Below are positions 1 through 64,000 of a stretch of 64,000 bases of DNA, one piece after another. How positions within the stretch are numbered: the first letter of the stretch is position 1; the number at the start of each line of letters is the position of its first letter. The notes beneath the pieces are model-generated. The model saw nothing but the letters and a program-made list of their open reading frames with translations. It was not told where the DNA came from and did not search any database. A program made the translations under genes and the position numbers. The DNA is taken from the NCBI GenBank assembly GCA_031291475.1, contig JARLIY010000132.1:62001-126000 (forward strand), given 5' to 3'. The stretch is from Xanthobacteraceae bacterium (GTDB taxonomy: Bacteria > Pseudomonadota > Alphaproteobacteria > Rhizobiales > Xanthobacteraceae).

Positions 1-72
1 TTTTTTCCGCATTTGTTCCCCAGACCGTGATCCAATCAATTTGAATCGGATCATGGTCTAGATTCTTCGTTG

Positions 73-122
73 GAGCATGATCTTTTCGGAAAACCGGTAT
101 CCACTTTTCCGGATCATGCTCT
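73..122. repeat. palindromic dispersed repeat, copy 1
   Basis: A near-perfect palindrome whose ends read GCATGATC and GATCATGC, around a core with TTTTCGGAAAACCGG. The same sequence in opposite orientation occurs at 63434-63479. The flanking 1-72 also resembles sequence beside the second copy (an ATCAATT..GAATCGGA block and CTAGA-type ends). No coding sequence is seen in 1-166. It looks like a small non-autonomous palindromic element of the kind dispersed in Hyphomicrobiales genomes. Confidence 0.7.
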
Positions 123-166
123 AGGAAAGTCAACACTTTCCCGCCCATTCCGGCGGTCCATTGCGG

Positions 167-988
167 CTATTCGCCGGTCTGCATCAGCGAGCCCTGGCGG
201 CGGGCGCTCTGCAGCAGCTTGAGGAAGCCGAACACACCGCCGGTGAAGAAGACGGCGTTGAGCGCCAACGCATAGAGCATCAGATCGGGACGGAAGGCGT
301 GCTCGATCAGCAACGCGCGCATCCCCTCGAAGACGTAAGTTGGGGGCAGCGCCCATGCCGCCGGCTGCAACCATACCGGCAACGTCGTGACCGGGTAGTA
401 GACGCAGGTCAGCGGCATGAACAGGAACATGATCGACCAGGCGAAGTTCTCGGCGCCAAGCCCGTTGCGCAGCACCAGGCCGGATACGAAAATCCCCACC
501 GCCCAGCTCGTCAGCATCAGGTTGATGAAGAACGCAACCAGCGCCAGGCCGAGGCCGTAGAGGTTGAAGCCGAAGAAAATGATGGCGAGCACGGTCACCG
601 GGACGGCGCCGATCAACAACCGCACGATGCTCATCACCATGAGCGCGGTGACGAACTCGAACGGCCGCAACGGGCTCATCATCAGATTGCCGATGTTGCG
701 CGACCACATCTCCTCAAGAAACGAGATCGAGAAGCCAAGCTGGCCGCGGAACAGAATGTCCCACAGCAGCACCGCTCCGATAAAGGTGCCGGCGGCGCGG
801 GCAAAAAGACCGGCATTCTGCATGACGTAAAGCTGCAGGAATCCCCAGGTGATCATCTGCACCGTCGGCCAATAGATGAGTTCAACCAGCCGCGGCCAGG
901 ATGAGCGCAAGAGATACCAGTAACGCAGCATCATCGCCGCGACGCGACGCGGCGAAAATGTCGCCGTGCTCAGGGGGCGTGCGTTCAC
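167..988 (-). CDS. ABC-2 type transporter permease
   Basis: A 273-residue polytopic membrane protein with about six hydrophobic segments between residues 45 and 260, of the size and layout of ABC-2 exporter permeases. The N-terminus is short and basic (RPLSTATFSPRR) and the first membrane segment follows WPTVQMITWGF. It overlaps the upstream ATPase gene by four bases (985-988), which implies translational coupling into a two-gene exporter. The substrate cannot be deduced; related pairs export polysaccharides, drugs or lipids. The family call is secure, the substrate unknown. Confidence 0.85.
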   Translation of the reverse strand: MNARPLSTATFSPRRVAAMMLRYWYLLRSSWPRLVELIYWPTVQMITWGFLQLYVMQNAGLFARAAGTFIGAVLLWDILFRGQLGFSISFLEEMWSRNIGNLMMSPLRPFEFVTALMVMSIVRLLIGAVPVTVLAIIFFGFNLYGLGLALVAFFINLMLTSWAVGIFVSGLVLRNGLGAENFAWSIMFLFMPLTCVYYPVTTLPVWLQPAAWALPPTYVFEGMRALLIEHAFRPDLMLYALALNAVFFTGGVFGFLKLLQSARRQGSLMQTGE

Positions 989-1740
989 AGCGCGGCCTCG
1001 CGCTCTTCGTCGCGGCGGCGCGCGACGTCGAGGAACACTTCTTCCAGCGTGCGGCGGCCGTAGCGGGCCAGAAGCCGCGCCGGCGTATCGTCATCCTCGA
1101 TGCGTCCCTGTTTCATGATGATAACGCGCTCGCACATGCGCTCCACCTCGGCCATGTTGTGCGAGGCAAGAAGCACGGTAGCGTGATGATCTCGGCAGTA
1201 ACGTTGCAGCCGCGCCCGCACCCAATCGGCGGTGTCGGGATCGAGCGAGGCGGTGGGTTCGTCGAGCAGCAGCAATTCAGGCGAGTTGATCAGCGACTTG
1301 GCGAGCGAGACGCGGGTCTTTTGCCCGGCCGAAAGCTTTCCGGTCGGCCGATCGAGCAGGTCGGTCAGATCGAGCGCCGCGCCCAGCTGTTCGATCCGGC
1401 CGGCGAGGTCGGGCACGCCATAGAGCATGCCGAACACGGTCAGATTCTGCCGGATGGTCAGCCGCATCGGCATTTCGACATAGGGGCTCTCGAAATTCAT
1501 CCGATGCAGCACACGGTAGCGCTCGCGCGGCATCTCCGCCCCGAGCACGGTCACGCGGCCCGCGGTCGGGGTGATCAGGCCCATGATTATGGCGATGGTT
1601 GTGGTCTTGCCGGCGCCGTTGCCGCCGAGCAGCCCGGTGACGGAGCCCCGCTCGATCGAAAACGAAACGCCGTCGACGGCCGGCAGCTTCTTGTAGATTT
1701 TGACGAGGCGCTCGACTTTTATGGCGGATGAGGCAGACAT
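985..1740 (-). CDS. ABC-2 type exporter ATP-binding protein
   Basis: A 251-residue nucleotide-binding domain that would power the permease encoded just downstream. Walker A is GGNGAGKTTT, the signature is LSAGQKTRVSLAKS and Walker B is LLLLDEPTASLD, followed by a His switch in LLASHNMAEVERMC; all key residues are present. I chose the ATG at 1740 (MSASSAIKVERLVKIYKKL), which matches the usual family start. A longer frame to 1854 would run through the promoter region of the divergent gene at 1831. Its stop overlaps the permease start by four bases. Confidence 0.88.
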   Translation of the reverse strand: MSASSAIKVERLVKIYKKLPAVDGVSFSIERGSVTGLLGGNGAGKTTTIAIIMGLITPTAGRVTVLGAEMPRERYRVLHRMNFESPYVEMPMRLTIRQNLTVFGMLYGVPDLAGRIEQLGAALDLTDLLDRPTGKLSAGQKTRVSLAKSLINSPELLLLDEPTASLDPDTADWVRARLQRYCRDHHATVLLASHNMAEVERMCERVIIMKQGRIEDDDTPARLLARYGRRTLEEVFLDVARRRDEEREAAL

Positions 1741-1830
1741 GACCCGCAGATGTGGCGTTTGCCGCCGATGAAGGCAAGGGAAGGAAGGCGCGGCCGACCA
1801 ACGGCCCCGCCGCAAGGACGGTGATTGATC

Positions 1831-2874
1831 ATGAAAATTGGACTTTTCGACCACGTCGAAGACGCCGGACGGCCGCTCTCAACGATGTTCGACGAGCGGC
1901 TGAAATTCGCCGCTGCGGCCGACGAGGCCGGGTTCTATTGCCTGCACGTAGCGGAGCACCACGCCACCCCGCTCAACCTGGTGCCGGTGCCGGGCGTTTA
2001 TCTCGGCGCTGTCGCGCGCGCGACCAAGCGGCTGCGCTTCGGCCCGCTGGTTTATCTCCTGCCCCTTTATTCACCCCTGCGGCTGATCGAGGAAATCTGC
2101 ATGCTCGACCATCTGAGCCACGGCCGGCTCGAGGTCGGCGTCGGCCGCGGCGTTTCGCCGTTCGAGCTCAAATTCCACAAAGTCGAGCACGACGATTCGC
2201 GCAACATCTTCGAAGATGCGTTCAAATGCGTGAGCGCCGGCTTGACGACGGATACGCTCACTTATGATGGCAAATATTACGCGTACCAGGACGTGCCGAT
2301 CGCGCTGCGGCCGCTGCAACTACCGCATCCGCCGTTCTGGTACGCCTCGTCGAGCCCGATCGGCTCAACCTGGGCCGGCGAGCAAGGCCTGCATTTCGTG
2401 ACGCTCGGGCCGACGCCGGCCGCGAAGGCTTGCATCGATGCCTATCGTGCGGCGCTGGGCAAGCGCGGCAAGGCGGCACAGCCGAAGCCGGAATTTCCCG
2501 GCGGAGCGGTGATCGGCTGCCAGCGGCACATTTTCGTTGCCGAGACCGATACCGAAGCGCATCGCTTCGCCAAACCCGCGATGGAGATTCATCTGGCGAA
2601 TCTCAACTGGCTCAAGGTCAGGCTCGGCGACGTTGGTCCGCACGCGCGCGTGATCATTCCGCACGGGGCGACCTACGAGGAAATGCTCGCGCATGGCGGC
2701 GTCATTGCCGGCTCGCCGCAGACCGTGCGCGCGGAAATCGAACGGCAGACAGCCGTCCTCGGGATCAATTATCTGCTCAGCTATCCCTTCCTCGGCACCA
2801 TGACGCTCGACGATGCAATGCGCTCGCTCAAGCTGTTCAGCAGCGAGGTGATGCCGCATCTGGCAACACTGTGA
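1831..2874 (+). CDS. LLM class flavin-dependent oxidoreductase
   Basis: A 347-residue member of the bacterial luciferase-like monooxygenase superfamily (TIM barrel, FMN- or F420-dependent). Recognisable parts are the N-terminal MKIGLFDHVED, the AEHHATPLNLVPVPGVYLGA strand-loop and the GRLEVGVGRGVSPFE segment. An AAGGACG ribosome binding site about ten bases upstream supports ATG 1831 over a TTG six bases earlier. It stands alone between the ABC exporter and the convergent fabI gene, with a two-base gap to the fabI stop. The substrate is unknown. Confidence 0.82.
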   Translation: MKIGLFDHVEDAGRPLSTMFDERLKFAAAADEAGFYCLHVAEHHATPLNLVPVPGVYLGAVARATKRLRFGPLVYLLPLYSPLRLIEEICMLDHLSHGRLEVGVGRGVSPFELKFHKVEHDDSRNIFEDAFKCVSAGLTTDTLTYDGKYYAYQDVPIALRPLQLPHPPFWYASSSPIGSTWAGEQGLHFVTLGPTPAAKACIDAYRAALGKRGKAAQPKPEFPGGAVIGCQRHIFVAETDTEAHRFAKPAMEIHLANLNWLKVRLGDVGPHARVIIPHGATYEEMLAHGGVIAGSPQTVRAEIERQTAVLGINYLLSYPFLGTMTLDDAMRSLKLFSSEVMPHLATL

Positions 2875-2876
2875 TT

Positions 2877-3692
2877 TCAGTCGTCGCCGCGCTTTTGATC
2901 GGCGCGAAGCGCCTCCGGATGCGGCATGGCGATGACGTTGTAGCCGGAATCGACGAAATGGATTTCGCCGGTCACGCCGGTCGAGAGATCGGAGAGGAGA
3001 TACACGCCGGCACCGCCGAGTTCTTCCAGCGTCACGCCGCGATGCAGCGGCGAGTGCCGCTGCTGGAACGCGAACATATAACGCGCATCGCCGATGCCGG
3101 CGCCGGCTAGCGTGCGAATCGGCCCCGACGAGATGGCATTGACGCGGATCGCCTGCGGCCCGAAATCCACGGCGAGATAGCGCACCGAGGCTTCCAGCGC
3201 CGCCTTGGCCGGACCCATGGCGTTGTAATTCGGCATCGCGCGCTCGCCGCCGTTATAGGTGAGCGTGAGCATGGCGCCGCCATTCGGCATCAAAGCGGCC
3301 GCGCGCTTTGCCGCTTCGGTGAAGGCAAAGCACGAGATCAGCATGGTGCGCAGGAAGTTCTCGCGCGTGGTGTCGGCATAGCGGCCGGTGAGCTGCGTCT
3401 TGTCGGAAAAGGCGACGGCGTGGACAAGGAAATCGATTGTTCCCCAGCTGCGCCCAAGTTCGGCGAAGACTGCGTCGACCGAGGCGATATCCTCGACATC
3501 GCACGGCAGCACCAGATCGGACCCGACCGAACCGGCAAGCGGCTTGACCCGCTTGCCCAAGGCCTCGCCCTGGAAGGTGAAAGCGAGCTTTGCCCCGTGC
3601 GCGGCGAGCGTCTTGGCGATGCCCCAGGCGATCGAGTGGTCGTTGGCGACCCCCATCACCAGGCCGCGCTTGCCCTGCATCAGGTCCGGCAT
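2877..3692 (-). CDS. fabI: enoyl-[acyl-carrier-protein] reductase (NADH)
   Basis: FabI catalyses the last reduction of each fatty acid elongation cycle in the cytoplasm. The 271-residue protein has the divergent cofactor loop GVANDHSIAWGIA typical of FabI and the YxxxxxxK catalytic pair in YNAMGPAKAALE, in place of the YxxxK of ordinary SDRs. It ends in a normal C-terminal tail. The start lies three bases after the fabB stop, so it is the last gene of a fabA-fabB-fabI operon. Length matches the family. Confidence 0.95.
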   Translation of the reverse strand: MPDLMQGKRGLVMGVANDHSIAWGIAKTLAAHGAKLAFTFQGEALGKRVKPLAGSVGSDLVLPCDVEDIASVDAVFAELGRSWGTIDFLVHAVAFSDKTQLTGRYADTTRENFLRTMLISCFAFTEAAKRAAALMPNGGAMLTLTYNGGERAMPNYNAMGPAKAALEASVRYLAVDFGPQAIRVNAISSGPIRTLAGAGIGDARYMFAFQQRHSPLHRGVTLEELGGAGVYLLSDLSTGVTGEIHFVDSGYNVIAMPHPEALRADQKRGDD

Positions 3693-3695
3693 GCG

Positions 3696-4919
3696 TTACG
3701 CATCCAGCCGCTTGAACACGAGGCACGCGTTGGTCCCGCCGAATCCGAAGGAGTTGGACAACACGCAGTTCAGTTTCACATTGTCGCGGCGCTCGCGCAG
3801 AATCGGCATGTCGGCAAAAGCCGGGTCGAGGTTCTCGATATTGGCGCTCTCGCAGATGAAGCCGTTATTCATCATCAACAGCGAATAGATCGCCTCGTGC
3901 ACGCCGGTCGCCCCCTGCGAATGCCCGGTCAGCGACTTGGTGGCGGAGATCGGCGGACATTTGTCGCCTGAGCCGAACACTTCGCGGATCGCCTCGATCT
4001 CCTTGAGGTCGCCGATCGGCGTCGAAGTCGCGTGCGGGTTGATGTAGTCCACCGGCACCTTGGTGTCTTTGAGCGCCATGCGCATGCAGCGCGCGGCGCC
4101 CTCGCCCGACGGCGCCACCATATCGGCACCGTCGGAGGTCGCGCCATAGCCGGCCATTTCCGCGTAGATTTTGGCGCCGCGCGCCTTGGCGTGATCGAGC
4201 TCTTCGAGCACCAGCACGCCGGCGCCGGCGCTGATGACGAAACCGTCGCGATCGACATCGTAGGCGCGCGAGGCCCTGGTCGGCGTGTCGTTGAACTTCG
4301 ACGATAGCGCGCCCATGGCGTCGAACAGCACCGTCAAGGTCCAGTCGAGTTCCTCGCAGCCGCCGGCGAACATCACGTCCTGCTTGCCGTATTGAATCAG
4401 TTCGTAGGCGTTGCCGATGCAGTGGTTCGACGTGGCGCAGGCCGACGAGATCGAATAGCTGGTACCCTTGATCTTGAACCAGGTGGCGAGCGTGGCCGAG
4501 GCCGTCGACGACATCGCCTTCGGCACCGCGAATGGACCGACGCGCTTCGGTCCTTTGCTGCGCGCGATATCTGCGCTCTCGACGATGGCGCGCGTGGACG
4601 GTCCGCCCGAGCCCATGACGATTCCGGTGCGTTCGTTGGAAATCTCGCTCTCTTGCAGGCCCGCGTCGCGGATCGCCTGCTCCATGGCGACGTGGTTCCA
4701 GGCGGCGCCGCCGCCGAGGAAGCGCATGGCGCGGCGATCGACCGCTTCGCTGGCATCGAGCGTGGGCGCGCCGTGCACCTGGCAGCGAAAACCGAGCTCG
4801 GCGTATTTGTCGGCGCGCACGATGCCGGATTTCGCTTCGCGCAGCGACGCCAGCACCTCCTGCGTGTTGTTGCCGATGGACGAGACGATGCCCATCCCGG
4901 TGACGACCACCCGCCTCAT
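3696..4919 (-). CDS. fabB: beta-ketoacyl-ACP synthase I
   Basis: A 407-residue condensing enzyme that elongates unsaturated acyl-ACP after FabA isomerisation. The nucleophile is in [12 protein letters not shown], the two catalytic histidines are in [11 protein letters not shown] and [10 protein letters not shown], and the glycine-rich C-terminal [14 protein letters not shown] is present. The ATG at 4919 ([16 protein letters not shown]) is the standard FabB start. It sits between fabA (45 bases upstream) and fabI (three bases downstream). This is the usual alphaproteobacterial unsaturated fatty acid operon. Confidence 0.96.
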
Positions 4920-4964
4920 CTACGCCTCGTCAAGTGTTTTCTCGTCCCACGCGGCGGGCTTGCC

Positions 4965-5495
4965 TTAAGAGGCTCCGCCTTGTTGCGGCGCCGCATCGAG
5001 GAACAGCCCGACTTTGAGATCGAGCGCACGATAGATCACCGCGCCGTCGGCGGACAGCCACCCGTCGGCGATGCCGAGCACGAGCTTGGAGCGCATCACG
5101 CGCTTGATGTCGATGCCATAGACGACTTTCTTCATGGTCGGCAGCACTTGGCCGGAGAACTTGATCTCGCCCATGCCGAGCGCGCGTCCCTTGCCGGGTG
5201 AGCCGAGCCAGCCGAGAAAGAAGCCGAGCAGTTGCCATAGCGCATCGAGGCCGAGACAGCCCGGCATCACCGGGTCGCCTTTGAAATGGCAGGGGAAGAA
5301 CCAGAGATCGGGCCTGAGCTCGAGCACCGCCCGCACCAGCCCCTTGCCGTATTCGCCGCCGACCTCGGCAATTTCGGAAATTTGGTCGAACATAAGCATC
5401 GGCGGCAGGGGAAGTTGCGGGCCTTTGGCGAAAAGCTCGCCCCGCCCGCAGGCCAGCAGGTCCTCGTATTCAAAATTTGAACGACGCTGCTGCAT
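4965..5495 (-). CDS. fabA: 3-hydroxydecanoyl-ACP dehydratase/isomerase
   Basis: FabA dehydrates 3-hydroxydecanoyl-ACP and isomerises the product to the cis-3 form, which commits acyl chains to unsaturated fatty acids. The active-site segment [20 protein letters not shown] contains the catalytic His and the conserved DPVMPG turn. I placed the start at ATG 5495 ([19 protein letters not shown]), giving 176 residues, against about 172 in E. coli; the frame continues upstream to 5555 but that part does not resemble the family. It is the first gene of the fab operon and is divergent from irr, which is typical of Hyphomicrobiales. Confidence 0.95.
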
Positions 5496-5620
5496 CCTCC
5501 GTCTCCGCCCCACCCAAACTCGTTCAATCACTAACATATGGGGGCATAGCGGCAAAGCGCAGTGTCCCGCATTACAAAAAGCGGCGGCCGCCGCTTGCCA
5601 GCTTGTTATTCCTTTGGGAG

Positions 5621-5650
5621 TTGCAGCCGACGCGGGGGGTGGCGTATAAT
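5621..5650 (+). promoter_or_regulatory. sigma70-type promoter of irr
   Basis: TTGCAG at 5621-5626 and a consensus TATAAT at 5645-5650 are separated by 18 bases, about 55 bases before the irr ATG. The placement in the fabA-irr intergenic region fits a vegetative promoter for irr. This was found by eye and no operator was assigned. Confidence 0.55.
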
Positions 5651-5705
5651 GATTTCACTTGTAACAATCTCGGTCAGCGCCCTTACCGGGCAGTTAGGTG
5701 CCGCA

Positions 5706-6212
5706 ATGACCCAGTCGCGTGCGTTCGTTTCCGGGGCCACCGCGTCCGCCGTTCCTGCCGCATCACCGCGCGCAGTGTCCGCCGGCGGCGATCGCACCGG
5801 CTGTCCCTGGCATGACGTGAAGGCAAAGCTGCGCGAGGTCGGCTTGCGTCCGACGCGGCAGCGCTTGGCGCTCGGCTGGATCCTGTTCGCCAAGGGCGAC
5901 CGGCATGTGACGGCGGAAATGCTCTACGAAGAAGCCAATCGCGCCAAGGTGCCGGTATCGCTCGCCACGGTTTACAACACGCTGCATCAGTTCACCGAGG
6001 TCGGCCTGCTGCGCCAGGTCGCCGTCGACGGCTCGAAGGCTTACTTCGACACCAACAATTCCGAGCACCACCACTTTTTCATCGAGGACCAGAACGATCT
6101 CATGGATATTCCCTCCTCCGACGTGGTGGTCGGCAAGGCGCCGCTGCCGCCGGAGGGCTATGAGATCGCCCGCATCGACGTGGTCGTGCGGCTGCGCCGC
6201 AAGCGGAAGTAA
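5706..6212 (+). CDS. irr: iron response regulator Irr (Fur family)
   Basis: Irr is a global iron and heme-dependent transcription regulator of alphaproteobacteria that controls heme synthesis and iron uptake genes. The 168-residue protein has a heme regulatory motif GCPWHD (Cys33-Pro34), a Fur-type winged helix from about residue 40 to 105 (LRPTRQRLALG, VSLATVYNTLHQF) and an HHH cluster at 121-123 that corresponds to the second heme site of Bradyrhizobium Irr. The start at ATG 5706 (MTQSRAFVSG) follows the promoter at 5621-5650; earlier in-frame ATGs lie inside or before that promoter. The heme motif suggests heme-dependent degradation, known for Bradyrhizobium but not shared by all rhizobial Irr proteins. 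Confidence 0.93.
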   Translation: MTQSRAFVSGATASAVPAASPRAVSAGGDRTGCPWHDVKAKLREVGLRPTRQRLALGWILFAKGDRHVTAEMLYEEANRAKVPVSLATVYNTLHQFTEVGLLRQVAVDGSKAYFDTNNSEHHHFFIEDQNDLMDIPSSDVVVGKAPLPPEGYEIARIDVVVRLRRKRK

Positions 6213-6225
6213 AACATTCATCTAC

Positions 6226-6391
6226 CGTCATTGCCGGGCATAGCCGTTCGAAGAAACGGCGTTGCTTCGCTCGCCTATGACCCGGCAATCCATGCGGCCT
6301 GCCGGCGCCGATGTGGCGGCGCCTTTGGTTCGGTCTTGTCGATTGCGTTGGCTCAGCATGGATGCGCGGGTCAAGCCCGCGCATGACGAGT
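6226..6391. repeat. REP-like palindromic element pair
   Basis: Two palindromic parts: CCGGGCATAGCCGTTCG..GACCCGGCAATCC, and GATGCGCGGG-TCAAG-CCCGCGCATGAC near 6360-6388. Related copies lie at 45989-46108, 52140-52230 and 53887-54003, always between genes. Here it fills the convergent gap between irr and the SH3-domain gene and may act as a transcript end or processing site. Confidence 0.7.
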
Positions 6392-6395
6392 GAAG

Positions 6396-6935
6396 CTACT
6401 CGATCTTCTCGTCCGGATAGACGCCCCACAGCCGGTTCTGCTCGATCCATCCGTCGAAACCATCGCCGGAAATTCGGCACCACGCGCCGGTGCAGCGCTT
6501 GATCGATCCCAACACCCCGGACTGCAATTCCGCCGTCACCGGACTTTGCGCGTCGGGCGTGGCGTGGATCGCGGCGAGATCGGTCTTTGCTTTCAGCTGC
6601 ACCGCCGCCATGCGCTTACCCGACAACAGCGAGTGATAGACCCATCCCTCGGATCCGTCGGAGTCGCGGATGCGCCGCCAATTCTCGAACTCGGCCGTGA
6701 TTTCGACCGGCCAGCCGACCCGCGTATAGATAAAGGTGACGTCGTGGTCCTTGTCCGGCCCGCCGCGCACATTGACCCGGTCGGTCTTGAGGCTGACGAA
6801 GCGCGGCACCGGCAAGGCGCCCGCGGCGGTGTCGCCCGCCGCCTGCGCCGCGGTCGCGGCAAGCATCAGCATAACGAAGGCCGCTATTGCGGTCCGTGCC
6901 CGGACGATCGAGAGCCCGCCGTGAGGCCGTGCCAT
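6396..6935 (-). CDS. secreted SH3 domain-containing protein
   Basis: A protein of about 179 residues with an N-terminal signal peptide (hydrophobic TAIAAFVMLMLAATAAQA) and then two bacterial SH3-like modules. The first covers LPRFVSLKTDRVNVRGGP..WRRIRDSDGSEGWVYHSLLSG and the second KTDLAAIHATPD..CRISGDGFDGWIEQNRLWGVYP. Such proteins are exported and thought to bind peptidoglycan or envelope proteins. I prefer ATG 6935 (MARPHGGLSIVRAR); ATG 7007 is also in frame and would give 203 residues. It is divergent from the dehydrogenase gene at 7175, an arrangement seen repeatedly in this order. Confidence 0.82.
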   Translation of the reverse strand: MARPHGGLSIVRARTAIAAFVMLMLAATAAQAAGDTAAGALPVPRFVSLKTDRVNVRGGPDKDHDVTFIYTRVGWPVEITAEFENWRRIRDSDGSEGWVYHSLLSGKRMAAVQLKAKTDLAAIHATPDAQSPVTAELQSGVLGSIKRCTGAWCRISGDGFDGWIEQNRLWGVYPDEKIE

Positions 6936-7174
6936 GGATACCCGCAACGCTTCAGCGAATCCGATAATGCCGGGGGAACCCGGCGCGCTTTGTGAGAGCA
7001 CAGCCATCTGCTAGTAGAGACAAAGACCAACCGCCTCCCGGCCTTTCAGTGTCGGCGAGGCAGGTTAAAGAGACCTGAACGCAAAAGGCCGTCCGCGGCC
7101 GTCTTCAGGGGCAAAAGGTCGTAACACGGATCGTCTTCAGAGAGACGGCCCGAGGGTTGCGTGAGGGGCAACGA

Positions 7175-8176
7175 ATGGCATCGGGCAAGAAGCCGCTGGT
7201 GGTGGTCACCCGCAAGCTGCCGGACACCGTCGAAACACGCATGCGCGAGTTGTTCGACACGCGGCTCAACCTCGACGACAAGCCGATGAGCCAGTCGGAC
7301 CTCGCCGAGGTCGCCAAAATCGCCGATGTCATCGTGCCGACCGTGACCGATCAGATCGACCGCTCGGTGCTCAGCCATTCGGGCGAACGCCTGAAGCTGA
7401 TCGCCAATTTCGGCAACGGCGTCGATCATATCGACGTCGCCACCGCACTCCAGCGCGGCATCACCGTGACCAATACGCCCGGCGTCCTCACCGAGGACAC
7501 CGCCGACATGACCATGGCGCTCATCCTCGCGGTGCCGCGGCGGCTGGCCGAGGGTGCCCAGGTGCTCATCGGCGACAAGGAATGGACCGGCTGGAGCCCG
7601 ACCTGGATGCTCGGCCATCGCATTTGGGGCAAACGGCTCGGCATTGTCGGCATGGGCCGCATCGGCCAGGCGGTCGCCCGCCGCGCCAAAGCCTTCGGCT
7701 TGCAAATCCACTATCACAATCGCCGCCGCGTGGCGCCGCGCATCGAAGAGGAGCTCGATGCGACGTTCTGGGAGAGCCTCGACCAGATGCTCGTGCGCAT
7801 GGACATCATCTCGATCAATTGCCCGCACACGCCGGCGACCTATCATCTTCTCTCGGCGCGGCGCCTCAAGCTCATCCGCCCCGAGGCCTATATCGTCAAC
7901 ACCGCGCGCGGCGAGGTGATCGACGAGAACGCGCTGGCGCGGCTGATCGAGTCGGGCGAGATCGGTGGCGCCGGCCTCGACGTGTTCGAGCACGAACCGG
8001 CCGTCAGCCCCAAGCTGGTCAAGCTCGCCCGCGCCGGCAAGGTCATTTTGCTGCCGCATCTTGGCTCGGCGACGATTGAAGGCCGCGTCGATATGGGCGA
8101 GAAGGTCATCGTCAACATCAAGACTTTCATGGATGGCCATCGCCCACCGGATCGCGTCTTGCCGTCGATGCTGTGA
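7175..8176 (+). CDS. D-2-hydroxyacid dehydrogenase
   Basis: A 333-residue NAD(P)-dependent dehydrogenase of the D-isomer-specific 2-hydroxyacid family (glyoxylate reductase/SerA-like). The Rossmann motif is GMGRIGQAVARRAKAFG, and the catalytic triad is in NTARGEVID (Arg), FEHEP (Glu) and LLPHLGSAT (His). GAGGGG seven bases upstream supports ATG 7175. The substrate is not predictable, with glyoxylate or hydroxypyruvate the usual annotations. An alpha/beta hydrolase gene follows after 25 bases and may be co-transcribed. Confidence 0.9.
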   Translation: MASGKKPLVVVTRKLPDTVETRMRELFDTRLNLDDKPMSQSDLAEVAKIADVIVPTVTDQIDRSVLSHSGERLKLIANFGNGVDHIDVATALQRGITVTNTPGVLTEDTADMTMALILAVPRRLAEGAQVLIGDKEWTGWSPTWMLGHRIWGKRLGIVGMGRIGQAVARRAKAFGLQIHYHNRRRVAPRIEEELDATFWESLDQMLVRMDIISINCPHTPATYHLLSARRLKLIRPEAYIVNTARGEVIDENALARLIESGEIGGAGLDVFEHEPAVSPKLVKLARAGKVILLPHLGSATIEGRVDMGEKVIVNIKTFMDGHRPPDRVLPSML

Positions 8177-8201
8177 GTTGGACTGGTGAGAGGTTCGGAC
8201 C

Positions 8202-9188
8202 GTGCAGATTTCGCCAGTTGCAACAACGAAGCTGACCACCGAAGAATTTTTCGTGCCGGCGCGCGATCCCGGCATCGATATCTACGTGCGCAACAAGCGC
8301 CCGGCGGAGATGAAATCGTTTCGGCCCGGGCGCACGGTTCTGTTCGTCCACGGCGCCACCTATCCGGCGCACACCGCGTTCGATCTTAAGCTCGACGGTC
8401 TTTCGTGGATGGATTACATCGCCGCCCGCGGCTACGACGTTTATCTGCTCGACCTGCGCGGCTACGGCAAATCCACGCGCCCGCCGGAGCTGGCACAGCC
8501 GCCCGACGCCAATTCGCCGATCGTGCGCACCGAAACCGCGGTCAGGGACATTTCCGCCGTCGTCGATTTTATCCTCAAGCGGCGCAACATTCCGCGCCTC
8601 GTCCTCCTCGGCTGGTCTTGGGGCACGTTTTCATGTCCGACTTATGCGACGCAAAGTCCGAGCAAAGTCGAGCGGCTCGTGCTCTACGCGCCGATCTGGA
8701 TCGGCATGACCGGCCGGCTTGCTGTGGCACAGCCCGGCGCGCCTCTTACCGCCTACCGCACCGTCACGCGCGAAGCGGCGCTTGCGCGCTGGTATAACGG
8801 CGTGCCCGAGGACAAGAAAGCAACGCTCATCCCCGCCGGCTTTTTCGACGCCTGGGCCGATGCGACCTTCGCCACCGATGCGGAGGGCGCGAAGATGAAC
8901 CCGCCGATCCTCCGCGCGCCCAATGGCGTCATGCAGGACTGCGCCGAATATTGGTGGGTCGGCAAAGCCTATTACGATCCGGCGAAGGTCACGGCGCCGG
9001 CGCTCCTTGTCAGCGCGGCCTGGGATTCCGACGTGCCGCCGGCGATGGCGCGGACTTTGTTTCCGCTGCTGACGAACTCGCCCGGCAAGCGCCTGGTCGA
9101 ACTCGACCGGGGCACACACAACGTCATGATGGAAGCCAATCGTCTCGAATTGTTCGAGGCGGTCCAGAAATTTCTGGATGAGGCGTAG
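8202..9188 (+). CDS. alpha/beta hydrolase
   Basis: A 328-residue alpha/beta hydrolase fold protein. The oxyanion region is FVHGATYPAH, the nucleophile elbow GWSWGTF, an acid candidate lies in SAAWDSDVPP and the histidine is in ELDRGTHNVMME. The start is a GTG at 8202 with a GAGAGG site about eight bases upstream. The protein has no signal peptide and is probably cytoplasmic. It follows the dehydrogenase gene closely, but no pathway is apparent. Confidence 0.83.
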   Translation: MQISPVATTKLTTEEFFVPARDPGIDIYVRNKRPAEMKSFRPGRTVLFVHGATYPAHTAFDLKLDGLSWMDYIAARGYDVYLLDLRGYGKSTRPPELAQPPDANSPIVRTETAVRDISAVVDFILKRRNIPRLVLLGWSWGTFSCPTYATQSPSKVERLVLYAPIWIGMTGRLAVAQPGAPLTAYRTVTREAALARWYNGVPEDKKATLIPAGFFDAWADATFATDAEGAKMNPPILRAPNGVMQDCAEYWWVGKAYYDPAKVTAPALLVSAAWDSDVPPAMARTLFPLLTNSPGKRLVELDRGTHNVMMEANRLELFEAVQKFLDEA

Positions 9189-9240
9189 CCCGAGTTGAGC
9201 GGTAGCGAAACCCGGGGCCAATCGTGCGACCGTTTCCCGG
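9189..9240. repeat. short imperfect palindrome (GTAGCCCG..CCCGGATTTCG family)
   Basis: A segment of the type TAGCCCGAGTTGAGC..AGCGAAACCCGG. Related pieces lie at 9725-9765 and 46113-46235. It is a low-complexity dispersed repeat of the intergenic regions, with no gene. Confidence 0.45.
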
Positions 9241-9276
9241 ATTTCGCCGCGCTCATGCAGGCCACATTTCCTCCGT

Positions 9277-9702
9277 CTAGCGCACCGCCGCGCCCATCGC
9301 CTTCGCGATCAATCGGAAATCGCCCGCGCTGATCGGAAAAAGCCCGAAGCGCAATTGGTAGCCCCATTTTGGCTTGCCGGCGGTGAATTCCAATTTATCG
9401 AGCAACGGATGAATGGCAGCTTCTTTGCCCTTCGCCCAAGCGACGTCGCGGCGATAAGGCTTAAACCCCTCCCCCATGTCGAACATATAGGGATCGCCGT
9501 CCTTCACGGTGCCGATCGCGGTGAAAGCTTGCAGCTTGTCCCTGCCGCCAAGCGTGACGGTCGGCGAATAATAAACGACACGATCGCCGGGTTTGATGCG
9601 CTTCAACGGCGCGGCCTTGCCGTGACTGACCTGCATAAAATCTTCACCACGCCCGCGCCGCACATGCTCGGCCGAAGCGACCGCGATCCAATATCCCTTC
9701 AT
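9277..9702 (-). CDS. EVE domain-containing protein
   Basis: A 141-residue single EVE domain (PUA-like fold, UPF0310). Typical features are the N-terminal [17 protein letters not shown], the [12 protein letters not shown] beta segment, and [10 protein letters not shown] and [10 protein letters not shown] near the end. EVE domains are linked to binding of modified nucleobases in RNA or DNA; no partner domain is present here. ATG 9702 was chosen over 9723 because family members begin with M-x-x-Y/W-W. Confidence 0.85.
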
Positions 9703-9853
9703 CGTGTCATGTCCTGTCAGCAAGCGTAGCCCGGATCGGGCGGCAGCGAAATCCGCGCTCCGCGCGTCCCGCCGTTTGCGTGCGGGTGTCGGGTCTGGCT
9801 GGCGTCAAATTTTTAGTGACAACTGGTCTCTATTTCCGTTACAAGCCAAAGAA

Positions 9854-9874
9854 GGGACCTATATACCAGTTGAC
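9854..9874 (+). repeat. left terminal inverted repeat of the IS
   Basis: Starts GGGACCTATATACCAG and matches the right end at all 21 positions. Its inner end contributes most of the -35 box of the transposase promoter. Confidence 0.95.
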
Positions 9875-9898
9875 AGGTGACAAACCCCGTGTTATAAG
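9870..9898 (+). promoter_or_regulatory. promoter of the IS operon, -35 inside the inverted repeat
   Basis: TTGACA at 9870-9875 and TATAAG at 9893-9898 are 17 bases apart, close to a perfect sigma70 promoter, 30 bases before the transposase ATG. Five of the six -35 bases lie within the left inverted repeat, so the transposase binding site and the promoter overlap, which would allow autoregulation. Confidence 0.7.
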
Positions 9899-9927
9899 CT
9901 ATTCAATGGCTTCCGGGGGTCGCCACC

Positions 9928-10857
9928 ATGATTAAGCAGTTCAAAACACTAGCGGATTTGAATATCACGTTCAGTGACAATCAGGTCGCCCTAAACCACT
10001 TCAAGACGATCCGCTGGCGCAATGGCGAGTTCTGCCCCTATTGCGGTCACGACAAGGTCTACACGCTTAAAGCGAACCGCTATCAATGCGCCCAATGCCG
10101 CAACACGTTCTCGATTTTGGTGGGGACGATCTTCGAAAACACGAAACTGCCGCTCAAGGTGTGGTTCGGCGCGATCTGGCTTTTGACCAATCATCCGAAG
10201 GGTATTGCCTCCACTACGCTCGCCCGCGATCTCGGCATCACGCAAAAATCCGCATGGTTTGTATTGCACCGCCTTCGCCATGCCGCGCGTACTCAATCGT
10301 TCAATGCTCCGCTCTCTGGTACGGTTGAGGTTGACGAAACCTACGTTGGTGGCCGCAGCCAAAATCGGCACAAGCATGAACGGCGTAAGCGCAAAGGTAA
10401 GGCGGGCGTTGTCAATAAAACGCCCGTCATAGGTGCTGTGGAACGCGGAGGCGACGTTGTTGCCCGCGTTGCCAAATTCGGTGTTGGTGAAGCCGAGCAT
10501 TTTATCAAACAGGTGGTTTCGCCGTCAGCCGATCTTATCGTGACAGACGCGCATCCTGCCTATGCCGCTATGCAGGGTTTGCCTCAGCACGAAATGATCA
10601 ATCATCACATCGGCGAGTATGTCGGTGGTGCCGCGCATACAAACACCATTGAGTCCGTATGGGCACTCTTAAAGCGCCAAATCATCGGTACGCATCATTG
10701 GGTTTCGCCAAAGCACCTTGATCAGTACGTTTCCGAAATGACGTGGCGCATGAACCGGCGCGGATTGTCACCGCAAGACCGCATCAACGAATTATTTGCG
10801 GCTGTCGAAGGGCGGCTCACCTATAAGACGCTCATTGGTGAGGCGGTTATAAAATGA
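9928..10857 (+). CDS. IS1595 family transposase
   Basis: A 309-residue transposase with an N-terminal zinc ribbon (CPYCGHDKVY..CAQCRNTF, residues about 34-58), a helix-turn-helix-like stretch (IASTTLARDLGITQKSAWFVLHRLR) and an ISXO2-like catalytic domain. The acidic residues lie in VEVDETYVGG, LIVTDAHPAY and NTIESVWALLKR, giving a D-D-E arrangement followed by Lys. The stop overlaps the start of the next gene (ATGA at 10854-10857). The length is normal and the frame intact, so it is probably active. Confidence 0.95.
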   Translation: MIKQFKTLADLNITFSDNQVALNHFKTIRWRNGEFCPYCGHDKVYTLKANRYQCAQCRNTFSILVGTIFENTKLPLKVWFGAIWLLTNHPKGIASTTLARDLGITQKSAWFVLHRLRHAARTQSFNAPLSGTVEVDETYVGGRSQNRHKHERRKRKGKAGVVNKTPVIGAVERGGDVVARVAKFGVGEAEHFIKQVVSPSADLIVTDAHPAYAAMQGLPQHEMINHHIGEYVGGAAHTNTIESVWALLKRQIIGTHHWVSPKHLDQYVSEMTWRMNRRGLSPQDRINELFAAVEGRLTYKTLIGEAVIK

Positions 10858-11783
10858 CCGCCTACTCGACAACGGATGCTAATATGCTTTTCACCTTATT
10901 GGGTGAGGAGCGGGGAATGGCTAACGCCGATAGTGCCGCTAATACAGCGGCTGCATTTTCCAGGTTGCGCTTGAGGGTCATTTTGGGCCTCTTGGCGATT
11001 GCTGGAATCCTTTTCAATGCCTTTTCGCATTATGCGGGCCTTTATGTTGGTCTTTGGCTTGAGCCAATCGTAAGAGAATTTGGTTCAGCTCTAATTGTTG
11101 CCGCCGTGATCGGAGGTACGGTCGATTTGTTTTTTAAAGATGAATTTGCGCGCGACGCATTTGTGGCCGCGTTCCGTTACGTTTTGCCTGCCGAACTTAA
11201 GGAAGAAGCACTTCGGATCATAAGCTATAAATTTCTATCCACTGAAAGTCGGATGGTCGTCAGACTGGAGCCGATTCCAGCGACAGATTTGGTGCGTGTT
11301 CATATCAGCCTAGAACGAACCGTTAAAAACATCAGCCGCGAAACCGAAAAGATTTGGATTGGATTCGCAGTTGATGATTGGGGTTTTGCCGGACAGAAAT
11401 CAAAGATCGAAGAATGTAGTTTTAATACTGGAGGCGGCTGGGTGCATTGTGCTGATGAAAAACACGACGATCCAGTGGTCGGCAAGAAACAAGATGACGT
11501 AGAGATAAAATCAGGCGAGACGTACAAAGTGGTAATGAAAGGCTTCGAAATTCACCGGGATAATGACGCGCTGCGGATGTTCCATGCTAATCCCGCAATT
11601 AATCCGATAGTTGAATTACATGCGCCCGCAGATTTTAAGTATGGATGTTCCTTCGGAGTCCCGAGTGAAAAAATAAATCCGTCGAAAATCGACGCCTACT
11701 ATCGTCTAGAGGGCACCCAATTTCCGGGGCAATGCACATACATTCGATGGCGGCACGAAAAGTACCAGCGGGTTGCGCAATGA
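10854..11783 (+). CDS. IS passenger: two-span membrane protein of unknown function
   Basis: A 309-residue protein not assigned to a family. It has an N-terminal cytoplasmic stretch, two hydrophobic segments (about residues 42-62, VILGLLAIAGILFNAF, and 76-92, GSALIVAAVIGGTVDLFF) and a soluble C-terminal domain of about 200 residues rich in beta-type sequence (VVRLEPIPATDLVRVHISLE). Codon usage is more AT-rich than in the chromosomal neighbours. It is coupled to the transposase (ATGA overlap) and to the small gene that follows, so expression depends on the IS promoter. It could be a defence or stabilisation module, or a regulator of transposition; nothing in the sequence decides this. Confidence 0.8.
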   Translation: MTAYSTTDANMLFTLLGEERGMANADSAANTAAAFSRLRLRVILGLLAIAGILFNAFSHYAGLYVGLWLEPIVREFGSALIVAAVIGGTVDLFFKDEFARDAFVAAFRYVLPAELKEEALRIISYKFLSTESRMVVRLEPIPATDLVRVHISLERTVKNISRETEKIWIGFAVDDWGFAGQKSKIEECSFNTGGGWVHCADEKHDDPVVGKKQDDVEIKSGETYKVVMKGFEIHRDNDALRMFHANPAINPIVELHAPADFKYGCSFGVPSEKINPSKIDAYYRLEGTQFPGQCTYIRWRHEKYQRVAQ

Positions 11784-12010
11784 CGAAACGCGCTAAACCA
11801 ACTTCCCCGTTTCGTCTGGATATGGACCCCGACGAGTTTTTGGAGCGGGCCATCCGCACTAAACTTAGTGAGGTTGAAGCCCTGATTAAACGGGGCAAGA
11901 AGGGAAAGCCGCCGGGCACCAAACGCAAGCGGAAGGCGTCCGGCGGTAGCTCTCAATCCGTGGTCAGCCTACGCGACCGAAGGATGGCGAAACGGAACAA
12001 GGGCACCTGA
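11780..12010 (+). CDS. IS passenger: small basic protein
   Basis: A 76-residue, lysine- and arginine-rich protein (MTKRAKPTSPFRLDMDPDEF). It has a short acidic/hydrophobic patch, a predicted helix (FLERAIRTKLSEVEALIKRG) and a basic tail (KKGKPPGTKRKRK..RRMAKRNKGT). The ATG overlaps the stop of the previous gene in an ATGA, so the three IS genes form one coupled operon. Charge and size suggest nucleic-acid binding; the family is not recognised. Confidence 0.7.
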   Translation: MTKRAKPTSPFRLDMDPDEFLERAIRTKLSEVEALIKRGKKGKPPGTKRKRKASGGSSQSVVSLRDRRMAKRNKGT

Positions 12011-12314
12011 CCGCCGTTGGGGCCAGCGCCGCCAATGACCGCGTACATGAACAATCTTGCCGTTGCAGCTAATGCGGTAGTGTGGGGAAACCCAAACAAA
12101 CACGAGTGATCTCCTTTCGGAGCGTTCTCGCGGTTGGGAAATTGAATCCGAGTCCTAGGGGTAGGGTGCGGATTCAACTTCCACCGCGAAATCGCGGTTA
12201 AAGTTGCACCGTCGGCCCATCTGAGCGCACCCACCCGTGTCCCGCAGTCCACCCGCTTATGCGGACCTCTTCAACCTGCGGCTGCGGCCAATATAAACGC
12301 CGATTCTGTCTTGC
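12011..12314 (+). other. noncoding hairpin-rich tail of the IS
   Basis: About 300 bases without a credible gene. Visible inverted repeats are CTCC-TTTC-GGAG at 12112-12123, TTGAATCCG/CGGATTCAA at 12142-12150 and 12169-12177, and ACCGCGA-AA-TCGCGGT at 12183-12198. They could end the IS operon transcript or form a small RNA. The region also has a compact spacing between the first two larger hairpins. Confidence 0.5.
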
Positions 12315-12335
12315 GTCAACTGGTATATAGGTCCC
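12315..12335 (-). repeat. right terminal inverted repeat of the IS
   Basis: Exact reverse complement of the left repeat over 21 bases, followed by the CCAAAGAA target duplication at 12336-12343. Confidence 0.95.
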
Positions 12336-12343
12336 CCAAAGAA

Positions 12344-12945
12344 TCTCGCTCATCGAGGGGCGCCTTTCGCGAGGGCACTTTCGGGAAGCGGAGCGAGAGC
12401 GGACCCCGCGCGCGGGCTTATGCGGCCTGCTCCCGGGCGGCTCCGGGGCACCATCGTCCTGCACTACGACCGGACTGCGAAGACCTCACTGGACTGGGAC
12501 AGGCCGAAGGCGGGCAAAACACCCGCCAAATCCGCGTCCCAGGAAACAAGGGTCTGGAGCTGAGCCATCGGGGTGACAGCCGGTGGCGAGTGCCGCGGTG
12601 TGAGCGCCGAAAGGCGAGCGGTCCCCGCTGGGATCGCTTCCGCGCCCGCGCACATTCAGGCGGCAACGTCTGCTTGTCTGGCGCGGACCAAAGAACTTTG
12701 CGCCTCTCGGCGCTCCGCCTCCCCTCGGCTTATTCGAGGATGGCGAATCTCTTTTGTGGCTTCGTGGGGATGGCTTGGCAAAGCTCGGGTGCTTCGGCGT
12801 CGCGAGGACGAATTTTCTTTTTCCCTCTCCCGCTGTGCAACGAGAGGTCGAGCGGAGGGGAAAGGAGGCTTCGCATTGACCCGCCGCGCCCTTTCGTGTC
12901 ACGTCCCCGACCTTAAATAAGACCCGGAAACGGCTGCGATTCTCG
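12344..12945. other. 600-bp intergenic block upstream of leuS, hairpin-rich
   Basis: No credible gene was found on either strand; the open frames here lack family features and have odd composition. Several inverted repeats are visible: GGCGGG-CAAAACA-CCCGCC at 12509-12527, CCTCG..CGAGG around 12732-12748, and a longer imperfect stem between TTTCCCTCTCCCGCT and AGCGGAGGGGAAAGG around 12830-12870. It may be an untranslated leader, a structured RNA or repeat debris. No tRNA, tmRNA, 4.5S or RNase P signature was recognised. Confidence 0.4.
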
Positions 12946-15639
12946 ATGCCTATCGACCGCTACAACGCCGCCGAGGCGGAGGCCCGCTGGCAGAAAGTCT
13001 GGGACGAGCGCGGCATCTTCGCCACGCCGAACGACGACCTGCGCGAAAAATACTACGTGCTGGAGATGTTCCCCTATCCGTCGGGGCGCATCCATATGGG
13101 CCACGTGCGCAACTACACCATGGGCGACGTGGTGGCGCGGGTGAAGCGGGCGATGGGCTTCTCCGTCCTGCACCCGATGGGCTGGGACGCCTTCGGCATG
13201 CCGGCGGAGAACGCCGCCATCGAGCGCAAGGTCCACCCCAAAGCGTGGACCTACGAGAACATCGCGGTAATGAAGGCGCAGCTAAAATCCATGGGGCTGT
13301 CGCTCGATTGGAGCCGCGAGATCGCCACCTGCGATCCGGCCTATTACAAGCACCAGCAGAAAATGTTCCTCGATTTCATGCGCGCCGGCCTGGTCGAGCG
13401 CCGAAAATCGAAAGTGAACTGGGACCCGGTCGACCAGACCGTGCTCGCCAACGAGCAGGTGATCGACGGCCGCGGCTGGCGCTCCGGCGCGATCGTCGAA
13501 CAGCGCGAGCTGACGCAATGGTTCTTCAAGATCACGGCGTTCGCGCAACCGCTCCTCGACGCCCTCGACACCCTCGACCGCTGGCCGGAGAAAGTCCGGC
13601 TGATGCAGAAAAACTGGATCGGTCGGAGTGAGGGTCTGCTGATCCGCTTCGCGCTCGATCGCGCGACGACGCCGAGCGGCGAAAGCGAACTCGAAGTCTT
13701 CACCACGCGGCCCGATACTTTGTTCGGCGCGAAATTCATGGCGCTGGCGCCGGATCATCCGCTGGCCGCGGCTGCGGCGAAGAAAAATCCGGCGCTTGCC
13801 GAATTCATCGAGGAGTGCGGGCGGCGCGGCACCGCTCAGGCCGAGATCGACACCGCCGAGAAAATGGGTTTCGACACCGGCATGCGCGCCGTGCATCCGT
13901 TCGATTCGGCGTGGAAGCTGCCGGTCTATGTGGCCAACTTCATTCTCATGGAATACGGCACCGGCGCCATCTTCGGCTGCCCGGCGCACGATCAGCGCGA
14001 CCTCGATTTCGTCAACAAATACGGGCTAGGCAACACACCCGTGGTCTGCCCGCCGGGCCAGGACCCGAAATCCTTTGTCATCACCGACACCGCCTATGAC
14101 GGTGAGGGCCGCATGATCAATTCGCGCTTCCTCGACGGCATGACCATCGCCGAAGCGAAAGAGCAGGTGGCGCGCAGGCTGGAAAGAGAAACGCGCCCCC
14201 TCCCTAATCCTCCCCCGCTTGCGGGGGATGGAAGGGTGGGTGCGGTCGCCCTGCGCCAGGTGAATTTCCGCCTGCGCGATTGGGGCATTTCGCGACAGCG
14301 TTACTGGGGCTGCCCGATCCCAGTGATCCATTGCCAAGCCTGCGGCGTCGTGCCGGTGCCGGAAATGGACCTGCCAGTGACGCTGCCAGAGGACGTCACC
14401 TTCGACCGGCCCGGCAATCCGCTCGACCGCCATCCGACCTGGAAGCACGTCAAATGCCCGCGCTGCGGCAAGGAAGCGGTGCGCGAGACCGACACGATGG
14501 ACACCTTCGTCGACTCGTCCTGGTATTTCGAGCGCTTCACCGATCCGTGGATCGAGACCGCGCCGACCGATCGGCCGATGGTCGATGCCTGGATGCCGGT
14601 CGATCAATATATCGGCGGCATCGAGCACGCGATCCTGCATCTGCTTTACAGCCGCTTTTTCACCCGCGCGATGAAGGCGACCGGCCATGTCGGCCTCGAC
14701 GAGCCGTTTGCCGGCCTGTTCACCCAAGGCATGGTCGTGCACGAAACCTATCGCCGCGCCAACGGCGAATGGGCGGCGCCGGCGGAGGTCAAGGTCGAGG
14801 CCGACGGGGGCGCGCGGCGCGCCACGCTCGTCACCACCAGCGAGGCGGTCGAGATCGGCCCGATCGAGAAAATGTCGAAGTCGAAACGAAACACGGTCGA
14901 TCCCGACGACATCATCGGCGGGTACGGCGCCGATGTCGCGCGCTGGTTCATGCTGTCCGACTCGCCGCCCGAGCGCGACGTCAACTGGACGGAAAAGGGC
15001 GTGCAGGGCGCCTGGCGTTTCGTGCAGCGGCTGTGGCGGCTGGTCGGCGAAGCGGCGGAGGTCGCCGGCAAGGCGCCCGCCGAGCGGCCGCGCAGCTTCT
15101 CGCCAGCGGCGGCGGCATTGCGTAAAGCAGCGCATCAAGCCTTGGCCAAGGTCACCGATGACATCGAAAAGCTACACTTCAATGTTTGCGTGGCGCATAT
15201 TTACGAATTCGCCAATGCGCTCGGCTCGGCGATCGGCGACATCGGATCAGACGACGGGGCAGACGGCGGGAGCGGCCCTACCCTCACCCCAGATCTCCGT
15301 TGGGCCATGAACGAAGCGGTTAACATTCTCGTGCAATTATTCGCTCCGATGATGCCGCATCTCGCCGAGGAATGCTGGGCCGCGCTTGGCCATGACACGC
15401 TGGTTGCGCAAGCGCCCTGGCCGCAGGTCGAGCGCGATCTCTTGATCGAGGAGACGCTGACCCTGCCGGTGCAGATCAACGGCAAGAAGCGCGCCGATGT
15501 CACCGTGGCGCGCAACGCGGGGAACGCCGAAATCGAGACTGCCGTGCTGGCGCTCGATGCGGTAAAAAGAGTGCTCGACGGCAAGCCGCCGAAGAAGGTG
15601 ATCATCGTGCCGCAACGGATCGTCAATGTGGTGGCGTGA
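12946..15639 (+). CDS. leuS: leucyl-tRNA synthetase
   Basis: LeuS charges tRNA-Leu in the cytoplasm. The 897-residue class I synthetase has the HIGH-type motif in [13 protein letters not shown], the editing domain from about residue 225 to 410, the [13 protein letters not shown] segment and [16 protein letters not shown]. Odd feature: residues about 416-435 ([20 protein letters not shown]) are encoded by a palindromic repeat element inserted in frame, just before the conserved [16 protein letters not shown] second non-conserved Gly/Asp-rich stretch occurs near residue 770. The stop overlaps the lptE start by 14 bases. Confidence 0.96.
14197..14243 (+). repeat. palindromic element inside leuS
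   Basis: The core is a perfect stem TCCCCCGC-TT-GCGGGGGA at 14211-14228, flanked by CCCTCCCTAATCC and TGGAAGGGTGGG, which pair in part. A related C/G palindrome lies between priA and xerC at 48876-48912. It is translated within leuS as [15 protein letters not shown], similar in idea to protein-coding palindromic elements of Rickettsia. Confidence 0.75.
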
Positions 15640-16189
15640 ACCTCAGCGCCCGCGCCGGCTCGCCCGGCTCGCGTTGGTGCTCGCAGCCGCCGGACTGACC
15701 GCCGGCTGCTGGGAGCCGCTCTACGGCACGCGTCCGGGGGTCAACGCCGAAAGCGTGCAGGACAAATTTGCCGCGGTCGACATCCCGCCGATCGATGCGC
15801 CCAGGGGCACTCTCACCGAGCGCGTCGCGCTGGGCATGCGCAATGCGCTGCAGTACGACCTGCACAACGGCGCCAACGCGCTCGCGCCGACCTATGCGCT
15901 CAAGATCATAATCAAGACCCAGCAATTCACCGCCGAGCTCGATCCGACCACCGGTCGGCCGAATACGCAGGTCGAGACGATCAGCGCGAAGTACGACTTG
16001 ATCGAGCTCGCCACCGGCAAGGTCGTCGTGACCGACAATTGTTTCGCGCAGGTCGATTACGATAATCCCGGTTCGCAGCAGCGCTTTGCCGGGCAACGCG
16101 GGCGGCGCGATGCCGAGGACCGCGCGATCCAAGTCGCCGCGCAGACGATCAGGAACCGGCTGGCTTCATATTTCGTCGCCGGCACCTGA
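15626..16189 (+). CDS. lptE: LPS assembly lipoprotein LptE
   Basis: LptE plugs the outer membrane LptD translocon that inserts lipopolysaccharide. The 187-residue protein has a signal peptide and a lipobox LTAGC with Cys28, then the family pattern [10 protein letters not shown], a [13 protein letters not shown] helix and a C-terminal helix [16 protein letters not shown]. The ATG overlaps the leuS end, and holA begins one base after its stop. The leuS-lptE-holA order is conserved in many proteobacteria, which supports the call. Confidence 0.88.
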
Positions 16190-16190
16190 C

Positions 16191-17216
16191 ATGGTCGCCG
16201 TAAAAGCCCGGGACGTCGATTCCTTCCTCGCCCGCCCCGATCCGGCGCGGCCGGTCGTCCTCGTCTTCGGTCCGGATGCCGGGCTGGTCAGTGAGCGCGT
16301 CAACGCTTTGATCAAGGCGTCGGTCGACGACCCGAACGATCCGTTCTCGCTGGTGCGGCTCGAAGGCGAGGAGCTTTCCGCCGAACCGGCGCGGCTTGCG
16401 GAAGAAGCGCAGACCATTCCGCTGTTCGGCGGACGCCGCGCGGTCTGGGTCAAGGCCGGGAGCCGAAACATCGCGCCGGCGGTCGAGGCGGTGCTTGCGC
16501 TGCCGGGGAGCGAGTGCCGCATCGTGATCGAGGCGGGCGACCTGCGCCGCAATTCGCCGCTGCGCAGCCTGTGCGAGCGGGCCAAGAACGCGGCGGCTTT
16601 GCCCTGCTACCCCGATACCGAGAAGGATCTGGCGCGACTGATCGACAGCGAGTTGCGCGCCGCCGGCCTTGCCGTCAAGCCCGAGGCGCGCGCCATGCTC
16701 GTCCCGCTCCTTGGCGGCGACCGCGTGGCCTCGCGCAACGAATTGCGCAAGCTCGCGCTCTATGCGCTCGGCCGCGGCGAAGTCGATGTCGACGACATCA
16801 CCGCCGTGGTTTCCGACGCCTCGACGCTGGCGCTCGATGAGCTTGTCGATACGGCGTTCGCCGGCCGTCCCGCCGACCTCGAAGCACAGCTGGCCAAAGT
16901 GCGCGCCGCCGGCAGCCCGGTCGGGTCGATTTTTTTCGCCGCGCAGCGCCAGCTCGCGCAGTTGCATAAATGGCGGACAACGATCGAATCCGGCGCGTCA
17001 TTTTCGCTCGACGGCGTGCAGCCACCACTGCACTTCCGCCGTAAGGACCTCGTGGAAACCGCGCTCAAGCAGTGGAACGCCGCCCGGCTCGCTTCCGCCA
17101 TGGCGGAACTGGCCGACGCGGTCCTGGCTTCGCGCCGCACTTCGGCGCTGGCCGGGACGATCGCCGAGCGCGCATTACTCTCGATCGCGGTGAAGGCGCG
17201 ACGCAGCGTCGCCTGA
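16191..17216 (+). CDS. holA: DNA polymerase III subunit delta
   Basis: HolA is the clamp-opening subunit of the DNA polymerase III clamp loader. The 341-residue protein shows PVVLVFGPDAGLVSERVNALI near the N-terminus, the PLFGGRRAVWVK segment and the C-terminal helical collar (SRNELRKLALYAL, ALDELVDTAFAG). The ATG at 16191 starts immediately after the lptE stop. Length is normal for the family. Confidence 0.9.
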   Translation: MVAVKARDVDSFLARPDPARPVVLVFGPDAGLVSERVNALIKASVDDPNDPFSLVRLEGEELSAEPARLAEEAQTIPLFGGRRAVWVKAGSRNIAPAVEAVLALPGSECRIVIEAGDLRRNSPLRSLCERAKNAAALPCYPDTEKDLARLIDSELRAAGLAVKPEARAMLVPLLGGDRVASRNELRKLALYALGRGEVDVDDITAVVSDASTLALDELVDTAFAGRPADLEAQLAKVRAAGSPVGSIFFAAQRQLAQLHKWRTTIESGASFSLDGVQPPLHFRRKDLVETALKQWNAARLASAMAELADAVLASRRTSALAGTIAERALLSIAVKARRSVA

Positions 17217-17220
17217 CAGG

Positions 17221-18510
17221 TTACGTCGGATTCTCCAGACTGAAAGTCTGCGAATCGTCGTCATAGGCGAAGACTTCGGCGTAGCGCGCCCAGGCGGTGA
17301 CCGACCGCAAGGTCTGCTCAACATCGTCGTGGCCCATGTGGTCTTCCAGCTCGTCGAAGAAGCGGCTCTTCGGCGCCACGTGGTTGGCGCGCTCCTGCAG
17401 GACTCGGCGGATGTGGGCGGCGAGCGGCACGTAGGAGAGCAGCTGACGTTGGAAGATTTTCTTGCGATCGTCCGTGCCGGCTTCGACGAATTGCTTGCCG
17501 GTCTCGGTAATCTTGATGTCGCCGCCTTCGACCTCCACGAGATTTAGCATCTGTAGCGCATCCGAGACCGGAAAGAGGTCGTCCGCCTCCATGTGCAGGA
17601 GTTCGGCGATGACGGGAAGGTCGGCTTTGCCGCTGTAGGGCTCGGCGGCCAACGTTTCGATAAATCCGGAAAGCAGATTGGCGGAAACGCGCGGCAGGAT
17701 GGTGTCGATGCTCGTCGCCACCGCCCCGACCCGGGGCGGGGTCGCGGTGCGCGCGGTCATCGCCACGTAGATTTTCTCGACCAGGTCGCGGAAGTGCGGA
17801 TCGAGGCGGTTGCGCGGCTGTTTGAGTTCGACCGCGATCTCGCGAATGATCCGGCCCGGGTTGGACGAGAACAACAGGATGCGGTCGCACATCAGCACCG
17901 CTTCCTCGATGTTGTGAGTCACCAGGAGGACGCCCTTGATCGGCAGCTTGCCGTCGCTCCAAAGTTCGAGGAAATCCGTGCGCAGGGTTTCCGCCGTCAG
18001 CACGTCGAGCGCGGAGAACGGTTCGTCCATCAAGAGGATGTTCGGATGGACCACAAGCGCGCGGGCAAAGCCGACGCGCTGGCGCATGCCGCCGGATAGT
18101 TCGCGCGGATACGCGGATTCGTAGCCGTCGAGGCCGATGAGATCGATCGCCGCGAGCGCGCGCTGGCGGATCTCGGTTTCGGGAAGGCCGAGCGCCTCGA
18201 GCCCGAGCTGGACGTTTTCCAGGACCGTCAGCCAGGGGAAGAGCGCAAAGCCCTGGAACACCATGGCGATACCGGGCGCCGGCGCGAGCACCGGCTGGCC
18301 GAGATAGGTGATGGTGCCGCCCGACGGCCGCATCAGGCCGGCGATGGCGCGCAGCAGCGTCGACTTGCCGGATCCGGTACGGCCAAGAAGCCCGACGATC
18401 TGGCCCTGCACCAGTTGCAGCTCGATGCCGTCGAGCACGAGAAGCTCGCCGCCGTCGGCTTTCGGAAAAGTCTGACGCAGCGCATGGATGTCGAGAAGGG
18501 CTGTGCTCAT
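17221..18510 (-). CDS. nitrate/sulfonate-type ABC transporter ATP-binding protein
   Basis: A 429-residue ATPase with a NitT/TauT-type nucleotide-binding domain in residues 1-250: Walker [12 protein letters not shown], signature [15 protein letters not shown], Walker [13 protein letters not shown]. An additional C-terminal domain of about 150 residues ([26 protein letters not shown]) matches the AAA-associated extension seen in this subgroup. The gene lies nine bases after the fused permease gene, so the two form an operon. No periplasmic binding protein gene is nearby, and the substrate is unknown. Confidence 0.88.
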
Positions 18511-18519
18511 GAGCGTGCC

Positions 18520-20244
18520 TCAACCAAGCCGGAACTTGCGTTCGGCGTAAAGATAGAGCGGACGCCAGAACGTGCGATTGATCAGAACGACGTAAAAGCT
18601 CATCACCGCGATACCGAGCACGATGCGATGGAAATCGCCGGCCTCGGTCTGCCGGGCAATATAGGCCCCGAGTCCGTAGGCCTGCAGCCGCTCGTCGCCC
18701 CAGCTTGCGACCTCGGCGACGATGCTGGCGTTCCACGAGCCGCCGGAAGCGGTGATGGCGCCGGTGACATAATAGGGCAACACCGCGGGAAGCGCGATCC
18801 GCCGCCACCACAACCAGCCGCGGACGCGGAAGTTGACGCCGGCTGCGCGCAGCTCGGCGGGAATCGCCGAGGCCCCGGCAACGACGTTGAAGAGGATGTA
18901 CCATTGCGTGCCGAGGATCATCAGCGGGCTTAGCCAGATATTGGGATCGAGCCTCCACACGACGATCGCCGAGACGGCGATGGGGAACAGAAGATTGGCC
19001 GGAAAGGCGGCGAGGAACTGCGCCACCGGCTGAACCTTTTCGGCGACGTGCGGGCGTGTGCCGACCCATACGCCGATCGGCACCCAGATAATGGTCGCGA
19101 GCGCAATCAACACGACGATACGGCTCAATGTAGCGAGCCCCAGAAGCAACGCGATCGCCACGTCGGAGAGGCTAATGTACTCGGTGACGAAACGCGCAAC
19201 CTGCCATAGCGCCACCGCGGCGAGCGCGCAGACGATGGCGGCCCATTGGAAGGTGACCCAACCGTGCTGGCGGTCCGGTTCGCGGACGACCGGCTCGGCG
19301 CGCTTGGACCAGCGCGCCAGCAGCAGACGCCGCCAAAACGAGGCGAACGGCCGGACGAGCCGGTCGACCAGCCGCGAGCGGCGCAGGACATTAAGCACCC
19401 AGGAATGCGGCGCCAGAACGCCCGGCTCCTGCTCGAAGCGGAAGCGATCCGCCCACGCCACCAACGGCCGGAACAAGAGCTGGTCGTAGATCAGAATCAC
19501 GATGAGCATGGTGACGATCGCATAGCCGACCGCCGCAAGATCGCGATGCTCGATGGCAAGCGCGATGTAGGAGCCGACACCGGGAAGCGTGATGGTCGTG
19601 TTGCCGACGCTGATCGCTTCGGAGGCGACCACGAAAAACCAGCTACCCGACATGGACATCATCATGTTCCAGATCAGCTGCGGCATCGCGAACGGCACAT
19701 CCACGCGCCAAAAGCTCATCCACGGACTCAGCCGGAAGTTTCGCGACGCCTCGACCAGTTCGGTCGGCACCGTGCGCAGCGACTGATAGAAGCTGAACGC
19801 CATGTTCCAGGCCTGGCTGGTGAAAATCGCGAAAATCGCAGCAAATTCGGCGCCCAAGACGCGTCCCGGGGCGAGCGCCATGAAGAAGACGACGGTGATC
19901 GAGATGAAGCCGAGGATCGGCACCGACTGCAGGATATCGAGCAGCGGCACCAGCAACCGCTCGGCGCGATGGCTCTTGGCCGCCAGCGTCGCATAAGTGA
20001 ACGTAAAAAGCAGCGACAGCGCCATGGCGATCAGCATGCGCAGGGTGGTGCGCGCGGCGTATTCGGGCAGATTGGCGGGATTGAGCGAAACTGGCTGGCG
20101 CTGCAATTCCGCCAAAGGCTGAAGGAGATGCCGGCTCGCTTCGGAAAGGAATACCAGAAGCCCGAGGATCAATAGCACCGCCAGCACGTCCCAGCGGGTG
20201 AAGAAACGGCCCCAGCCGACGGAAATTGGCACGTTGAGCCGCAT
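18520..20244 (-). CDS. fused double ABC transporter permease
   Basis: A 574-residue membrane protein made of two binding-protein-dependent permease domains in tandem, about residues 70-265 and 355-560. Each has the EAA-type loop (TELVEASRNFRLSPWMSFWR and PAELRAAGVNFRVRGWLWWR). A charged linker near residue 300 (LARWSKRAEPVVREPDRQHG) joins them. Usually two separate subunits are used, so this single chain presumably forms the whole channel. It pairs with the ATPase downstream and has no adjacent binding protein. Confidence 0.88.
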   Translation of the reverse strand: MRLNVPISVGWGRFFTRWDVLAVLLILGLLVFLSEASRHLLQPLAELQRQPVSLNPANLPEYAARTTLRMLIAMALSLLFTFTYATLAAKSHRAERLLVPLLDILQSVPILGFISITVVFFMALAPGRVLGAEFAAIFAIFTSQAWNMAFSFYQSLRTVPTELVEASRNFRLSPWMSFWRVDVPFAMPQLIWNMMMSMSGSWFFVVASEAISVGNTTITLPGVGSYIALAIEHRDLAAVGYAIVTMLIVILIYDQLLFRPLVAWADRFRFEQEPGVLAPHSWVLNVLRRSRLVDRLVRPFASFWRRLLLARWSKRAEPVVREPDRQHGWVTFQWAAIVCALAAVALWQVARFVTEYISLSDVAIALLLGLATLSRIVVLIALATIIWVPIGVWVGTRPHVAEKVQPVAQFLAAFPANLLFPIAVSAIVVWRLDPNIWLSPLMILGTQWYILFNVVAGASAIPAELRAAGVNFRVRGWLWWRRIALPAVLPYYVTGAITASGGSWNASIVAEVASWGDERLQAYGLGAYIARQTEAGDFHRIVLGIAVMSFYVVLINRTFWRPLYLYAERKFRLG

Positions 20245-20480
20245 GTCCGCGATACCCGATCCAGGTTGAAGGTGTCACACGGCAGTCATGAAAATCGCGG
20301 CCTCGATCCCCCATCAGCGGCCGCGAGCTTGACGCGATCACATAACATCGGCGTGGCGTCATTCAAAGATTATTACGCGCGATATCCGGCCGCCGCGCGC
20401 CGCTCAAGGCGGGGCGCCTTTACGGCAGGTAAGGAGTGTCCTATTTCCCCGCGGGACCGCGCCGAGCGTCAGGAACTTCG

Positions 20481-22226
20481 GTGGAGAGCGAGTTCGCCTT
20501 GGTGCAAACGCTGAACGAACAGACCATCACCCTGCCGCCCGCACTCATGCGCGAGGTCGCCAAGGCGCAGGAAACTTGGCATTCAAAGGAAAACACGCGC
20601 CGCCTTTGGGAGGCGGATGCGACGCTGTGGACCGGCCGCGACGAAGGCGCGTGGCTCGGCTGGCTCGATATCGTCGGCAAGGAACTGCGCGAGGCCGGTG
20701 CGCTTCAGGAATTTGGCCGGCAGCTCCGGGCCGAAAATTTCACCGACGTGCTGCTCCTGGGCATGGGCGGCTCGAGCCTTGGCCCGGAAGTGCTGGCAAC
20801 GAGCCTCGGGTCGGCACCGGGTTATCCCAAATGGCACATGCTCGATTCCACCGATCCGCAGCAGGTGGGCCGCTTCGAGCGCGGCATCGACGCCGCACGC
20901 ACGCTCTACATCGTGTCCAGCAAGTCGGGAACGACGCTCGAACCCAACGTGCTGATGGATTATTTTCTGGCCAAGGCGCCGGCGAGCGCGGGCAACGCGG
21001 CCACGTGCCAGTTCGTCGCCATCACCGATCCCGGATCGCAGCTGCAAAAAACCGCCGAGGCGAAGGGCTTCCGCCGCGTATTCCACGGCGTCCCCAATAT
21101 CGGCGGGCGCTATTCCGTGCTCTCGCATTTCGGCATGGTGCCGCTGGCCGCCATCGGCCATGATCCGCGCGCTTTTCTTGAAGCGGCCGGCGCGATGGCG
21201 CAAGCCTGCGGTCCCAATTTACCGCCCGCGCAAAATCCCGGCGTCGCACTGGGCCTTGCCATCGGCGTTCTTGCCGCTGCCGGATGCAACAAGCTCACCA
21301 TCTTCGCCTCACCCTCGATCGGCGCTTTTGGTCTTTGGGCCGAGCAATTGTTGGCCGAATCGACCGGCAAAAACGGCAAAGGCGTGATCCCCGTCGCCGG
21401 TGAGCCGCTCAGCGAGCCTTCCGCCTACGGCGAGGATCGGCTGTTCGTTTATCTGCGCGACCCGGCGCGTGCGGATCCGGCGCAAGACCGATTGATCGAT
21501 GCGCTGGCGCGTGGCGGGCATCCCGTGGTGCGCATCACCGTCGGTTCGCCGATACTTTTGGCGCAGGAATTCTTCCGCTTCGAGATCGCGACTGCCGTTG
21601 CCGGAGCGGTGCTCGGCATCAATCCGTTCGACCAGCCGGACGTCGAGGCGAGCAAGGTCGCGGCCCGCAAAATAACGCAAGCTTTCGAGAAAACCGGCGC
21701 GCTGCCGGTCGAGCCGCCGGTGTTCGAGGCGAGCGGCATTACGCTCTACACCGACACGCGCAACGCCGAATCGCTGCGGAAATTAGGGGCAAACGCCACG
21801 CTCGGGAGTTGGCTGAAGGCGCTTTTTGCGACGCTCGAAGGCGGAGACTATTTTGCGCTGCTCGCTTACGTCGATGCCACCGAGGCACGGCTCCAGGCGC
21901 TGCAAGGCTTGCGCGCCGCTTTACGCGACCGCAAGCGCGTCGCGACCTGCCTGCAATTTGGACCACGTTTCCTGCATTCGACCGGACAGGCGTACAAAGG
22001 CGGACCCAACTCCGGCGTATTTCTCCAGATTACCGCGCGGCCGGCGCCCGACCTCGCAATCCCGGAACGCAAGGCAAGCTTCGGGGTGATCGAAGCAGCG
22101 CAGGCGCGCGGCGACTTCCGGATCCTAGCCGAACGTGGGCGTCGGGTCCTGCACGCGCACATCGATCACGACGTGGACGCGGGCCTTGCCGCAATCGGCA
22201 AGGCAGCGCGGCTGGCGTTGGCTTAA
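20481..22226 (+). CDS. pgi: glucose-6-phosphate isomerase, Tal-Pgi C-terminal type
   Basis: Interconverts glucose-6-phosphate and fructose-6-phosphate. The 581-residue protein has the SIS-fold phosphosugar motifs GMGGSSLGPEVLA and VSSKSGTTLEPNVLMDYF, and the downstream NPGVALGLAIGVLAAAGCNKL and FGLWAEQLLAEST segments. By pattern it corresponds to the isomerase half of bifunctional transaldolase/phosphoglucose isomerase proteins, followed by their usual C-terminal extension; no transaldolase is encoded upstream. I chose GTG 20481 because AGGA lies seven bases upstream; an earlier GTG at 20436 has its ribosome site abutting the codon. Confidence 0.88.
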   Translation: MESEFALVQTLNEQTITLPPALMREVAKAQETWHSKENTRRLWEADATLWTGRDEGAWLGWLDIVGKELREAGALQEFGRQLRAENFTDVLLLGMGGSSLGPEVLATSLGSAPGYPKWHMLDSTDPQQVGRFERGIDAARTLYIVSSKSGTTLEPNVLMDYFLAKAPASAGNAATCQFVAITDPGSQLQKTAEAKGFRRVFHGVPNIGGRYSVLSHFGMVPLAAIGHDPRAFLEAAGAMAQACGPNLPPAQNPGVALGLAIGVLAAAGCNKLTIFASPSIGAFGLWAEQLLAESTGKNGKGVIPVAGEPLSEPSAYGEDRLFVYLRDPARADPAQDRLIDALARGGHPVVRITVGSPILLAQEFFRFEIATAVAGAVLGINPFDQPDVEASKVAARKITQAFEKTGALPVEPPVFEASGITLYTDTRNAESLRKLGANATLGSWLKALFATLEGGDYFALLAYVDATEARLQALQGLRAALRDRKRVATCLQFGPRFLHSTGQAYKGGPNSGVFLQITARPAPDLAIPERKASFGVIEAAQARGDFRILAERGRRVLHAHIDHDVDAGLAAIGKAARLALA

Positions 22227-22232
22227 CCCGCG

Positions 22233-23525
22233 CTAGAGCGAAACGATTTGCCGAAGCCGGGCATAAAAGCCGGCCGCGGATCGCGCGGCAGAGTCGGCCG
22301 CGGGCACCTCGCGCGGCGGCGCCGCGATCAGACGCACGCCGAAAGGAATGCGCTGAGCGGCCAGCACCGTTATCCAGCTCAGTACGAGCGTGGCGCCGAA
22401 AACGATCGCTCCCTTGATGACCGCGAACAACGTGGAACCGAGCAGCGCGTATTGCAGCCAAACCACAAAGTCATAGTGCACGAGGTAAAGGCTGTAGGCG
22501 TTGGCGGAAAGACTGGCGAGGACCGATGAACGCTTTGCCGCGAAGCGCAAGCTCGCCGCGATAAGGAAGAAGCAGCCGCCGGCGCAGGCGACGACGAAAC
22601 AAAAATCGGCGGCAATGTCGATGGCGATGGGCGCCGGACCGTTCATGGTCAGCGAGGTCATGCCCATCCAGACCACGAACGACACGATTGCCACGGCGAG
22701 CCATAGCGCCCAGCGCCGGGCCAAGGCGCCATCCGCCGCGACCAAGCCGGCGTCGATGCCGGCAGTGCCGATGCCCATTCCGGCGAAGAAGTAGACGCCG
22801 TAAAGCAGCGGCCGGCACCATTGCACGGCGAGGAAACCGGAATCGGACCACGCCCACGGCGTGAAGACGAGCGCCAGGGGGACGTAGGCCACAGCGGAAG
22901 CGGCGACGAGCGCGGCGAAGTAGAGGCTGGGACGTCGTCCCGCCGCGGCCGACCGGCGGCCCAAGCCGCGCAGCGCGTCGGGGGCGATCCGGTGCAGTAA
23001 GGCGGCCACGAAATTGAGCGCCAGAAGCTGCCAGAGGAACCATAACTGCCCATTGGGCAAGAACGGCAAAGCAAAATAGCGTTGCAGGTAATCGGAGACG
23101 CTCGGGTCTGAAGTCGAGGCCAGATACGCCGGATAGATCGCCACCGGAATAAGAACGACGACGCCGAACACATAGGGAATGCCCAGCCTTGAGAGCCGAT
23201 CGCGCACGAAACCCAGGCTTTGCTTGCGCTCGAGGCTCGGCCAGACGAACAGGCCGGAGAGCAAGAACATAAGCGACATCAGATAGACGTCTTGCCAGGC
23301 GCAAAACAGGTCGAAGCCAAACCAGCGGTGGCTGTCGACGATCGGAAAGGCACGCCATCCATAGGGCGGATCGTCGAAGCCGGACGTTCGCAATGGAACC
23401 CATTGGACGTAAGCGAGCGCCGAATGGAAGGCGAGCACGATGAGGATCACGCCGGCGCGCAGATTGTCGAGAGCCAAGCTGGAGCGCGACATGGATGGTG
23501 GACGTTTGGACATTTGACGTGACAT
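22233..23525 (-). CDS. acyltransferase family 3 membrane protein
   Basis: A protein of about 430 residues with ten or more hydrophobic segments and the acyltransferase-3 pattern. The N-terminal LALDNLRAGVILIVLAFHSALAY carries the catalytic His, and LMFLLSGLFVWPSL and FVRDRLSRLGIPYVFGVVV follow. Members O-acylate sugars of the envelope; this one resembles the glucan-modifying branch (MdoC/OpgC-like). Start uncertain: TTG 23534, ATG 23525, ATG 23513 and ATG 23492 are all in frame. It converges on pgi with a six-base gap. Confidence 0.82.
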   Translation of the reverse strand: MSRQMSKRPPSMSRSSLALDNLRAGVILIVLAFHSALAYVQWVPLRTSGFDDPPYGWRAFPIVDSHRWFGFDLFCAWQDVYLMSLMFLLSGLFVWPSLERKQSLGFVRDRLSRLGIPYVFGVVVLIPVAIYPAYLASTSDPSVSDYLQRYFALPFLPNGQLWFLWQLLALNFVAALLHRIAPDALRGLGRRSAAAGRRPSLYFAALVAASAVAYVPLALVFTPWAWSDSGFLAVQWCRPLLYGVYFFAGMGIGTAGIDAGLVAADGALARRWALWLAVAIVSFVVWMGMTSLTMNGPAPIAIDIAADFCFVVACAGGCFFLIAASLRFAAKRSSVLASLSANAYSLYLVHYDFVVWLQYALLGSTLFAVIKGAIVFGATLVLSWITVLAAQRIPFGVRLIAAPPREVPAADSAARSAAGFYARLRQIVSL

Positions 23526-23777
23526 CGATTTCAAATCCCGGGCCCAGCAACGCTAAATGCCGGCCAGCCGATTTTAATCCACTGGCTGGGACAATCATTG
23601 GAACCCGCCACTGCCAATGCAAGCGGGAAAATGCGCCTCGGTGGGCAACCCTTCACCCCTTTTTTAGGGGCGGTGGCGTAATCTGCGTCGTTAAATCACC
23701 GCATTGTGGAAGGAATACTCTCGCGCCATCAATGGTGATTCGCCGAAACCGCCGGTTGCGAAAGATTGGAGAAGCCC

Positions 23778-24374
23778 TTGGTAGTGCAATGGACAAGGCC
23801 GCGTACAGTCGGGCTCTTGGCGGGGCTCTTAATGGGGTTCTTGGCGCTGTTCGCGGCCGTTTCGCCGCTCGCCGCGGCGGAACAATCAGTGGCCGGGTTG
23901 TGGCAGAAGATCGACGCCACGACGGGCAAGTCGGTCGTGTGGTTCCTGTTCGTCGAAAATGCCGGGGTTTATGAGGGCGTTGCCGCGAAACTGTTCCCGC
24001 GGCCGAACGATGACCCGCGTGATTCCTTTTGTGCGCGCTGCCGCGACGACCGCAAAGATGCGCCCATGCTCGGACTGCCGATCATCCGCGACATGAGGCG
24101 GGCCGGCTTGAAATACGAGAACGGCACGATTCTCGATCCTCGGGACGGCAACATCTATAACGCGACGATGACGCTGAGCCCCGACGGTCAGACACTGACC
24201 GTTCGCGGATATTTGGGTTTCGAGTTTCTCGGACGTAACGAGATCTGGTATCGCCTGCCGGACGAGGCGGTCAAAGAGCTCGATCCGACGTTAGTCACCA
24301 AATACCTGCCAGGGCAAGTTGTGACGACGTCGGCAATGCGGCGGCCGGGAAAATCGACCAATCAGGTCCGCTGA
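23778..24374 (+). CDS. exported DUF2147 family protein
   Basis: A protein of about 198 residues with a signal peptide ([22 protein letters not shown]) and a DUF2147-type beta-barrel domain: [22 protein letters not shown], the Cys pair [37 protein letters not shown] and GRNEIWYRL. The family is periplasmic with no defined activity. Initiation is probably at TTG 23778 or GTG 23784, because GGAGAAG at 23768-23774 precedes them; a TTG at 23766 is also in frame. Confidence 0.75.
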
Positions 24375-24389
24375 AGTCCACTAAAGAGG

Positions 24390-24415
24390 GACGCGGTCCG
24401 CAGCGCGGTCCGCGT
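24390..24415. terminator. stem-loop between convergent genes
   Basis: GACGCGGTCCGC (24390-24401) pairs with GCGGTCCGCGTC (24404-24415) with one mismatch. It lies between the convergent DUF2147 and small secreted protein genes. There is no good U-tract, so intrinsic termination is only possible. Confidence 0.4.
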
Positions 24416-24421
24416 CACCCG

Positions 24422-24778
24422 TTATTCCGCGCCGAGACCGAATTCGCAGCCGGGCGCAGAATAGTGATAGCGCGCGACGCCGAAGGTATCGCGCTCGGCA
24501 ACCGGGTGGCACCGCGCCACCCACTTGCGATCGCGTGCCGCGATTTGCGCCTTTTGCGCCTCACCAAGAGCCTCGGGCACGGCGCGAATATACGGATCGC
24601 CGGCGGTGGCTACCTGCGCCACGCAATTGAAGCTCCTACCTCCGCCGACGCAGCTCAGATTGATAACGCTGCCGGCATACGCCGACGTCAAGGTGACGAC
24701 CGACAGGATCATCGCCGCGCCGATGCGCGCGAGCGACCATGAAGCCGAAGACCGTTCGGCAGGTCGATTGGTTAACAC
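24422..24778 (-). CDS. small secreted protein, unknown function
   Basis: A 118-residue protein with an N-terminal signal peptide (IGAAMILSVVTLTSAYA) and a short mature domain with three cysteines (LSC, FNC, ARC) plus a C-terminal Cys (APGCEFG). The GTG start at 24778 has a strong GGGAGAG ribosome site just upstream. The mature part contains a helix (EALGEAQKAQIAARDRKWV). The family is not recognised; it is probably periplasmic. Confidence 0.68.
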   Translation of the reverse strand: MLTNRPAERSSASWSLARIGAAMILSVVTLTSAYAGSVINLSCVGGGRSFNCVAQVATAGDPYIRAVPEALGEAQKAQIAARDRKWVARCHPVAERDTFGVARYHYSAPGCEFGLGAE

Positions 24779-24971
24779 CGCTCTCTCCCTGCGAAAGCGT
24801 GCCGATTGGATTCAACCGGGCTCCGCTCTCGTTTTCGACGTGGCGCATCGTTTTCGGCCGCGGATTCCCGCTTCCGGAACAGGCGCCAAGCGCCGATCGT
24901 GAGTGAGCAAGGCCGGGGCCACAGATTCTGCCCTGTTTTGGCACAGGCAGAACCGCCGAAACGTCAGGCCG

Positions 24972-25637
24972 TTAACGTTTGAGGGTGACGGACGAAGGCA
25001 CGCGCCGCTCTTCCCAACCCATCTGCTCCAGTTCGGGCACGGTGTCGTCGAGCAGCGGATAACCGAGACAGAAGTAGCCGATGAACTTCCACTCCGCGGG
25101 CACACGGAGCAACTCCGCGACCTTTGTTGGATCGAGGATGGAGACCCAGCCCACGCCGATGCCCTGAGCGCGCGCCGCCAGCCAGACTGTATGGACGGCG
25201 GTCACGGCGGAGTATTCGATCATCTCCGGCATCGTGTGGCGGCCGAGGCCGTGACCTTGAGCGGTCGAGCGGTCGGCAAAGACGGCGAGGTGCGCCGGCG
25301 CCTCCTCCAATCCGGCGAGCTTGAGCCGGGCATAGAGTCCCGCCCGCTCGCTGTCCTGTGCGGCAAGCGCCTGCGCATTGCAGGCGGCGAAATTCCCCCG
25401 GATCGCGGCGCGGATGGCTTCGTCGTCCACGACGACGAAACGCCAAGGCTGGCTCAGGCCCACCGAGGGTGCGAGACACGCGAGCTCGATAAGGCCATCA
25501 ACGACACCTGCCGGCAACGGATCGCGCCTGAATCGCCGGACGTCGCGGCGCCAGACCAACAGGTCGCGCAGCCGCGTGCGGAAAGCCTCATCGAAGGTGA
25601 TCGATGCTGGTGCCACGATTTTCGCCTTTCCCATCAT
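24972..25637 (-). CDS. bluB: 5,6-dimethylbenzimidazole synthase
   Basis: BluB cuts reduced FMN with oxygen to form the lower ligand of cobalamin. The 221-residue nitroreductase-fold protein has WRRDVRRFRRDP, APSVGLSQPWRFVVV, EAPAHLAVFADRSTAQGHGLGRHTMPE and GIGVGWVSILDP, the standard BluB signatures. ATG 25637 (ATGATG, so 25634 is also possible) overlaps the position where the ancestral cobC stop would lie, so bluB was built to be coupled to cobC. The frameshift in cobC may therefore reduce bluB expression. The frame can be extended to a TTG at 25676. Confidence 0.9.
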   Translation of the reverse strand: MMGKAKIVAPASITFDEAFRTRLRDLLVWRRDVRRFRRDPLPAGVVDGLIELACLAPSVGLSQPWRFVVVDDEAIRAAIRGNFAACNAQALAAQDSERAGLYARLKLAGLEEAPAHLAVFADRSTAQGHGLGRHTMPEMIEYSAVTAVHTVWLAARAQGIGVGWVSILDPTKVAELLRVPAEWKFIGYFCLGYPLLDDTVPELEQMGWEERRVPSSVTLKR

Positions 25638-25682
25638 CCCCGGAAGGAGGCCATGGCGCCTTCGAGACGTCGCCAAGATGCC

Positions 25683-26759
25683 TTATTCGCCGGAAGACCG
25701 AAGCGCAGCCAGTCCGCACGATCCGGGAAAGCGCGCACCCAAATACCAGCGCGCCCCAGATGATTGAACAGCGACTGCGCAGGCTCGGTTCGCGAAGATG
25801 ATTGAACAGCGACTGCGCAGGCTCGGTTCGCGAAGATGATTGAACAGCGACTGCGCAGGCTCGGTTCGCGCTAGCCGGAACAGGCTCGTGCCGCCGACAA
25901 CGTCGAGGCCCGAGTCGACAAGTATCGCGTCGAGCCGGCTTGCGTCTTTCTCCAATCGCCTTCGCGTTCGTTCGATCCAGGTCGAATCCGCCAGCGCCTT
26001 TACGCCGACGGCAAGCGCCGGTCCCGACACAGCCCACGGGCCGAGCGCCGCGCGAAGTCGCGTGGCCAGCACCGGCGCCGCGATCGCAAAGCCCAATCGC
26101 GTACCGGCCAGTCCAAAAAATTTGCCGAAGGAGCGCAGCACGACGATATTGCTGGCCGCCACATCGGCGGTGAGGCTGGCACCGGGCGGCCCGACATCCA
26201 TGAACGCCTCGTCGACCACAAGCATGCCGCCGCGACGGCACAAATCCTTGGCCAGCGCGAGCAAGGCGGTCCGGGTAAAGACCCTGCCGTCGGGATTGTT
26301 CGGGTTGGCATCAATGACGAGCCCAGCACCGCCGCAATCGCCGATCTCGCGCACCGGATGGACGCTGTGCCCGGCCAGTGCCGCGGCGCGAGCATGCTCG
26401 GGATAGCTGGGCGTGAGAATGGCGGCGCGACCGTTGCGTACCAGTCCCGCGACGAGCGGCAGCAGAATCTGCGTTCCCGGAGCCGCTACGACATGCGCCG
26501 CCGATGGCGCGCCGTAGGCGCGCGCGGCAGCGGCCGAAAGCGCGTCAAGGGCGTCGGGATCAGGCAAGCGGGCATAAAGAGCGGGCGAAAAACGCGGCAG
26601 CGGATAGGGATTGGGATTGATCCCGGTCGAGAGGTCGATGAAAGGTTCGACTGCGCCCGGGAATAGGCGCCGGGCGGCGCCAAGGTCGCCGCCATGCACA
26701 AGCGGTTCATCTGCGCCGCCGGTAAGGATCATGTCTGTCGCGCTTGCACTCGTCGCCAT
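25683..26759 (-). CDS. cobC: CobC, threonine-phosphate decarboxylase, C-terminally frameshifted
   Basis: CobC/CobD is the PLP enzyme that supplies the aminopropanol arm of cobalamin. The 358-residue reading has the aminotransferase fold: STGINPNPYP at the N-terminus, APGTQILLPL, DANPNNPDGRVF and the PLP lysine in SFGKFFGLAGTRLGFA. After TEPAQSLFNHL the frame runs through a 38-bp unit present three times and ends in unrelated sequence at 25683. Removing two copies (76 bases) restores GRAGIWVRAFPDRADWLRFG and a stop at 25634-25636 that overlaps the bluB start. The enzyme may lack its last helix as encoded. It is divergent from cobA. Confidence 0.85.
   Translation of the reverse strand: MATSASATDMILTGGADEPLVHGGDLGAARRLFPGAVEPFIDLSTGINPNPYPLPRFSPALYARLPDPDALDALSAAAARAYGAPSAAHVVAAPGTQILLPLVAGLVRNGRAAILTPSYPEHARAAALAGHSVHPVREIGDCGGAGLVIDANPNNPDGRVFTRTALLALAKDLCRRGGMLVVDEAFMDVGPPGASLTADVAASNIVVLRSFGKFFGLAGTRLGFAIAAPVLATRLRAALGPWAVSGPALAVGVKALADSTWIERTRRRLEKDASRLDAILVDSGLDVVGGTSLFRLARTEPAQSLFNHLREPSLRSRCSIIFANRACAVAVQSSGARWYLGARFPGSCGLAALRSSGE
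25758..25870. repeat. 38-bp tandem repeat, three copies, in cobC
   Basis: Units begin AGATGATTGAACAGCG at 25758, 25796 and 25834; the third lacks only its last base. The copies are identical. Because 38 is not a multiple of three, copy number changes alter the cobC frame; four copies, or one, would be in frame with the ancestral end. There are no spacers between units, so this is not CRISPR. Confidence 0.95.
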
Positions 26760-26801
26760 GCTGAATCCCGCGCGCCGCGGCCGTCACCACGGGAGCACGC
26801 C

Positions 26802-27617
26802 GTGACGGCCTCGGATACGTTATCCGCGCAACGCACCGGCGTTCCGGTCCTGGCGCCGGGCCATGTCTGGCTTGCGGGCGCGGGACCGGGCGATCCTGGT
26901 TTGCTGACGCTCGACGCACTCGCCGGCCTCCAGCAAGCCGATGTAGTGGTTCACGACGCGCTGGTCGATCAAGGCGTGCTGGCGCTTGCCGGCAAGCAAG
27001 CGCGCCTCGAATTTGCCGGCAAACGCGGCGGCAAGCCGTCGGCAACGCAGGTCGATATCAGCCAGCGGCTGGTGGCACTGGCGCGCGCCGGACAACGCGT
27101 GCTGCGGCTCAAGGGCGGCGATCCCTTCGTCTTCGGCCGCGGCGGCGAAGAGGCGATGACGCTCGCGGCCGCGGGCATTCCCTTCCGCGTGATTCCCGGC
27201 GTCACCGCCGGATTGGCGGCATTGGCGGCGGCATCGATCCCGGCGACTTTGCGCGGCGTCAACCGCGCCGTCATCTTCGCCGCCGGCCATGGCGCCGAGG
27301 AGAACTTCGATTGGGCGCCGCTCGCCCGCGCCGGGCAGCCGATCGTGCTCTACATGGTGATGCACAATCTCGAACGGATCGCCGCCGACTTGATGGCGGG
27401 CGGGCTCGCGCCGCGAACTCCCGCCGCCATTATCGCCGCGGCGGCAACGCCGAAAGAGCGCGTACTCGTCACCACGCTAGAAAAACTTTTTGCCGACGCG
27501 CAGGAGCAGAAATTCGAGCCGCCGGCGATCGTGGCGATCGGCGAGATCGTGGATTTTCGCTCTCGCCTGCGCGGAAAGAACGTCACGGCGGGAAAACCCC
27601 GCAAGGAGCACAAGTGA
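26802..27617 (+). CDS. cobA: uroporphyrinogen-III C-methyltransferase
   Basis: CobA performs the first two SAM-dependent methylations from uroporphyrinogen III to precorrin-2 for cobalamin. The 271-residue protein has the SUMT motifs VWLAGAGPGDPGLLTLDAL, VVHDALVD, RLKGGDPFVFGRGGEEA and IPGVTAGLAALAAASIPAT. GTG 26802 is preceded by GGGAG six bases away. Its TGA overlaps the GTG of cobB. It is divergent from cobC with 42 bases between them, too short for a riboswitch. Confidence 0.92.
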   Translation: MTASDTLSAQRTGVPVLAPGHVWLAGAGPGDPGLLTLDALAGLQQADVVVHDALVDQGVLALAGKQARLEFAGKRGGKPSATQVDISQRLVALARAGQRVLRLKGGDPFVFGRGGEEAMTLAAAGIPFRVIPGVTAGLAALAAASIPATLRGVNRAVIFAAGHGAEENFDWAPLARAGQPIVLYMVMHNLERIAADLMAGGLAPRTPAAIIAAAATPKERVLVTTLEKLFADAQEQKFEPPAIVAIGEIVDFRSRLRGKNVTAGKPRKEHK

Positions 27618-28930
27618 CCACGCGCGGGCTGATCATCGCCGCGCCGCATTCCGGGGCCGGCAAGACGACGGTGACGCTCGCGCTTCTTGCCGCCCTGGCG
27701 CGGCGCGGCGATGTGGTGCGCGCGGCGAAGACCGGGCCGGATTACATCGATCCCGCCTTCCATTCCGCGGTTACCGGTTCGACCGGAGTGAATCTCGATT
27801 CCTGGGCCATGCCGGGGACGCTTCTTGATGCGCTCGCTTCGCAAGCGGCTCGCGGCGCCGATGTCCTCGTCATCGAAGGGGTCGTGGGCTTATTCGACGG
27901 CGCACCGGGAATTTCGGGCCGGCGCGGCGCGACCGCCGACCTCTTCGACTTGCCGGTCGTGCTTGTCATCGATGTCGCTCGCTAGGCGCAATCCGCCGCC
28001 GCTTTGCTGCGCGGCTTTGCGGCGCACGATCCCGCTGTCCGCATTGCCGGCGTCATCCTCAATCGCGTCGGCAGCGAACGGCACCGCGCGCTTGTGGCCG
28101 GCGCTATCGCCGCACTCGCCATGCCGGTCCTCGGCGCGCTTCCGCGCGACGCGGCGCTCACGCTGCCGGAGCGGCATCTCGGCCTCGTCCAGGCAAGCGA
28201 GCATCCCGACCTCGCCGCGCTGGTCGCGCGCCTCGCCGATATGGCAGAGCGTTATTTCGATCTCGACGCCATCGCCGCCACCGCCGCGCCGATCAGGCTC
28301 GCGGCAACGTCTTCCGCCGCTTTGCCGTTGCCGCCGCCGGGCCAGCGCGTCGCGCTGGCGAGCGACCGCGCTTTCACCTTCGTCTATCCGCACCTGATCG
28401 ACGCATGGCGCAACGCCGGCGCCGAAATCCTGCCATTCTCGCCGCTCGCCGACGAGCCGCCGCCGGAACGCGCTGACAGCTGCTGGCTCCCGGGCGGTTA
28501 TCCCGAACTGCATGCGGAAGGGCTCGCCAACGCCCGAGAATTTTGCGCTGGCTTGCGGCGCTTTGCGCAACCGCGGCCGGTCCACGGCGAGTGTGGCGGC
28601 TACATGCTTTTGGGCGAGAGACTCGAAGACGCGGCCGGCGGGCGCCATCCCATGACCGGATTGCTCGGGCACACAACGAGCTTCTTAAAGCGCAAGCTGC
28701 ATCTCGGCTACCGTACCGCGCGGCTTCTTGCCGACGGCGCGCTTGGCCGTGGCGGAGTGACCGTGCGCGGCCACGAATTCCATTACGCGTCGCTAACTTC
28801 GGCCGGGTCCGACGAGCCCTTCGCGGACGTCACCGACAGCGAGGGCCGTGCCGTGGAAAAGACCGGCGGACGACGCGGCCGCGTCACCGGCACTTTTTTC
28901 CACGCCATCGCTGCGGCGGATGTGCCGTAA
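27614..28930 (+). pseudogene. cobB: cobyrinate a,c-diamide synthase, interrupted by TAG
   Basis: CobB amidates cobyrinate using glutamine. The reading frame from GTG 27614 to 28930 is family-like throughout: APHSGAGKTTVTLAL (P-loop), KTGPDYIDPAFH, VEGVVGLFDGAPG near residue 90, then LPGGYPELHAEGLANA and the glutamine amidotransferase nucleophile in HGECGGYMLLG. It is interrupted by TAG at 27983-27985, between VLVIDVAR and AQSAAALLRGF, where a Gln codon (CAG) is expected from the family. The frame itself is not shifted, so a single C-to-T change explains it. Without suppression only 123 residues would be made. A sequencing error is the main alternative. Confidence 0.9.
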
Positions 28931-28938
28931 CTGGTAAT

Positions 28939-29544
28939 CTATTTGGCGCGGACGATTTCCTCCTCGAAATCGGGCAGCCGGTCCTTGCCGAAGAAAATCT
29001 CGCTGCCGACGAAGAAGGTAGGACTGCCGAACGTGCCGCGCGCGACACTGGCTTCTGTGTTCTGCAGCAGCCGGTCTTTGACCACCTGTTCCTGGGTGCG
29101 GGTGAGCAGAGCGTCAGCGTCAAAGCCCGATTCCTCGAGAGCCGCGCGCACCACCTCGGGATCGTCCATGTCTTTCGGTTCGGCCCACATGTGGCGGAAC
29201 ACTTCGTCGACATAACGTGGAAATACGCCGGCCAGCTGCGCCACGATCGCGCCGCGCATCACCAACAGCGTGTTGACCGGGAAAAACGGATTCCACGTGA
29301 ACTGCTTGATTCCGTGGCGGCGGATGAAACGCTGCATCTCCAGTTGCTCGTATTGCAGGCGGTTCTTGATGCCGGCCATCTTCTCCGCCGGCGAACGGTT
29401 GTTGGTCATTTTGAAAACACCGCCGAGCAGGATCGGCACATACTCGAATTTGGCGCCGGTACGCCGCTCGATTTGCGGAACGACCAGATGCGCCAGATAG
29501 GCGTTGGGGCTGCCGAAATCGAAATGAAATTCCACTTTAGCCAT
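28939..29544 (-). CDS. 2-hydroxychromene-2-carboxylate isomerase family protein
   Basis: A 201-residue thioredoxin-fold protein of the DsbA/kappa-GST branch. MAKVEFHFDFGSPNAYLAHLV carries the Ser-Pro of HCCA isomerases in place of a CxxC, and GVFKMTNNRSP and SPTFFVGSEIFFGKDRL follow. Members use glutathione to isomerise 2-hydroxychromene-2-carboxylate in naphthalene-type degradation, but many have other substrates. Its ATG overlaps the stop of the SDR gene upstream (TGATG), so both are coupled. No ring-degradation genes are nearby. Confidence 0.85.
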   Translation of the reverse strand: MAKVEFHFDFGSPNAYLAHLVVPQIERRTGAKFEYVPILLGGVFKMTNNRSPAEKMAGIKNRLQYEQLEMQRFIRRHGIKQFTWNPFFPVNTLLVMRGAIVAQLAGVFPRYVDEVFRHMWAEPKDMDDPEVVRAALEESGFDADALLTRTQEQVVKDRLLQNTEASVARGTFGSPTFFVGSEIFFGKDRLPDFEEEIVRAK

Positions 29545-30287
29545 CACCAGGCCTCCCGGTACGGTCGCATGTCGAGCTCGAAGGTCCAGGCGTCGCGCGG
29601 CTGCCGATAGAGTTGCCAATAGGCTTCGGCGACTGACGCCGGATGCATGAGCTGATCCGGATCGAGGCGCTCGACCTCTTCCGCGCCGGCTTGCTGGCGA
29701 ATGCGCTCGCGCACGAAGGCGGTGTCGACGCCGGCATCGATGATCAGATGCGCGACATGGATGTTTTTGGGCCCGAGTTCCCGCGCCATGCTCTGCGCCA
29801 CCGCGCGCAGCCCGGACTTGGCGCCGGCGAATGCCGCATAGCCGATGCCGCCGCGGACGCTGGCGGTAGCGCCGGTGAAGAAAATGCAGCCTTTGCCGTG
29901 CGGCAGCATCACGCGCGCGGCTTCGCGGCCGGTCAAAAACCCGGCGTAGCAGGCCAGTTCCCAGACCTTACGGAACACCCGCTCGGTCGTCTCCAGCAAC
30001 GGGAAATTGACGTTGCCGCCGACGTTGAAGATGCAGACTTCGAGCGGCGCGTGCGCGTCGGCTGCGCGCAGAAAGCCGGTAATGTCGTCTTCCTTGCGCG
30101 CATCGAGGCCGCGCGCGACGATTTCGCCGCCGGCGGCTTCGATGTCGGCGACCAGCGGCCCAAGTTTGTCGGCGTTGCGCCGGCCAGCGAAGATCGTAAA
30201 TCCCTCGGCGGCGAATTTTTTGGCGATGGCGGCGCCGATGAAATCGCCCGCGCCAACCACCGCCGCCGTGGCATGTCGCTTTGCCAA
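29544..30287 (-). CDS. SDR family oxidoreductase, Phe in place of catalytic Tyr
   Basis: A 247-residue short-chain dehydrogenase with a modified glycine motif (VVGAGDFIGAAIAKKFA) and NVGGN in place of NAG. The catalytic segment reads GYAAFAGAKSGLRAVAQ: the Lys is kept, but the usual Tyr of YxxxK is Phe, with a Tyr four residues earlier. A conserved ARELGPKNIHVAHLIID follows. Such a variant may use another acid or be non-catalytic. It is coupled with the HCCA isomerase gene downstream. Confidence 0.82.
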   Translation of the reverse strand: MAKRHATAAVVGAGDFIGAAIAKKFAAEGFTIFAGRRNADKLGPLVADIEAAGGEIVARGLDARKEDDITGFLRAADAHAPLEVCIFNVGGNVNFPLLETTERVFRKVWELACYAGFLTGREAARVMLPHGKGCIFFTGATASVRGGIGYAAFAGAKSGLRAVAQSMARELGPKNIHVAHLIIDAGVDTAFVRERIRQQAGAEEVERLDPDQLMHPASVAEAYWQLYRQPRDAWTFELDMRPYREAW

Positions 30288-30503
30288 GTCGTTTCCTCCC
30301 TCAGTCCGCGCATTAAGACCGACGGCGCATGGCCGTGCCGGCGCGCATTATGCGCCGGCCGTTCGTTCGGCGAAACAGGGCGGGGCCGGCGAAGAACGCG
30401 AAGATGGGCCAACTTGCCAACGGTTCAGCTTGCCCCCACGATGGCATCAAGCGCGCGAAGCGGCGCGCAAAAACGTCAGACAATTCCAGGAAGGAAATGC
30501 ACC

Positions 30504-31319
30504 ATGGCGGTCAGGATCGAGAAGAATGGCGCGGTGTGGACGGTAATCCACGATCGGCCCGAGGCCCGCAATGCGATGGACCCGGCGAGCGCGGAAGCGC
30601 TGAACGCGGCGTTTCTCGAGTTCGACGTCAACGAGAGCGCGTCAGTAGCGGTTTTCTACGGCGCCGGCGGCGCGTTCTGCGCCGGCTGGGATCTCAAATA
30701 CGTCTCGACGCTCGATGCCGCCCATCCGCTCGGCGAGCTCGACATTCCGACCGCCGGCCCTCGCATAAACGGCGGCGAGATTCCGCGCGGACCGATGGGG
30801 CCGTCGCGGCTCGAGTTGGACAAGCCGGTGATCGCCGCGATCGAAGGGCCCGCCGTCGCCGGCGGCATGGAATTGGGACTGTGGTGCGATTTCCGCGTCA
30901 TGGCGCAGGACTCCTATTTCGGCGTCTATTGCCGCCGTTGGGGCGTGCCGCTGATCGACGGCGGCACCGTCCGCCTGCCGCGCATCGTCGGCCAGGGCCG
31001 CGCTCTGGAGATCATTCTCACCGGGCGCAAAATTCCGGCGGAGGAATGCCTGAGCATCGGCTTGTGCGAGTACGTCACGCCGAAAGGCGGCGCTCGCCAG
31101 AAGGCCGAGGAGCTCGCCGGTGAAATCGCGCGCTTCCCGCAAGTCTGTGCGCGCGCCGACCGCCGCTCCGCCATCAGAAGTCACGGCCGCGGCATACGCG
31201 AGGCGCTGATCCAGGAATGGTACAACGGCCGCAAGGCGCTGATCGAAGACGGCGTCGCCGGCGCGACCCGCTTCAAGGACGGCCTCGGCCGGCACGGCGA
31301 TTTCCAAAAAATCCGCTAG
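30504..31319 (+). CDS. enoyl-CoA hydratase/isomerase (crotonase family)
   Basis: A 271-residue crotonase-fold protein. The oxyanion-hole segments are GAGGAFCAGWDLKYV and IEGPAVAGGMELGLWCDFRV, and RRWGVPLIDGGTVRLPRIVGQGRALEIILTG follows. Crotonases hydrate or isomerise acyl-CoA thioesters in the cytoplasm; this subgroup is common in Bradyrhizobium. AGGAAGGAA lies about nine bases before ATG 30504; the frame is open much further upstream but there it overlaps the opposite-strand SDR gene. Divergent from that SDR gene, it may share a regulatory region. Confidence 0.9.
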   Translation: MAVRIEKNGAVWTVIHDRPEARNAMDPASAEALNAAFLEFDVNESASVAVFYGAGGAFCAGWDLKYVSTLDAAHPLGELDIPTAGPRINGGEIPRGPMGPSRLELDKPVIAAIEGPAVAGGMELGLWCDFRVMAQDSYFGVYCRRWGVPLIDGGTVRLPRIVGQGRALEIILTGRKIPAEECLSIGLCEYVTPKGGARQKAEELAGEIARFPQVCARADRRSAIRSHGRGIREALIQEWYNGRKALIEDGVAGATRFKDGLGRHGDFQKIR

Positions 31320-31549
31320 TCGTGCGGGCCGCGCCAACTTTGCTCGCCCCGCGAGCCGCCCGACGAGACTACCTCCGCCGCGAGTGGGAACCGCGGCCGC
31401 ATGGATAATCATGTGCTAACGGCGCTGCGCAAATTTCCTTAATACGCTGACACTAAACGCAAAGAAGCCGTTCACATTTACTTGGTGGAGATACCTTTAG
31501 ACCATACTCGCACACGATTTCAGACCCAGGATTGCTGGCGGTACATGTT

Positions 31550-33889
31550 ATGAGTTCGGCGCGCCGAACTGGCCAAAACCGACCCGAAGCGCTTCCGCCA
31601 GAAATCTACCTGCCTCTGGTCGATTCGCTTTACAAGGACGGCCGCACTCTTCTGACCGGCACCGTATTTGTCACCGGGTCTGTTTTCATCACCTATTGGA
31701 AGACCGGCCAAGTCCTTCTTCTGTACTGTGCGCTGGCGATCGTATTGGTCGCCTGCGCGCGCGGCCTCCTGATGTTGGCATATTTCCGCGCGCGACCGAC
31801 GGTCACGAGCCCGGAAATCGCCAGACGTTGGGAGCATCGCTACGGCATTGCGGCCGCCGCGTCCATCGCGTTGCTCGGAATCTGGTGCTACATCGCTTTG
31901 TTGTGGACGTCCGATGCGTTTGCTCCTCTCGTCAGTTATTCCATGACCGGAGCTTATGTCGCGGGCATTTTCGGAAGAAACTTCGCGAATGCTCGCTTTG
32001 TAGTCATCCAAATTTTATGCGCCTGGGTGCCGATGACGGCAGCGCTGCTGCTTTCCGGCAATCCTTATCATTGGATTTTTGCCGGTCTTCTGGTTCCATC
32101 CTTTCTCGGCATCAAGTTCATCGCGGACAGATGGCGCTATACCCTGCTCGATGCGGTCATCACCTCGCGCAACATGTCGCTGCTGGCGAAGCGGTTCGAT
32201 ACCGCGCTTAACAATATGCCGCACGGGCTGTGCATGTTCGATGCCGAACGTCACATCGTCGTCACCAACCAAAAGCTCGGCGGGCAGCTGGGGTTGCCGG
32301 CCGACTTCGATCTGAAAGGTTGCACGTCGCGTGACTTGGTCGAGAGCGTCGTCAAGGCCGGCGTACTTTCCGGCGCCAACGCCGAAACTCTCATTGTGCG
32401 CCTCGATGCCCGGCTCTCGGGCAGCGAGGATGCCGCTTTCTCGATGGACATGCTCAACGAGCGGACGCTCGAGTTCACCGTCCAGCCCATGGAAAAAGGC
32501 GGCATGGTGGTGCTGCTTGAAGACATCACCGAACGCAAGATCGCCGAAGCCAAGATCAACCATCTGGCGCGATTCGACGCGCTGACCGGGTTGCCCAATC
32601 GCACGGTCCTGCGCGACCGCATGGAGCGGGCACTGGGCGAATGGCGGCCCGATAATCTGTGCGCCATTCATTTCATCGATCTCGATCAATTCAAGCAGAT
32701 CAACGATACGCTCGGCCACACCCGGGGTGATCTGCTGTTGGAAGCCGTTGCCGAACGGCTGAAAGACTCTATTCGCGACGCCGATGTCATCTCGCGTTTC
32801 GGCGGCGACGAGTTCGTCGTCCTTCAGGCTCCGATCAAATCCCTCGAGGAAAGCGAAGCGCTAGCGACGCGCATATTGAACGTCCTCGGCGGCACCTACG
32901 ATCTCGACGGACACAAGGTCGAGGTGACCGCGAGCATCGGCATAGCCGTCGCCAAAAACCGGATCGACCCCGACCAATTCCTGCGCAATGCGGACTTGGC
33001 CCTCTACCAGGCCAAAGCCGACGGGCGCGGCACCTGGCGCTGGTTCGAAACCAAAATGGAGGCCAACGCCCAGGCGCGCCGCACGCTGGAATTCGATTTG
33101 CGCACGGCGATAAAGAGCGAAGCGTTCGAGCTGTACTATCAGCCGCTGTTCAATCTTAAGACCAGGCGCATCGAGGCCTGCGAAGCGCTGCTGCGCTGGC
33201 CCCATCACGAGCGCGGAATGGTCTCGCCGGCGGAGTTCATTCCGGTCGCCGAAGAGATGGGCCTCATCGTCGAAATCGGCAATCAGGTCCTTTACAACGC
33301 TTGCCTGGAATGCCGGCGCTGGCCGGGCGATACCGCCGTGACGGTGAATCTCTCATCGATCCAATTCGATCGCTCCAATATTCCCGCGCTTGTGCGCGAG
33401 ACACTCGCCGCCACCAACCTGCCCGCTCACCGCCTCGAACTTGAAATCACGGAATCGACGCTGTTGCAGAACACCAAGCGGATCCGCGCGGATCTCCAGC
33501 AACTCGCGGAAAGCGGCGTGAGAATTTCGTTGGACGATTTCGGCACCGCGTATTCGAGCCTCAGCTATCTGCACAGCTTTCCCCTACACAAGGTGAAGAT
33601 CGACCAGTCGTTCCTGCAAGGTCTCGGCGACGACGAGCGCCGGGTGACGTTGCTACGCGGTATTACCCGCTTGAGCGCGCAACTGGGCTTGCGCGTCGTG
33701 GTCGAAGGCGTCGAGACCGAAGAGCAGCTCGAACTGCTCGCCGGCGAGGACAGCATCGACGAGGTGCAGGGTTACCTGCTGTGCCGGCCGATGCCGGCTG
33801 CGGATTTGCGCAAGCTGCTCTACGCGTCCTACGTCGCGCCCGATCAGGGTTCTTTGCTGCCCGCGATGCTGCAAAGCGACGCCGCGTAG
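31550..33889 (+). CDS. membrane GGDEF/EAL cyclic-di-GMP signalling protein
   Basis: A protein of about 779 residues. The N-terminus has six or so membrane segments (residues about 37-200), followed by a PAS-like domain (NMPHGLCMFDAERHIVVTNQ). A GGDEF domain with intact FGGDEFVVL comes next, then an EAL domain with CEALLRW, VNLSSIQF, LEITEST, LDDFGTAYSS, VEGVETEEQ and EVQGYLLCRPMP. Both catalytic motifs appear intact, so synthesis, breakdown or both are possible. ATG 31550 was chosen over TTG 31532. It is a single gene. Confidence 0.92.
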   Translation: MSSARRTGQNRPEALPPEIYLPLVDSLYKDGRTLLTGTVFVTGSVFITYWKTGQVLLLYCALAIVLVACARGLLMLAYFRARPTVTSPEIARRWEHRYGIAAAASIALLGIWCYIALLWTSDAFAPLVSYSMTGAYVAGIFGRNFANARFVVIQILCAWVPMTAALLLSGNPYHWIFAGLLVPSFLGIKFIADRWRYTLLDAVITSRNMSLLAKRFDTALNNMPHGLCMFDAERHIVVTNQKLGGQLGLPADFDLKGCTSRDLVESVVKAGVLSGANAETLIVRLDARLSGSEDAAFSMDMLNERTLEFTVQPMEKGGMVVLLEDITERKIAEAKINHLARFDALTGLPNRTVLRDRMERALGEWRPDNLCAIHFIDLDQFKQINDTLGHTRGDLLLEAVAERLKDSIRDADVISRFGGDEFVVLQAPIKSLEESEALATRILNVLGGTYDLDGHKVEVTASIGIAVAKNRIDPDQFLRNADLALYQAKADGRGTWRWFETKMEANAQARRTLEFDLRTAIKSEAFELYYQPLFNLKTRRIEACEALLRWPHHERGMVSPAEFIPVAEEMGLIVEIGNQVLYNACLECRRWPGDTAVTVNLSSIQFDRSNIPALVRETLAATNLPAHRLELEITESTLLQNTKRIRADLQQLAESGVRISLDDFGTAYSSLSYLHSFPLHKVKIDQSFLQGLGDDERRVTLLRGITRLSAQLGLRVVVEGVETEEQLELLAGEDSIDEVQGYLLCRPMPAADLRKLLYASYVAPDQGSLLPAMLQSDAA

Positions 33890-33993
33890 CGGTATTGTTT
33901 TCCCGTCACTTGTTTGTCACACGCTCGCTGCCGCGGCCGCTCGCAGCAGCGGCGCGGAGTTAACCCTAATACGTGGTCAAAATTGTAAACGCA

Positions 33994-34009
33994 TTAACGA
34001 ACTGTTAAC
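33994..34009 (+). promoter_or_regulatory. CtrA-type binding site
   Basis: TTAACGAACTGTTAAC fits the full CtrA consensus TTAA-N7-TTAAC exactly. It lies 44 bases before the ATG of the FeeM-like synthase gene, in a short AT-rich stretch. CtrA is the cell-cycle and envelope regulator of alphaproteobacteria. One such site can arise by chance, but the position is apt. Confidence 0.55.
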
Positions 34010-34053
34010 CTCTCGCTTGCTGGCGCAAGGCGTTCGTCGGCAAGGAAGTAGCT

Positions 34054-34821
34054 ATGGTTCCGGTAGCGTTGTCGTTGTCGCCTCCCTCGCGCTCGGTTGC
34101 TTCCAAACGTGAAGGCAAACCAAGCGGCTTCGCCGATGGCGTCGCGAGGTTGCTCGACCGGATCGATTGCCGGCGCGCGGAGACGAGTGCGGACCGCGAG
34201 GCCATCTTTCGACTTCGCTATCAAGCGTATCTGCGCGAAGGCGCGATTTCCGCAAATCCTTCCGAGACGTTTTCCGACTCTTTTGACGAAACCGGAAACG
34301 TCTACCTCTTCGGATTGCATATCGGCGGCGAGTTGGCCAGCTCGATACGCATTCACGTGGGCTGCAAGGAATACCCTCATTTTCCTTCGCTCGAAGTCTT
34401 TGCCGACGTTTTGCAGCCCGAGCTTGACGCCGGCAAAGTCATCGTCGATCCGACGCGCTTTGTCGCCGACGAGCGCCTTTCCCGGCTGCATCGCGGATTG
34501 CCCTACGCTACGCTGCGGCTTTCCATGGTGGCGGGCGAGCATTTCCACGCGGACTATGTTCTCGCGGCAGTAAGGGCGGAGCACCAGGCATTTTATCGGC
34601 GCGCCTTCAACCAGCGGGTCATTCGCGAACCGCGACCCTACCCGCAGCTGGCGAAGCCCATCAGCCTGATGGCGGTCCATTATCCGAGCGTCGTCGACGA
34701 CCTGTGGCGGCAATATCCCTTTATTCCTTCAACCCCGGCCGAGCGCCGCAGGCTGTTCGAGCGCTCGCCCGCCCCCCCGGAACCCTACGGGGCGTTGAAG
34801 AAAAATCAGCCCTTGTCCTAA
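34054..34821 (+). CDS. FeeM-like N-acyl amino acid synthase
   Basis: A 255-residue protein of the GNAT/autoinducer-synthase fold family that includes FeeM (long-chain N-acyl-tyrosine synthase). Diagnostic stretches are FRLRYQAYLREGAISANPSE, FGLHIGGELASSIRIHV, VDPTRFVADERLSRLHRGLPYATLRLSMVAGEHF and ADYVLAAVRAEHQAFYRRAF. The acyl donor is normally acyl-ACP. No acyl carrier protein gene or exosortase gene is adjacent. A CtrA-type site lies upstream. The exact amino acid acceptor cannot be told. Confidence 0.8.
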   Translation: MVPVALSLSPPSRSVASKREGKPSGFADGVARLLDRIDCRRAETSADREAIFRLRYQAYLREGAISANPSETFSDSFDETGNVYLFGLHIGGELASSIRIHVGCKEYPHFPSLEVFADVLQPELDAGKVIVDPTRFVADERLSRLHRGLPYATLRLSMVAGEHFHADYVLAAVRAEHQAFYRRAFNQRVIREPRPYPQLAKPISLMAVHYPSVVDDLWRQYPFIPSTPAERRRLFERSPAPPEPYGALKKNQPLS

Positions 34822-35002
34822 GCGCCAGTGCATAACCGGCGCTCGACCTTTGCCTTCCATCAGCCGGTATGAGACGGTTAGCTGAAATTCAAACAGCTCC
34901 ATAAAATTCGACGCATCGGCTTCAGGCACTATTGCAACGCATCGGATATAAACGCCGCGGTCGGCTCACATGCGGGCCGGATGCGGCGAGACGTCGTCAG
35001 CC

Positions 35003-35218
35003 ATGAGCAGCGAGACAGCGATTATAGCGGCGGAGGCGGAATTCATCGCCTGTCCGCATTGCCGCGCGCAATTGACGTTTTGTAGAAGCCGCAATCCCTT
35101 CATCGACGCCTGCGGATTCGAAAGCTATCACCTCCACTGTCATGCGTGCGGCACCCCGCTTGGCGGCGTCATCGATCCCGCCGACGACGCGTTACTGGTC
35201 TCGCCGCTGGCCGCCTGA
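35003..35218 (+). CDS. small zinc-ribbon protein
   Basis: A 71-residue protein with two CxxC pairs, FIACPHCRAQLTFC and YHLHCHACGTPLGG, which form a probable zinc ribbon. MSSETAIIAAE at ATG 35003 is the likely start; an ATG at 34970 is in frame. The function is unknown. Small zinc ribbons of this type often bind nucleic acid or protein partners. Confidence 0.65.
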   Translation: MSSETAIIAAEAEFIACPHCRAQLTFCRSRNPFIDACGFESYHLHCHACGTPLGGVIDPADDALLVSPLAA

Positions 35219-35352
35219 ACGAACGCGCGTGCATTGCGGCGCCGCCCGCAGCGGCCTTTCCCGCGGATTCCATAAATTGTGACGCGGCCGCTTTGCGTTC
35301 TTCCACCGAATGGGTAGTCATTGTGCCGATCGGCACGATGAGGAGGAACGCC

Positions 35353-36114
35353 ATGTCGAACAGCCTCGATGGCTACGCCGTTTTGATCACCGGGGGCAGC
35401 AGCGGACTGGGCCTATCGCACGCGCGGGTTATGGGCGACCGCGGAGCGAGGGTGGCGATCACCGATTTCAAGCAGGAGAACCTCGACCGCGCGCGCGCGG
35501 AGTTGCAGCAGAGCGGCGTCGAAGCGCTTTGCCTCCTGGCCGATAATCGGATCGTCGCCGATATCCAGAACGCCGTGGCAGCCGCGGAAGCCGAGTTCGG
35601 CAAGCTCGACGTGGTCGTCAACAATGCCGGCATAACAGGCATGATGAAGCCGATCGAAGATATCGACGAGACATTCTTCGACAGTCTGTTCGATACGCAC
35701 GTCAAGGGCGCGTTCTTTGCCGTCCAGGCGGCAGTGCCGGGAATGAAAAAGCGCAAGTTCGGACGCATCATCAATACCGGCTCGCCATTCGCCATGACCG
35801 GAGCGCCGGCGATGAGCCATTACAGCGGCGCCAAGGGCGCGCTTGCCGCGCTGACCCGCGCCTGGGCGCGCGAATTCGCTCCCTTCGGGATTACCGTCAA
35901 CACGGTCGTCCCGGGCTTTGCCGACACGCCGATGACCCGCAGCGATGTCACGCCCGAAATATTCAAGCAAATTATCGAGGGCATGCCGCTGAAACGGCAG
36001 GTGTTGCCCGAGGAGGTTTCCTACGCCGTCGCCTGGATTGCCAGCCGCGAAACCGACGCGATGACCGGGCAGAACATCAGCCCCAATGGCGGTCAGGCGA
36101 TCGTCGGAATGTGA
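35353..36114 (+). CDS. SDR family NAD(P)-dependent oxidoreductase
   Basis: A 253-residue classical short-chain dehydrogenase with the cofactor motif ITGGSSGLGLSHARVMGDRG, an Asp in VAITDFKQ that suggests NAD preference, NNAGITG, and the catalytic Ser and YxxxK in TGSPFAMTGAPAMSHYSGAKGAL. AGGAGG at 35341-35346 gives a near-ideal distance to ATG 35353. The substrate is unknown; the gene is alone. Confidence 0.9.
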   Translation: MSNSLDGYAVLITGGSSGLGLSHARVMGDRGARVAITDFKQENLDRARAELQQSGVEALCLLADNRIVADIQNAVAAAEAEFGKLDVVVNNAGITGMMKPIEDIDETFFDSLFDTHVKGAFFAVQAAVPGMKKRKFGRIINTGSPFAMTGAPAMSHYSGAKGALAALTRAWAREFAPFGITVNTVVPGFADTPMTRSDVTPEIFKQIIEGMPLKRQVLPEEVSYAVAWIASRETDAMTGQNISPNGGQAIVGM

Positions 36115-36131
36115 CCGGGCGGTGCCGGAGC

Positions 36132-36365
36132 TTAATGGCCGGCGAGCATGTCATTGACGCGCTTCTTGACGAGTTTATGCCGCGCATAAAGCGACATCTC
36201 CTCGAAGTGCGCCTGCTCCTTGACCTGCGCCCGGCATTTGGCGGTGGCGTCCTTCGTCGCGTCCGACGCCGGCGCGGCCGCGGCCGGCGTGACCACGAAT
36301 GCAGTGCCGCTCATCAGAACCACGGCGAGAATGCCGGCGGATAACGCGGTGACCAATCGAGACAT
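36132..36365 (-). CDS. small exported protein
   Basis: A 77-residue protein with a signal peptide (LVTALSAGILAVVLMSGTAFVVTPAAAA) and a mature part of about 45 residues with one Cys and a helix (CRAQVKEQAHFEEMSLYARHKLVKKRV). The family is not recognised. It converges on the SDR gene. Confidence 0.6.
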   Translation of the reverse strand: MSRLVTALSAGILAVVLMSGTAFVVTPAAAAPASDATKDATAKCRAQVKEQAHFEEMSLYARHKLVKKRVNDMLAGH

Positions 36366-36518
36366 AATGCGAGCTCTTTATGTTCGCGATGTTCGCGGAT
36401 TGCGAAGACTGACGTTTGCCGGTCAGCTTCCGGCGCGAAATATCCAAATATGTTTCTTGTTCGTCAAGCTGGCTGGCTTCGTGCGCCGGTCATTCATATT
36501 TGAAATGCAGAAATTCAT

Positions 36519-37514
36519 TCACAAAACTGTCGCAAATCGCCCGCGGTCATGCGGCGCTGAAAAATTCAATTGCGGCCCGAGCGGCACGATTCGCGTCGGA
36601 TTGATTGCGGTCATGCTCATGTAATAGTGCCGCTTGATGTGATCCAAATTCACCGTGTCGGCGATGCCGGGCACCTGGTAAAGCTCGCGCAGGTAATTCC
36701 ACAAATTCGGATAATCGACGATCCGCCGCACATTGCACTTGAAGTGGCCGTAGTAGACCGCGTCAAAGCGCACGAGCGTCGTGAACAGCCGCCAATCGCC
36801 TTCGGTCAAACGCGCACCGGCGAGATAGCGCTGGTGCGAGAGAATGTCATCAATCCAGTCGAGCGCCGCAAATACCGCGTGGCAGCCCTCTTCGTAGGCG
36901 GCTTGCGTGGTGGCGAAGCCGGCGCGATAGACGCCGATATTCACGTCGTTATAGACCCGCGCGTTGATGCGATCGATTTCGGCGCGCAGATCGTCCGGAT
37001 AATAATCGGCGCGATCGTTGGTCAGCGTGGCGAAAGCCGAATTGAGCATGCGGATGATTTCCGGCGACTCGTTATTGACGATGGTGCGCCGCTTTTTATC
37101 CCAGAGCAACGGCACGGAAACGCGGCCGGTGTAACGCGCATCGGCCAAGAGATAGATCTCGCCGAGCCGGCGCTTGCCGTTGACCGTGTCGGCGGTGGTG
37201 CCGGGCCCGCTGCCGAACTGCCAACCCTGCTCGCCCATGACCGGGTCGAGGACCGAGATCGAGATCACACTTTCGAGTTCCTTGAGCTTGCGGAAGATCA
37301 CCGTGCGGTGCGCGTAGGGACAAGCGAGCGAGACGTAGAGGTGATAGCGATCGCGCTCGGCGGCAAAGCCGCCCTCGCCGGAGGGTCCGGGGCTGCCGTC
37401 CGGTGTGACCCAATTGCGGAAAACGGGCGCGGTGGGCACGAAGCGCCCGTCGGTCGCGGAGGTGTCGTACCACTCGCTGTGCCAAACGCCGTCGACGAAA
37501 AGCCCGTGCGCCAT
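36519..37514 (-). CDS. yqjG: glutathionyl-hydroquinone reductase (Xi-class GST)
   Basis: Reduces glutathionyl-hydroquinones to hydroquinones in the cytoplasm. The 331-residue length and motif SLACPYAHRTVIFRKLKELE, with the catalytic Cys in CPYAHR, match the YqjG/ECM4 class. VGGQ-type features are replaced by VPLLWDKKRRTIVNNESPEIIRML, and the C-terminal helical domain has LTEGDWRLFTTLVRFDAVYYGHFKCN. ATG 37514 (MAHGLFVDGVWHSEWYD) is the family start; upstream in-frame sequence runs into the divergent oxidoreductase gene. Confidence 0.92.
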   Translation of the reverse strand: MAHGLFVDGVWHSEWYDTSATDGRFVPTAPVFRNWVTPDGSPGPSGEGGFAAERDRYHLYVSLACPYAHRTVIFRKLKELESVISISVLDPVMGEQGWQFGSGPGTTADTVNGKRRLGEIYLLADARYTGRVSVPLLWDKKRRTIVNNESPEIIRMLNSAFATLTNDRADYYPDDLRAEIDRINARVYNDVNIGVYRAGFATTQAAYEEGCHAVFAALDWIDDILSHQRYLAGARLTEGDWRLFTTLVRFDAVYYGHFKCNVRRIVDYPNLWNYLRELYQVPGIADTVNLDHIKRHYYMSMTAINPTRIVPLGPQLNFSAPHDRGRFATVL

Positions 37515-37600
37515 GGTGAACCACCCCGACAATCCAGCGTAGCCCAGATTGAGCCGCATATGTAGGATGTTGCCGGGATGAAGCGAACGCCAAGAAAGCG

Positions 37601-38521
37601 ATGAAAGCAATCTTTATTGAAAAATTCGGCGGCCCGGAGGTCCTGCGCTACGGCGACCTGCCGGACCCGGTCGCGGCGCCGGGCGAGGTCGTCGTCGACG
37701 TGGTGGCGGCAAGCATCAACGCGGCCGATTGGAAGGTGCGCGCTGGCGAATATTCGCAAGCGAAATTCCCGCTGATCCTCGGTCGGGATTTTTCCGGCCT
37801 CGTCGCCGCGGCTGGCGCCGGCGTCGACGATCTGAAAATCGGCGACGCCGTGTTCGGCGTCGTTGACGCCGGCCGCGAGGGCGCCTACGCCGAAAAACTC
37901 GCCATCAAGGCCGCGATCATCGCCAGGAAGCCCGATACGCTGCCGCACGTCGAGGCCGCCGCTTTGGCGCTGACCGGCCTCACGGCGATCAGAACCATCG
38001 AGGACACATTGAAGCTTCGACGCGGCGAGACGATCCTCATTCAAGGCGGCGCCGGCGGGGTCGGGGGATTCGCCATTCAGCTTGCTAAGCACATCGGCGC
38101 CCGCGTCATCACCACCACCAGCGTGGCGAATCTGTCCTATGTGCTTGGCCTCGGCGCCGACGAAGTCATCGATTACAACGCCCAGGATTTTACCCGCGTG
38201 GTGAGCGGCTGCGACGCCGTGTTCGATACGGTCGGAGGCGACGTGGCGCAAAAATCCTTTGCCGTGCTCAAACCTGGCGGCCGTGCCGCCTTCATCGCCT
38301 CCGGCGCGCAGGCGCCAAAGCCCGAGCGCAGCGACGTGACGGCGTTGCGGCCGGCCGTAGGCCGCGCCCGCGCGCCGCTCGAACGTATCGTCCATCTGGT
38401 AACCAGCGGCGTCGTGCGCCCGCCCGAGATCAAGCTCTATCGCCTATCCGGGGCCGCCGAGGCCCATCGCGTCAGCGAAGGGCGGCATTTCCGTGGCAAG
38501 CTGGTCTTTAAGGTGCGGTGA
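37601..38521 (+). CDS. NADP-dependent quinone oxidoreductase-like protein (zinc-less MDR)
   Basis: A 306-residue medium-chain dehydrogenase of the quinone oxidoreductase type. GGPEVLRYGDLPDP opens the GroES-like domain, and the nucleotide motif is IQGGAGGVGGFAIQLAKHIGARVI. The GHDFAG-type segment is LILGRDFSGLVAAAG, and structural zinc cysteines are absent. It probably reduces quinones or enones with NADPH. It is divergent from the glutathionyl-hydroquinone reductase gene, so the pair may serve quinone detoxification together. Confidence 0.88.
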   Translation: MKAIFIEKFGGPEVLRYGDLPDPVAAPGEVVVDVVAASINAADWKVRAGEYSQAKFPLILGRDFSGLVAAAGAGVDDLKIGDAVFGVVDAGREGAYAEKLAIKAAIIARKPDTLPHVEAAALALTGLTAIRTIEDTLKLRRGETILIQGGAGGVGGFAIQLAKHIGARVITTTSVANLSYVLGLGADEVIDYNAQDFTRVVSGCDAVFDTVGGDVAQKSFAVLKPGGRAAFIASGAQAPKPERSDVTALRPAVGRARAPLERIVHLVTSGVVRPPEIKLYRLSGAAEAHRVSEGRHFRGKLVFKVR

Positions 38522-38594
38522 GACGCGATACGGGCGAAAATTCAAGCTCGAAAGTCGAGCAAGCCAAACTGCGTCCGTGCTATCCTTTCGCACT

Positions 38595-38840
38595 ATGAGA
38601 CGTGAGACTTTCGCGGTTGCCGATATTTACGTGCCGATCAAACGGCGCGCCACGCTCGAGCAAAGGCGCGTGGACGAAATTGCCGCCAGCATGCTCGATA
38701 GCGGGCAGCTAACGCCGATCTTGGTGCGGCCGGACGGTGCACGTTTCGTGCTGGTTGAGGGCCTGCACCGGCTGGAGGCCGCCAAGGCGCTCGGCGAGAA
38801 AACCATCGTCGGGTTCCGCGTTAACGCGCGTAAGCACTGA
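38595..38840 (+). CDS. small ParB/Srx-fold protein
   Basis: An 81-residue single ParB N-terminal-like domain: VADIYVPIKRRATLEQRRVDEIAASMLDSGQLTPILVRPDG, then FVLVEGLHRLEAAKALGEKTIVGF with the GxHRxxA-type signature. Chromosome-partition ParB is three to four times longer and has a DNA-binding part, so this is not parB. Stand-alone ParB/Srx domains include nucleases and CTPases. Start at ATG 38595. Confidence 0.75.
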   Translation: MRRETFAVADIYVPIKRRATLEQRRVDEIAASMLDSGQLTPILVRPDGARFVLVEGLHRLEAAKALGEKTIVGFRVNARKH

Positions 38841-38915
38841 GATCACGTGCGGAAACTGCTGGCGGTTGACGCCGGAAACGCCTACATAAGAGCTTCCCCC
38901 ACAAAGGAGCAACGA

Positions 38916-39176
38916 ATGGCCCCGCGCCAAATCAAATTGCCTGCGAAGGACGATTCCGAAAAAGACGTCGAGGAGGTGTTCTCGCAGCGTAAGCGGCCGG
39001 AGAGCGGCCGGTATCTGCTTCAGGTCGACCGGCAGACCAAGGGTTCCTACAAGACCTCGGAAGCCGCTCAATCGGCGGCACTCGAAATAAAGACCGCCTT
39101 TCCGGTCGTCCAGGTGTCGGTCTACGACAGCGTCGACAACACCAACACCGTGGTGGAGCCGCCCGCGGCTTCGTGA
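38916..39176 (+). CDS. conserved small protein, unknown function
   Basis: An 86-residue hydrophilic protein (MAPRQIKLPAKDDSEKD) with an AAAGGAG ribosome site close to ATG 38916. The C-terminal half reads like one alpha/beta unit (YLLQVDRQTKGSYKTSEAAQSAALEIKTAFPVVQVSVYD). The function is unknown. It is one of several small genes on the plus strand between 38595 and 39905. Confidence 0.65.
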   Translation: MAPRQIKLPAKDDSEKDVEEVFSQRKRPESGRYLLQVDRQTKGSYKTSEAAQSAALEIKTAFPVVQVSVYDSVDNTNTVVEPPAAS

Positions 39177-39240
39177 CGAAATGCCGCCGCGCGATCTCGG
39201 CGACGCCGCACGAGATGCGGTCGAAAGGACCTAAAGTTCC

Positions 39241-39642
39241 ATGACCACCCATCACTTTCATGCGGTCATCTGGATCGATCACCGGGAGGCTCGCGTGTTT
39301 CATTTCAGCCCGACGGACGTCGAACGGCTGGTGTTGCACCCCGACCATCCGACGCGGCACATCCATCATAAGGCCAACTCCATCGGCAGCGGGCATGCCG
39401 CGGACGATCACAACTTCTTTCAGGCGATCGCCGGCGCGGTAGCCGACGCCGGCGCGGTTCTCGTTACCGGCCCCGGCAACGCAAAGAACGCGCTGGTCAA
39501 GCACATCGACCAGCACGATCCGAAGCTGATGAAGACCATCGCCGGTGTCGAAACCGTCGATCATCCGAGCGACGCCCAGCTCGTCGCCTTCGCCCGGCAT
39601 TACTTCAAGGCCGAGGACCGGATGCTGCCGCAGCGGCAATAG
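39241..39642 (+). CDS. eRF1 domain 3-like 'translational machinery' protein
   Basis: A 133-residue protein (MTTHHFHAVIWIDHREARVF) with an alpha/beta layout like domain 3 of eRF1/Pelota/ribosomal L7Ae relatives: FFQAIAGAVADAGAVLVTGPGNAKNALVKHIDQH and VETVDHPSDAQLVAFARHYF. Database proteins of this type carry the label translational machinery protein, without shown activity. It is His-rich in the first half. Any role in ribosome rescue is inference only. Confidence 0.68.
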   Translation: MTTHHFHAVIWIDHREARVFHFSPTDVERLVLHPDHPTRHIHHKANSIGSGHAADDHNFFQAIAGAVADAGAVLVTGPGNAKNALVKHIDQHDPKLMKTIAGVETVDHPSDAQLVAFARHYFKAEDRMLPQRQ

Positions 39643-39710
39643 GCCATTTTATTTTCAAATAACCGCCGTTTCGGGCCCATCTGTCGATTATCTGTGATAA
39701 CGTTTTTGCC

Positions 39711-39905
39711 ATGATCGAGCACTCCGATTTTTCCGTGGTCGTCAAGCATCGGGCGCCGCCGCCGAAATGCTGGCGATGGGAGATTTATCGCGCCGGCAGA
39801 ACGAGCCCGATTGAGCACTCCGAGATTCTTTTCGAATCCATGACGGAAGCCAACCGTGCCGGAAAAGTCGCGCTGCGGCTATTGTTGAGCGAGTGCCCCG
39901 ACTGA
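39711..39905 (+). CDS. hypothetical small protein
   Basis: A 64-residue protein (MIEHSDFSVVVKHRAPPPKC) with a WRWEIYRAGRTSPIEHSEILFES segment that looks like a small beta-sheet domain followed by a helix (MTEANRAGKVALRLLLS). Composition is coding-like. The family is not recognised. Confidence 0.5.
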   Translation: MIEHSDFSVVVKHRAPPPKCWRWEIYRAGRTSPIEHSEILFESMTEANRAGKVALRLLLSECPD

Positions 39906-39943
39906 CGGCGTCACCGTCCTCCTCAACCCTTGCATAGCGCGGA

Positions 39944-40138
39944 CTAGCCCTTTGGGCCCTTTGAACTGAGATTTTCGGTCTCGTCTTTCCACGGCAGCTG
40001 ATCGAAGGGCGGTTGGTAGCCGCGGGCGCGATAGCGGTCTTCCGGCAAATCGATCTCTTGATGCTCGTCGTATTTGACGCGGGCGCTATGCTGATCGCCC
40101 CAGCCGTTTTGCTCCCGGTAAATGCCTCGTGGTTCCAT
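39944..40138 (-). CDS. hypothetical small protein
   Basis: A 64-residue hydrophilic protein (MEPRGIYREQNGWGDQHSAR) rich in charged and aromatic residues, without a signal peptide. It is probably intrinsically disordered. It is divergent from the DUF336 gene with 124 bases between. Confidence 0.5.
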   Translation of the reverse strand: MEPRGIYREQNGWGDQHSARVKYDEHQEIDLPEDRYRARGYQPPFDQLPWKDETENLSSKGPKG

Positions 40139-40262
40139 CAGCCCAGCCTATAGAGCCGCACGCTTCGGCGCCACCGCTTGGGCACGGTCCTGACGGCGGG
40201 GCCGGATTCCGCTAGTCTGCCAAGCCGTGCCCAAGAGAAACGGCAAATAAAGGGAGGATCTC

Positions 40263-40766
40263 ATGTCATCGGCCGAGCTTCGTCTCGCCACCATCGCTGC
40301 CGCTTCAGCCTGCGTCTTCGCCTGGGCCGCGCCCGCGGATGCGCAACTGCTCGACCATAAGGACCTGACCGCTTCCATCGCCATGACCATCGCGCAGACC
40401 GCGATCGAGACCTGCAAGGCCAACGGCTATGCCGTGTCGGCGACCGTGGTCGGAAGGAACGGCGAGATCATCGTCCAGGTGCGCGGCGACAACACCCCGC
40501 CGCACACCATGGAGAACAGCTTCCGCAAAGCTTACACCGCGCGCACCTTGCGCAGCCCCTCCGGCACACTGGCCGAGCGGGTAAAAGCCGATCCGACGCT
40601 TCCCTTCATCCACCTCTCCAACATCATCGCCTTCCAGGGGGCGTTGCCGATCAAGGTCGGCGACGAGACGATCGGCGCGGCCGGCGCTTCGGGCGCGCCC
40701 GGCGGCGAGAAAGACGAGGCCTGCATCAAGGCCGGGCTCGACAAGGTTGCCGAGCAGCTGAAGTAG
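40263..40766 (+). CDS. exported GlcG/HbpS-type heme-binding domain protein (DUF336)
   Basis: A 167-residue protein with a signal peptide (ATIAAASACVFAWAAPADA) followed by a single GlcG/HbpS domain: MTIAQTAIETCKANGYAVSATVVGRNGEIIVQVRGDNTPPHTMENSFRKAYTARTL, then LPIKVGDETIGAAGASGAPGGEKDEACIKAGLDKV. The family binds heme or acts with oxidoreductases; here the exported form suggests a periplasmic role. A GGGAGG site precedes ATG 40263. Confidence 0.82.
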   Translation: MSSAELRLATIAAASACVFAWAAPADAQLLDHKDLTASIAMTIAQTAIETCKANGYAVSATVVGRNGEIIVQVRGDNTPPHTMENSFRKAYTARTLRSPSGTLAERVKADPTLPFIHLSNIIAFQGALPIKVGDETIGAAGASGAPGGEKDEACIKAGLDKVAEQLK

Positions 40767-40795
40767 CGCCGTGTCGCGAAGAGGCCGCTCGGCAT

Positions 40796-43636
40796 TCAAC
40801 GCGAGGCGCCGCGTTGGGACGCGGGATGCACGCGGCGCGGCTTGCCAGCCGCCGCGCGCCGCGGCGCGCCGGGAGGCATCGAAGCCGCGGCCTGCCAGCG
40901 CAGGATGCTGCCGCTGCGCAGAAGCGGCAGAATGTCTTCTGCCGGCATCGGCGGCGCAAAGTAGTATCCTTGCGCCTGCCGGCATCCCCACGCGTGCAGC
41001 AATCGCAACTGGTCCGCCGTTTCCACCCCTTCGGCCATAACGCCGATGCCAAGCTCGCGCGCCAGGCCGATCGCTGCCTTGACGATCGCCGTGTCGTTGG
41101 GCTCGATGCCGATATCCTTGACGAATTCCTGCGCGATTTTGATCCGATCGACCGGAAAGCGCCGAAGATAGAGCAGCGAGGAATAGCCCGTGCCGAAATC
41201 GTCGATCGCGATTCTCAACCCGCGGGCGCGGAGCCGCTCGATAACGTTGTCGGGTCCGCTTGAAGTCCCGATCAGTGCGGTTTCCGTCATCTCGATTTCG
41301 AGCGCTCCGGGCGGGAGCCCGGTCTCCGCCAGCGCCGCCTCGATTTTGCTTTCCAGCTCGCGAGGCGCCTTGAACTGAAGCGCCGAAACATTGATCGCAA
41401 GCGGAGGCAGCGCGACGCCGCTTTCCAGCCATTGCCGCGCCTGCCGGCAAGCCGCGAGCAAAACCCAGTTTCCCAGTGTGACGATGAGGCCGCTGCGCTC
41501 CGCCGCCGGCAGGAACTGGCTGGGCGAGAGCACACCCCGGGCCGGATGATTCCAGCGCACCAGCGCCTCCAGTCCGACCAGCCGGCTGGTCTCCATATCC
41601 ACTTGCGGCTGGTACACCAGGAACAGCTGGCCCGCCGCGATGCCGGCCTGCAGTTCGGACGTCAGGGCAACCCGTTTGCGCACTTCCGCGTCCATGGCGT
41701 CGGTGAAGAACCGATAGGTGTGCCGGCCTTCCGATTTGGCCCGATAAAGCGCGACATCGGCGTGCGCGAGCAGCGCCTCGGCATTCGGATCGTCCGGCTC
41801 GTAGGGCGCGATGCCGATGCTGACCCCGGAATGGATCTGGTTGCCGTCGAGCAGGAACGGCTCGTTCATGATCTGCAGAATCTTGTCCGCCAGGACTCCG
41901 GCATCTGTCGGATCTCCGGCGTCCGACATCAGCAACGCGAATTCGTCTCCGCCAAAGCGGGCGAGCGTGTCGATCGCTCGCACGTTCGCCCGCAGCCGTT
42001 CGGCGACGGACTGTAGCAACCGATCTCCGATCGGGTGTCCCAATGTGTCGTTGACGTCCTTGAAATGATCGAGGTCGAGATAAAGAACAGCGAATCCGTG
42101 CTCGCCTCGCTGCACGCGCTCGATCGCCCGGGCTACCTCCGCGACGAATACGCCGCGATTGGCCAAGCCGGTAAGGAGATCGAACTGCGCCATCCGCTTG
42201 AGCTGATCTTCCGCCTCCTTGCGCTGCGAAATTTCGCGGGCGGCCGAGAGCAGGAATTCCCGTCCGCCAAAGGTTGCCCGGCGAAGCGAGATTTCGAGCC
42301 AAAACAGGCGACCATCCTTGGTCTTGGCACGCCAGTCGAACGTTTGCGGCGTCCCGGATCGCGCCTTTTGCATCTTGGAGAACAAGTTCTCGGTGAGGTA
42401 TGGCGGTTGGTTCTCGGAGTGATCGCCGATTTTGAGCTTGAGCATCTCGTCGCGGGTATAGCCGAGCATCTCGCAAGCCCGCTGATTGACCTCGACGACC
42501 GCGCCCGTGTCGAAATCATGCACGAATATGAGGTCATTGACGGAGTCGAATATGGTGCGGAAGCGCTCCTCGCTCTCCCGCAATGCCGACTGCGCCTGTT
42601 TGAGATCGGTGACGTCCAGCACCGAATCGAGCAGGCCGATCATTTCACCGGACTCCGAGCGGTAGGGAAAACAATTCACGAGCCAATGCCGCTCGCCATA
42701 GGGAGGCTTGGGCGACTTGCCTGTCATTTCGGCATTCATGACCGGCTCACCACGTTCCAAAATCGGTTGGTGCATTGCAATGATGCCGTCGGCCAAACGA
42801 GGAATGACTTCGCGCAACGTGCGGCCTATCGCCGCCTCCACGGTCACCCCACTCATCTCAGCCAGGTGCTCGTTGATCCGAATGAAGCGAAAGTCATTGT
42901 CCAGGAGAGAAAGACCGACCGGTGAATTTCGATAAATCTGTTCGATTTCGCCAAGCAGGGCTTTGCTCTTTGTTACGGCGGCTTGCAACTCACTATTGGC
43001 GGCGGTCTGGTCGAGCCTCAGCAGCAAATTCTCCACGATCCAGCGGTTGATGTAACGGCCCATCAAGGCGACGACCGCGACATAGGCCGCCAGCATCAGG
43101 CTCATCGCGATCGAGACGCGATCGCCCTTTGCGAAATAACAAACAACTTGTGGAATCGTGGCGGGCAGCGCGAAGGCGTAAAAGGCCGGCAAATACGCCG
43201 ATTGCTGGAAGACCGCGCCGACCGTCATCCCACCGAGAACGAATGTGACGACGACGTTGGCGACCGGATCGGGCGATATGAAGACGGCTGATGCGCAGAG
43301 GCCCCATAGGCAACCCGTCACCGCGGCGCCGACGGTAAAACGCCTGGCCCAATCGTCCTCGTCGTGCCCGCTGTCGTGCGGTTGCCGCAGATAGCGTGCC
43401 CGATCGGCGAAACGCACGCTCACGACGACGCAGAACAACCCGATCCAGAGCAGGAGTATCCACGCCGGATAAGCTTGCCAGAGTACCACGGCAAGGATCG
43501 ATGCGTTGATCGGGTTGACCAGCATGATCGCAGGCGCGTGATAGAGCGCCTTGATCTGCTCGGCGCGCACCGCCGCCTGGAACTCCGGTTGGTTCGGGGC
43601 AGTCGGGCCGCGCTCGATGGGGACGTCGTTGCGCAT
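40796..43636 (-). CDS. membrane PAS-PAS-GGDEF-EAL cyclic-di-GMP protein
   Basis: A protein of about 946 residues. The N-terminal membrane region covers residues about 30-195. Two PAS domains follow: NSPVGLSLLDNDFRFIRINE, and RTIFDSVNDLIFVHDFDTG with its PAC tail. The GGDEF domain has intact FGGDEFALLMS, and the EAL domain has LEALVRWNHP, INVSALQF, IEMTETALI, IDDFGTGYSSLLYL, AEGVETADQ and CRQAQGYYFAPPMP. Both enzymatic halves look competent. ATG 43636 was preferred to a TTG at 43672. It ends in a basic proline-rich tail. Confidence 0.92.
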   Translation of the reverse strand: MRNDVPIERGPTAPNQPEFQAAVRAEQIKALYHAPAIMLVNPINASILAVVLWQAYPAWILLLWIGLFCVVVSVRFADRARYLRQPHDSGHDEDDWARRFTVGAAVTGCLWGLCASAVFISPDPVANVVVTFVLGGMTVGAVFQQSAYLPAFYAFALPATIPQVVCYFAKGDRVSIAMSLMLAAYVAVVALMGRYINRWIVENLLLRLDQTAANSELQAAVTKSKALLGEIEQIYRNSPVGLSLLDNDFRFIRINEHLAEMSGVTVEAAIGRTLREVIPRLADGIIAMHQPILERGEPVMNAEMTGKSPKPPYGERHWLVNCFPYRSESGEMIGLLDSVLDVTDLKQAQSALRESEERFRTIFDSVNDLIFVHDFDTGAVVEVNQRACEMLGYTRDEMLKLKIGDHSENQPPYLTENLFSKMQKARSGTPQTFDWRAKTKDGRLFWLEISLRRATFGGREFLLSAAREISQRKEAEDQLKRMAQFDLLTGLANRGVFVAEVARAIERVQRGEHGFAVLYLDLDHFKDVNDTLGHPIGDRLLQSVAERLRANVRAIDTLARFGGDEFALLMSDAGDPTDAGVLADKILQIMNEPFLLDGNQIHSGVSIGIAPYEPDDPNAEALLAHADVALYRAKSEGRHTYRFFTDAMDAEVRKRVALTSELQAGIAAGQLFLVYQPQVDMETSRLVGLEALVRWNHPARGVLSPSQFLPAAERSGLIVTLGNWVLLAACRQARQWLESGVALPPLAINVSALQFKAPRELESKIEAALAETGLPPGALEIEMTETALIGTSSGPDNVIERLRARGLRIAIDDFGTGYSSLLYLRRFPVDRIKIAQEFVKDIGIEPNDTAIVKAAIGLARELGIGVMAEGVETADQLRLLHAWGCRQAQGYYFAPPMPAEDILPLLRSGSILRWQAAASMPPGAPRRAAAGKPRRVHPASQRGASR

Positions 43637-43858
43637 AAGATCCACGCAGGCTCGGCGTGCGCCATCCGACAATTCGTCATGGCAGACGACGCGAGCGCCA
43701 AATGAGTAGACCGGCGCAGTTAATTATCGCGCAAATAGCAGTTAGGTAATTTACCCGACTGCCGTCTTATAGTTTACAAAAGCTCTTACGAAACAAACAA
43801 TTCCGGTTACTGATCGCGCCGTCCTTTCCGCGCCGGGTGCATGGCGCGGCGGCGACGG

Positions 43859-45469
43859 CTAGAGCGGCGGGTCGAGCACGCTGTCGCGCCTGAACGCGAG
43901 GCTTTCCTCCTCCAGATCGAGCTCGCGTTCGATGCGCCGGCGCGCTTCGTCGGTGATCTGGCCCTGCTGCAGCAGCCGGTAGATATATTCACGCTCGGCA
44001 GCGATCAGCTCCGCCCGCAGCTCCGCCGCCGCCGCGGCGGCCCTGAGCCCGTCCTTGGAATTGCGCGGTAGCTGCCCGGCATGATGCGCGTGGCGCGCGC
44101 GCAGGATCGCCAGCACCTCTTCGGGCACTTTGCCGTCGGCCGAAAGCCGCTTGACGCGGTCTTGCGCCATGTTGAGCGCCTCCAGCCGCGCGGTGATCTC
44201 GGCATCCTGTTCCCGCCGGCGCTCGTCCTCGGCGTCGTGCGGCAAAGCGAGCCAGCGCACGATGCCGGGCAGCATCAGGCCCTGGCCGATCAGCGTGACG
44301 ACGATGACGCCGAAGGTGATGAACAGAATGAGATCGCGGTCCGGGAAGGTCGCGGCGCTCAGCGTCGTGAACGGAACGGCCAGCGCCGCGGCAAGCGAAA
44401 CGACACCGCGCACGCCCACAAAGCCGAGCAGGAAACTCCATTGCCAGGGCGGCAGCGGATCGCGGCGGCGCAGCGACGGGCTCAGCCAACGCGGCAGATA
44501 GACCGACGGATAGACCCAGACAAACCGCGCCACGACGATCACGGCGACGGTGACCAGCACGGCGACGCCAAGATCACGTAGCGAAACCGCATTCGAGCGA
44601 TCGAGCAGCGCGCGCGTCTCCATGCCGGTCACGAGGAAGATGAAGCCTTCGAGGTAATAGACGATCAGGTCCCAGAAGAAGATTCCCTGCAGCCGGGTCG
44701 CCGCCGGGATGAGCAGCGGTCCGTTCCAGCTCACGAACAGGCCGGCGGCCATGGTCGCCAGCACGCCCGAGCCGCCGAGATGCTGCGGCACCAGAAACGC
44801 CGCGTAAGGCGTCATCAGCGACAGCGTGATCTCGACGCGGGCATTACGCGCCCAGCGGCGCAGGCGCAGGCTGACCCAGCCGACGCCGATGCCGTAGGCG
44901 ATTTCGCCGACGACGATGAGGGCGAATTCTCCGGCGGCCTGCGTGAAGGAGAACAGGCCGGTGACGACCGTGGCGACGGCGAAACGGTAAAGGATCAAAG
45001 CGGTGGCGTCATTGGCGAGGCCCTCGCCGTCGAGCACGAGGATGAGCCGGCGCGGTAGGCCGAGACGGCGGACGATGGCGAGCGGGGCGACCGCGTCGGT
45101 CGGCGCCACGATGGCGCCGAGCACGAAGCCGACGGCGAGCGGCATCCCGAGCGCGACATGCGCGACCACCGCCACCGCGCAAGTGGTGAAGACGACGCAA
45201 CCGAAGGCGAGCAGCGTGATCGGCCGCAGGTTGAAACGGAACTCGCGCCAGCTCATGGCGACGCCGGCCGAATAGATCAACGGCGGCAGGATGCCGAGCA
45301 GCACCAGTTCCGGCGCCAGTTCGATGCGCGGCAGGCCGGGAATAAGGGCAACCGCGATGCCGGCGACGACGAGAAGAATGGACGGCGCGGTGTTGAGCCG
45401 CCGCGCCACGACGGCGACCACAACCAGCACCGCGAGCAGAAACAGGATGACTTCGATCGTCGCCGTCAT
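43859..45469 (-). CDS. Na+/H+ antiporter, CPA1 family
   Basis: A 536-residue antiporter with about twelve membrane segments and the CPA1 core. LGAIVAPTDAVAPLAIVRRLGLPRRLILVLDGEGLANDATALILYRFAV carries the ND pair of NhaP-type exchangers, and FVGVRGVVSLAAALAVPF matches the conserved arginine segment. A cytoplasmic C-terminal tail of about 140 residues is charged and helical. It would move Na+ or K+ against protons across the inner membrane. Confidence 0.9.
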   Translation of the reverse strand: MTATIEVILFLLAVLVVVAVVARRLNTAPSILLVVAGIAVALIPGLPRIELAPELVLLGILPPLIYSAGVAMSWREFRFNLRPITLLAFGCVVFTTCAVAVVAHVALGMPLAVGFVLGAIVAPTDAVAPLAIVRRLGLPRRLILVLDGEGLANDATALILYRFAVATVVTGLFSFTQAAGEFALIVVGEIAYGIGVGWVSLRLRRWARNARVEITLSLMTPYAAFLVPQHLGGSGVLATMAAGLFVSWNGPLLIPAATRLQGIFFWDLIVYYLEGFIFLVTGMETRALLDRSNAVSLRDLGVAVLVTVAVIVVARFVWVYPSVYLPRWLSPSLRRRDPLPPWQWSFLLGFVGVRGVVSLAAALAVPFTTLSAATFPDRDLILFITFGVIVVTLIGQGLMLPGIVRWLALPHDAEDERRREQDAEITARLEALNMAQDRVKRLSADGKVPEEVLAILRARHAHHAGQLPRNSKDGLRAAAAAAELRAELIAAEREYIYRLLQQGQITDEARRRIERELDLEEESLAFRRDSVLDPPL

Positions 45470-45526
45470 GGCTCACATCGCCGAGGCTCGCAATGGGGTC
45501 ACACGATGCCGGATATGTGCGAGCGG

Positions 45527-45961
45527 TCAAGCCAAAGCTTTGCGGATATGTTCGAGCACGCGCTGATGGAATTCCGGCGGTTTCGTCCGGAATGGAACTT
45601 CGAAACGCGATGTGGCGCTTTCGCTGAGCATGAGATTGTAGGGCGCGCCTTTGGTGTCGCCGGAGATGCGGAAATCGGTGCGGTAGCAGACGATCGGCTT
45701 GCCCTTGGCATAGGCATAGCCGCATTCCCAAGCGGTGCCGCTGTCGGGATCGGGGCCGTCCATGCAGGCGACCACCATATCGGCGCGGTCGAGCGCTTCG
45801 ACGTCCATATCGAAAATCGCCTTCGCGTTGTTATTGCGCGACTCGTGCTCTTGCGGCAGCCAGACCTCGAAGCCCTCGCTTTCGAGAAATCGCGCGAGCG
45901 CGGCGTTGAAGCTCTGCTCGGCAATCGTAAACAACGGACCGGCCAGATAAAGTTTCGTCAT
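45527..45961 (-). CDS. nucleoside 2-deoxyribosyltransferase family protein
   Basis: A 144-residue protein with the family start MTKLYLAGPLFTIAEQSFN, the FEVWLPQEHESR strand, DMDVEALDRADMVVACMDGPDPDSGTAWECGYAYAKGKPIV (Asp and Glu of the active site) and YRTDFRISGD. Members swap bases of deoxynucleosides or hydrolyse nucleotides. ATG 45961 fits the family; an upstream in-frame start at 46003 lies in the REP-like repeat. Confidence 0.85.
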   Translation of the reverse strand: MTKLYLAGPLFTIAEQSFNAALARFLESEGFEVWLPQEHESRNNNAKAIFDMDVEALDRADMVVACMDGPDPDSGTAWECGYAYAKGKPIVCYRTDFRISGDTKGAPYNLMLSESATSRFEVPFRTKPPEFHQRVLEHIRKALA

Positions 45962-45988
45962 GATCGTCTCCGCAGTGTCTCTCTCCTC

Positions 45989-46108
45989 GTCACCACCGGG
46001 CATAGCCGTTCGAAGAACGGCGTCGCTTCGCTCGCCTGCGACCCGGTGGTCTATACTGAAGTGCGACCTTCAGCATGGATTGCAGGATCAAGTCCGGCAA
46101 TAACGAGC
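45989..46108. repeat. REP-like palindromic element
   Basis: Contains CACCGGGCATAGCCGTTCGAAGAACGG..GCGACCCGGTGG and then AGGATCAAGTCCGGC, closely related to the elements at 6226-6391 and 53887-54003. Confidence 0.7.
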
Positions 46109-46112
46109 GAAG

Positions 46113-46235
46113 TGTAGCCCGGGTTGAGCCAACGGGTCCGGCCCGAAGTGGCCGGCCCGATGACAAGCTCAGCGAAATCCGGGCTACGGCCTCACGAATG
46201 GTCCCCGGATTTCGCTGCCGCTCAATCCGGGCTAC
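46113..46235. repeat. tandem GTAGCCCGG..GAAATCCGGGCTAC repeat pieces
   Basis: Two overlapping stem-type repeats of the form GTAGCCCGGGTTGAGC..GAAATCCGGGCTACG are seen, related to pieces at 9189-9240 and 9725-9765. They lie just upstream of the TfoX-like gene. Confidence 0.6.
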
Positions 46236-46257
46236 GTTTGCTGCAAAAGGTGCCCGC

Positions 46258-46665
46258 TTGGACCCCGAATTCATCCGCGAGCTGTTCGCGCCATTTGGCC
46301 CGGTATCGGTCAAACGCATGTTCGGCGGCGCCGGCATCTGGTCGGAAGGCTTGATGTTCGGGCTCGTTTTCGACGGCGCGATCTTCCTCAAGGTCGACGA
46401 GACCAGCATCCCGGATTTCGAGCGCGAAGGCAGCCGGCCGTTCGTTTATACCCGCGCCAAAAGTCGCGGCCGTGTCGGCCGCGCCTCGCTGTCCTACTGG
46501 CGGTTGCCCGAGCGGCTTTATGACGATCCCGATGAGCTTGCGCGTTGGGCCGCCCGCGCCTTCTCCATAGCGGAGCGCAGGAAATTCGCGCCACGCAAGC
46601 GGAGCAAAAAAAGCGGGGTCACCCTCACAAAAAGCTCTGCGGGTCGACGTCGATGTCGAGCTTGA
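46258..46665 (+). CDS. TfoX/Sxy N-terminal domain protein
   Basis: A 135-residue single TfoX N-terminal domain: FIRELFAPFGPVSVKRMFGGAGIWSEGLMFGLVFDGAIFLKVDE, FEREGSRPFVY, then SYWRLPERLYDDPDELARWAARAF. In gammaproteobacteria the family acts in competence regulation; the short form in alphaproteobacteria has no known role. TTG 46258 was chosen since AAAGG lies eight bases before and the upstream in-frame sequence is repeat. It overlaps the convergent priA end by 41 bases. Confidence 0.8.
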   Translation: MDPEFIRELFAPFGPVSVKRMFGGAGIWSEGLMFGLVFDGAIFLKVDETSIPDFEREGSRPFVYTRAKSRGRVGRASLSYWRLPERLYDDPDELARWAARAFSIAERRKFAPRKRSKKSGVTLTKSSAGRRRCRA

Positions 46666-48799
46666 GCGAACCCTTCGGTTTCGGTGCCGCGGCAAGCCAG
46701 TCGCGCAAATAGGCCGAGAGATCGAAAGCGCGCGGCGCCTTGACCAACAAGCGTAAACGATGGCGGCCGCGCACCAGCGACAAAGGCGCATCGGCGGGAC
46801 CGAGCACGCGCACGCCGTCGTCGGCTGGCGCCGCCCGCGCCAACGCCCGCGCGAACGATTGCGTGTCGTGCTTGTCTTCCCCTGAAATCACCAGGCTCGC
46901 GAGCCTGCCGAACGGCGGATAACCGGCCTGCTCGCGCGCGACGATCTCCGCGCTGTAGAACGCTTCCCGGTCCTGCGCGATCAAGGCGCGCATCACCGGA
47001 TGCTCGGGCTGGTGCGTCTGCAAATAACCGTGGCCGATGCCGGCATCGCGGCCGGCGCGGCCGACCACCTGATGCAGCAGCTGGAAGGTGCGCTCGGCGG
47101 CGCGCGGGTCGCCGTTATTGAGGCCGAGATCGGCATCGACGATGCCGACGAGGTTGAGCTTGGGGAAATGGTGCCCCTTGGCCACAAGCTGCGTGCCGAT
47201 GACGATATCGAAGCGGCCGGCAGCGACATCGTCGAGCTCGGCGCGCAGGCGATCGACCGTGACGACGAGATCGGAGGACAGCACCAGCACGCGCGCCTGC
47301 GGAAACAATTCGCGCACTTCTTCCTCCAGGCGCTCGACGCCCGGGCCGATGGCGGCGAAGGAATTCATCGCCTGACAGTTCGGACAAGCGGCCGGATGCG
47401 GCATGGCGAAGCCGCAATGGTGGCAGACGAGCTGGCGGCGGAAGCGGTGATCGACCAGCCAGGCGTCGCAGTTCGGGCAGGAGAAGCGGAAGCCGCAGGC
47501 GCGGCACAAGGTCAGCGGCGCGTAGCCGCGGCGGTTGAGGAAGAACAGCGCCTGCTCGCCGCGTTCGAGCGCCGTCTGCACCGCGCCGGCAAGCGACGGC
47601 GCGATGAAACGGCCGGGCGGCGGGCGCTCGCGGCGCAGATCGATCGCCTCGACCGACGGCATGCTTTGCCCGCCGAAGCGCTCGGGCAGATGCAGGCGCT
47701 TGTAGCGACCACGCCGCGCATTGACCTCGGTTTCGAGCGAGGGCGTCGCCGACGACAGCACGACCGGAATGTGGGCGACATGGCCGCGCACCACCGCCAT
47801 GTCGCGGGCGTGATAGCGCACGCCGTCTTCCTGTTTGTAGGCCTGGTCGTGCTCTTCATCGACCACGATCAGTCCGAGATCGGCATAGGGCAGGAACAAC
47901 GCTGAGCGCGCGCCGACCACGACCGAAACTTCGCCGTCGGCAACGGCCCGCCAGGTGCGCGCGCGCTTTCTTGGCGAGAGTTCCGAATGCCACTCCGCCG
48001 GCCGCACGCCGAAGCGCGCGGCAAAGCGGTCGAGGAATTGGGCGGTGAGCGCGATCTCCGGCATCAGGATCAGGCTTTGCCGCCCGCGGCGAATCGTGTC
48101 CGCCACGGCCTCGAAATACACCTCCGTCTTGCCCGAGCCGGTGACGCCGTCGAGCAACGTCACCGCATAACCGCCCTTGGCAACGGTCGCTTTCAGCTCG
48201 GCGGCGGCGGCGCTCTGGTCGGGCGTGAAATCCGTGATCGCGAAATCGGGATCGGGCTTTTCCGCGACCGGCTCCGGCGGCAATACGAGGGTCTCCAGTG
48301 TGCCTTCGTCGATCAGGCCCTCGATCACGCCTAAGCTGACGCCGGCTTCGCGCGCCGCGTCGCTTTTGCCGCGCACCATGCCGTCGGCCATCAGGCGCAG
48401 TACGCGCTCGCGCGCCGTGGTCATCCGCGCCGGCGCCGCCCCGGCAAGCCGCACGCCGACGCGCTCGCGCGCATCGCCCAGATGCTCGCCCATGCGCAGG
48501 CACATGCGCAACACCATGCCGCGGGAGGAGAGCGTATAGTTGGCGACCCAGTCGACGAAGGCGCGCAGCTCGTCCTTGAGCGGCGGCAGTTCGAGTTTTT
48601 CCTCGACGTCCTTGAGCCGGTTGTCGAGCCGGGGGTTGGGCTTGACGTTCTCCGCCCATACCACGCCGGTCGCCTCGCGGGCGCCGAGCGGCACGCCGAC
48701 GATGTCGCCCGGCGCCAGCTCCAGCGCCTCGGGCACCCGGTAGGAATAGGCCCGGTCGAGCGCGACCGGGACGAGGACATCGACCACGCGTTTGGCCAT
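46625..48799 (-). CDS. priA: primosomal protein N' (replication restart helicase)
   Basis: PriA loads the replisome at stalled forks. The 724-residue protein has the 3' DNA-binding domain at the N-terminus (MAKRVVDVLVPVALDRAYSY), Walker A GVTGSGKTEVYFEAV, the DEEH box in VVDEEHDQAYKQEDGVRYHARD, and zinc-binding cysteines in CRACGFRFSCPNC and CHHCGFAMPHPAACPNC. The helicase C-terminal motifs IGTQLVAKGHHFPKLNLVGIVDADLGL and QVVGRAGRD follow. All are intact. Confidence 0.95.
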   Translation of the reverse strand: MAKRVVDVLVPVALDRAYSYRVPEALELAPGDIVGVPLGAREATGVVWAENVKPNPRLDNRLKDVEEKLELPPLKDELRAFVDWVANYTLSSRGMVLRMCLRMGEHLGDARERVGVRLAGAAPARMTTARERVLRLMADGMVRGKSDAAREAGVSLGVIEGLIDEGTLETLVLPPEPVAEKPDPDFAITDFTPDQSAAAAELKATVAKGGYAVTLLDGVTGSGKTEVYFEAVADTIRRGRQSLILMPEIALTAQFLDRFAARFGVRPAEWHSELSPRKRARTWRAVADGEVSVVVGARSALFLPYADLGLIVVDEEHDQAYKQEDGVRYHARDMAVVRGHVAHIPVVLSSATPSLETEVNARRGRYKRLHLPERFGGQSMPSVEAIDLRRERPPPGRFIAPSLAGAVQTALERGEQALFFLNRRGYAPLTLCRACGFRFSCPNCDAWLVDHRFRRQLVCHHCGFAMPHPAACPNCQAMNSFAAIGPGVERLEEEVRELFPQARVLVLSSDLVVTVDRLRAELDDVAAGRFDIVIGTQLVAKGHHFPKLNLVGIVDADLGLNNGDPRAAERTFQLLHQVVGRAGRDAGIGHGYLQTHQPEHPVMRALIAQDREAFYSAEIVAREQAGYPPFGRLASLVISGEDKHDTQSFARALARAAPADDGVRVLGPADAPLSLVRGRHRLRLLVKAPRAFDLSAYLRDWLAAAPKPKGSLKLDIDVDPQSFL

Positions 48800-48875
48800 G
48801 ACCGCAACTTTGGGCCGATTCCGCCCAGTTTAGGAAGGATAAAGAGGCGCCGCGTTAAAGGTCCCGGGAGGCGAA

Positions 48876-48912
48876 CCCCTCCCACCCCCCCACAAGGGGG
48901 AGGGGAAAATGG
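48876..48912. repeat. C/G palindrome between priA and xerC
   Basis: CCCCTCCC..CCCCCC-ACAA-GGGGGAGGGGAA forms a strong stem. It is similar in kind to the element translated inside leuS at 14197-14243. It lies in the divergent promoter region of priA and xerC. Confidence 0.6.
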
Positions 48913-48959
48913 TAGGTGTGTCGCAAAGTTGAGAATCATCTCCTCAAACGCTGATCTGG

Positions 48960-49907
48960 ATGTCTGAAGAGAAACACCCGCCCGATTATGTCGCCCCGAA
49001 AGTCGCGGCCGAGCTGGAAAGCTGGCTCGCGCATCTCGGCGACGAGCGGCATTTTTCGCCGAAGACGATCGAAGCCTACCGGCGCGACGTGCTCCAGTTC
49101 CTCGCTTTCCTCGCCGGCCATTTCGGCGGCGCGGTCTCGCTTAGGGAGCTTGCCGCGTTGACGCCCGCGGATGTGCGCGCCTTCATGGCGGCGCGGCGCG
49201 CGCAGGGTATCGGCAGCCGCTCGCTGATGCGCATGCTCGCTGGCATACGCGGCTTCGCGCGGTTTCTCGAACGGAGCGGCAAGGGCAAGGTCGGCGCGCT
49301 CGCCGCAGTGCGGGCGCCGAAGCTCGGCAAGACGCTGCCGCGGCCGCTGCCGGTGGCCGCCGCCACGCGCTTTGCTGAACCGGAGCTTGCCGCCGGCGAC
49401 CGGCGCGCGCCTTGGGTCCACGCGCGCGATGCAGCCGTGCTGGCATTGCTCTACGGCTCGGGTCTGCGCATTTCCGAAGCGCTCGGGCTAAAGCGCGGCG
49501 ATTTCGGCGACGGCGACGCCATGACGGTTATGGGGAAAGGCCGCAAGCAACGCATGGTGCCGGTGCTGCCACAGGTGCATAAACTCGTCGGCGATTATCT
49601 CGCGCTTTGCCCGCACGATCTGCTCGCGGACGGGCCGCTGTTCGTCGGCTTAAAGGGCGGCCCCTTGTCCGCGCGCGTCATCCAGCTGGCGATGGCGCGG
49701 CTGCGCGGGGCGCTCGGGCTACCGGACACGGCCACGCCGCATGCGTTGCGCCACTCCTTCGCCACGCATCTGTTGGCGCGCGGTGGCGATTTGCGCGCGA
49801 TCCAGGAACTCCTCGGCCACGCTTCGCTGGCGACGACGCAGATCTACACCGAAGTCGATGCCGAGCGGCTGATCGAGGCCTATCGCAGCGCCCATCCGCG
49901 CGCTTAA
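48960..49907 (+). CDS. xerC: tyrosine recombinase XerC
   Basis: XerC with XerD resolves chromosome dimers at dif. The 315-residue protein has an N-terminal core-binding domain (LESWLAHLGDERHFSPKTIEAYRRDVLQFL). The catalytic Arg is in YGSGLRISEALGLKRGD, the Lys in VMGKGRKQRMVP, then HALRHSFATHLLARGGDLRAIQELLGHASLATTQIYTEV with His, Arg, His and the nucleophilic Tyr. All catalytic residues are present. It is divergent from priA. Confidence 0.93.
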   Translation: MSEEKHPPDYVAPKVAAELESWLAHLGDERHFSPKTIEAYRRDVLQFLAFLAGHFGGAVSLRELAALTPADVRAFMAARRAQGIGSRSLMRMLAGIRGFARFLERSGKGKVGALAAVRAPKLGKTLPRPLPVAAATRFAEPELAAGDRRAPWVHARDAAVLALLYGSGLRISEALGLKRGDFGDGDAMTVMGKGRKQRMVPVLPQVHKLVGDYLALCPHDLLADGPLFVGLKGGPLSARVIQLAMARLRGALGLPDTATPHALRHSFATHLLARGGDLRAIQELLGHASLATTQIYTEVDAERLIEAYRSAHPRA

Positions 49908-49968
49908 GAAGGATTTATGCTATCCACAGGTTTCCGCTCATTCCCACGGTTTATGAGGGCGAAAAATC

Positions 49969-50562
49969 ATGTCGGACGCGCACGAAGAAATGGAGCAGGC
50001 CGAGACCGCGAAAGAAGTTTCGCGCGAGAACAGAAAGATCGCGCTGGTAATCGCCATCCTGGCGCTGTTTCTGTCCTTCTCCGAGACGCTCGGCAAAGGC
50101 GCGCAGACCGAAGCGATCAGCGCCGACGTCGAGTCGGCGAATTTGTGGGCGTTCTTCCAGGCGAAGAGCATCCGCGCGACGGTCGTGCGCGTCGCCGCCG
50201 AGGCGCTCAAGCTCGAGGCAACGGCGGCGGCCGACCCGGCGGTGAAGGACGCGATGGACAAGCAGATCGCCGCCTGGGAGACGACCGCCGCGCGCTACGA
50301 TTCCGAGCCGGAGACGCATGAAGGCCGCAAGGAGCTGGCCGATCGCGCCAAGGAGGAGCAGGACGAACGCGACTTGTCGCTGGCGAAGTATCACCACTAC
50401 GAGCTCGCATCGGCGGCGTTTCAGATCGGCATCGTGCTCGCTTCGGCGGCGGTGATCACCGGCATGATCCTGCTCGCCTGGTGCGCGGGCTTGCTCGGCG
50501 TCCTCGGGCTGGGCGTCCTTTCGCTTGGCCTGTTCGCGCCACACCTCATCCATCTGCCGTAG
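49969..50562 (+). CDS. DUF4337 family membrane protein
   Basis: A 197-residue protein with one N-terminal membrane segment (IALVIAILALFLSFSETLG), a long helical charged middle and two C-terminal segments (FQIGIVLASAAVITGMILLAW, GLLGVLGLGVLSLGLFA). This is the DUF4337 layout, including the NLWAFFQAKSIR motif. The function is unknown. A GGCGAAAAATC sequence precedes ATG 49969. Confidence 0.82.
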   Translation: MSDAHEEMEQAETAKEVSRENRKIALVIAILALFLSFSETLGKGAQTEAISADVESANLWAFFQAKSIRATVVRVAAEALKLEATAAADPAVKDAMDKQIAAWETTAARYDSEPETHEGRKELADRAKEEQDERDLSLAKYHHYELASAAFQIGIVLASAAVITGMILLAWCAGLLGVLGLGVLSLGLFAPHLIHLP

Positions 50563-50576
50563 GACCGGCAGCAGCG

Positions 50577-50789
50577 ATGAACTCACGCGGCAAGATTTCA
50601 CGCGGTAAGGCGGAAAGAAAGGCGGCGCGCAATGCGCGGCTGTCGGCGGCCTTGCGCGAAAACCTCAAGCGCCGCAAGGCGCAGGCACGCGGCCGCGCCG
50701 AGCAAAAGAGCGAGGACGAGACCGCGCCGGCAAATACCGCCGCCGAAACGCAAACTCCCGACTTTCGCCGCAATCGGGGCCGCGATTAG
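50577..50789 (+). CDS. small basic protein upstream of murA
   Basis: A 70-residue protein (MNSRGKISRGKAERKAARNA) with a strongly basic helical first half (RLSAALRENLKRRKAQARGRAEQ) and an acidic/Thr-rich tail. It lies 39 bases before murA and 14 bases after the DUF4337 gene, likely in the same transcript. The function is unknown; nucleic-acid binding is possible from charge. Confidence 0.6.
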   Translation: MNSRGKISRGKAERKAARNARLSAALRENLKRRKAQARGRAEQKSEDETAPANTAAETQTPDFRRNRGRD

Positions 50790-50828
50790 ACACGGAAGGT
50801 CCCGAACGGGGCTTGGGGGAAATCGATA

Positions 50829-52118
<1,290 letters not shown>

Positions 52119-52443
52119 GCAAGATCGAGCCACGCTGCCGTCATGGCCGGGCTCGTCCCGGCCATCCACGTCTTGGCGGTACTCGCGTCCTAAAGATGTG
52201 GATGCCCGGCTCAAGGCCGGGCATGACGAGGTAAGAGAAAATGAAACGGCCCCGCCGGCGTATGGAGCGCGGGATTACGCCGTGCGGGGACGTTCACGAC
52301 AGTCCAACGCGTACCTTGCGGCGGAGACATTACGGGGCGAGTGTTGCGCAGGTGCTAACGGCCCGGTACGTAGAAATACCGCATGGCAAGGCTTATCTCT
52401 GAGCCAAGGAAAAAGACCACCAAAGGAAACGCCGGAGTCTCGT
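52119..52443. other. intergenic region murA-tldD with REP-like pair
   Basis: It contains two palindromes, ATGGCCGGG-CTCGT-CCCGGCCAT and ATGCCCGGC-TCAAG-GCCGGGCAT, between 52140 and 52230. The rest up to tldD shows no gene; a GGAG site (52433-52436) serves tldD. The REP pair could end the murA transcript. Confidence 0.6.
52140..52230. repeat. REP-like palindromic pair
   Basis: The arms GGCCGGG/CCCGGCC and GCCCGGC/GCCGGGC, with loops CTCGT and TCAAG, belong to the family of elements seen also at 6358-6391, 45989-46108 and 53887-54003. Confidence 0.75.
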
Positions 52444-53877
52444 ATGGCCTCTGCCCCCGCCGCCGCCCCCATCTCGCTGATCGATCGCGCCGGCCTCGAC
52501 CGGCCGCGCCTTGCCAAGATCATCTCCCGCGGCCTCGAGGGCGCCGACGACGGTGAATTGTTCCTCGAATATCGCCAGGCCGAAATGCTCGTCTTCGACA
52601 ACGGCCGGTTGAAGCAGGCGGCCTACGACACCTCGCAAGGATTCGGACTACGCGCGGTGAAAGACGACGCCGTCGGCTACGCGCATGCTTCCGACGTATC
52701 GGAAGCGGCGATCGCGCGTGCCGCCGATACCGTGCGCGCGGTCAGGGGCGGGTATTCCGGCCACTATGCCGGCGCGCCGCCGCGCACCAACGCCAAGCTC
52801 TACGGCGAGGAAAGCCCGCTCGGCAGCCCGGCTTTCGAGGCCAAGGTGCGTTTGCTCGAAGCCATCGACGCCTATGCGCGCGCCAGGGATCCGCGGGTGC
52901 GGCAGGTTTCCGTCAGCCTCGGCGCCACCTGGCAGATGGCGGAGATCGTCCGCGCCAATGGCGAGACCTATCGCGACGTGCGCCCGCTGGTGCGCGTCAA
53001 TGTCTCGGTCGTGGTCGGCGACGGCGACCGGCAGGAAACCGGCAGCGCCGGTTACGGCGGCCGCGAAGACTACGAGCGCTTCATCGTCACCGACACCTGG
53101 CACAATGCCGTCGATGGCGCGGTGCGCCAGGCGCTCACCAATCTCGAAGCGGCGCCGGCGCCGGCCGGCGAGATGAACGTCGTGCTCGGCCCGGGCTGGC
53201 CCGGTGTCATGCTGCACGAGGCGGTCGGCCACGGGCTCGAAGGCGACTTCAACCGCAAGAAGACCTCGGCGTTCGCCGGGCTGATGGGGCAGCGCGTCGC
53301 CGCCAAGGGCATCACCGTCGTCGACGACGGCACCATCGCGCTGCGCCGCGGCTCGCTCTCGATCGACGACGAAGGCACGCCGACCAACCGCACGGTGCTG
53401 ATCGAAGACGGCATCCTTGTCGGCTACATGCAGGATCGCCAGAACGCCCGGCTGATGGGCATGAAACCGACCGGCAACGGGCGGCGCGAGAGTTTCGCCC
53501 ACGTGCCGATGCCGCGCATGACCAACACCTACATGCTCGCTGGAACCCGCGAGCCCGAGGAGATCATGGCGTCGGTGAAGAATGGCATCTACGCTGTGCA
53601 TTTCGGCGGCGGGCAGGTCGACATCACGTCGGGCAAATACGTGTTCGAATGCACCGAGGCTTATCTGATTGAAAACGGCAAACGCGGCGCGCCGATCAAG
53701 GGCGCCATGCTCATCGGCAACGGGCCGACCGACCTCAGCCGCATCTCCATGGTCGGCAACGACCTCAAGCTCGACGACGGCATCGGCACCTGCGGCAAGA
53801 ACGGCCAGGGCGTGCCGGTCGGCGTCGGCCAGCCGACTTTGCGCATCGACGGAATTACCGTCGGCGGCACGGGGTAA
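52444..53877 (+). CDS. tldD: metalloprotease TldD
   Basis: TldD with TldE (PmbA) degrades unfolded peptides and matures certain toxins or antibiotics such as microcin B17. The 477-residue protein has the metalloprotease motif HEAVGHGLEGDFNRKKTSAFAG, then VVDDGTIALRRGSLSIDDEGTPTNRTVLIEDG and GKNGQGVPVGVGQPTLRI, typical of TldD. CGGAGTC precedes ATG 52444 (MASAPAAAPISLID); the frame is open upstream but that part is not family-like. tldE is not in the window. Confidence 0.94.
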   Translation: MASAPAAAPISLIDRAGLDRPRLAKIISRGLEGADDGELFLEYRQAEMLVFDNGRLKQAAYDTSQGFGLRAVKDDAVGYAHASDVSEAAIARAADTVRAVRGGYSGHYAGAPPRTNAKLYGEESPLGSPAFEAKVRLLEAIDAYARARDPRVRQVSVSLGATWQMAEIVRANGETYRDVRPLVRVNVSVVVGDGDRQETGSAGYGGREDYERFIVTDTWHNAVDGAVRQALTNLEAAPAPAGEMNVVLGPGWPGVMLHEAVGHGLEGDFNRKKTSAFAGLMGQRVAAKGITVVDDGTIALRRGSLSIDDEGTPTNRTVLIEDGILVGYMQDRQNARLMGMKPTGNGRRESFAHVPMPRMTNTYMLAGTREPEEIMASVKNGIYAVHFGGGQVDITSGKYVFECTEAYLIENGKRGAPIKGAMLIGNGPTDLSRISMVGNDLKLDDGIGTCGKNGQGVPVGVGQPTLRIDGITVGGTG

Positions 53878-53886
53878 CCTCTCGGC

Positions 53887-54003
53887 GTCATTACCGGGCT
53901 TGACCCGGTGATCCATATTCACTCGACGGGATTTAAGTTGGATTGCCGGGACATAGGCGAGCGAAGCGACGCCGTTCTTCGAACGGCTATGCCCGGCAAT
54001 GAC
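53887..54003. repeat. REP-like palindromic element
   Basis: ATTACCGGGCTTGACCCGGTGAT is followed by ATTGCCGGGACATAGGCGAGCG..CGCCGTTCTTCGAACGGCTATGCCCGGCAAT. The second half is a reverse-oriented relative of the elements at 6226 and 45989. It fills the tldD-PAN convergent gap. Confidence 0.75.
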
Positions 54004-54016
54004 CAGTCGAGGTGGA

Positions 54017-54568
54017 TTAGCGCACCACGCCGGAAATACAACATGGCTTGCGGTGCGGCGGCTTCATCGCGTCCTTGAGGTAGCAGCGTGGCGCGGCGGT
54101 GCCGTAGCCGGGGCGGCGATAGGTCCACGCCCGGCAACGGGATTCGGCCTGGCAGGCGGCGGCGCAGGAATTGCCGCGCGGGTCGGCGGCGGTTTCGAAG
54201 GACCGGTAGTCGCCGCCCACCCGGTCCATGGAAAATTCGAGTTCGCCCGGACGCGGCTCGACGACGCCGGCGCCGCGCACGCCCGACACGCAGCAACTCG
54301 ACCTGACCGCCGGCGCCACCACGCGCTTGAGCCAGCACATGGCGGGCTCCCCCGAGGCGGACGGATAGGCAAAGCTCCAGGACCGGCAGCCTTTGTCGCG
54401 CTCGCAGCGCGCCGCACACACGGCCGGGTCGCCGCCCGGCACCGGGGCGCTGGCATAGTCGCCGCCCGGACGATCGTAGCCGGATTGCGCCAAGGCCGGA
54501 TGGCTGCCCGTTACAATCCCGACCGCCGCGAAAACGAGGGCGGCAAAGCCCATGGTCGATGCGCGCAT
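54017..54568 (-). CDS. secreted PAN/apple domain protein
   Basis: A 183-residue protein with a signal peptide (MGFAALVFAAVGIVTGSHPALA) and two Cys-rich PAN/apple modules. The first is GGDPAVCAARCERDKGCRSWSFAYPSASGEPAMCWLK; the second is NSCAAACQAESRCRAWTYRRPGYGTAAPRCYLK. Each ends in a CC pair (SSCCVSGV, KPCCISGV). PAN modules bind proteins or carbohydrates; the product is probably periplasmic. The start at ATG 54568 (MRASTMG) gives a normal signal peptide; the frame is open to 54691. Confidence 0.8.
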   Translation of the reverse strand: MRASTMGFAALVFAAVGIVTGSHPALAQSGYDRPGGDYASAPVPGGDPAVCAARCERDKGCRSWSFAYPSASGEPAMCWLKRVVAPAVRSSCCVSGVRGAGVVEPRPGELEFSMDRVGGDYRSFETAADPRGNSCAAACQAESRCRAWTYRRPGYGTAAPRCYLKDAMKPPHRKPCCISGVVR

Positions 54569-54734
54569 GCGCAAGCCTCGCGTGCTTCGCGATCCGCCCC
54601 CGACGCACAGAAGACCGCCCTTCCCGGCGGAATACCACCAGAATCTTGCGCGCATTGCCTCATGGCCGCCGGTGTCGTACCAGCGCGACACCGCCAGGGT
54701 TCGCCGATGCCTGCCAGCCTATGCTCGCCATCCC

Positions 54735-56099
54735 ATGCCTGCCTTGACGCGTAACATTGCGCCGATCGCTTCCCAACTCGCCGCCATGCTGGTGCTCCTG
54801 CTGCCGGCGATTTGGAACCGGTTTCCGCTCCTGGAATACGACACCGGCGGCTACCTCGCGCGCTGGTTCGAAGGCACGCTCGTCCCTAGCCGCTCGACCA
54901 CGTACGGCCTGTTTCTCGCCCCCGGATCGCCGTTCGATTTCTGGCCGGTCGTCATTCTGCAAGCCGCCGCCGCGGTCTGGATCGTCGGCGTGATGCTCAA
55001 GATTTACCGGCTCGATTTTCGTCCGGCCGGATTATTGGCAATCGTCTCTCTGCTTTCGGCGACAACGGCGCTGCCGTTTCTCGCCAGCGAACTCCTGACC
55101 GACATTTTCGCGGGCCTTGCGTTGCTCGCGCTGCATGCGCTGGTCTGGCACGGCGAGCGCATCGAGCCGCGCCGGTGCGCCGCTTTGGTGGTGTTCATCG
55201 CCTTTGCCGCGTCGACCCACAGCGCCACCTATGCGGTGCTACTCGTGCTTGGCGTCGCGGCGCTTCTCTGCTGGCTTTTCAAGCGCCCGCTCCTGCCCGG
55301 CGCGGCGGTCGCCCATGCCGCCATCGCCATGCTCCTTGGCGCGATGATGCTGCTCGCCGGAAATTACATCGTCGCCAGACAGATCGCCTGGACGCCGGGC
55401 GGCTATGGCATCGCGTTCGGCCGCATGCTGCAGGACGGCATCGTCACGCGCTATCTCCACGACCATTGTCCGGATCCGCGGCTCAAGCTCTGCCCCTACC
55501 GCAGCGAACTGCCGCAAGACGCCGACGACTTCCTGTGGGGCGGCAACGTGTTCGACCGACTCGGACGCTTCGACGGGCTCGGCGATGAAATGCGCACCAT
55601 CGTCCTCGAAAGCCTGCGCGACTATCCGGCGCCGCAGCTCAAGGCTGCGCTGATCGCGACGGCAAGGCAGCTCGTCGCCGTCGGCACCGGCGAGGGAATC
55701 GTCACGACGATCTGGCACACTTACGGCATGATCGAGGAGCATGTGCCCGCGGCTGTGCCGGCCATGCACGCGGCGCGCCAGCAGAACGGCGGGATCGGCT
55801 TTACGGCGATCAACGCCATCCATGTGCCCGTGGCGCTGGCGGCCATGGCGTTGCTGCCCCTGCTGATCGGCCTCGGATTATGGAGCGCCGATTTCGCCGA
55901 TCTCGGCGCTCTCGCCGCCAGCATCATAGTGGGGCTTCTCGCCAACGCGGCCTTCTGCGGGGTGATCTCCAATCCGCACGACCGCTACGGCTCGCGCATG
56001 GTCTGGATCGCGGCTTTCGCCGTGGCGCTCGCGGCCTGGCGCGCCTTCGCGCTGGCGCGGATGCGAACCGCTCGCTCAACCGCGAAAGTGCTTGGATAA
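54735..56099 (+). CDS. polytopic membrane protein, unknown function
   Basis: A protein of about 454 residues with ten or more hydrophobic segments (SQLAAMLVLLLPAIW, LLAIVSLLSATTALPFLAS, MLLGAMMLLAGNY). Loops have YDTGGYLARWFEGTLVPSRSTTYGLFL and a Cys-rich extracytoplasmic part (YLHDHCPDPRLKLCPYRSELPQDADDFLWGG). The pattern recalls lipid-linked sugar transferase-like membrane proteins, without decisive motifs. ATG 54735 (MPALTRNIAPI) is the likely start because the upstream extension is arginine-rich and overlaps the divergent gene. The end overlaps dcd by 24 bases. Confidence 0.7.
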   Translation: MPALTRNIAPIASQLAAMLVLLLPAIWNRFPLLEYDTGGYLARWFEGTLVPSRSTTYGLFLAPGSPFDFWPVVILQAAAAVWIVGVMLKIYRLDFRPAGLLAIVSLLSATTALPFLASELLTDIFAGLALLALHALVWHGERIEPRRCAALVVFIAFAASTHSATYAVLLVLGVAALLCWLFKRPLLPGAAVAHAAIAMLLGAMMLLAGNYIVARQIAWTPGGYGIAFGRMLQDGIVTRYLHDHCPDPRLKLCPYRSELPQDADDFLWGGNVFDRLGRFDGLGDEMRTIVLESLRDYPAPQLKAALIATARQLVAVGTGEGIVTTIWHTYGMIEEHVPAAVPAMHAARQQNGGIGFTAINAIHVPVALAAMALLPLLIGLGLWSADFADLGALAASIIVGLLANAAFCGVISNPHDRYGSRMVWIAAFAVALAAWRAFALARMRTARSTAKVLG

Positions 56100-57191
56100 T
56101 TTCAGTCCCTGCGCCTGGTAGTTCGAGCCGATGCCTGAGCCGTAAAGCTGATCGGGACGCGCCAGCATCTTCTCATAGACCAGCCGGCCGACGATCTGGC
56201 CGTGTTCGAGGATGAAAGGCACCTCGCGCGAACGCACTTCCAGCACGGCGCGGGCGCCGAGGCCGCCGGCGCCGGCGTAGCCGAATCCCGGATCGAAGAA
56301 GCCGGCATAATGCACGCGGAATTCGCCGACCAATGGGTCGAACGGCACCATCTCGGCTGCATAATCGGGTGGCACCTGCACCGCCTCGGTCGAAGCGAGG
56401 ATGTAAAATTCGTCGGGATCGAGGATCAGGCTGCGGTCGGCCCGCGCGGTGATCGGCTCCCAGAAATCGGCGACGTCGTAGGCGGCGCGGCGCTCGACCT
56501 CGATGACGGCGGTGTGGCGCTTGGCGCGATAACCGACAATGCCGCCGCCATTGCGCGCTCCGCTGCCGAAGAGGTCGACACTCACCGCGACACCGTCCCC
56601 CATCACCGCCTCGGCGCGATCGACCAGCCCCTCGCGCACGTGCAGCGCGCGCAACGCCTCGCTGTCGAGCGCGCCGTCGCCGTGGCGAAAACGAATTTGC
56701 GACAGCCGCGAGCCCTGGCGCACCAGCACCGGGAAGGTCTTTGGGCTGATCTCGGCGTAGAGCGGCCCGTGATAGCCCCCGGCGACGCGATCGAAGCCGC
56801 GCGTCTCGTCGGCGATCACGCGGGTGAAAACGTCAAGGCGTCCGGTCGAGCTCTTTGGGTTAGTGGCCGCCGCCACGTCGTCTGGCAACGCCAACCGCTC
56901 GATGAGCGGCACGATGTAGACGCAGCCGGTTTCCAGCACCGCGCCGTCGGTCAGCGCGAATTCGTGCAGCTTCAGTTCGGCGATACGGCGCGCAACGGCG
57001 GTGCCCGGTCCGGGCAGAAAGCTCGCGCGCACGCGGTAGGCGACCGCGCCCAGGCGCAGGTCGAGGCTCGCCGGCTGGATCTGATCCGGAGCGAAGGGCT
57101 GGGCGGCCTCAATGCCGCGCGCCTGCGCCAATGCCGCTATCATGCGGTCGGGCAGGATTCCCTTCTCAGAAGGCGCAAAGGAAAGCGGCAC
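56076..57191 (-). CDS. dcd: 2'-deoxycytidine 5'-triphosphate deaminase, two-domain form
   Basis: Deaminates dCTP to dUTP in pyrimidine metabolism. At about 371 residues it is twice the length of classic Dcd, with two dUTPase-fold halves. The first has IQPASLDLRLGAVAYRVRAS and NPKSSTGRLDVFTRVIADE; the second has EFYILASTEAVQVPPDYAAEMVPFDP, HYAGFFDPGFGYAG and VLEVRSREVPFILEHGQIVGRLVYEKM. GTG 57191 is preferred to the 57296 ATG because the latter extension is arginine-rich and not conserved. It is next to metZ, as in relatives. Confidence 0.88.
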   Translation of the reverse strand: MPLSFAPSEKGILPDRMIAALAQARGIEAAQPFAPDQIQPASLDLRLGAVAYRVRASFLPGPGTAVARRIAELKLHEFALTDGAVLETGCVYIVPLIERLALPDDVAAATNPKSSTGRLDVFTRVIADETRGFDRVAGGYHGPLYAEISPKTFPVLVRQGSRLSQIRFRHGDGALDSEALRALHVREGLVDRAEAVMGDGVAVSVDLFGSGARNGGGIVGYRAKRHTAVIEVERRAAYDVADFWEPITARADRSLILDPDEFYILASTEAVQVPPDYAAEMVPFDPLVGEFRVHYAGFFDPGFGYAGAGGLGARAVLEVRSREVPFILEHGQIVGRLVYEKMLARPDQLYGSGIGSNYQAQGLKLSKHFRG

Positions 57192-57301
57192 GCGATCACC
57201 AATTCGGGCCCGCCGCGAGCGGCTGCGGAATATGGGCAACCGCGATCTAACCCGATGCCCGGCTTGACGGAAAGGCGCCCTGGGCGTATGAGCCATCTTA
57301 T

Positions 57302-57363
57302 CCCGTGGTCATTTGAGCCGGCCGGCTTGCAGCCACGTAAAACAAGTTGCTAAAAGGCCGGGG
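57302..57363 (+). ncRNA. SAM-II riboswitch
   Basis: The sequence CCCGTGGTCATTTGAGCCGG, then GGCTTGCAGCCACGTAAAAC and AAGTTGCTAAAAGGCCGGGG, matches the SAM-II (metA motif) consensus almost base for base. Stem P1 is CGTGG/CCACG, the loop carries TCATTTGAGCCGG, and the 3' GCTAAA-AGGCCGGG closes the pseudoknot. It lies 70 bases before metZ and is followed by a terminator. SAM-II binds S-adenosylmethionine and turns off methionine genes. Confidence 0.95.
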
Positions 57364-57372
57364 ACGCTTGAG

Positions 57373-57412
57373 CCCGGCCAGAGGATTATGCCTCTCGGCC
57401 GGGTTTTGTTTT
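57373..57412 (+). terminator. intrinsic terminator of the SAM-II leader
   Basis: CCCGGCCAGAGG (57373-57384), loop ATTATG, CCTCTCGGCCGGG (57391-57403), then TTTTGTTTT. The 5' arm CCCGGCC can also pair with GGCCGGG at the riboswitch 3' end (57357-57363), so the two folds compete. Confidence 0.9.
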
Positions 57413-57433
57413 GTCTGGCCAAGGGAGGGCCAC

Positions 57434-58624
57434 ATGACCGCGTCCGCGCCTGATCGCTACCGCCCCGAGACCCGCCTGGTGCATGCCGGGACTTTGCGCT
57501 CGCAATTCGGCGAGACGTCCGAGGCGCTGTTTCTCACCCAGGGTTACGTCTACGACAACGCCGCCCAGGCCGAGCGGCGCTTCAAGAACGAAGAGCCGGG
57601 CTTCCAATACTCGCGCTTCGCCAATCCGACCGTGGCGATGTTCGAGCAGCGCATGGCGGCGTTCGAGGGCGCGGAAGCCGCGCGCGCGACCGCGACCGGC
57701 ATGGCGGCGGTGACTTTGTCGCTCACTGGCCAGCTCAAGGCCGGCGACCACGTGGTGGCGCCGAAAGCATTGTTCGGCTCCTGCCGCTACATCATTGAGG
57801 ATTATCTGCCGCGTTACGGTGTCGCCTCCACGCTGATCGATGGCACCGACCTCAAGCAGTGGCGCAACGCGGTGCGGCCGAATACCAAGACATTCTTCAT
57901 CGAGACGCCGACCAATCCGACGCTGGAGATCATCGACATCGCCGCGGTCGCCGAGATCGCGCATCAGGCCGGCGCAACGCTCATCGTCGACAACGTGTTC
58001 GCCACGCCGATCTTCCAGTCGCCGCTCGCGCTCGGCGCCGATTGCGTCGTTTATTCGGCGACCAAGCATATCGACGGCCAGGGCCGCTGCCTCGGCGGCA
58101 TTATTTTGGGTTCGCAGGAATTCATCGACAAGCACATTCACGTTCTGCTGCGGCAGACCGGGCCATCGCTGTCGCCGTTCAACGCCTGGGTCATGCTCAA
58201 GGGGCTGGAGACTTTGCCGGTGCGCGTGCGCCAGCAGACCGACAGCGCCGCGACGCTGGCGGTCGCAATCGCCGAGCACCCGAAGATCGCGCGGCTGATC
58301 TATCCCGGCCGGCCCGATCATCCGCAGGCCAAAGTGGCGCAGAAACAGATGCGCGGCGGCTCGACTTTGGTCGCCTTCGACATCAAGGGCGGCAAAAAGG
58401 CCGCGTTCCGCTTCCAGGATGCGCTCAAGCTCATCCGCATCAGCAACAATCTCGGCGATGCCAAAAGCCTGATCACCCACCCGGCGACAACGACGCATCA
58501 ACGGCTCACACAGGCGCAACGGGACGAGCTTGGCATCACCGACGGGCTGGTGCGGGTGTCCGTGGGTCTCGAGCATCCCGACGATATCGTGGAGGATGTG
58601 CTCGCCGCCCTGGAAGCGGTATAA
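57434..58624 (+). CDS. metZ: O-succinylhomoserine sulfhydrylase
   Basis: MetZ makes homocysteine from O-succinylhomoserine and sulfide in methionine synthesis. The 396-residue PLP protein of the Cys/Met metabolism family has YSRFANPTVAMFEQRMAAFEGAE, the cofactor lysine in VYSATKHIDGQGRCLGG and SLGGVESL-like DAKSLITHPATTTHQRL. GGGAGGGCC precedes ATG 57434. Expression is predicted to fall when SAM is high through the SAM-II leader and terminator just upstream. Confidence 0.94.
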   Translation: MTASAPDRYRPETRLVHAGTLRSQFGETSEALFLTQGYVYDNAAQAERRFKNEEPGFQYSRFANPTVAMFEQRMAAFEGAEAARATATGMAAVTLSLTGQLKAGDHVVAPKALFGSCRYIIEDYLPRYGVASTLIDGTDLKQWRNAVRPNTKTFFIETPTNPTLEIIDIAAVAEIAHQAGATLIVDNVFATPIFQSPLALGADCVVYSATKHIDGQGRCLGGIILGSQEFIDKHIHVLLRQTGPSLSPFNAWVMLKGLETLPVRVRQQTDSAATLAVAIAEHPKIARLIYPGRPDHPQAKVAQKQMRGGSTLVAFDIKGGKKAAFRFQDALKLIRISNNLGDAKSLITHPATTTHQRLTQAQRDELGITDGLVRVSVGLEHPDDIVEDVLAALEAV

Positions 58625-58634
58625 ACTTCCCGTC

Positions 58635-59420
58635 ATGAGCCCAGAAACGGACCGGCTGGTCACTCGCGGTGTTGCCGTGCGCGCGCGGCGCGGCGGGTCC
58701 GGCGCACCGGTGCTTTTTCTGCACGGCGCCGGCGGCTGGCCCGTTTGGCTGCCGTTCTTCGAGCGCCTGGCGCAAAAGCACGCGCTCCTGGTTCCCGAGC
58801 ATCCCTGTTTCGGTCTATCCGACGATCCGCAATGGCTGCGCGATGTGCCGGACCTCGCTATGTATTACCTCGACTTCCTCGATCAGGTTTATGGGGCGCC
58901 GGTCCATGTCATCGGCCATTCGCTCGGCGGCTGGATCGCCGCCGAAGCGGCCGTGCGCAACATCCATCGCTTCGCCAGCCTGACGCTGATCGCGCCGGCG
59001 GGTATTCGCGTCAAAGGCATTCCGCCCGCCGACGTTTTCATCTGGTCGCCCGAGGAATTCGCACGCAACCGCGTTTACGACCAAGAGCTCGCCGGGCAGC
59101 AGGTCCAGGCGCCGCCGCCAACCGAGCAGCAACTCGATATCGATCTGCAGAACAGGCTGGCCGGCGTGAAATTCGGTTGGCAGCCGCGCTTGTTCAATCC
59201 CGACCTGGAAAAATGGCTGCACCGCATGACGGTCCCGACCCACATCGTTTGGGGCGTGCAGGACAGCATCCTTCCCAGCGCTTACGCACAAGCCTGGGGC
59301 GAACGCGTGCCGGGCGCGCAAGTGTCGCCGATCGAAGCGTGCGGCCATGTCCCGCAGGTGGAGAAGTGCGATCTCGTCGCCGACAAAGTCACCGCCTTTT
59401 TCGATCGTGTGCGCGCATGA
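58635..59420 (+). CDS. alpha/beta hydrolase
   Basis: A 261-residue alpha/beta hydrolase: LFLHGAGGWPVW (oxyanion), HVIGHSLGGWIAAEA (nucleophile Ser), VWGVQDSILP (acid) and IEACGHVPQVEK (His). Its stop overlaps the ATG of the next gene (ATGA at 59417-59420). It is followed by a luciferase-like oxidoreductase, so a two-step oxidation and hydrolysis of a shared substrate is likely but unidentified. It begins 10 bases after metZ. Confidence 0.87.
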   Translation: MSPETDRLVTRGVAVRARRGGSGAPVLFLHGAGGWPVWLPFFERLAQKHALLVPEHPCFGLSDDPQWLRDVPDLAMYYLDFLDQVYGAPVHVIGHSLGGWIAAEAAVRNIHRFASLTLIAPAGIRVKGIPPADVFIWSPEEFARNRVYDQELAGQQVQAPPPTEQQLDIDLQNRLAGVKFGWQPRLFNPDLEKWLHRMTVPTHIVWGVQDSILPSAYAQAWGERVPGAQVSPIEACGHVPQVEKCDLVADKVTAFFDRVRA

Positions 59421-60559
59421 AATTCGTTTGCTTCCACCTGATGCCCTACCGGCCGCTCGATCTCGACGCGGCGAACGACCATCGCTCGGCCTGGGTGGTG
59501 TTGCCGAACAGCCTTTACGATCCGAAGAAAGGCGCTGCCGAGTACGATTCCTATCTCGATCAGCTGGCTTATGCCGAGCCGCTGGGCTTCGATGCCATCG
59601 GCGTCAACGAACATCATCAGACCGCCTACGGCATGATGCCGGCGCCGAACCTGATCGCCAGCGCGCTCATTCAGCGGACCAAAAAAGTGCAGATCGCCAT
59701 TCTCGGCCGCGCTTTGCCGCTGGTCAGCAACCCTATCAACATCGCCGAGGAATTCGCGATGCTCGACGTGCTGTCGAAAGGCCGCATCATCACCGGCTTT
59801 GTCCGCGGCATCGGCGCCGAATACCACTCGACCGGCGTCAATCCGGCATTCTCCCACGAGCGCTTTCACGAGGCGCACGATCTGATCATCAAGGCGTGGA
59901 CGACGCCCGGCCCGTTCGAGTTCGAGGGCGAGCACTTCCGCTTTCGCTACGTCAACTTGTGGCCGAAGCCCTACCAGACGCCGCATCCTCCGGTCTGGAT
60001 TCCCTCGATGGGCTCGCGCGAGACGGTGGTGTGGGCCTCGGCGCCGGAGCGCAAATATCCATTCATGGTCACGTTCAGTCCCGAGACGGCGGTCGTGCGT
60101 TACCACAACATGTACCGCGAGGCTGCGTTAGCTCACGGTTACACCGCCGCCGGCGGCCAGCTCGGCTGGGCGGTGCCGATCTATGTCGCGGCAACCGACG
60201 AGCGCGCCCGTGACGAGGCGAGAGAGGGGATCGAAACGCTGTTCAACAACTTCCTGCGCATGCCGCCGGAGATGCTGCTGCCGCCGGGCTATACGTCGAT
60301 CTCCTCGCTGAAGGTGACGATGAAGATGCGCCCGGCGCTCGGCGCGCAGCCGCACAAACAAACCGTTGAGGACCTGATTGCCAGCGGCACCGCCGTGATC
60401 GGCAGCCCGGCGACGGTGCGCGAAAGGATCGAGCGGGTCCGCGATCAAACCGGCTTCGACATTCTCATAACCTTGCTGCAATTCGGCGTCATGTCCGACG
60501 AGCTTGCGCTGCGCAACATGGAGCTGTTCGCCGGCGAAGTGATGCCGAAGCTGCGTTGA
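59417..60559 (+). CDS. LLM class flavin-dependent oxidoreductase
   Basis: A 380-residue luciferase-like monooxygenase: MKFVCFHLMPYRPLDL, DAIGVNEHHQTAYGMMPAPNLIASAL, LSKGRIITGFVRGIGAEYHSTGVNP and HPPVWIPSMGSRETV. It is translationally coupled to the alpha/beta hydrolase gene (four-base overlap). It belongs to the same superfamily as the product at 1831-2874 but is only distantly similar by eye. FMNH2 from a separate flavin reductase would be needed; none is nearby. Confidence 0.85.
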   Translation: MKFVCFHLMPYRPLDLDAANDHRSAWVVLPNSLYDPKKGAAEYDSYLDQLAYAEPLGFDAIGVNEHHQTAYGMMPAPNLIASALIQRTKKVQIAILGRALPLVSNPINIAEEFAMLDVLSKGRIITGFVRGIGAEYHSTGVNPAFSHERFHEAHDLIIKAWTTPGPFEFEGEHFRFRYVNLWPKPYQTPHPPVWIPSMGSRETVVWASAPERKYPFMVTFSPETAVVRYHNMYREAALAHGYTAAGGQLGWAVPIYVAATDERARDEAREGIETLFNNFLRMPPEMLLPPGYTSISSLKVTMKMRPALGAQPHKQTVEDLIASGTAVIGSPATVRERIERVRDQTGFDILITLLQFGVMSDELALRNMELFAGEVMPKLR

Positions 60560-60571
60560 AGCGATTGCGCT

Positions 60572-61423
60572 CTAGCGCGCAGAGTGCACCGCCGCCGACG
60601 CGATCGGGCGCGTCGCCGCTTCGGCGATCGCGGCGCCGAGGAGCTTCGCCACGCAGGCATAGCTCCAGTCGTTCATGTGCAGCCCGTCCGGCGAGACGAA
60701 TGCGTCGAACGGCATGTGCCGGATTTCGTGCCAGTTGCGCATCAGCGCGAAGCGGTTGAACAGATCGACATTGGCCTCCTTCGCGGCGAGCGCAATCTGA
60801 TCTTCCATGCCCGGGGTCTCCGGCTTCTCCAGCACCCGCGGCGCGAACTGCATGTCCATCAGCACCACGTCGGCGCCGGCGTCCCGCAGTTCCGCGATGC
60901 CCTCGCGCAACAGGGCCCAGTGCGGCTTGAGCGGATGGTCGCGCAGGACCGAATTGGTGCCGACCTGCCACAGCACCAGATCCGGGTGGGCGGCGATGAC
61001 GCCGGTGGAAAACCGCGCCATCATTTGCTGGGTCTCTTCGCCGTTGACGCCGCGATTGAGCACCGTGATTTCGTGACCCGGGAAGCGTTGTTTCAGCTCG
61101 ACGGCAAGACGACTCGGATAGCTTGCCGCCGGCGAGCTCGCGCCGGCCCCCGCCGTCGAGGACGAGCCGATGGCGACGATGACAAGCGGCTCGCCGCCGG
61201 CGAGACGCCGCGCGGTGTGCCGCAGCGGATAGTCAAAGCGCGCAAATCCAGAAGGTGCCGCGCAGGAGAAGGAAGCCGTATCCGGGGCCGCGGCCGGCAG
61301 CGAACGGGAAGCGGGCACCTGCGCGCTTGCGGGAGGCTGCGCGCAAACAACCGCGGCCAGGGCCAACGCCCCGGCTGCGCCGCGTGCAAAGCGGCGGCTC
61401 GTCTTATTGTCGTTCGCTCCCAT
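60572..61423 (-). CDS. exported SGNH/GDSL hydrolase
   Basis: A 283-residue protein with a signal or anchor segment (GAAGALALAAVVCAQPPASAQ) and a full SGNH set. Block I is VIVAIGSSSTAG (Ser), the Gly block is NRGVNGEETQQMMARF, the Asn block is VLWQVGTNSVLR, and SPDGLHMNDWSYACVA holds the Asp-His dyad. SGNH enzymes remove or transfer acyl groups on glycans. It is the last gene of the opgC operon; its ATG overlaps the previous stop (TGATG). The periplasm is the likely site. Confidence 0.88.
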   Translation of the reverse strand: MGANDNKTSRRFARGAAGALALAAVVCAQPPASAQVPASRSLPAAAPDTASFSCAAPSGFARFDYPLRHTARRLAGGEPLVIVAIGSSSTAGAGASSPAASYPSRLAVELKQRFPGHEITVLNRGVNGEETQQMMARFSTGVIAAHPDLVLWQVGTNSVLRDHPLKPHWALLREGIAELRDAGADVVLMDMQFAPRVLEKPETPGMEDQIALAAKEANVDLFNRFALMRNWHEIRHMPFDAFVSPDGLHMNDWSYACVAKLLGAAIAEAATRPIASAAVHSAR

Positions 61424-62184
61424 CAATGTGTCGTCTGTACTTTCTCGGCGTCCGGATGACCGGCATTGATGATCTGCGCCGCTAATGCCCGGCCAATACA
61501 TTCGTGTACATGGCGCGCCATAGCATACCCGTTAGTGGCCGAATAGAGGTCAAATATACCCGCGTCGCTCCAATAATGCATGATGCCCAATCGGTCGAAC
61601 AGCACGATGCCGCGCTGCTCGGTAACCCAGCGCATCACATCCGCAAAAGCGGAGATACCGAGCATGGATTCAGTGCGCGGACTGAATTGCATGTTCATCA
61701 GGATCGCGTCGGCGCCGGCCGAGGCGATGGCATCGAGGCCTTGATCGAGGCTGGTGCGGAATTCCTCCGGTTCGACGCCGCGCAGCGCGTCGACAGTGCC
61801 GGCCTGCCAGATCACCAAAGCCGGTTTGTCGTCGGCGAGGATTTTGGCCAGGCCGGCCGCCATATCCGCCGTGGTCAGCCCGGACGAGATATGCGCCGTC
61901 ACCTTGATCTCGTTCCCCGGTAAACGGTCTCTCAGCGCCTGTTCCAGCTGCGCCGGATAGGAGAAGCGCGCGCCCTCCGGGCCGCTCAGCGCGGAGGACC
62001 GCGAACCGACGACGCTGATGTCCAGCCGGTGGCGATCCTTAATTTCCGCGTTCACCCGCGGCAGATCGTTTTGCGCCACGATCAGCCATTCCGGCACGTC
62101 GCAATCCGGCGTCGGCTCCGACTCCGCCGCAGCGGCGCCGTGCATCAGCGCAATCGTAGCGAGAACGGCAATAATCGGCCTCAT
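61423..62184 (-). CDS. SGNH-fold exported protein, probably non-catalytic
   Basis: A 253-residue paralogue of the next gene with a signal peptide (MRPIIAVLATIALMHGAAAA). It aligns with that SGNH hydrolase through SYPAQLEQALRDRLPGNEIKV and LVIWQAGTVDALRG. Key residues are altered: the Asn block reads QAGTV (Val for Asn), the Gly block is SSGLTT, and the region matching DGLHMND reads SATNGYAMARH, so the Asp-His dyad is missing. It may be a glycan-binding or scaffold partner. It overlaps opgC by four bases upstream. Confidence 0.78.
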   Translation of the reverse strand: MRPIIAVLATIALMHGAAAAESEPTPDCDVPEWLIVAQNDLPRVNAEIKDRHRLDISVVGSRSSALSGPEGARFSYPAQLEQALRDRLPGNEIKVTAHISSGLTTADMAAGLAKILADDKPALVIWQAGTVDALRGVEPEEFRTSLDQGLDAIASAGADAILMNMQFSPRTESMLGISAFADVMRWVTEQRGIVLFDRLGIMHYWSDAGIFDLYSATNGYAMARHVHECIGRALAAQIINAGHPDAEKVQTTH

Positions 62185-63359
62185 GCCTCGCCTCCCGCGA
62201 GGTCTGCGTCAGCAGGTTTGACGCGCGACTGGGGGCTTCGCCCTTCTATGCTCTTGTACCACGATAAAAGGTTCGCGGTGGCAATCATGATGATAATGCC
62301 TAATACGCTGATTGCCGTTTGCAGCAGCGGGCCGCCGGAAAACTCCGCGATGACGAACTGCCCGGCGAAAGCGAGGAACACGCCGAGGCAGAAGATTTCC
62401 AGCGAATGCTGACCGCAGCGGATCGCCGGCTGCAGAATCGCCGATTTCAGGCCGGGCCAATCGGCCGGCAGGAAACGCACGGTGACGGCCGCAAGCGCCA
62501 GAAAATGCGCGAAGCGCAGCACGTCCAGATTGGTTTTGTCGATGGGATACATCCAGTCCTTAAGCCAGACCGGCACGAAACGGTCGAGCGACTCGAAATG
62601 CCAGGTCAGCGTGATGGCGAAGGCGAACAGCAGGTAGGCGACGGCGACGGCCAGCACGATGCGCGAACGCAGCACACGCCCGAGCCGCTGCGCGCCGCCC
62701 AGCGCGCACCAGGCGCCGAACACGAACAACAATTGCCAGGCGAACGGATTAAAGAACCAGACGCCGTTGGGATAAGCGGGCAGGTTCCAATCGAGCTTCC
62801 AGGCGAACGCATAGACCACGGCCGATCCGGCGAGCGCCAGGTTGGGTTGCCGCAGCAACATGAACAGCGTCGGGGGAAACAGCAGCAACAAGACGATATA
62901 GAGCGGCAGCACGTCCATGTTGACGGGCTTGAACTTCAAGAGCAGCGCCTGAAAGATCGTGATGTCAGGCTGCTTGAGAAAGTCGAGGATTTTCATTTCC
63001 TCGGCGTAGAGCGGATTGTCGAAGGTCGCCGCCACATAGGCGATCTCGGCCATGAAGATGGTGAACAGGAAGATGTGCGCCACGTAGATCTGCCAGGCGC
63101 GCCGCAGGATGCGGGCGCTCGACAACAGGAAGCCGCGTTCGCGCATCGCGCCGCCGTAGACGAACGCCGCGGTGTAGCCGGATATGAAGATGAAGATTTC
63201 CGTGGCGTCGCTGAAGCCGTAATTGCGGATGGTGAACCAGTTGACGACGTTTTCGGGAATATGGTCGAGGAAGATCAGCCACAATGCTACGCCGCGGAAC
63301 AGGTCGAGGCGCAGGTCGCGTTCGCTCGTGACCGCTAGATGCGGGGCAGCCATCGCCAT
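62181..63359 (-). CDS. opgC: OpgC family membrane acyltransferase-like protein
   Basis: A protein of about 392 residues with ten or so membrane segments and the OpgC pattern: RDLRLDLFRGVALWLIFLDHIPENVVNWFTIRNYGFSDATEIFIFISGYTAAFVYG, then LRRAWQIYVAHIFLF and PIDKTNLDVLRFAHFLALAAV. OpgC proteins are tied to succinyl modification of osmoregulated periplasmic glucans. ATG 63359 (MAMAAPHLAV) is the probable start. It is the first gene of an overlapping three-gene operon with two SGNH proteins. Confidence 0.88.
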   Translation of the reverse strand: MAMAAPHLAVTSERDLRLDLFRGVALWLIFLDHIPENVVNWFTIRNYGFSDATEIFIFISGYTAAFVYGGAMRERGFLLSSARILRRAWQIYVAHIFLFTIFMAEIAYVAATFDNPLYAEEMKILDFLKQPDITIFQALLLKFKPVNMDVLPLYIVLLLLFPPTLFMLLRQPNLALAGSAVVYAFAWKLDWNLPAYPNGVWFFNPFAWQLLFVFGAWCALGGAQRLGRVLRSRIVLAVAVAYLLFAFAITLTWHFESLDRFVPVWLKDWMYPIDKTNLDVLRFAHFLALAAVTVRFLPADWPGLKSAILQPAIRCGQHSLEIFCLGVFLAFAGQFVIAEFSGGPLLQTAISVLGIIIMIATANLLSWYKSIEGRSPQSRVKPADADLAGGEA

Positions 63360-63433
63360 AGACTCTGCAACCCTTGCCGACCATCGCCGCGGGCGGCGAA
63401 GCCTCACGCGCGGACGCCCTCCGGTAATCTAGC

Positions 63434-63479
63434 GCATGATCCGGAAAAGTGGATACCGGTTTTCCGAAAAGATCATGCG
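63434..63479. repeat. palindromic dispersed repeat, copy 2
   Basis: Same 46-bp palindrome as at 73-122, in opposite orientation (GCATGATCCGGAAAAGTGG..). It is followed by a short direct repeat GATCATGCGCCACCAT at 63471-63486 and 63490-63505. Confidence 0.75.
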
Positions 63480-63706
63480 CCACCATGAAGATCATGCGCC
63501 ACCATAATGATATAGCGCGAATCAATTCAATCGGAGCGATTGCGCTCTAGGGCGCGTACTCATAAATCGAGCTTGATTGGTGCGGCTCACTCGATGTCCG
63601 CTATGCCTCGATAGCGACCAAATTCTGCGCCGCAGCGAAATGTCGCGATGGGCCAACAAGAGACATCGACGTTGACGACCCCAGCGCACCTAAATACAAT
63701 TTACGG

Positions 63707-63880
63707 GACGGTTCCCCGTTGGGGATAAATGGGAACGCAGTGCGGGCGAGACCTCGCTCAACTCTGCGGCTGCCCCCGCAACTGTAAGCGGCGAATCTTT
63801 CGTCATAATGTCCACTGGGACACTCGGGTCCTGGGAAGGCGACGGAGGGTGTAGACCCGTGAGCCAGGAGACCTGCCGTC
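63707..63880 (+). ncRNA. cobalamin riboswitch
   Basis: The adenosylcobalamin aptamer is complete. P1 is GACGG (63707-63711) with CCGTC (63876-63880). The core has CTGCGGCTGCCCCCGCAACT and GTAAGCGG at 63764-63791, TCCACTGGGA, GGGAAGGCGACGG and the B12 box AGCCAGGAGACCTGCC at 63862-63877. It points rightwards, so it controls a gene outside the window, typically a cobalt transporter, cobalamin biosynthesis or B12-independent enzyme gene. 63881-64000 would hold the expression platform; no gene start was assigned there. Confidence 0.95.
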
Positions 63881-64000
63881 AGCCGTGGTCATACGCGAGC
63901 GCTGTCGGTCGGGGTGAACTGACGGTAGGCGAACCAATCATCCTAGTCGGATGAGCGGGACACCAAGGTCGCGGTGACGTGCCACAGGGCGGGTTACCCG

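Follow-up and report, generated by a model that had tools for sequence, protein, structure and literature searches.

Tandem array in cobC and apparent erosion of the cobalamin-synthesis cluster in a Xanthobacteraceae draft genome

Spontaneous tandem duplications within the reading frames of pneumococcal capsule genes were reportedly described by Waite and co-workers in 2001 and 2003. With regard to the pathway considered here, CobC makes the aminopropanol-phosphate precursor that is attached by CbiB. Erosion of cobamide synthesis, by deletions as well as point or frame lesions in several cob genes, is reported for the Mycobacterium tuberculosis complex in the available sections of one study (PMC12713380), and the accessible text of another predicts partial cobamide pathways in 17% of bacteria (PMC6461909). 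A literature search combining cobalamin biosynthesis with the terms pseudogene, auxotroph, salvage and Alphaproteobacteria found nothing.

Here, we analyzed the cobC region within a stretch of 64,000 bases (the window), which corresponds to positions 62001–126000 of C71, a contig of 421,477 bases. The genome is a draft of 4,011,765 bases in 172 contigs with 95.62% completeness and 5.13% contamination, for which reason absences in it are not proofs. It was compared with 19 others of the same genus, drafts of 60–99% completeness, so that gene absences there and in our own genome are weak evidence singly. Overall, we consider it highly likely that cobC broke recently and is a remnant of an eroded cluster for cobalamin synthesis in a B12 importer, with a recent and inconsequential tandem array; we hold this reading short of near-certainty because the gene absences come from a draft.

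The 38-base array and the cobC reading frame

The cobC gene (threonine-phosphate decarboxylase family) spans positions 25683–26759 on the minus strand, and its product of 358 residues matched TIGR01140 at 294.1 bits (cut-off 290.55). Within it, TRF detected a tandem array with a 38-base unit at 25758–25870 (period 38, 100% matches, score 226). An earlier note on this DNA had described three identical 38-base units at this site; their location and identity hold, but the third copy lacks its last base, the copies at 25758–25795, 25796–25833 and 25834–25870 measuring 38, 38 and 37 bases, respectively, and the array 113 bases rather than 114. Elsewhere in the window, TRF returned four weak rows (1.9–2.3 copies, scores 50–74). 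By an exact-repeat criterion (period 10–299, with a matching run of at least 20 bases and at least 0.8 of the period), the array was the sole one in the window, and the same criterion gave none in five 20-kb stretches taken from elsewhere in the genome. The array is not due to chance. It is unique in the draft genome, and since no other occurrence of the 38-mer at up to three mismatches was found in these 4.01 Mb, a dispersed repeat or mobile element was rejected as the source of the unit. The copy number of three is that given by the draft assembly of this one genome.

Both array junctions carry a base (T on the coding strand) that is given by neither single-copy flank, and no repeat common to the flanks was seen, pointing to a first duplication of the illegitimate type and a later slippage step that brought the number to three. 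A simple 38-base tandem duplication does not account for a length of 113 bases; this length could be due to a later substitution or to the insertion of one base at a junction, and CTT at the relevant Leu codon was present in one of 16 relatives (L011). A change in the copy number of the array itself is possible. The unit contains an imperfect palindrome, and hairpin-driven instability was rejected because unit and array do not fold notably better than shuffled sequences (z of 0.77 and −0.69, respectively).

The effect of the array on the reading frame was as the earlier note had described, with the present frame ending in unrelated sequence at 25683 (stop codon 25683–25685; last 49 residues unrelated). 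Among scripted versions with one to five units, those with one (349 aa) and four (387 aa) ended in the family C-terminus, which was not reached with two, three or five; the statement that one or four copies are in frame, and two or three not, was thereby borne out. As also proposed, removal of two units restored the family C-terminus and a TGA (25634–25636, minus strand) overlapping the bluB start (ATGATG), and the four-unit frame likewise ended in a TGA overlapping this start. The present CobC and its one-unit form have 309 residues in common, after which the last 40 are lost and 49 unrelated ones gained. The lost residues include a WLRFGLP stretch conserved in relatives, and in the intact orthologue L004 the lost C-terminal region aligns to the C-terminal part of a solved threonine-phosphate decarboxylase (9jfb). 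A second cobC was rejected, the other two matches in the genome being distant (E of 4.0e-9 and 1.7e-6). Downstream, bluB (24972–25637, minus strand; 221 aa from the first of two ATGs) is intact, and its product matched TIGR02476 at 264.7 bits (cut-off 150). The idea that cobC had been unhooked from bluB was correct in that the frame analysis showed loss of the stop/start overlap, but bluB retains its own start codons.

cobC in related genomes

An orthologue of cobC (E < 1e-50) was present in 16 of the 19 same-genus genomes, and 13 aligned sequences of its product were 65–75% identical to our CobC. Among the named matches listed, the loci closest in CobC came from metagenome-assembled genomes of Xanthobacteraceae, and most of the next ones from Mesorhizobium or other rhizobial relatives; a few belonged to Rhodospirillales or further groups. 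The source of our DNA is therefore probably a member of the Xanthobacteraceae that has not been cultured. Single-unit spacing was observed in all 16 same-genus orthologues and in all 80 of the best wider loci listed, 78 of them by pattern and two (L046 and L078, off-pattern only at the residue before Gly) by eye; the two sets overlap in part, L035 and L003 apparently being one locus. This supports the single ancestral unit that the earlier note had assumed, and its counter-case, orthologues that all carry three copies, does not apply, all 96 loci being single-unit. Likewise, no tandem array was found within cobC in any of these 96 loci, the positions being compared by hand, and six exact arrays were detected in 779,033 bases of related loci (1.9–2.25 copies, periods 16–27), none of them within cobC by coordinates. 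Based on spacing and array scan, a repeat conserved in the family was rejected for the loci examined.

A bluB gene, 72–81% identical and at most 1.5 kb downstream of cobC, was found in 11 of the 16 same-genus loci; it was not found in the flank sequence examined for the other five. The cobC of one same-genus genome (L015 in G019) has an in-frame TAA of its own at codon 42, which may be real or a sequence-quality problem, given that the bases immediately following seem unusually rich in A+T.

Lesions beside cobC and the remaining B12 equipment

In relatives, cbiB is encoded on the other strand, and its start either coincides with that of cobC or lies slightly inside it. At the corresponding place in the window, 33 bases on the plus strand (26731–26763), overlapping the cobC start, match the first 11 cbiB codons of relatives (MSVALALVAML) and are followed by an abrupt change, and tblastn of the G001 CbiB frame against 180 kb of our own sequence stopped at 26763. 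This comparison identifies the stretch as a fossil 5′ end of cbiB, the remainder of which is missing. Joined directly to it is a segment (26764–26801, plus strand) resembling by eye the cobA leaders of L122, L119 and L125, and then cobA, the gene for uroporphyrinogen-III C-methyltransferase (26802–27617, plus strand), as an open frame from GTG; NF004790 matched at 281.8 bits (cut-off 198) for the frame 26694–27614. Judged from the comparison with relatives, there is a deletion junction at about 26763/26764, its edge being upstream of the cobC start codon by 4 bases.

The gene order in G001 is cobC-cbiB-cobQ-cobO-cobP-cobW-cobN, and cobC, cbiB, cobQ and cobN are on one contig also in G002 and G014. 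On a second contig, that of G004, the order is cobN-cobI-cobJ-cobL-cobM-cobA-cobB, with cobL recognized by the CbiE model, so that the genes between cbiB and cobA in relatives are cobQ, cobO, cobP, cobW, cobN, cobI, cobJ, cobL and cobM. If the ancestor had this order, the deletion would have comprised approximately 15–16 kb (cbiB to cobN in G002/G001 plus cobN to cobA in G004), an estimate pieced from two contigs, no single contig spanning the whole order. When 13 frames of the relatives' cluster, including cobO, cobP, cobW, cobJ, cobL and cobM, were compared with 180 kb of our own sequence, four matched, namely the cbiB stub and three weak matches (cobQ, cobM and cobI) within cobB or cobA.

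Profile searches of our draft genome gave no match for cbiB, which was over cut-off in 13 of the 19 same-genus genomes; nothing over cut-off for cobQ (13 of 19), with only a weak match inside cobB; no match for cobN (over cut-off in eight of 19, some match in 12); and none over cut-off for cobI, with three weak matches, one of them cobA. Since cobI was over cut-off in only eight of the 19, its absence alone says little. One relative, G007 (~90% complete), lacked a cobC orthologue as well as any match for cbiB or cobN, and had neither cobQ nor cobI over cut-off. With no CbiB and no corrin ring, CobC would be left without an evident role.

A further lesion was observed in cobB, the gene for cobyrinic acid a,c-diamide synthase (27614–28930, plus strand), which carries an in-frame TAG at codon 124 (27983–27985) and is otherwise an open, family-like frame. 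This codon encodes Gln (CAG or CAA) in all 11 same-genus orthologues covering it; the count leaves aside the distant paralogue L131 (40% identical, ACG there) and three partial loci that begin after the codon. Reading of TAG as a residue is unlikely because this codon terminates 15 of 60 window frames selected heuristically. The cobB nonsense codon and the cbiB stub at the deletion junction are lesions independent of that in cobC.

Substitution rates and invariant residues were also compared. Median dN and dS of cobC were 0.233 and 0.973 between our genome and 14 relatives, and 0.234 and 0.939 among the relatives; the respective values were 0.177 and 0.900 versus 0.186 and 0.983 for cobB, the set of which includes the distant paralogue L131, and 0.148 and 0.727 versus 0.144 and 0.757 for cobA. 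L015 (internal stop) and L018 (partial) were omitted for cobC, as were partial loci for cobB and cobA. Our cobC is altered at two of 81 otherwise invariant residues (0–5 of 79–84 in 14 relatives) and our cobB at two of 104 (0–5 of 102–107 in 10 relatives; 86 of 188 in the paralogue L131). Neither rates nor invariant residues showed relaxed selection in the form of raised protein change in cobC or cobB. As protein change in both genes is not accelerated, the lesions look recent, and the perfect identity of the array copies agrees with recent change. Both cobC and cobB still show purifying selection, an observation compatible with recent damage and likewise with continued use of the gene.

With regard to B12 acquisition, a cobalamin riboswitch (RF00174, 120.4 bits) is located at 63694–63894 on the plus strand. 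It precedes a TonB-dependent receptor starting just beyond the window (L138:11–2206), the best NCBIfam match of which is the B12 receptor at 265.8 bits, below the cut-off of 599.7. The nucleotide-loop genes cobT (TIGR03160) and cobS (TIGR00317) are present over cut-off at about C71:172.8–174.7 kb, in the same draft genome in which cobN gave no match and cobI none over cut-off, and metH is present as well. Together, riboswitch and BtuB-like receptor, bluB, cobT, cobS and metH would represent equipment for using, and perhaps remodelling, imported corrinoids.

Other features of the window and its flank were also recorded. An IS4/IS5-family transposase is located at L138:5480–6301 (C71 ~131.5 kb), a few kb past the BtuB-like receptor. 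A SAM_alpha riboswitch (57295–57373, 78 bits) lies upstream of an O-succinylhomoserine sulfhydrylase gene, and 20436–22226 matches only positions 375–947 of the 949 in a bifunctional transaldolase/phosphoglucose isomerase model. At 9928–12916, two adjacent 309-aa frames and their neighbours have a third-position G+C of 0.47–0.66, below most of the window, and were possibly acquired.

Explanations and comparison with known systems

We propose that B12 would enter through the BtuB-like receptor under riboswitch control, and that BluB, CobT and CobS would handle it for enzymes like MetH. With B12 imported, selection on cobC and cobB would have lapsed, and an ordinary illegitimate tandem duplication in cobC, then a slippage step to three copies, would have been tolerated; the array copy number may drift but would control nothing. 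Because much of the B12 pathway has apparently been deleted, the cobC break looks like ordinary gene decay and not like an on/off switch. The earlier note had suggested the latter as possible, with slippage of 38-base units switching cobC and the coupled bluB on (one or four units) and off (two or three). Unit number does set the frame as this would require, one and four being open and two, three and five not, the perfectly identical copies mean recent change, and phase variation by tandem duplication within the reading frame is reported for pneumococcal capsule genes, as cited in the portion of PMC4022640 at hand. However, cbiB, cobQ, cobN and cobI were not found in the draft, cobB was broken separately by its nonsense codon, the array is absent from cobC in all of the 96 related loci (best 80 wider plus 16 same-genus), and bluB does not depend on cobC for start codons, so that a reversible switch is not supported and such phase variation is highly improbable. 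We regard as more improbable still the joint reading of a live switch in which some cells have one or four units, CobC serves a residual purpose, e.g., providing an imported corrinoid with its aminopropanol-phosphate linker via an unrecognised CbiB, and bluB translation is tuned by the stop/start overlap.

It is unlikely, though less so than the switch, that the assembly gives a false copy number and that cells carry a single unit (the assembly being chimeric), at least four (the array having collapsed) or a mixture. The draft is possibly metagenome-assembled, as are its named relatives, and short reads cannot resolve repeats totalling more than 150–300 bases according to the available text of PMC12817950; the three-unit array (113 bases) is below this limit and a four-unit one (151 bases) at its edge. 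By our own reasoning, the novel T at the junctions means that at least a two-unit junction should exist in the reads, and an error in cobC would leave the cobB TAG and the cbiB-cobA junction unexplained; a wrong copy number would be compatible with decay of the cluster in any case. That the missing genes lie in the unassembled part of the genome, leaving a nearly complete pathway with lesions in cobC and cobB only, is very unlikely: completeness is 95.62% and several same-genus drafts also lack one or more of them, but four families are missing together, the stub shows that cbiB was truncated where it normally adjoins cobC, and cobA and cobB, which in G004 lie next to the corrin genes, are on our 421-kb contig without them.

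Under the reading of cobC as a decayed remnant, the locus provides a snapshot of an apparent recent step from making to importing B12, with a deletion junction that still bears a legible stub, a frameshift due to a repeat and a nonsense codon all within about 2.3 kb, in a genus in which many relatives retain large parts of the cob cluster. The cobC array has little standing as a switch, and the case illustrates that, for a switch-like repeat, the condition of the pathway concerned needs checking.

Like the phase-variable promoter repeats in the accessible part of PMC12817950, the cobC array is a long-unit tandem repeat with a potentially changing copy number, but those repeats vary across isolates and within populations, whereas the array was found in one genome and in none of the relatives examined. 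As in the pneumococcal capsule duplications outlined in the available sections of PMC4022640, a stretch of reading frame has been multiplied head to tail, doubled in that case, so that the gene is broken and exact removal is able to restore it; the pneumococcal duplications, however, are reported there to switch a working pathway and to revert, while the pathway of cobC looks dismantled in the one genome at hand. There is also a resemblance to the M. tuberculosis complex, for which the parts of PMC12713380 that were available describe deletions together with point or frame lesions affecting several cob genes within a single lineage. In contrast to the eroded-pathway cases as presented in those sources, the lesions here include a tandem triplication within cobC, while cbiB and, probably, most of the corrin-ring genes were lost through one apparent deletion.
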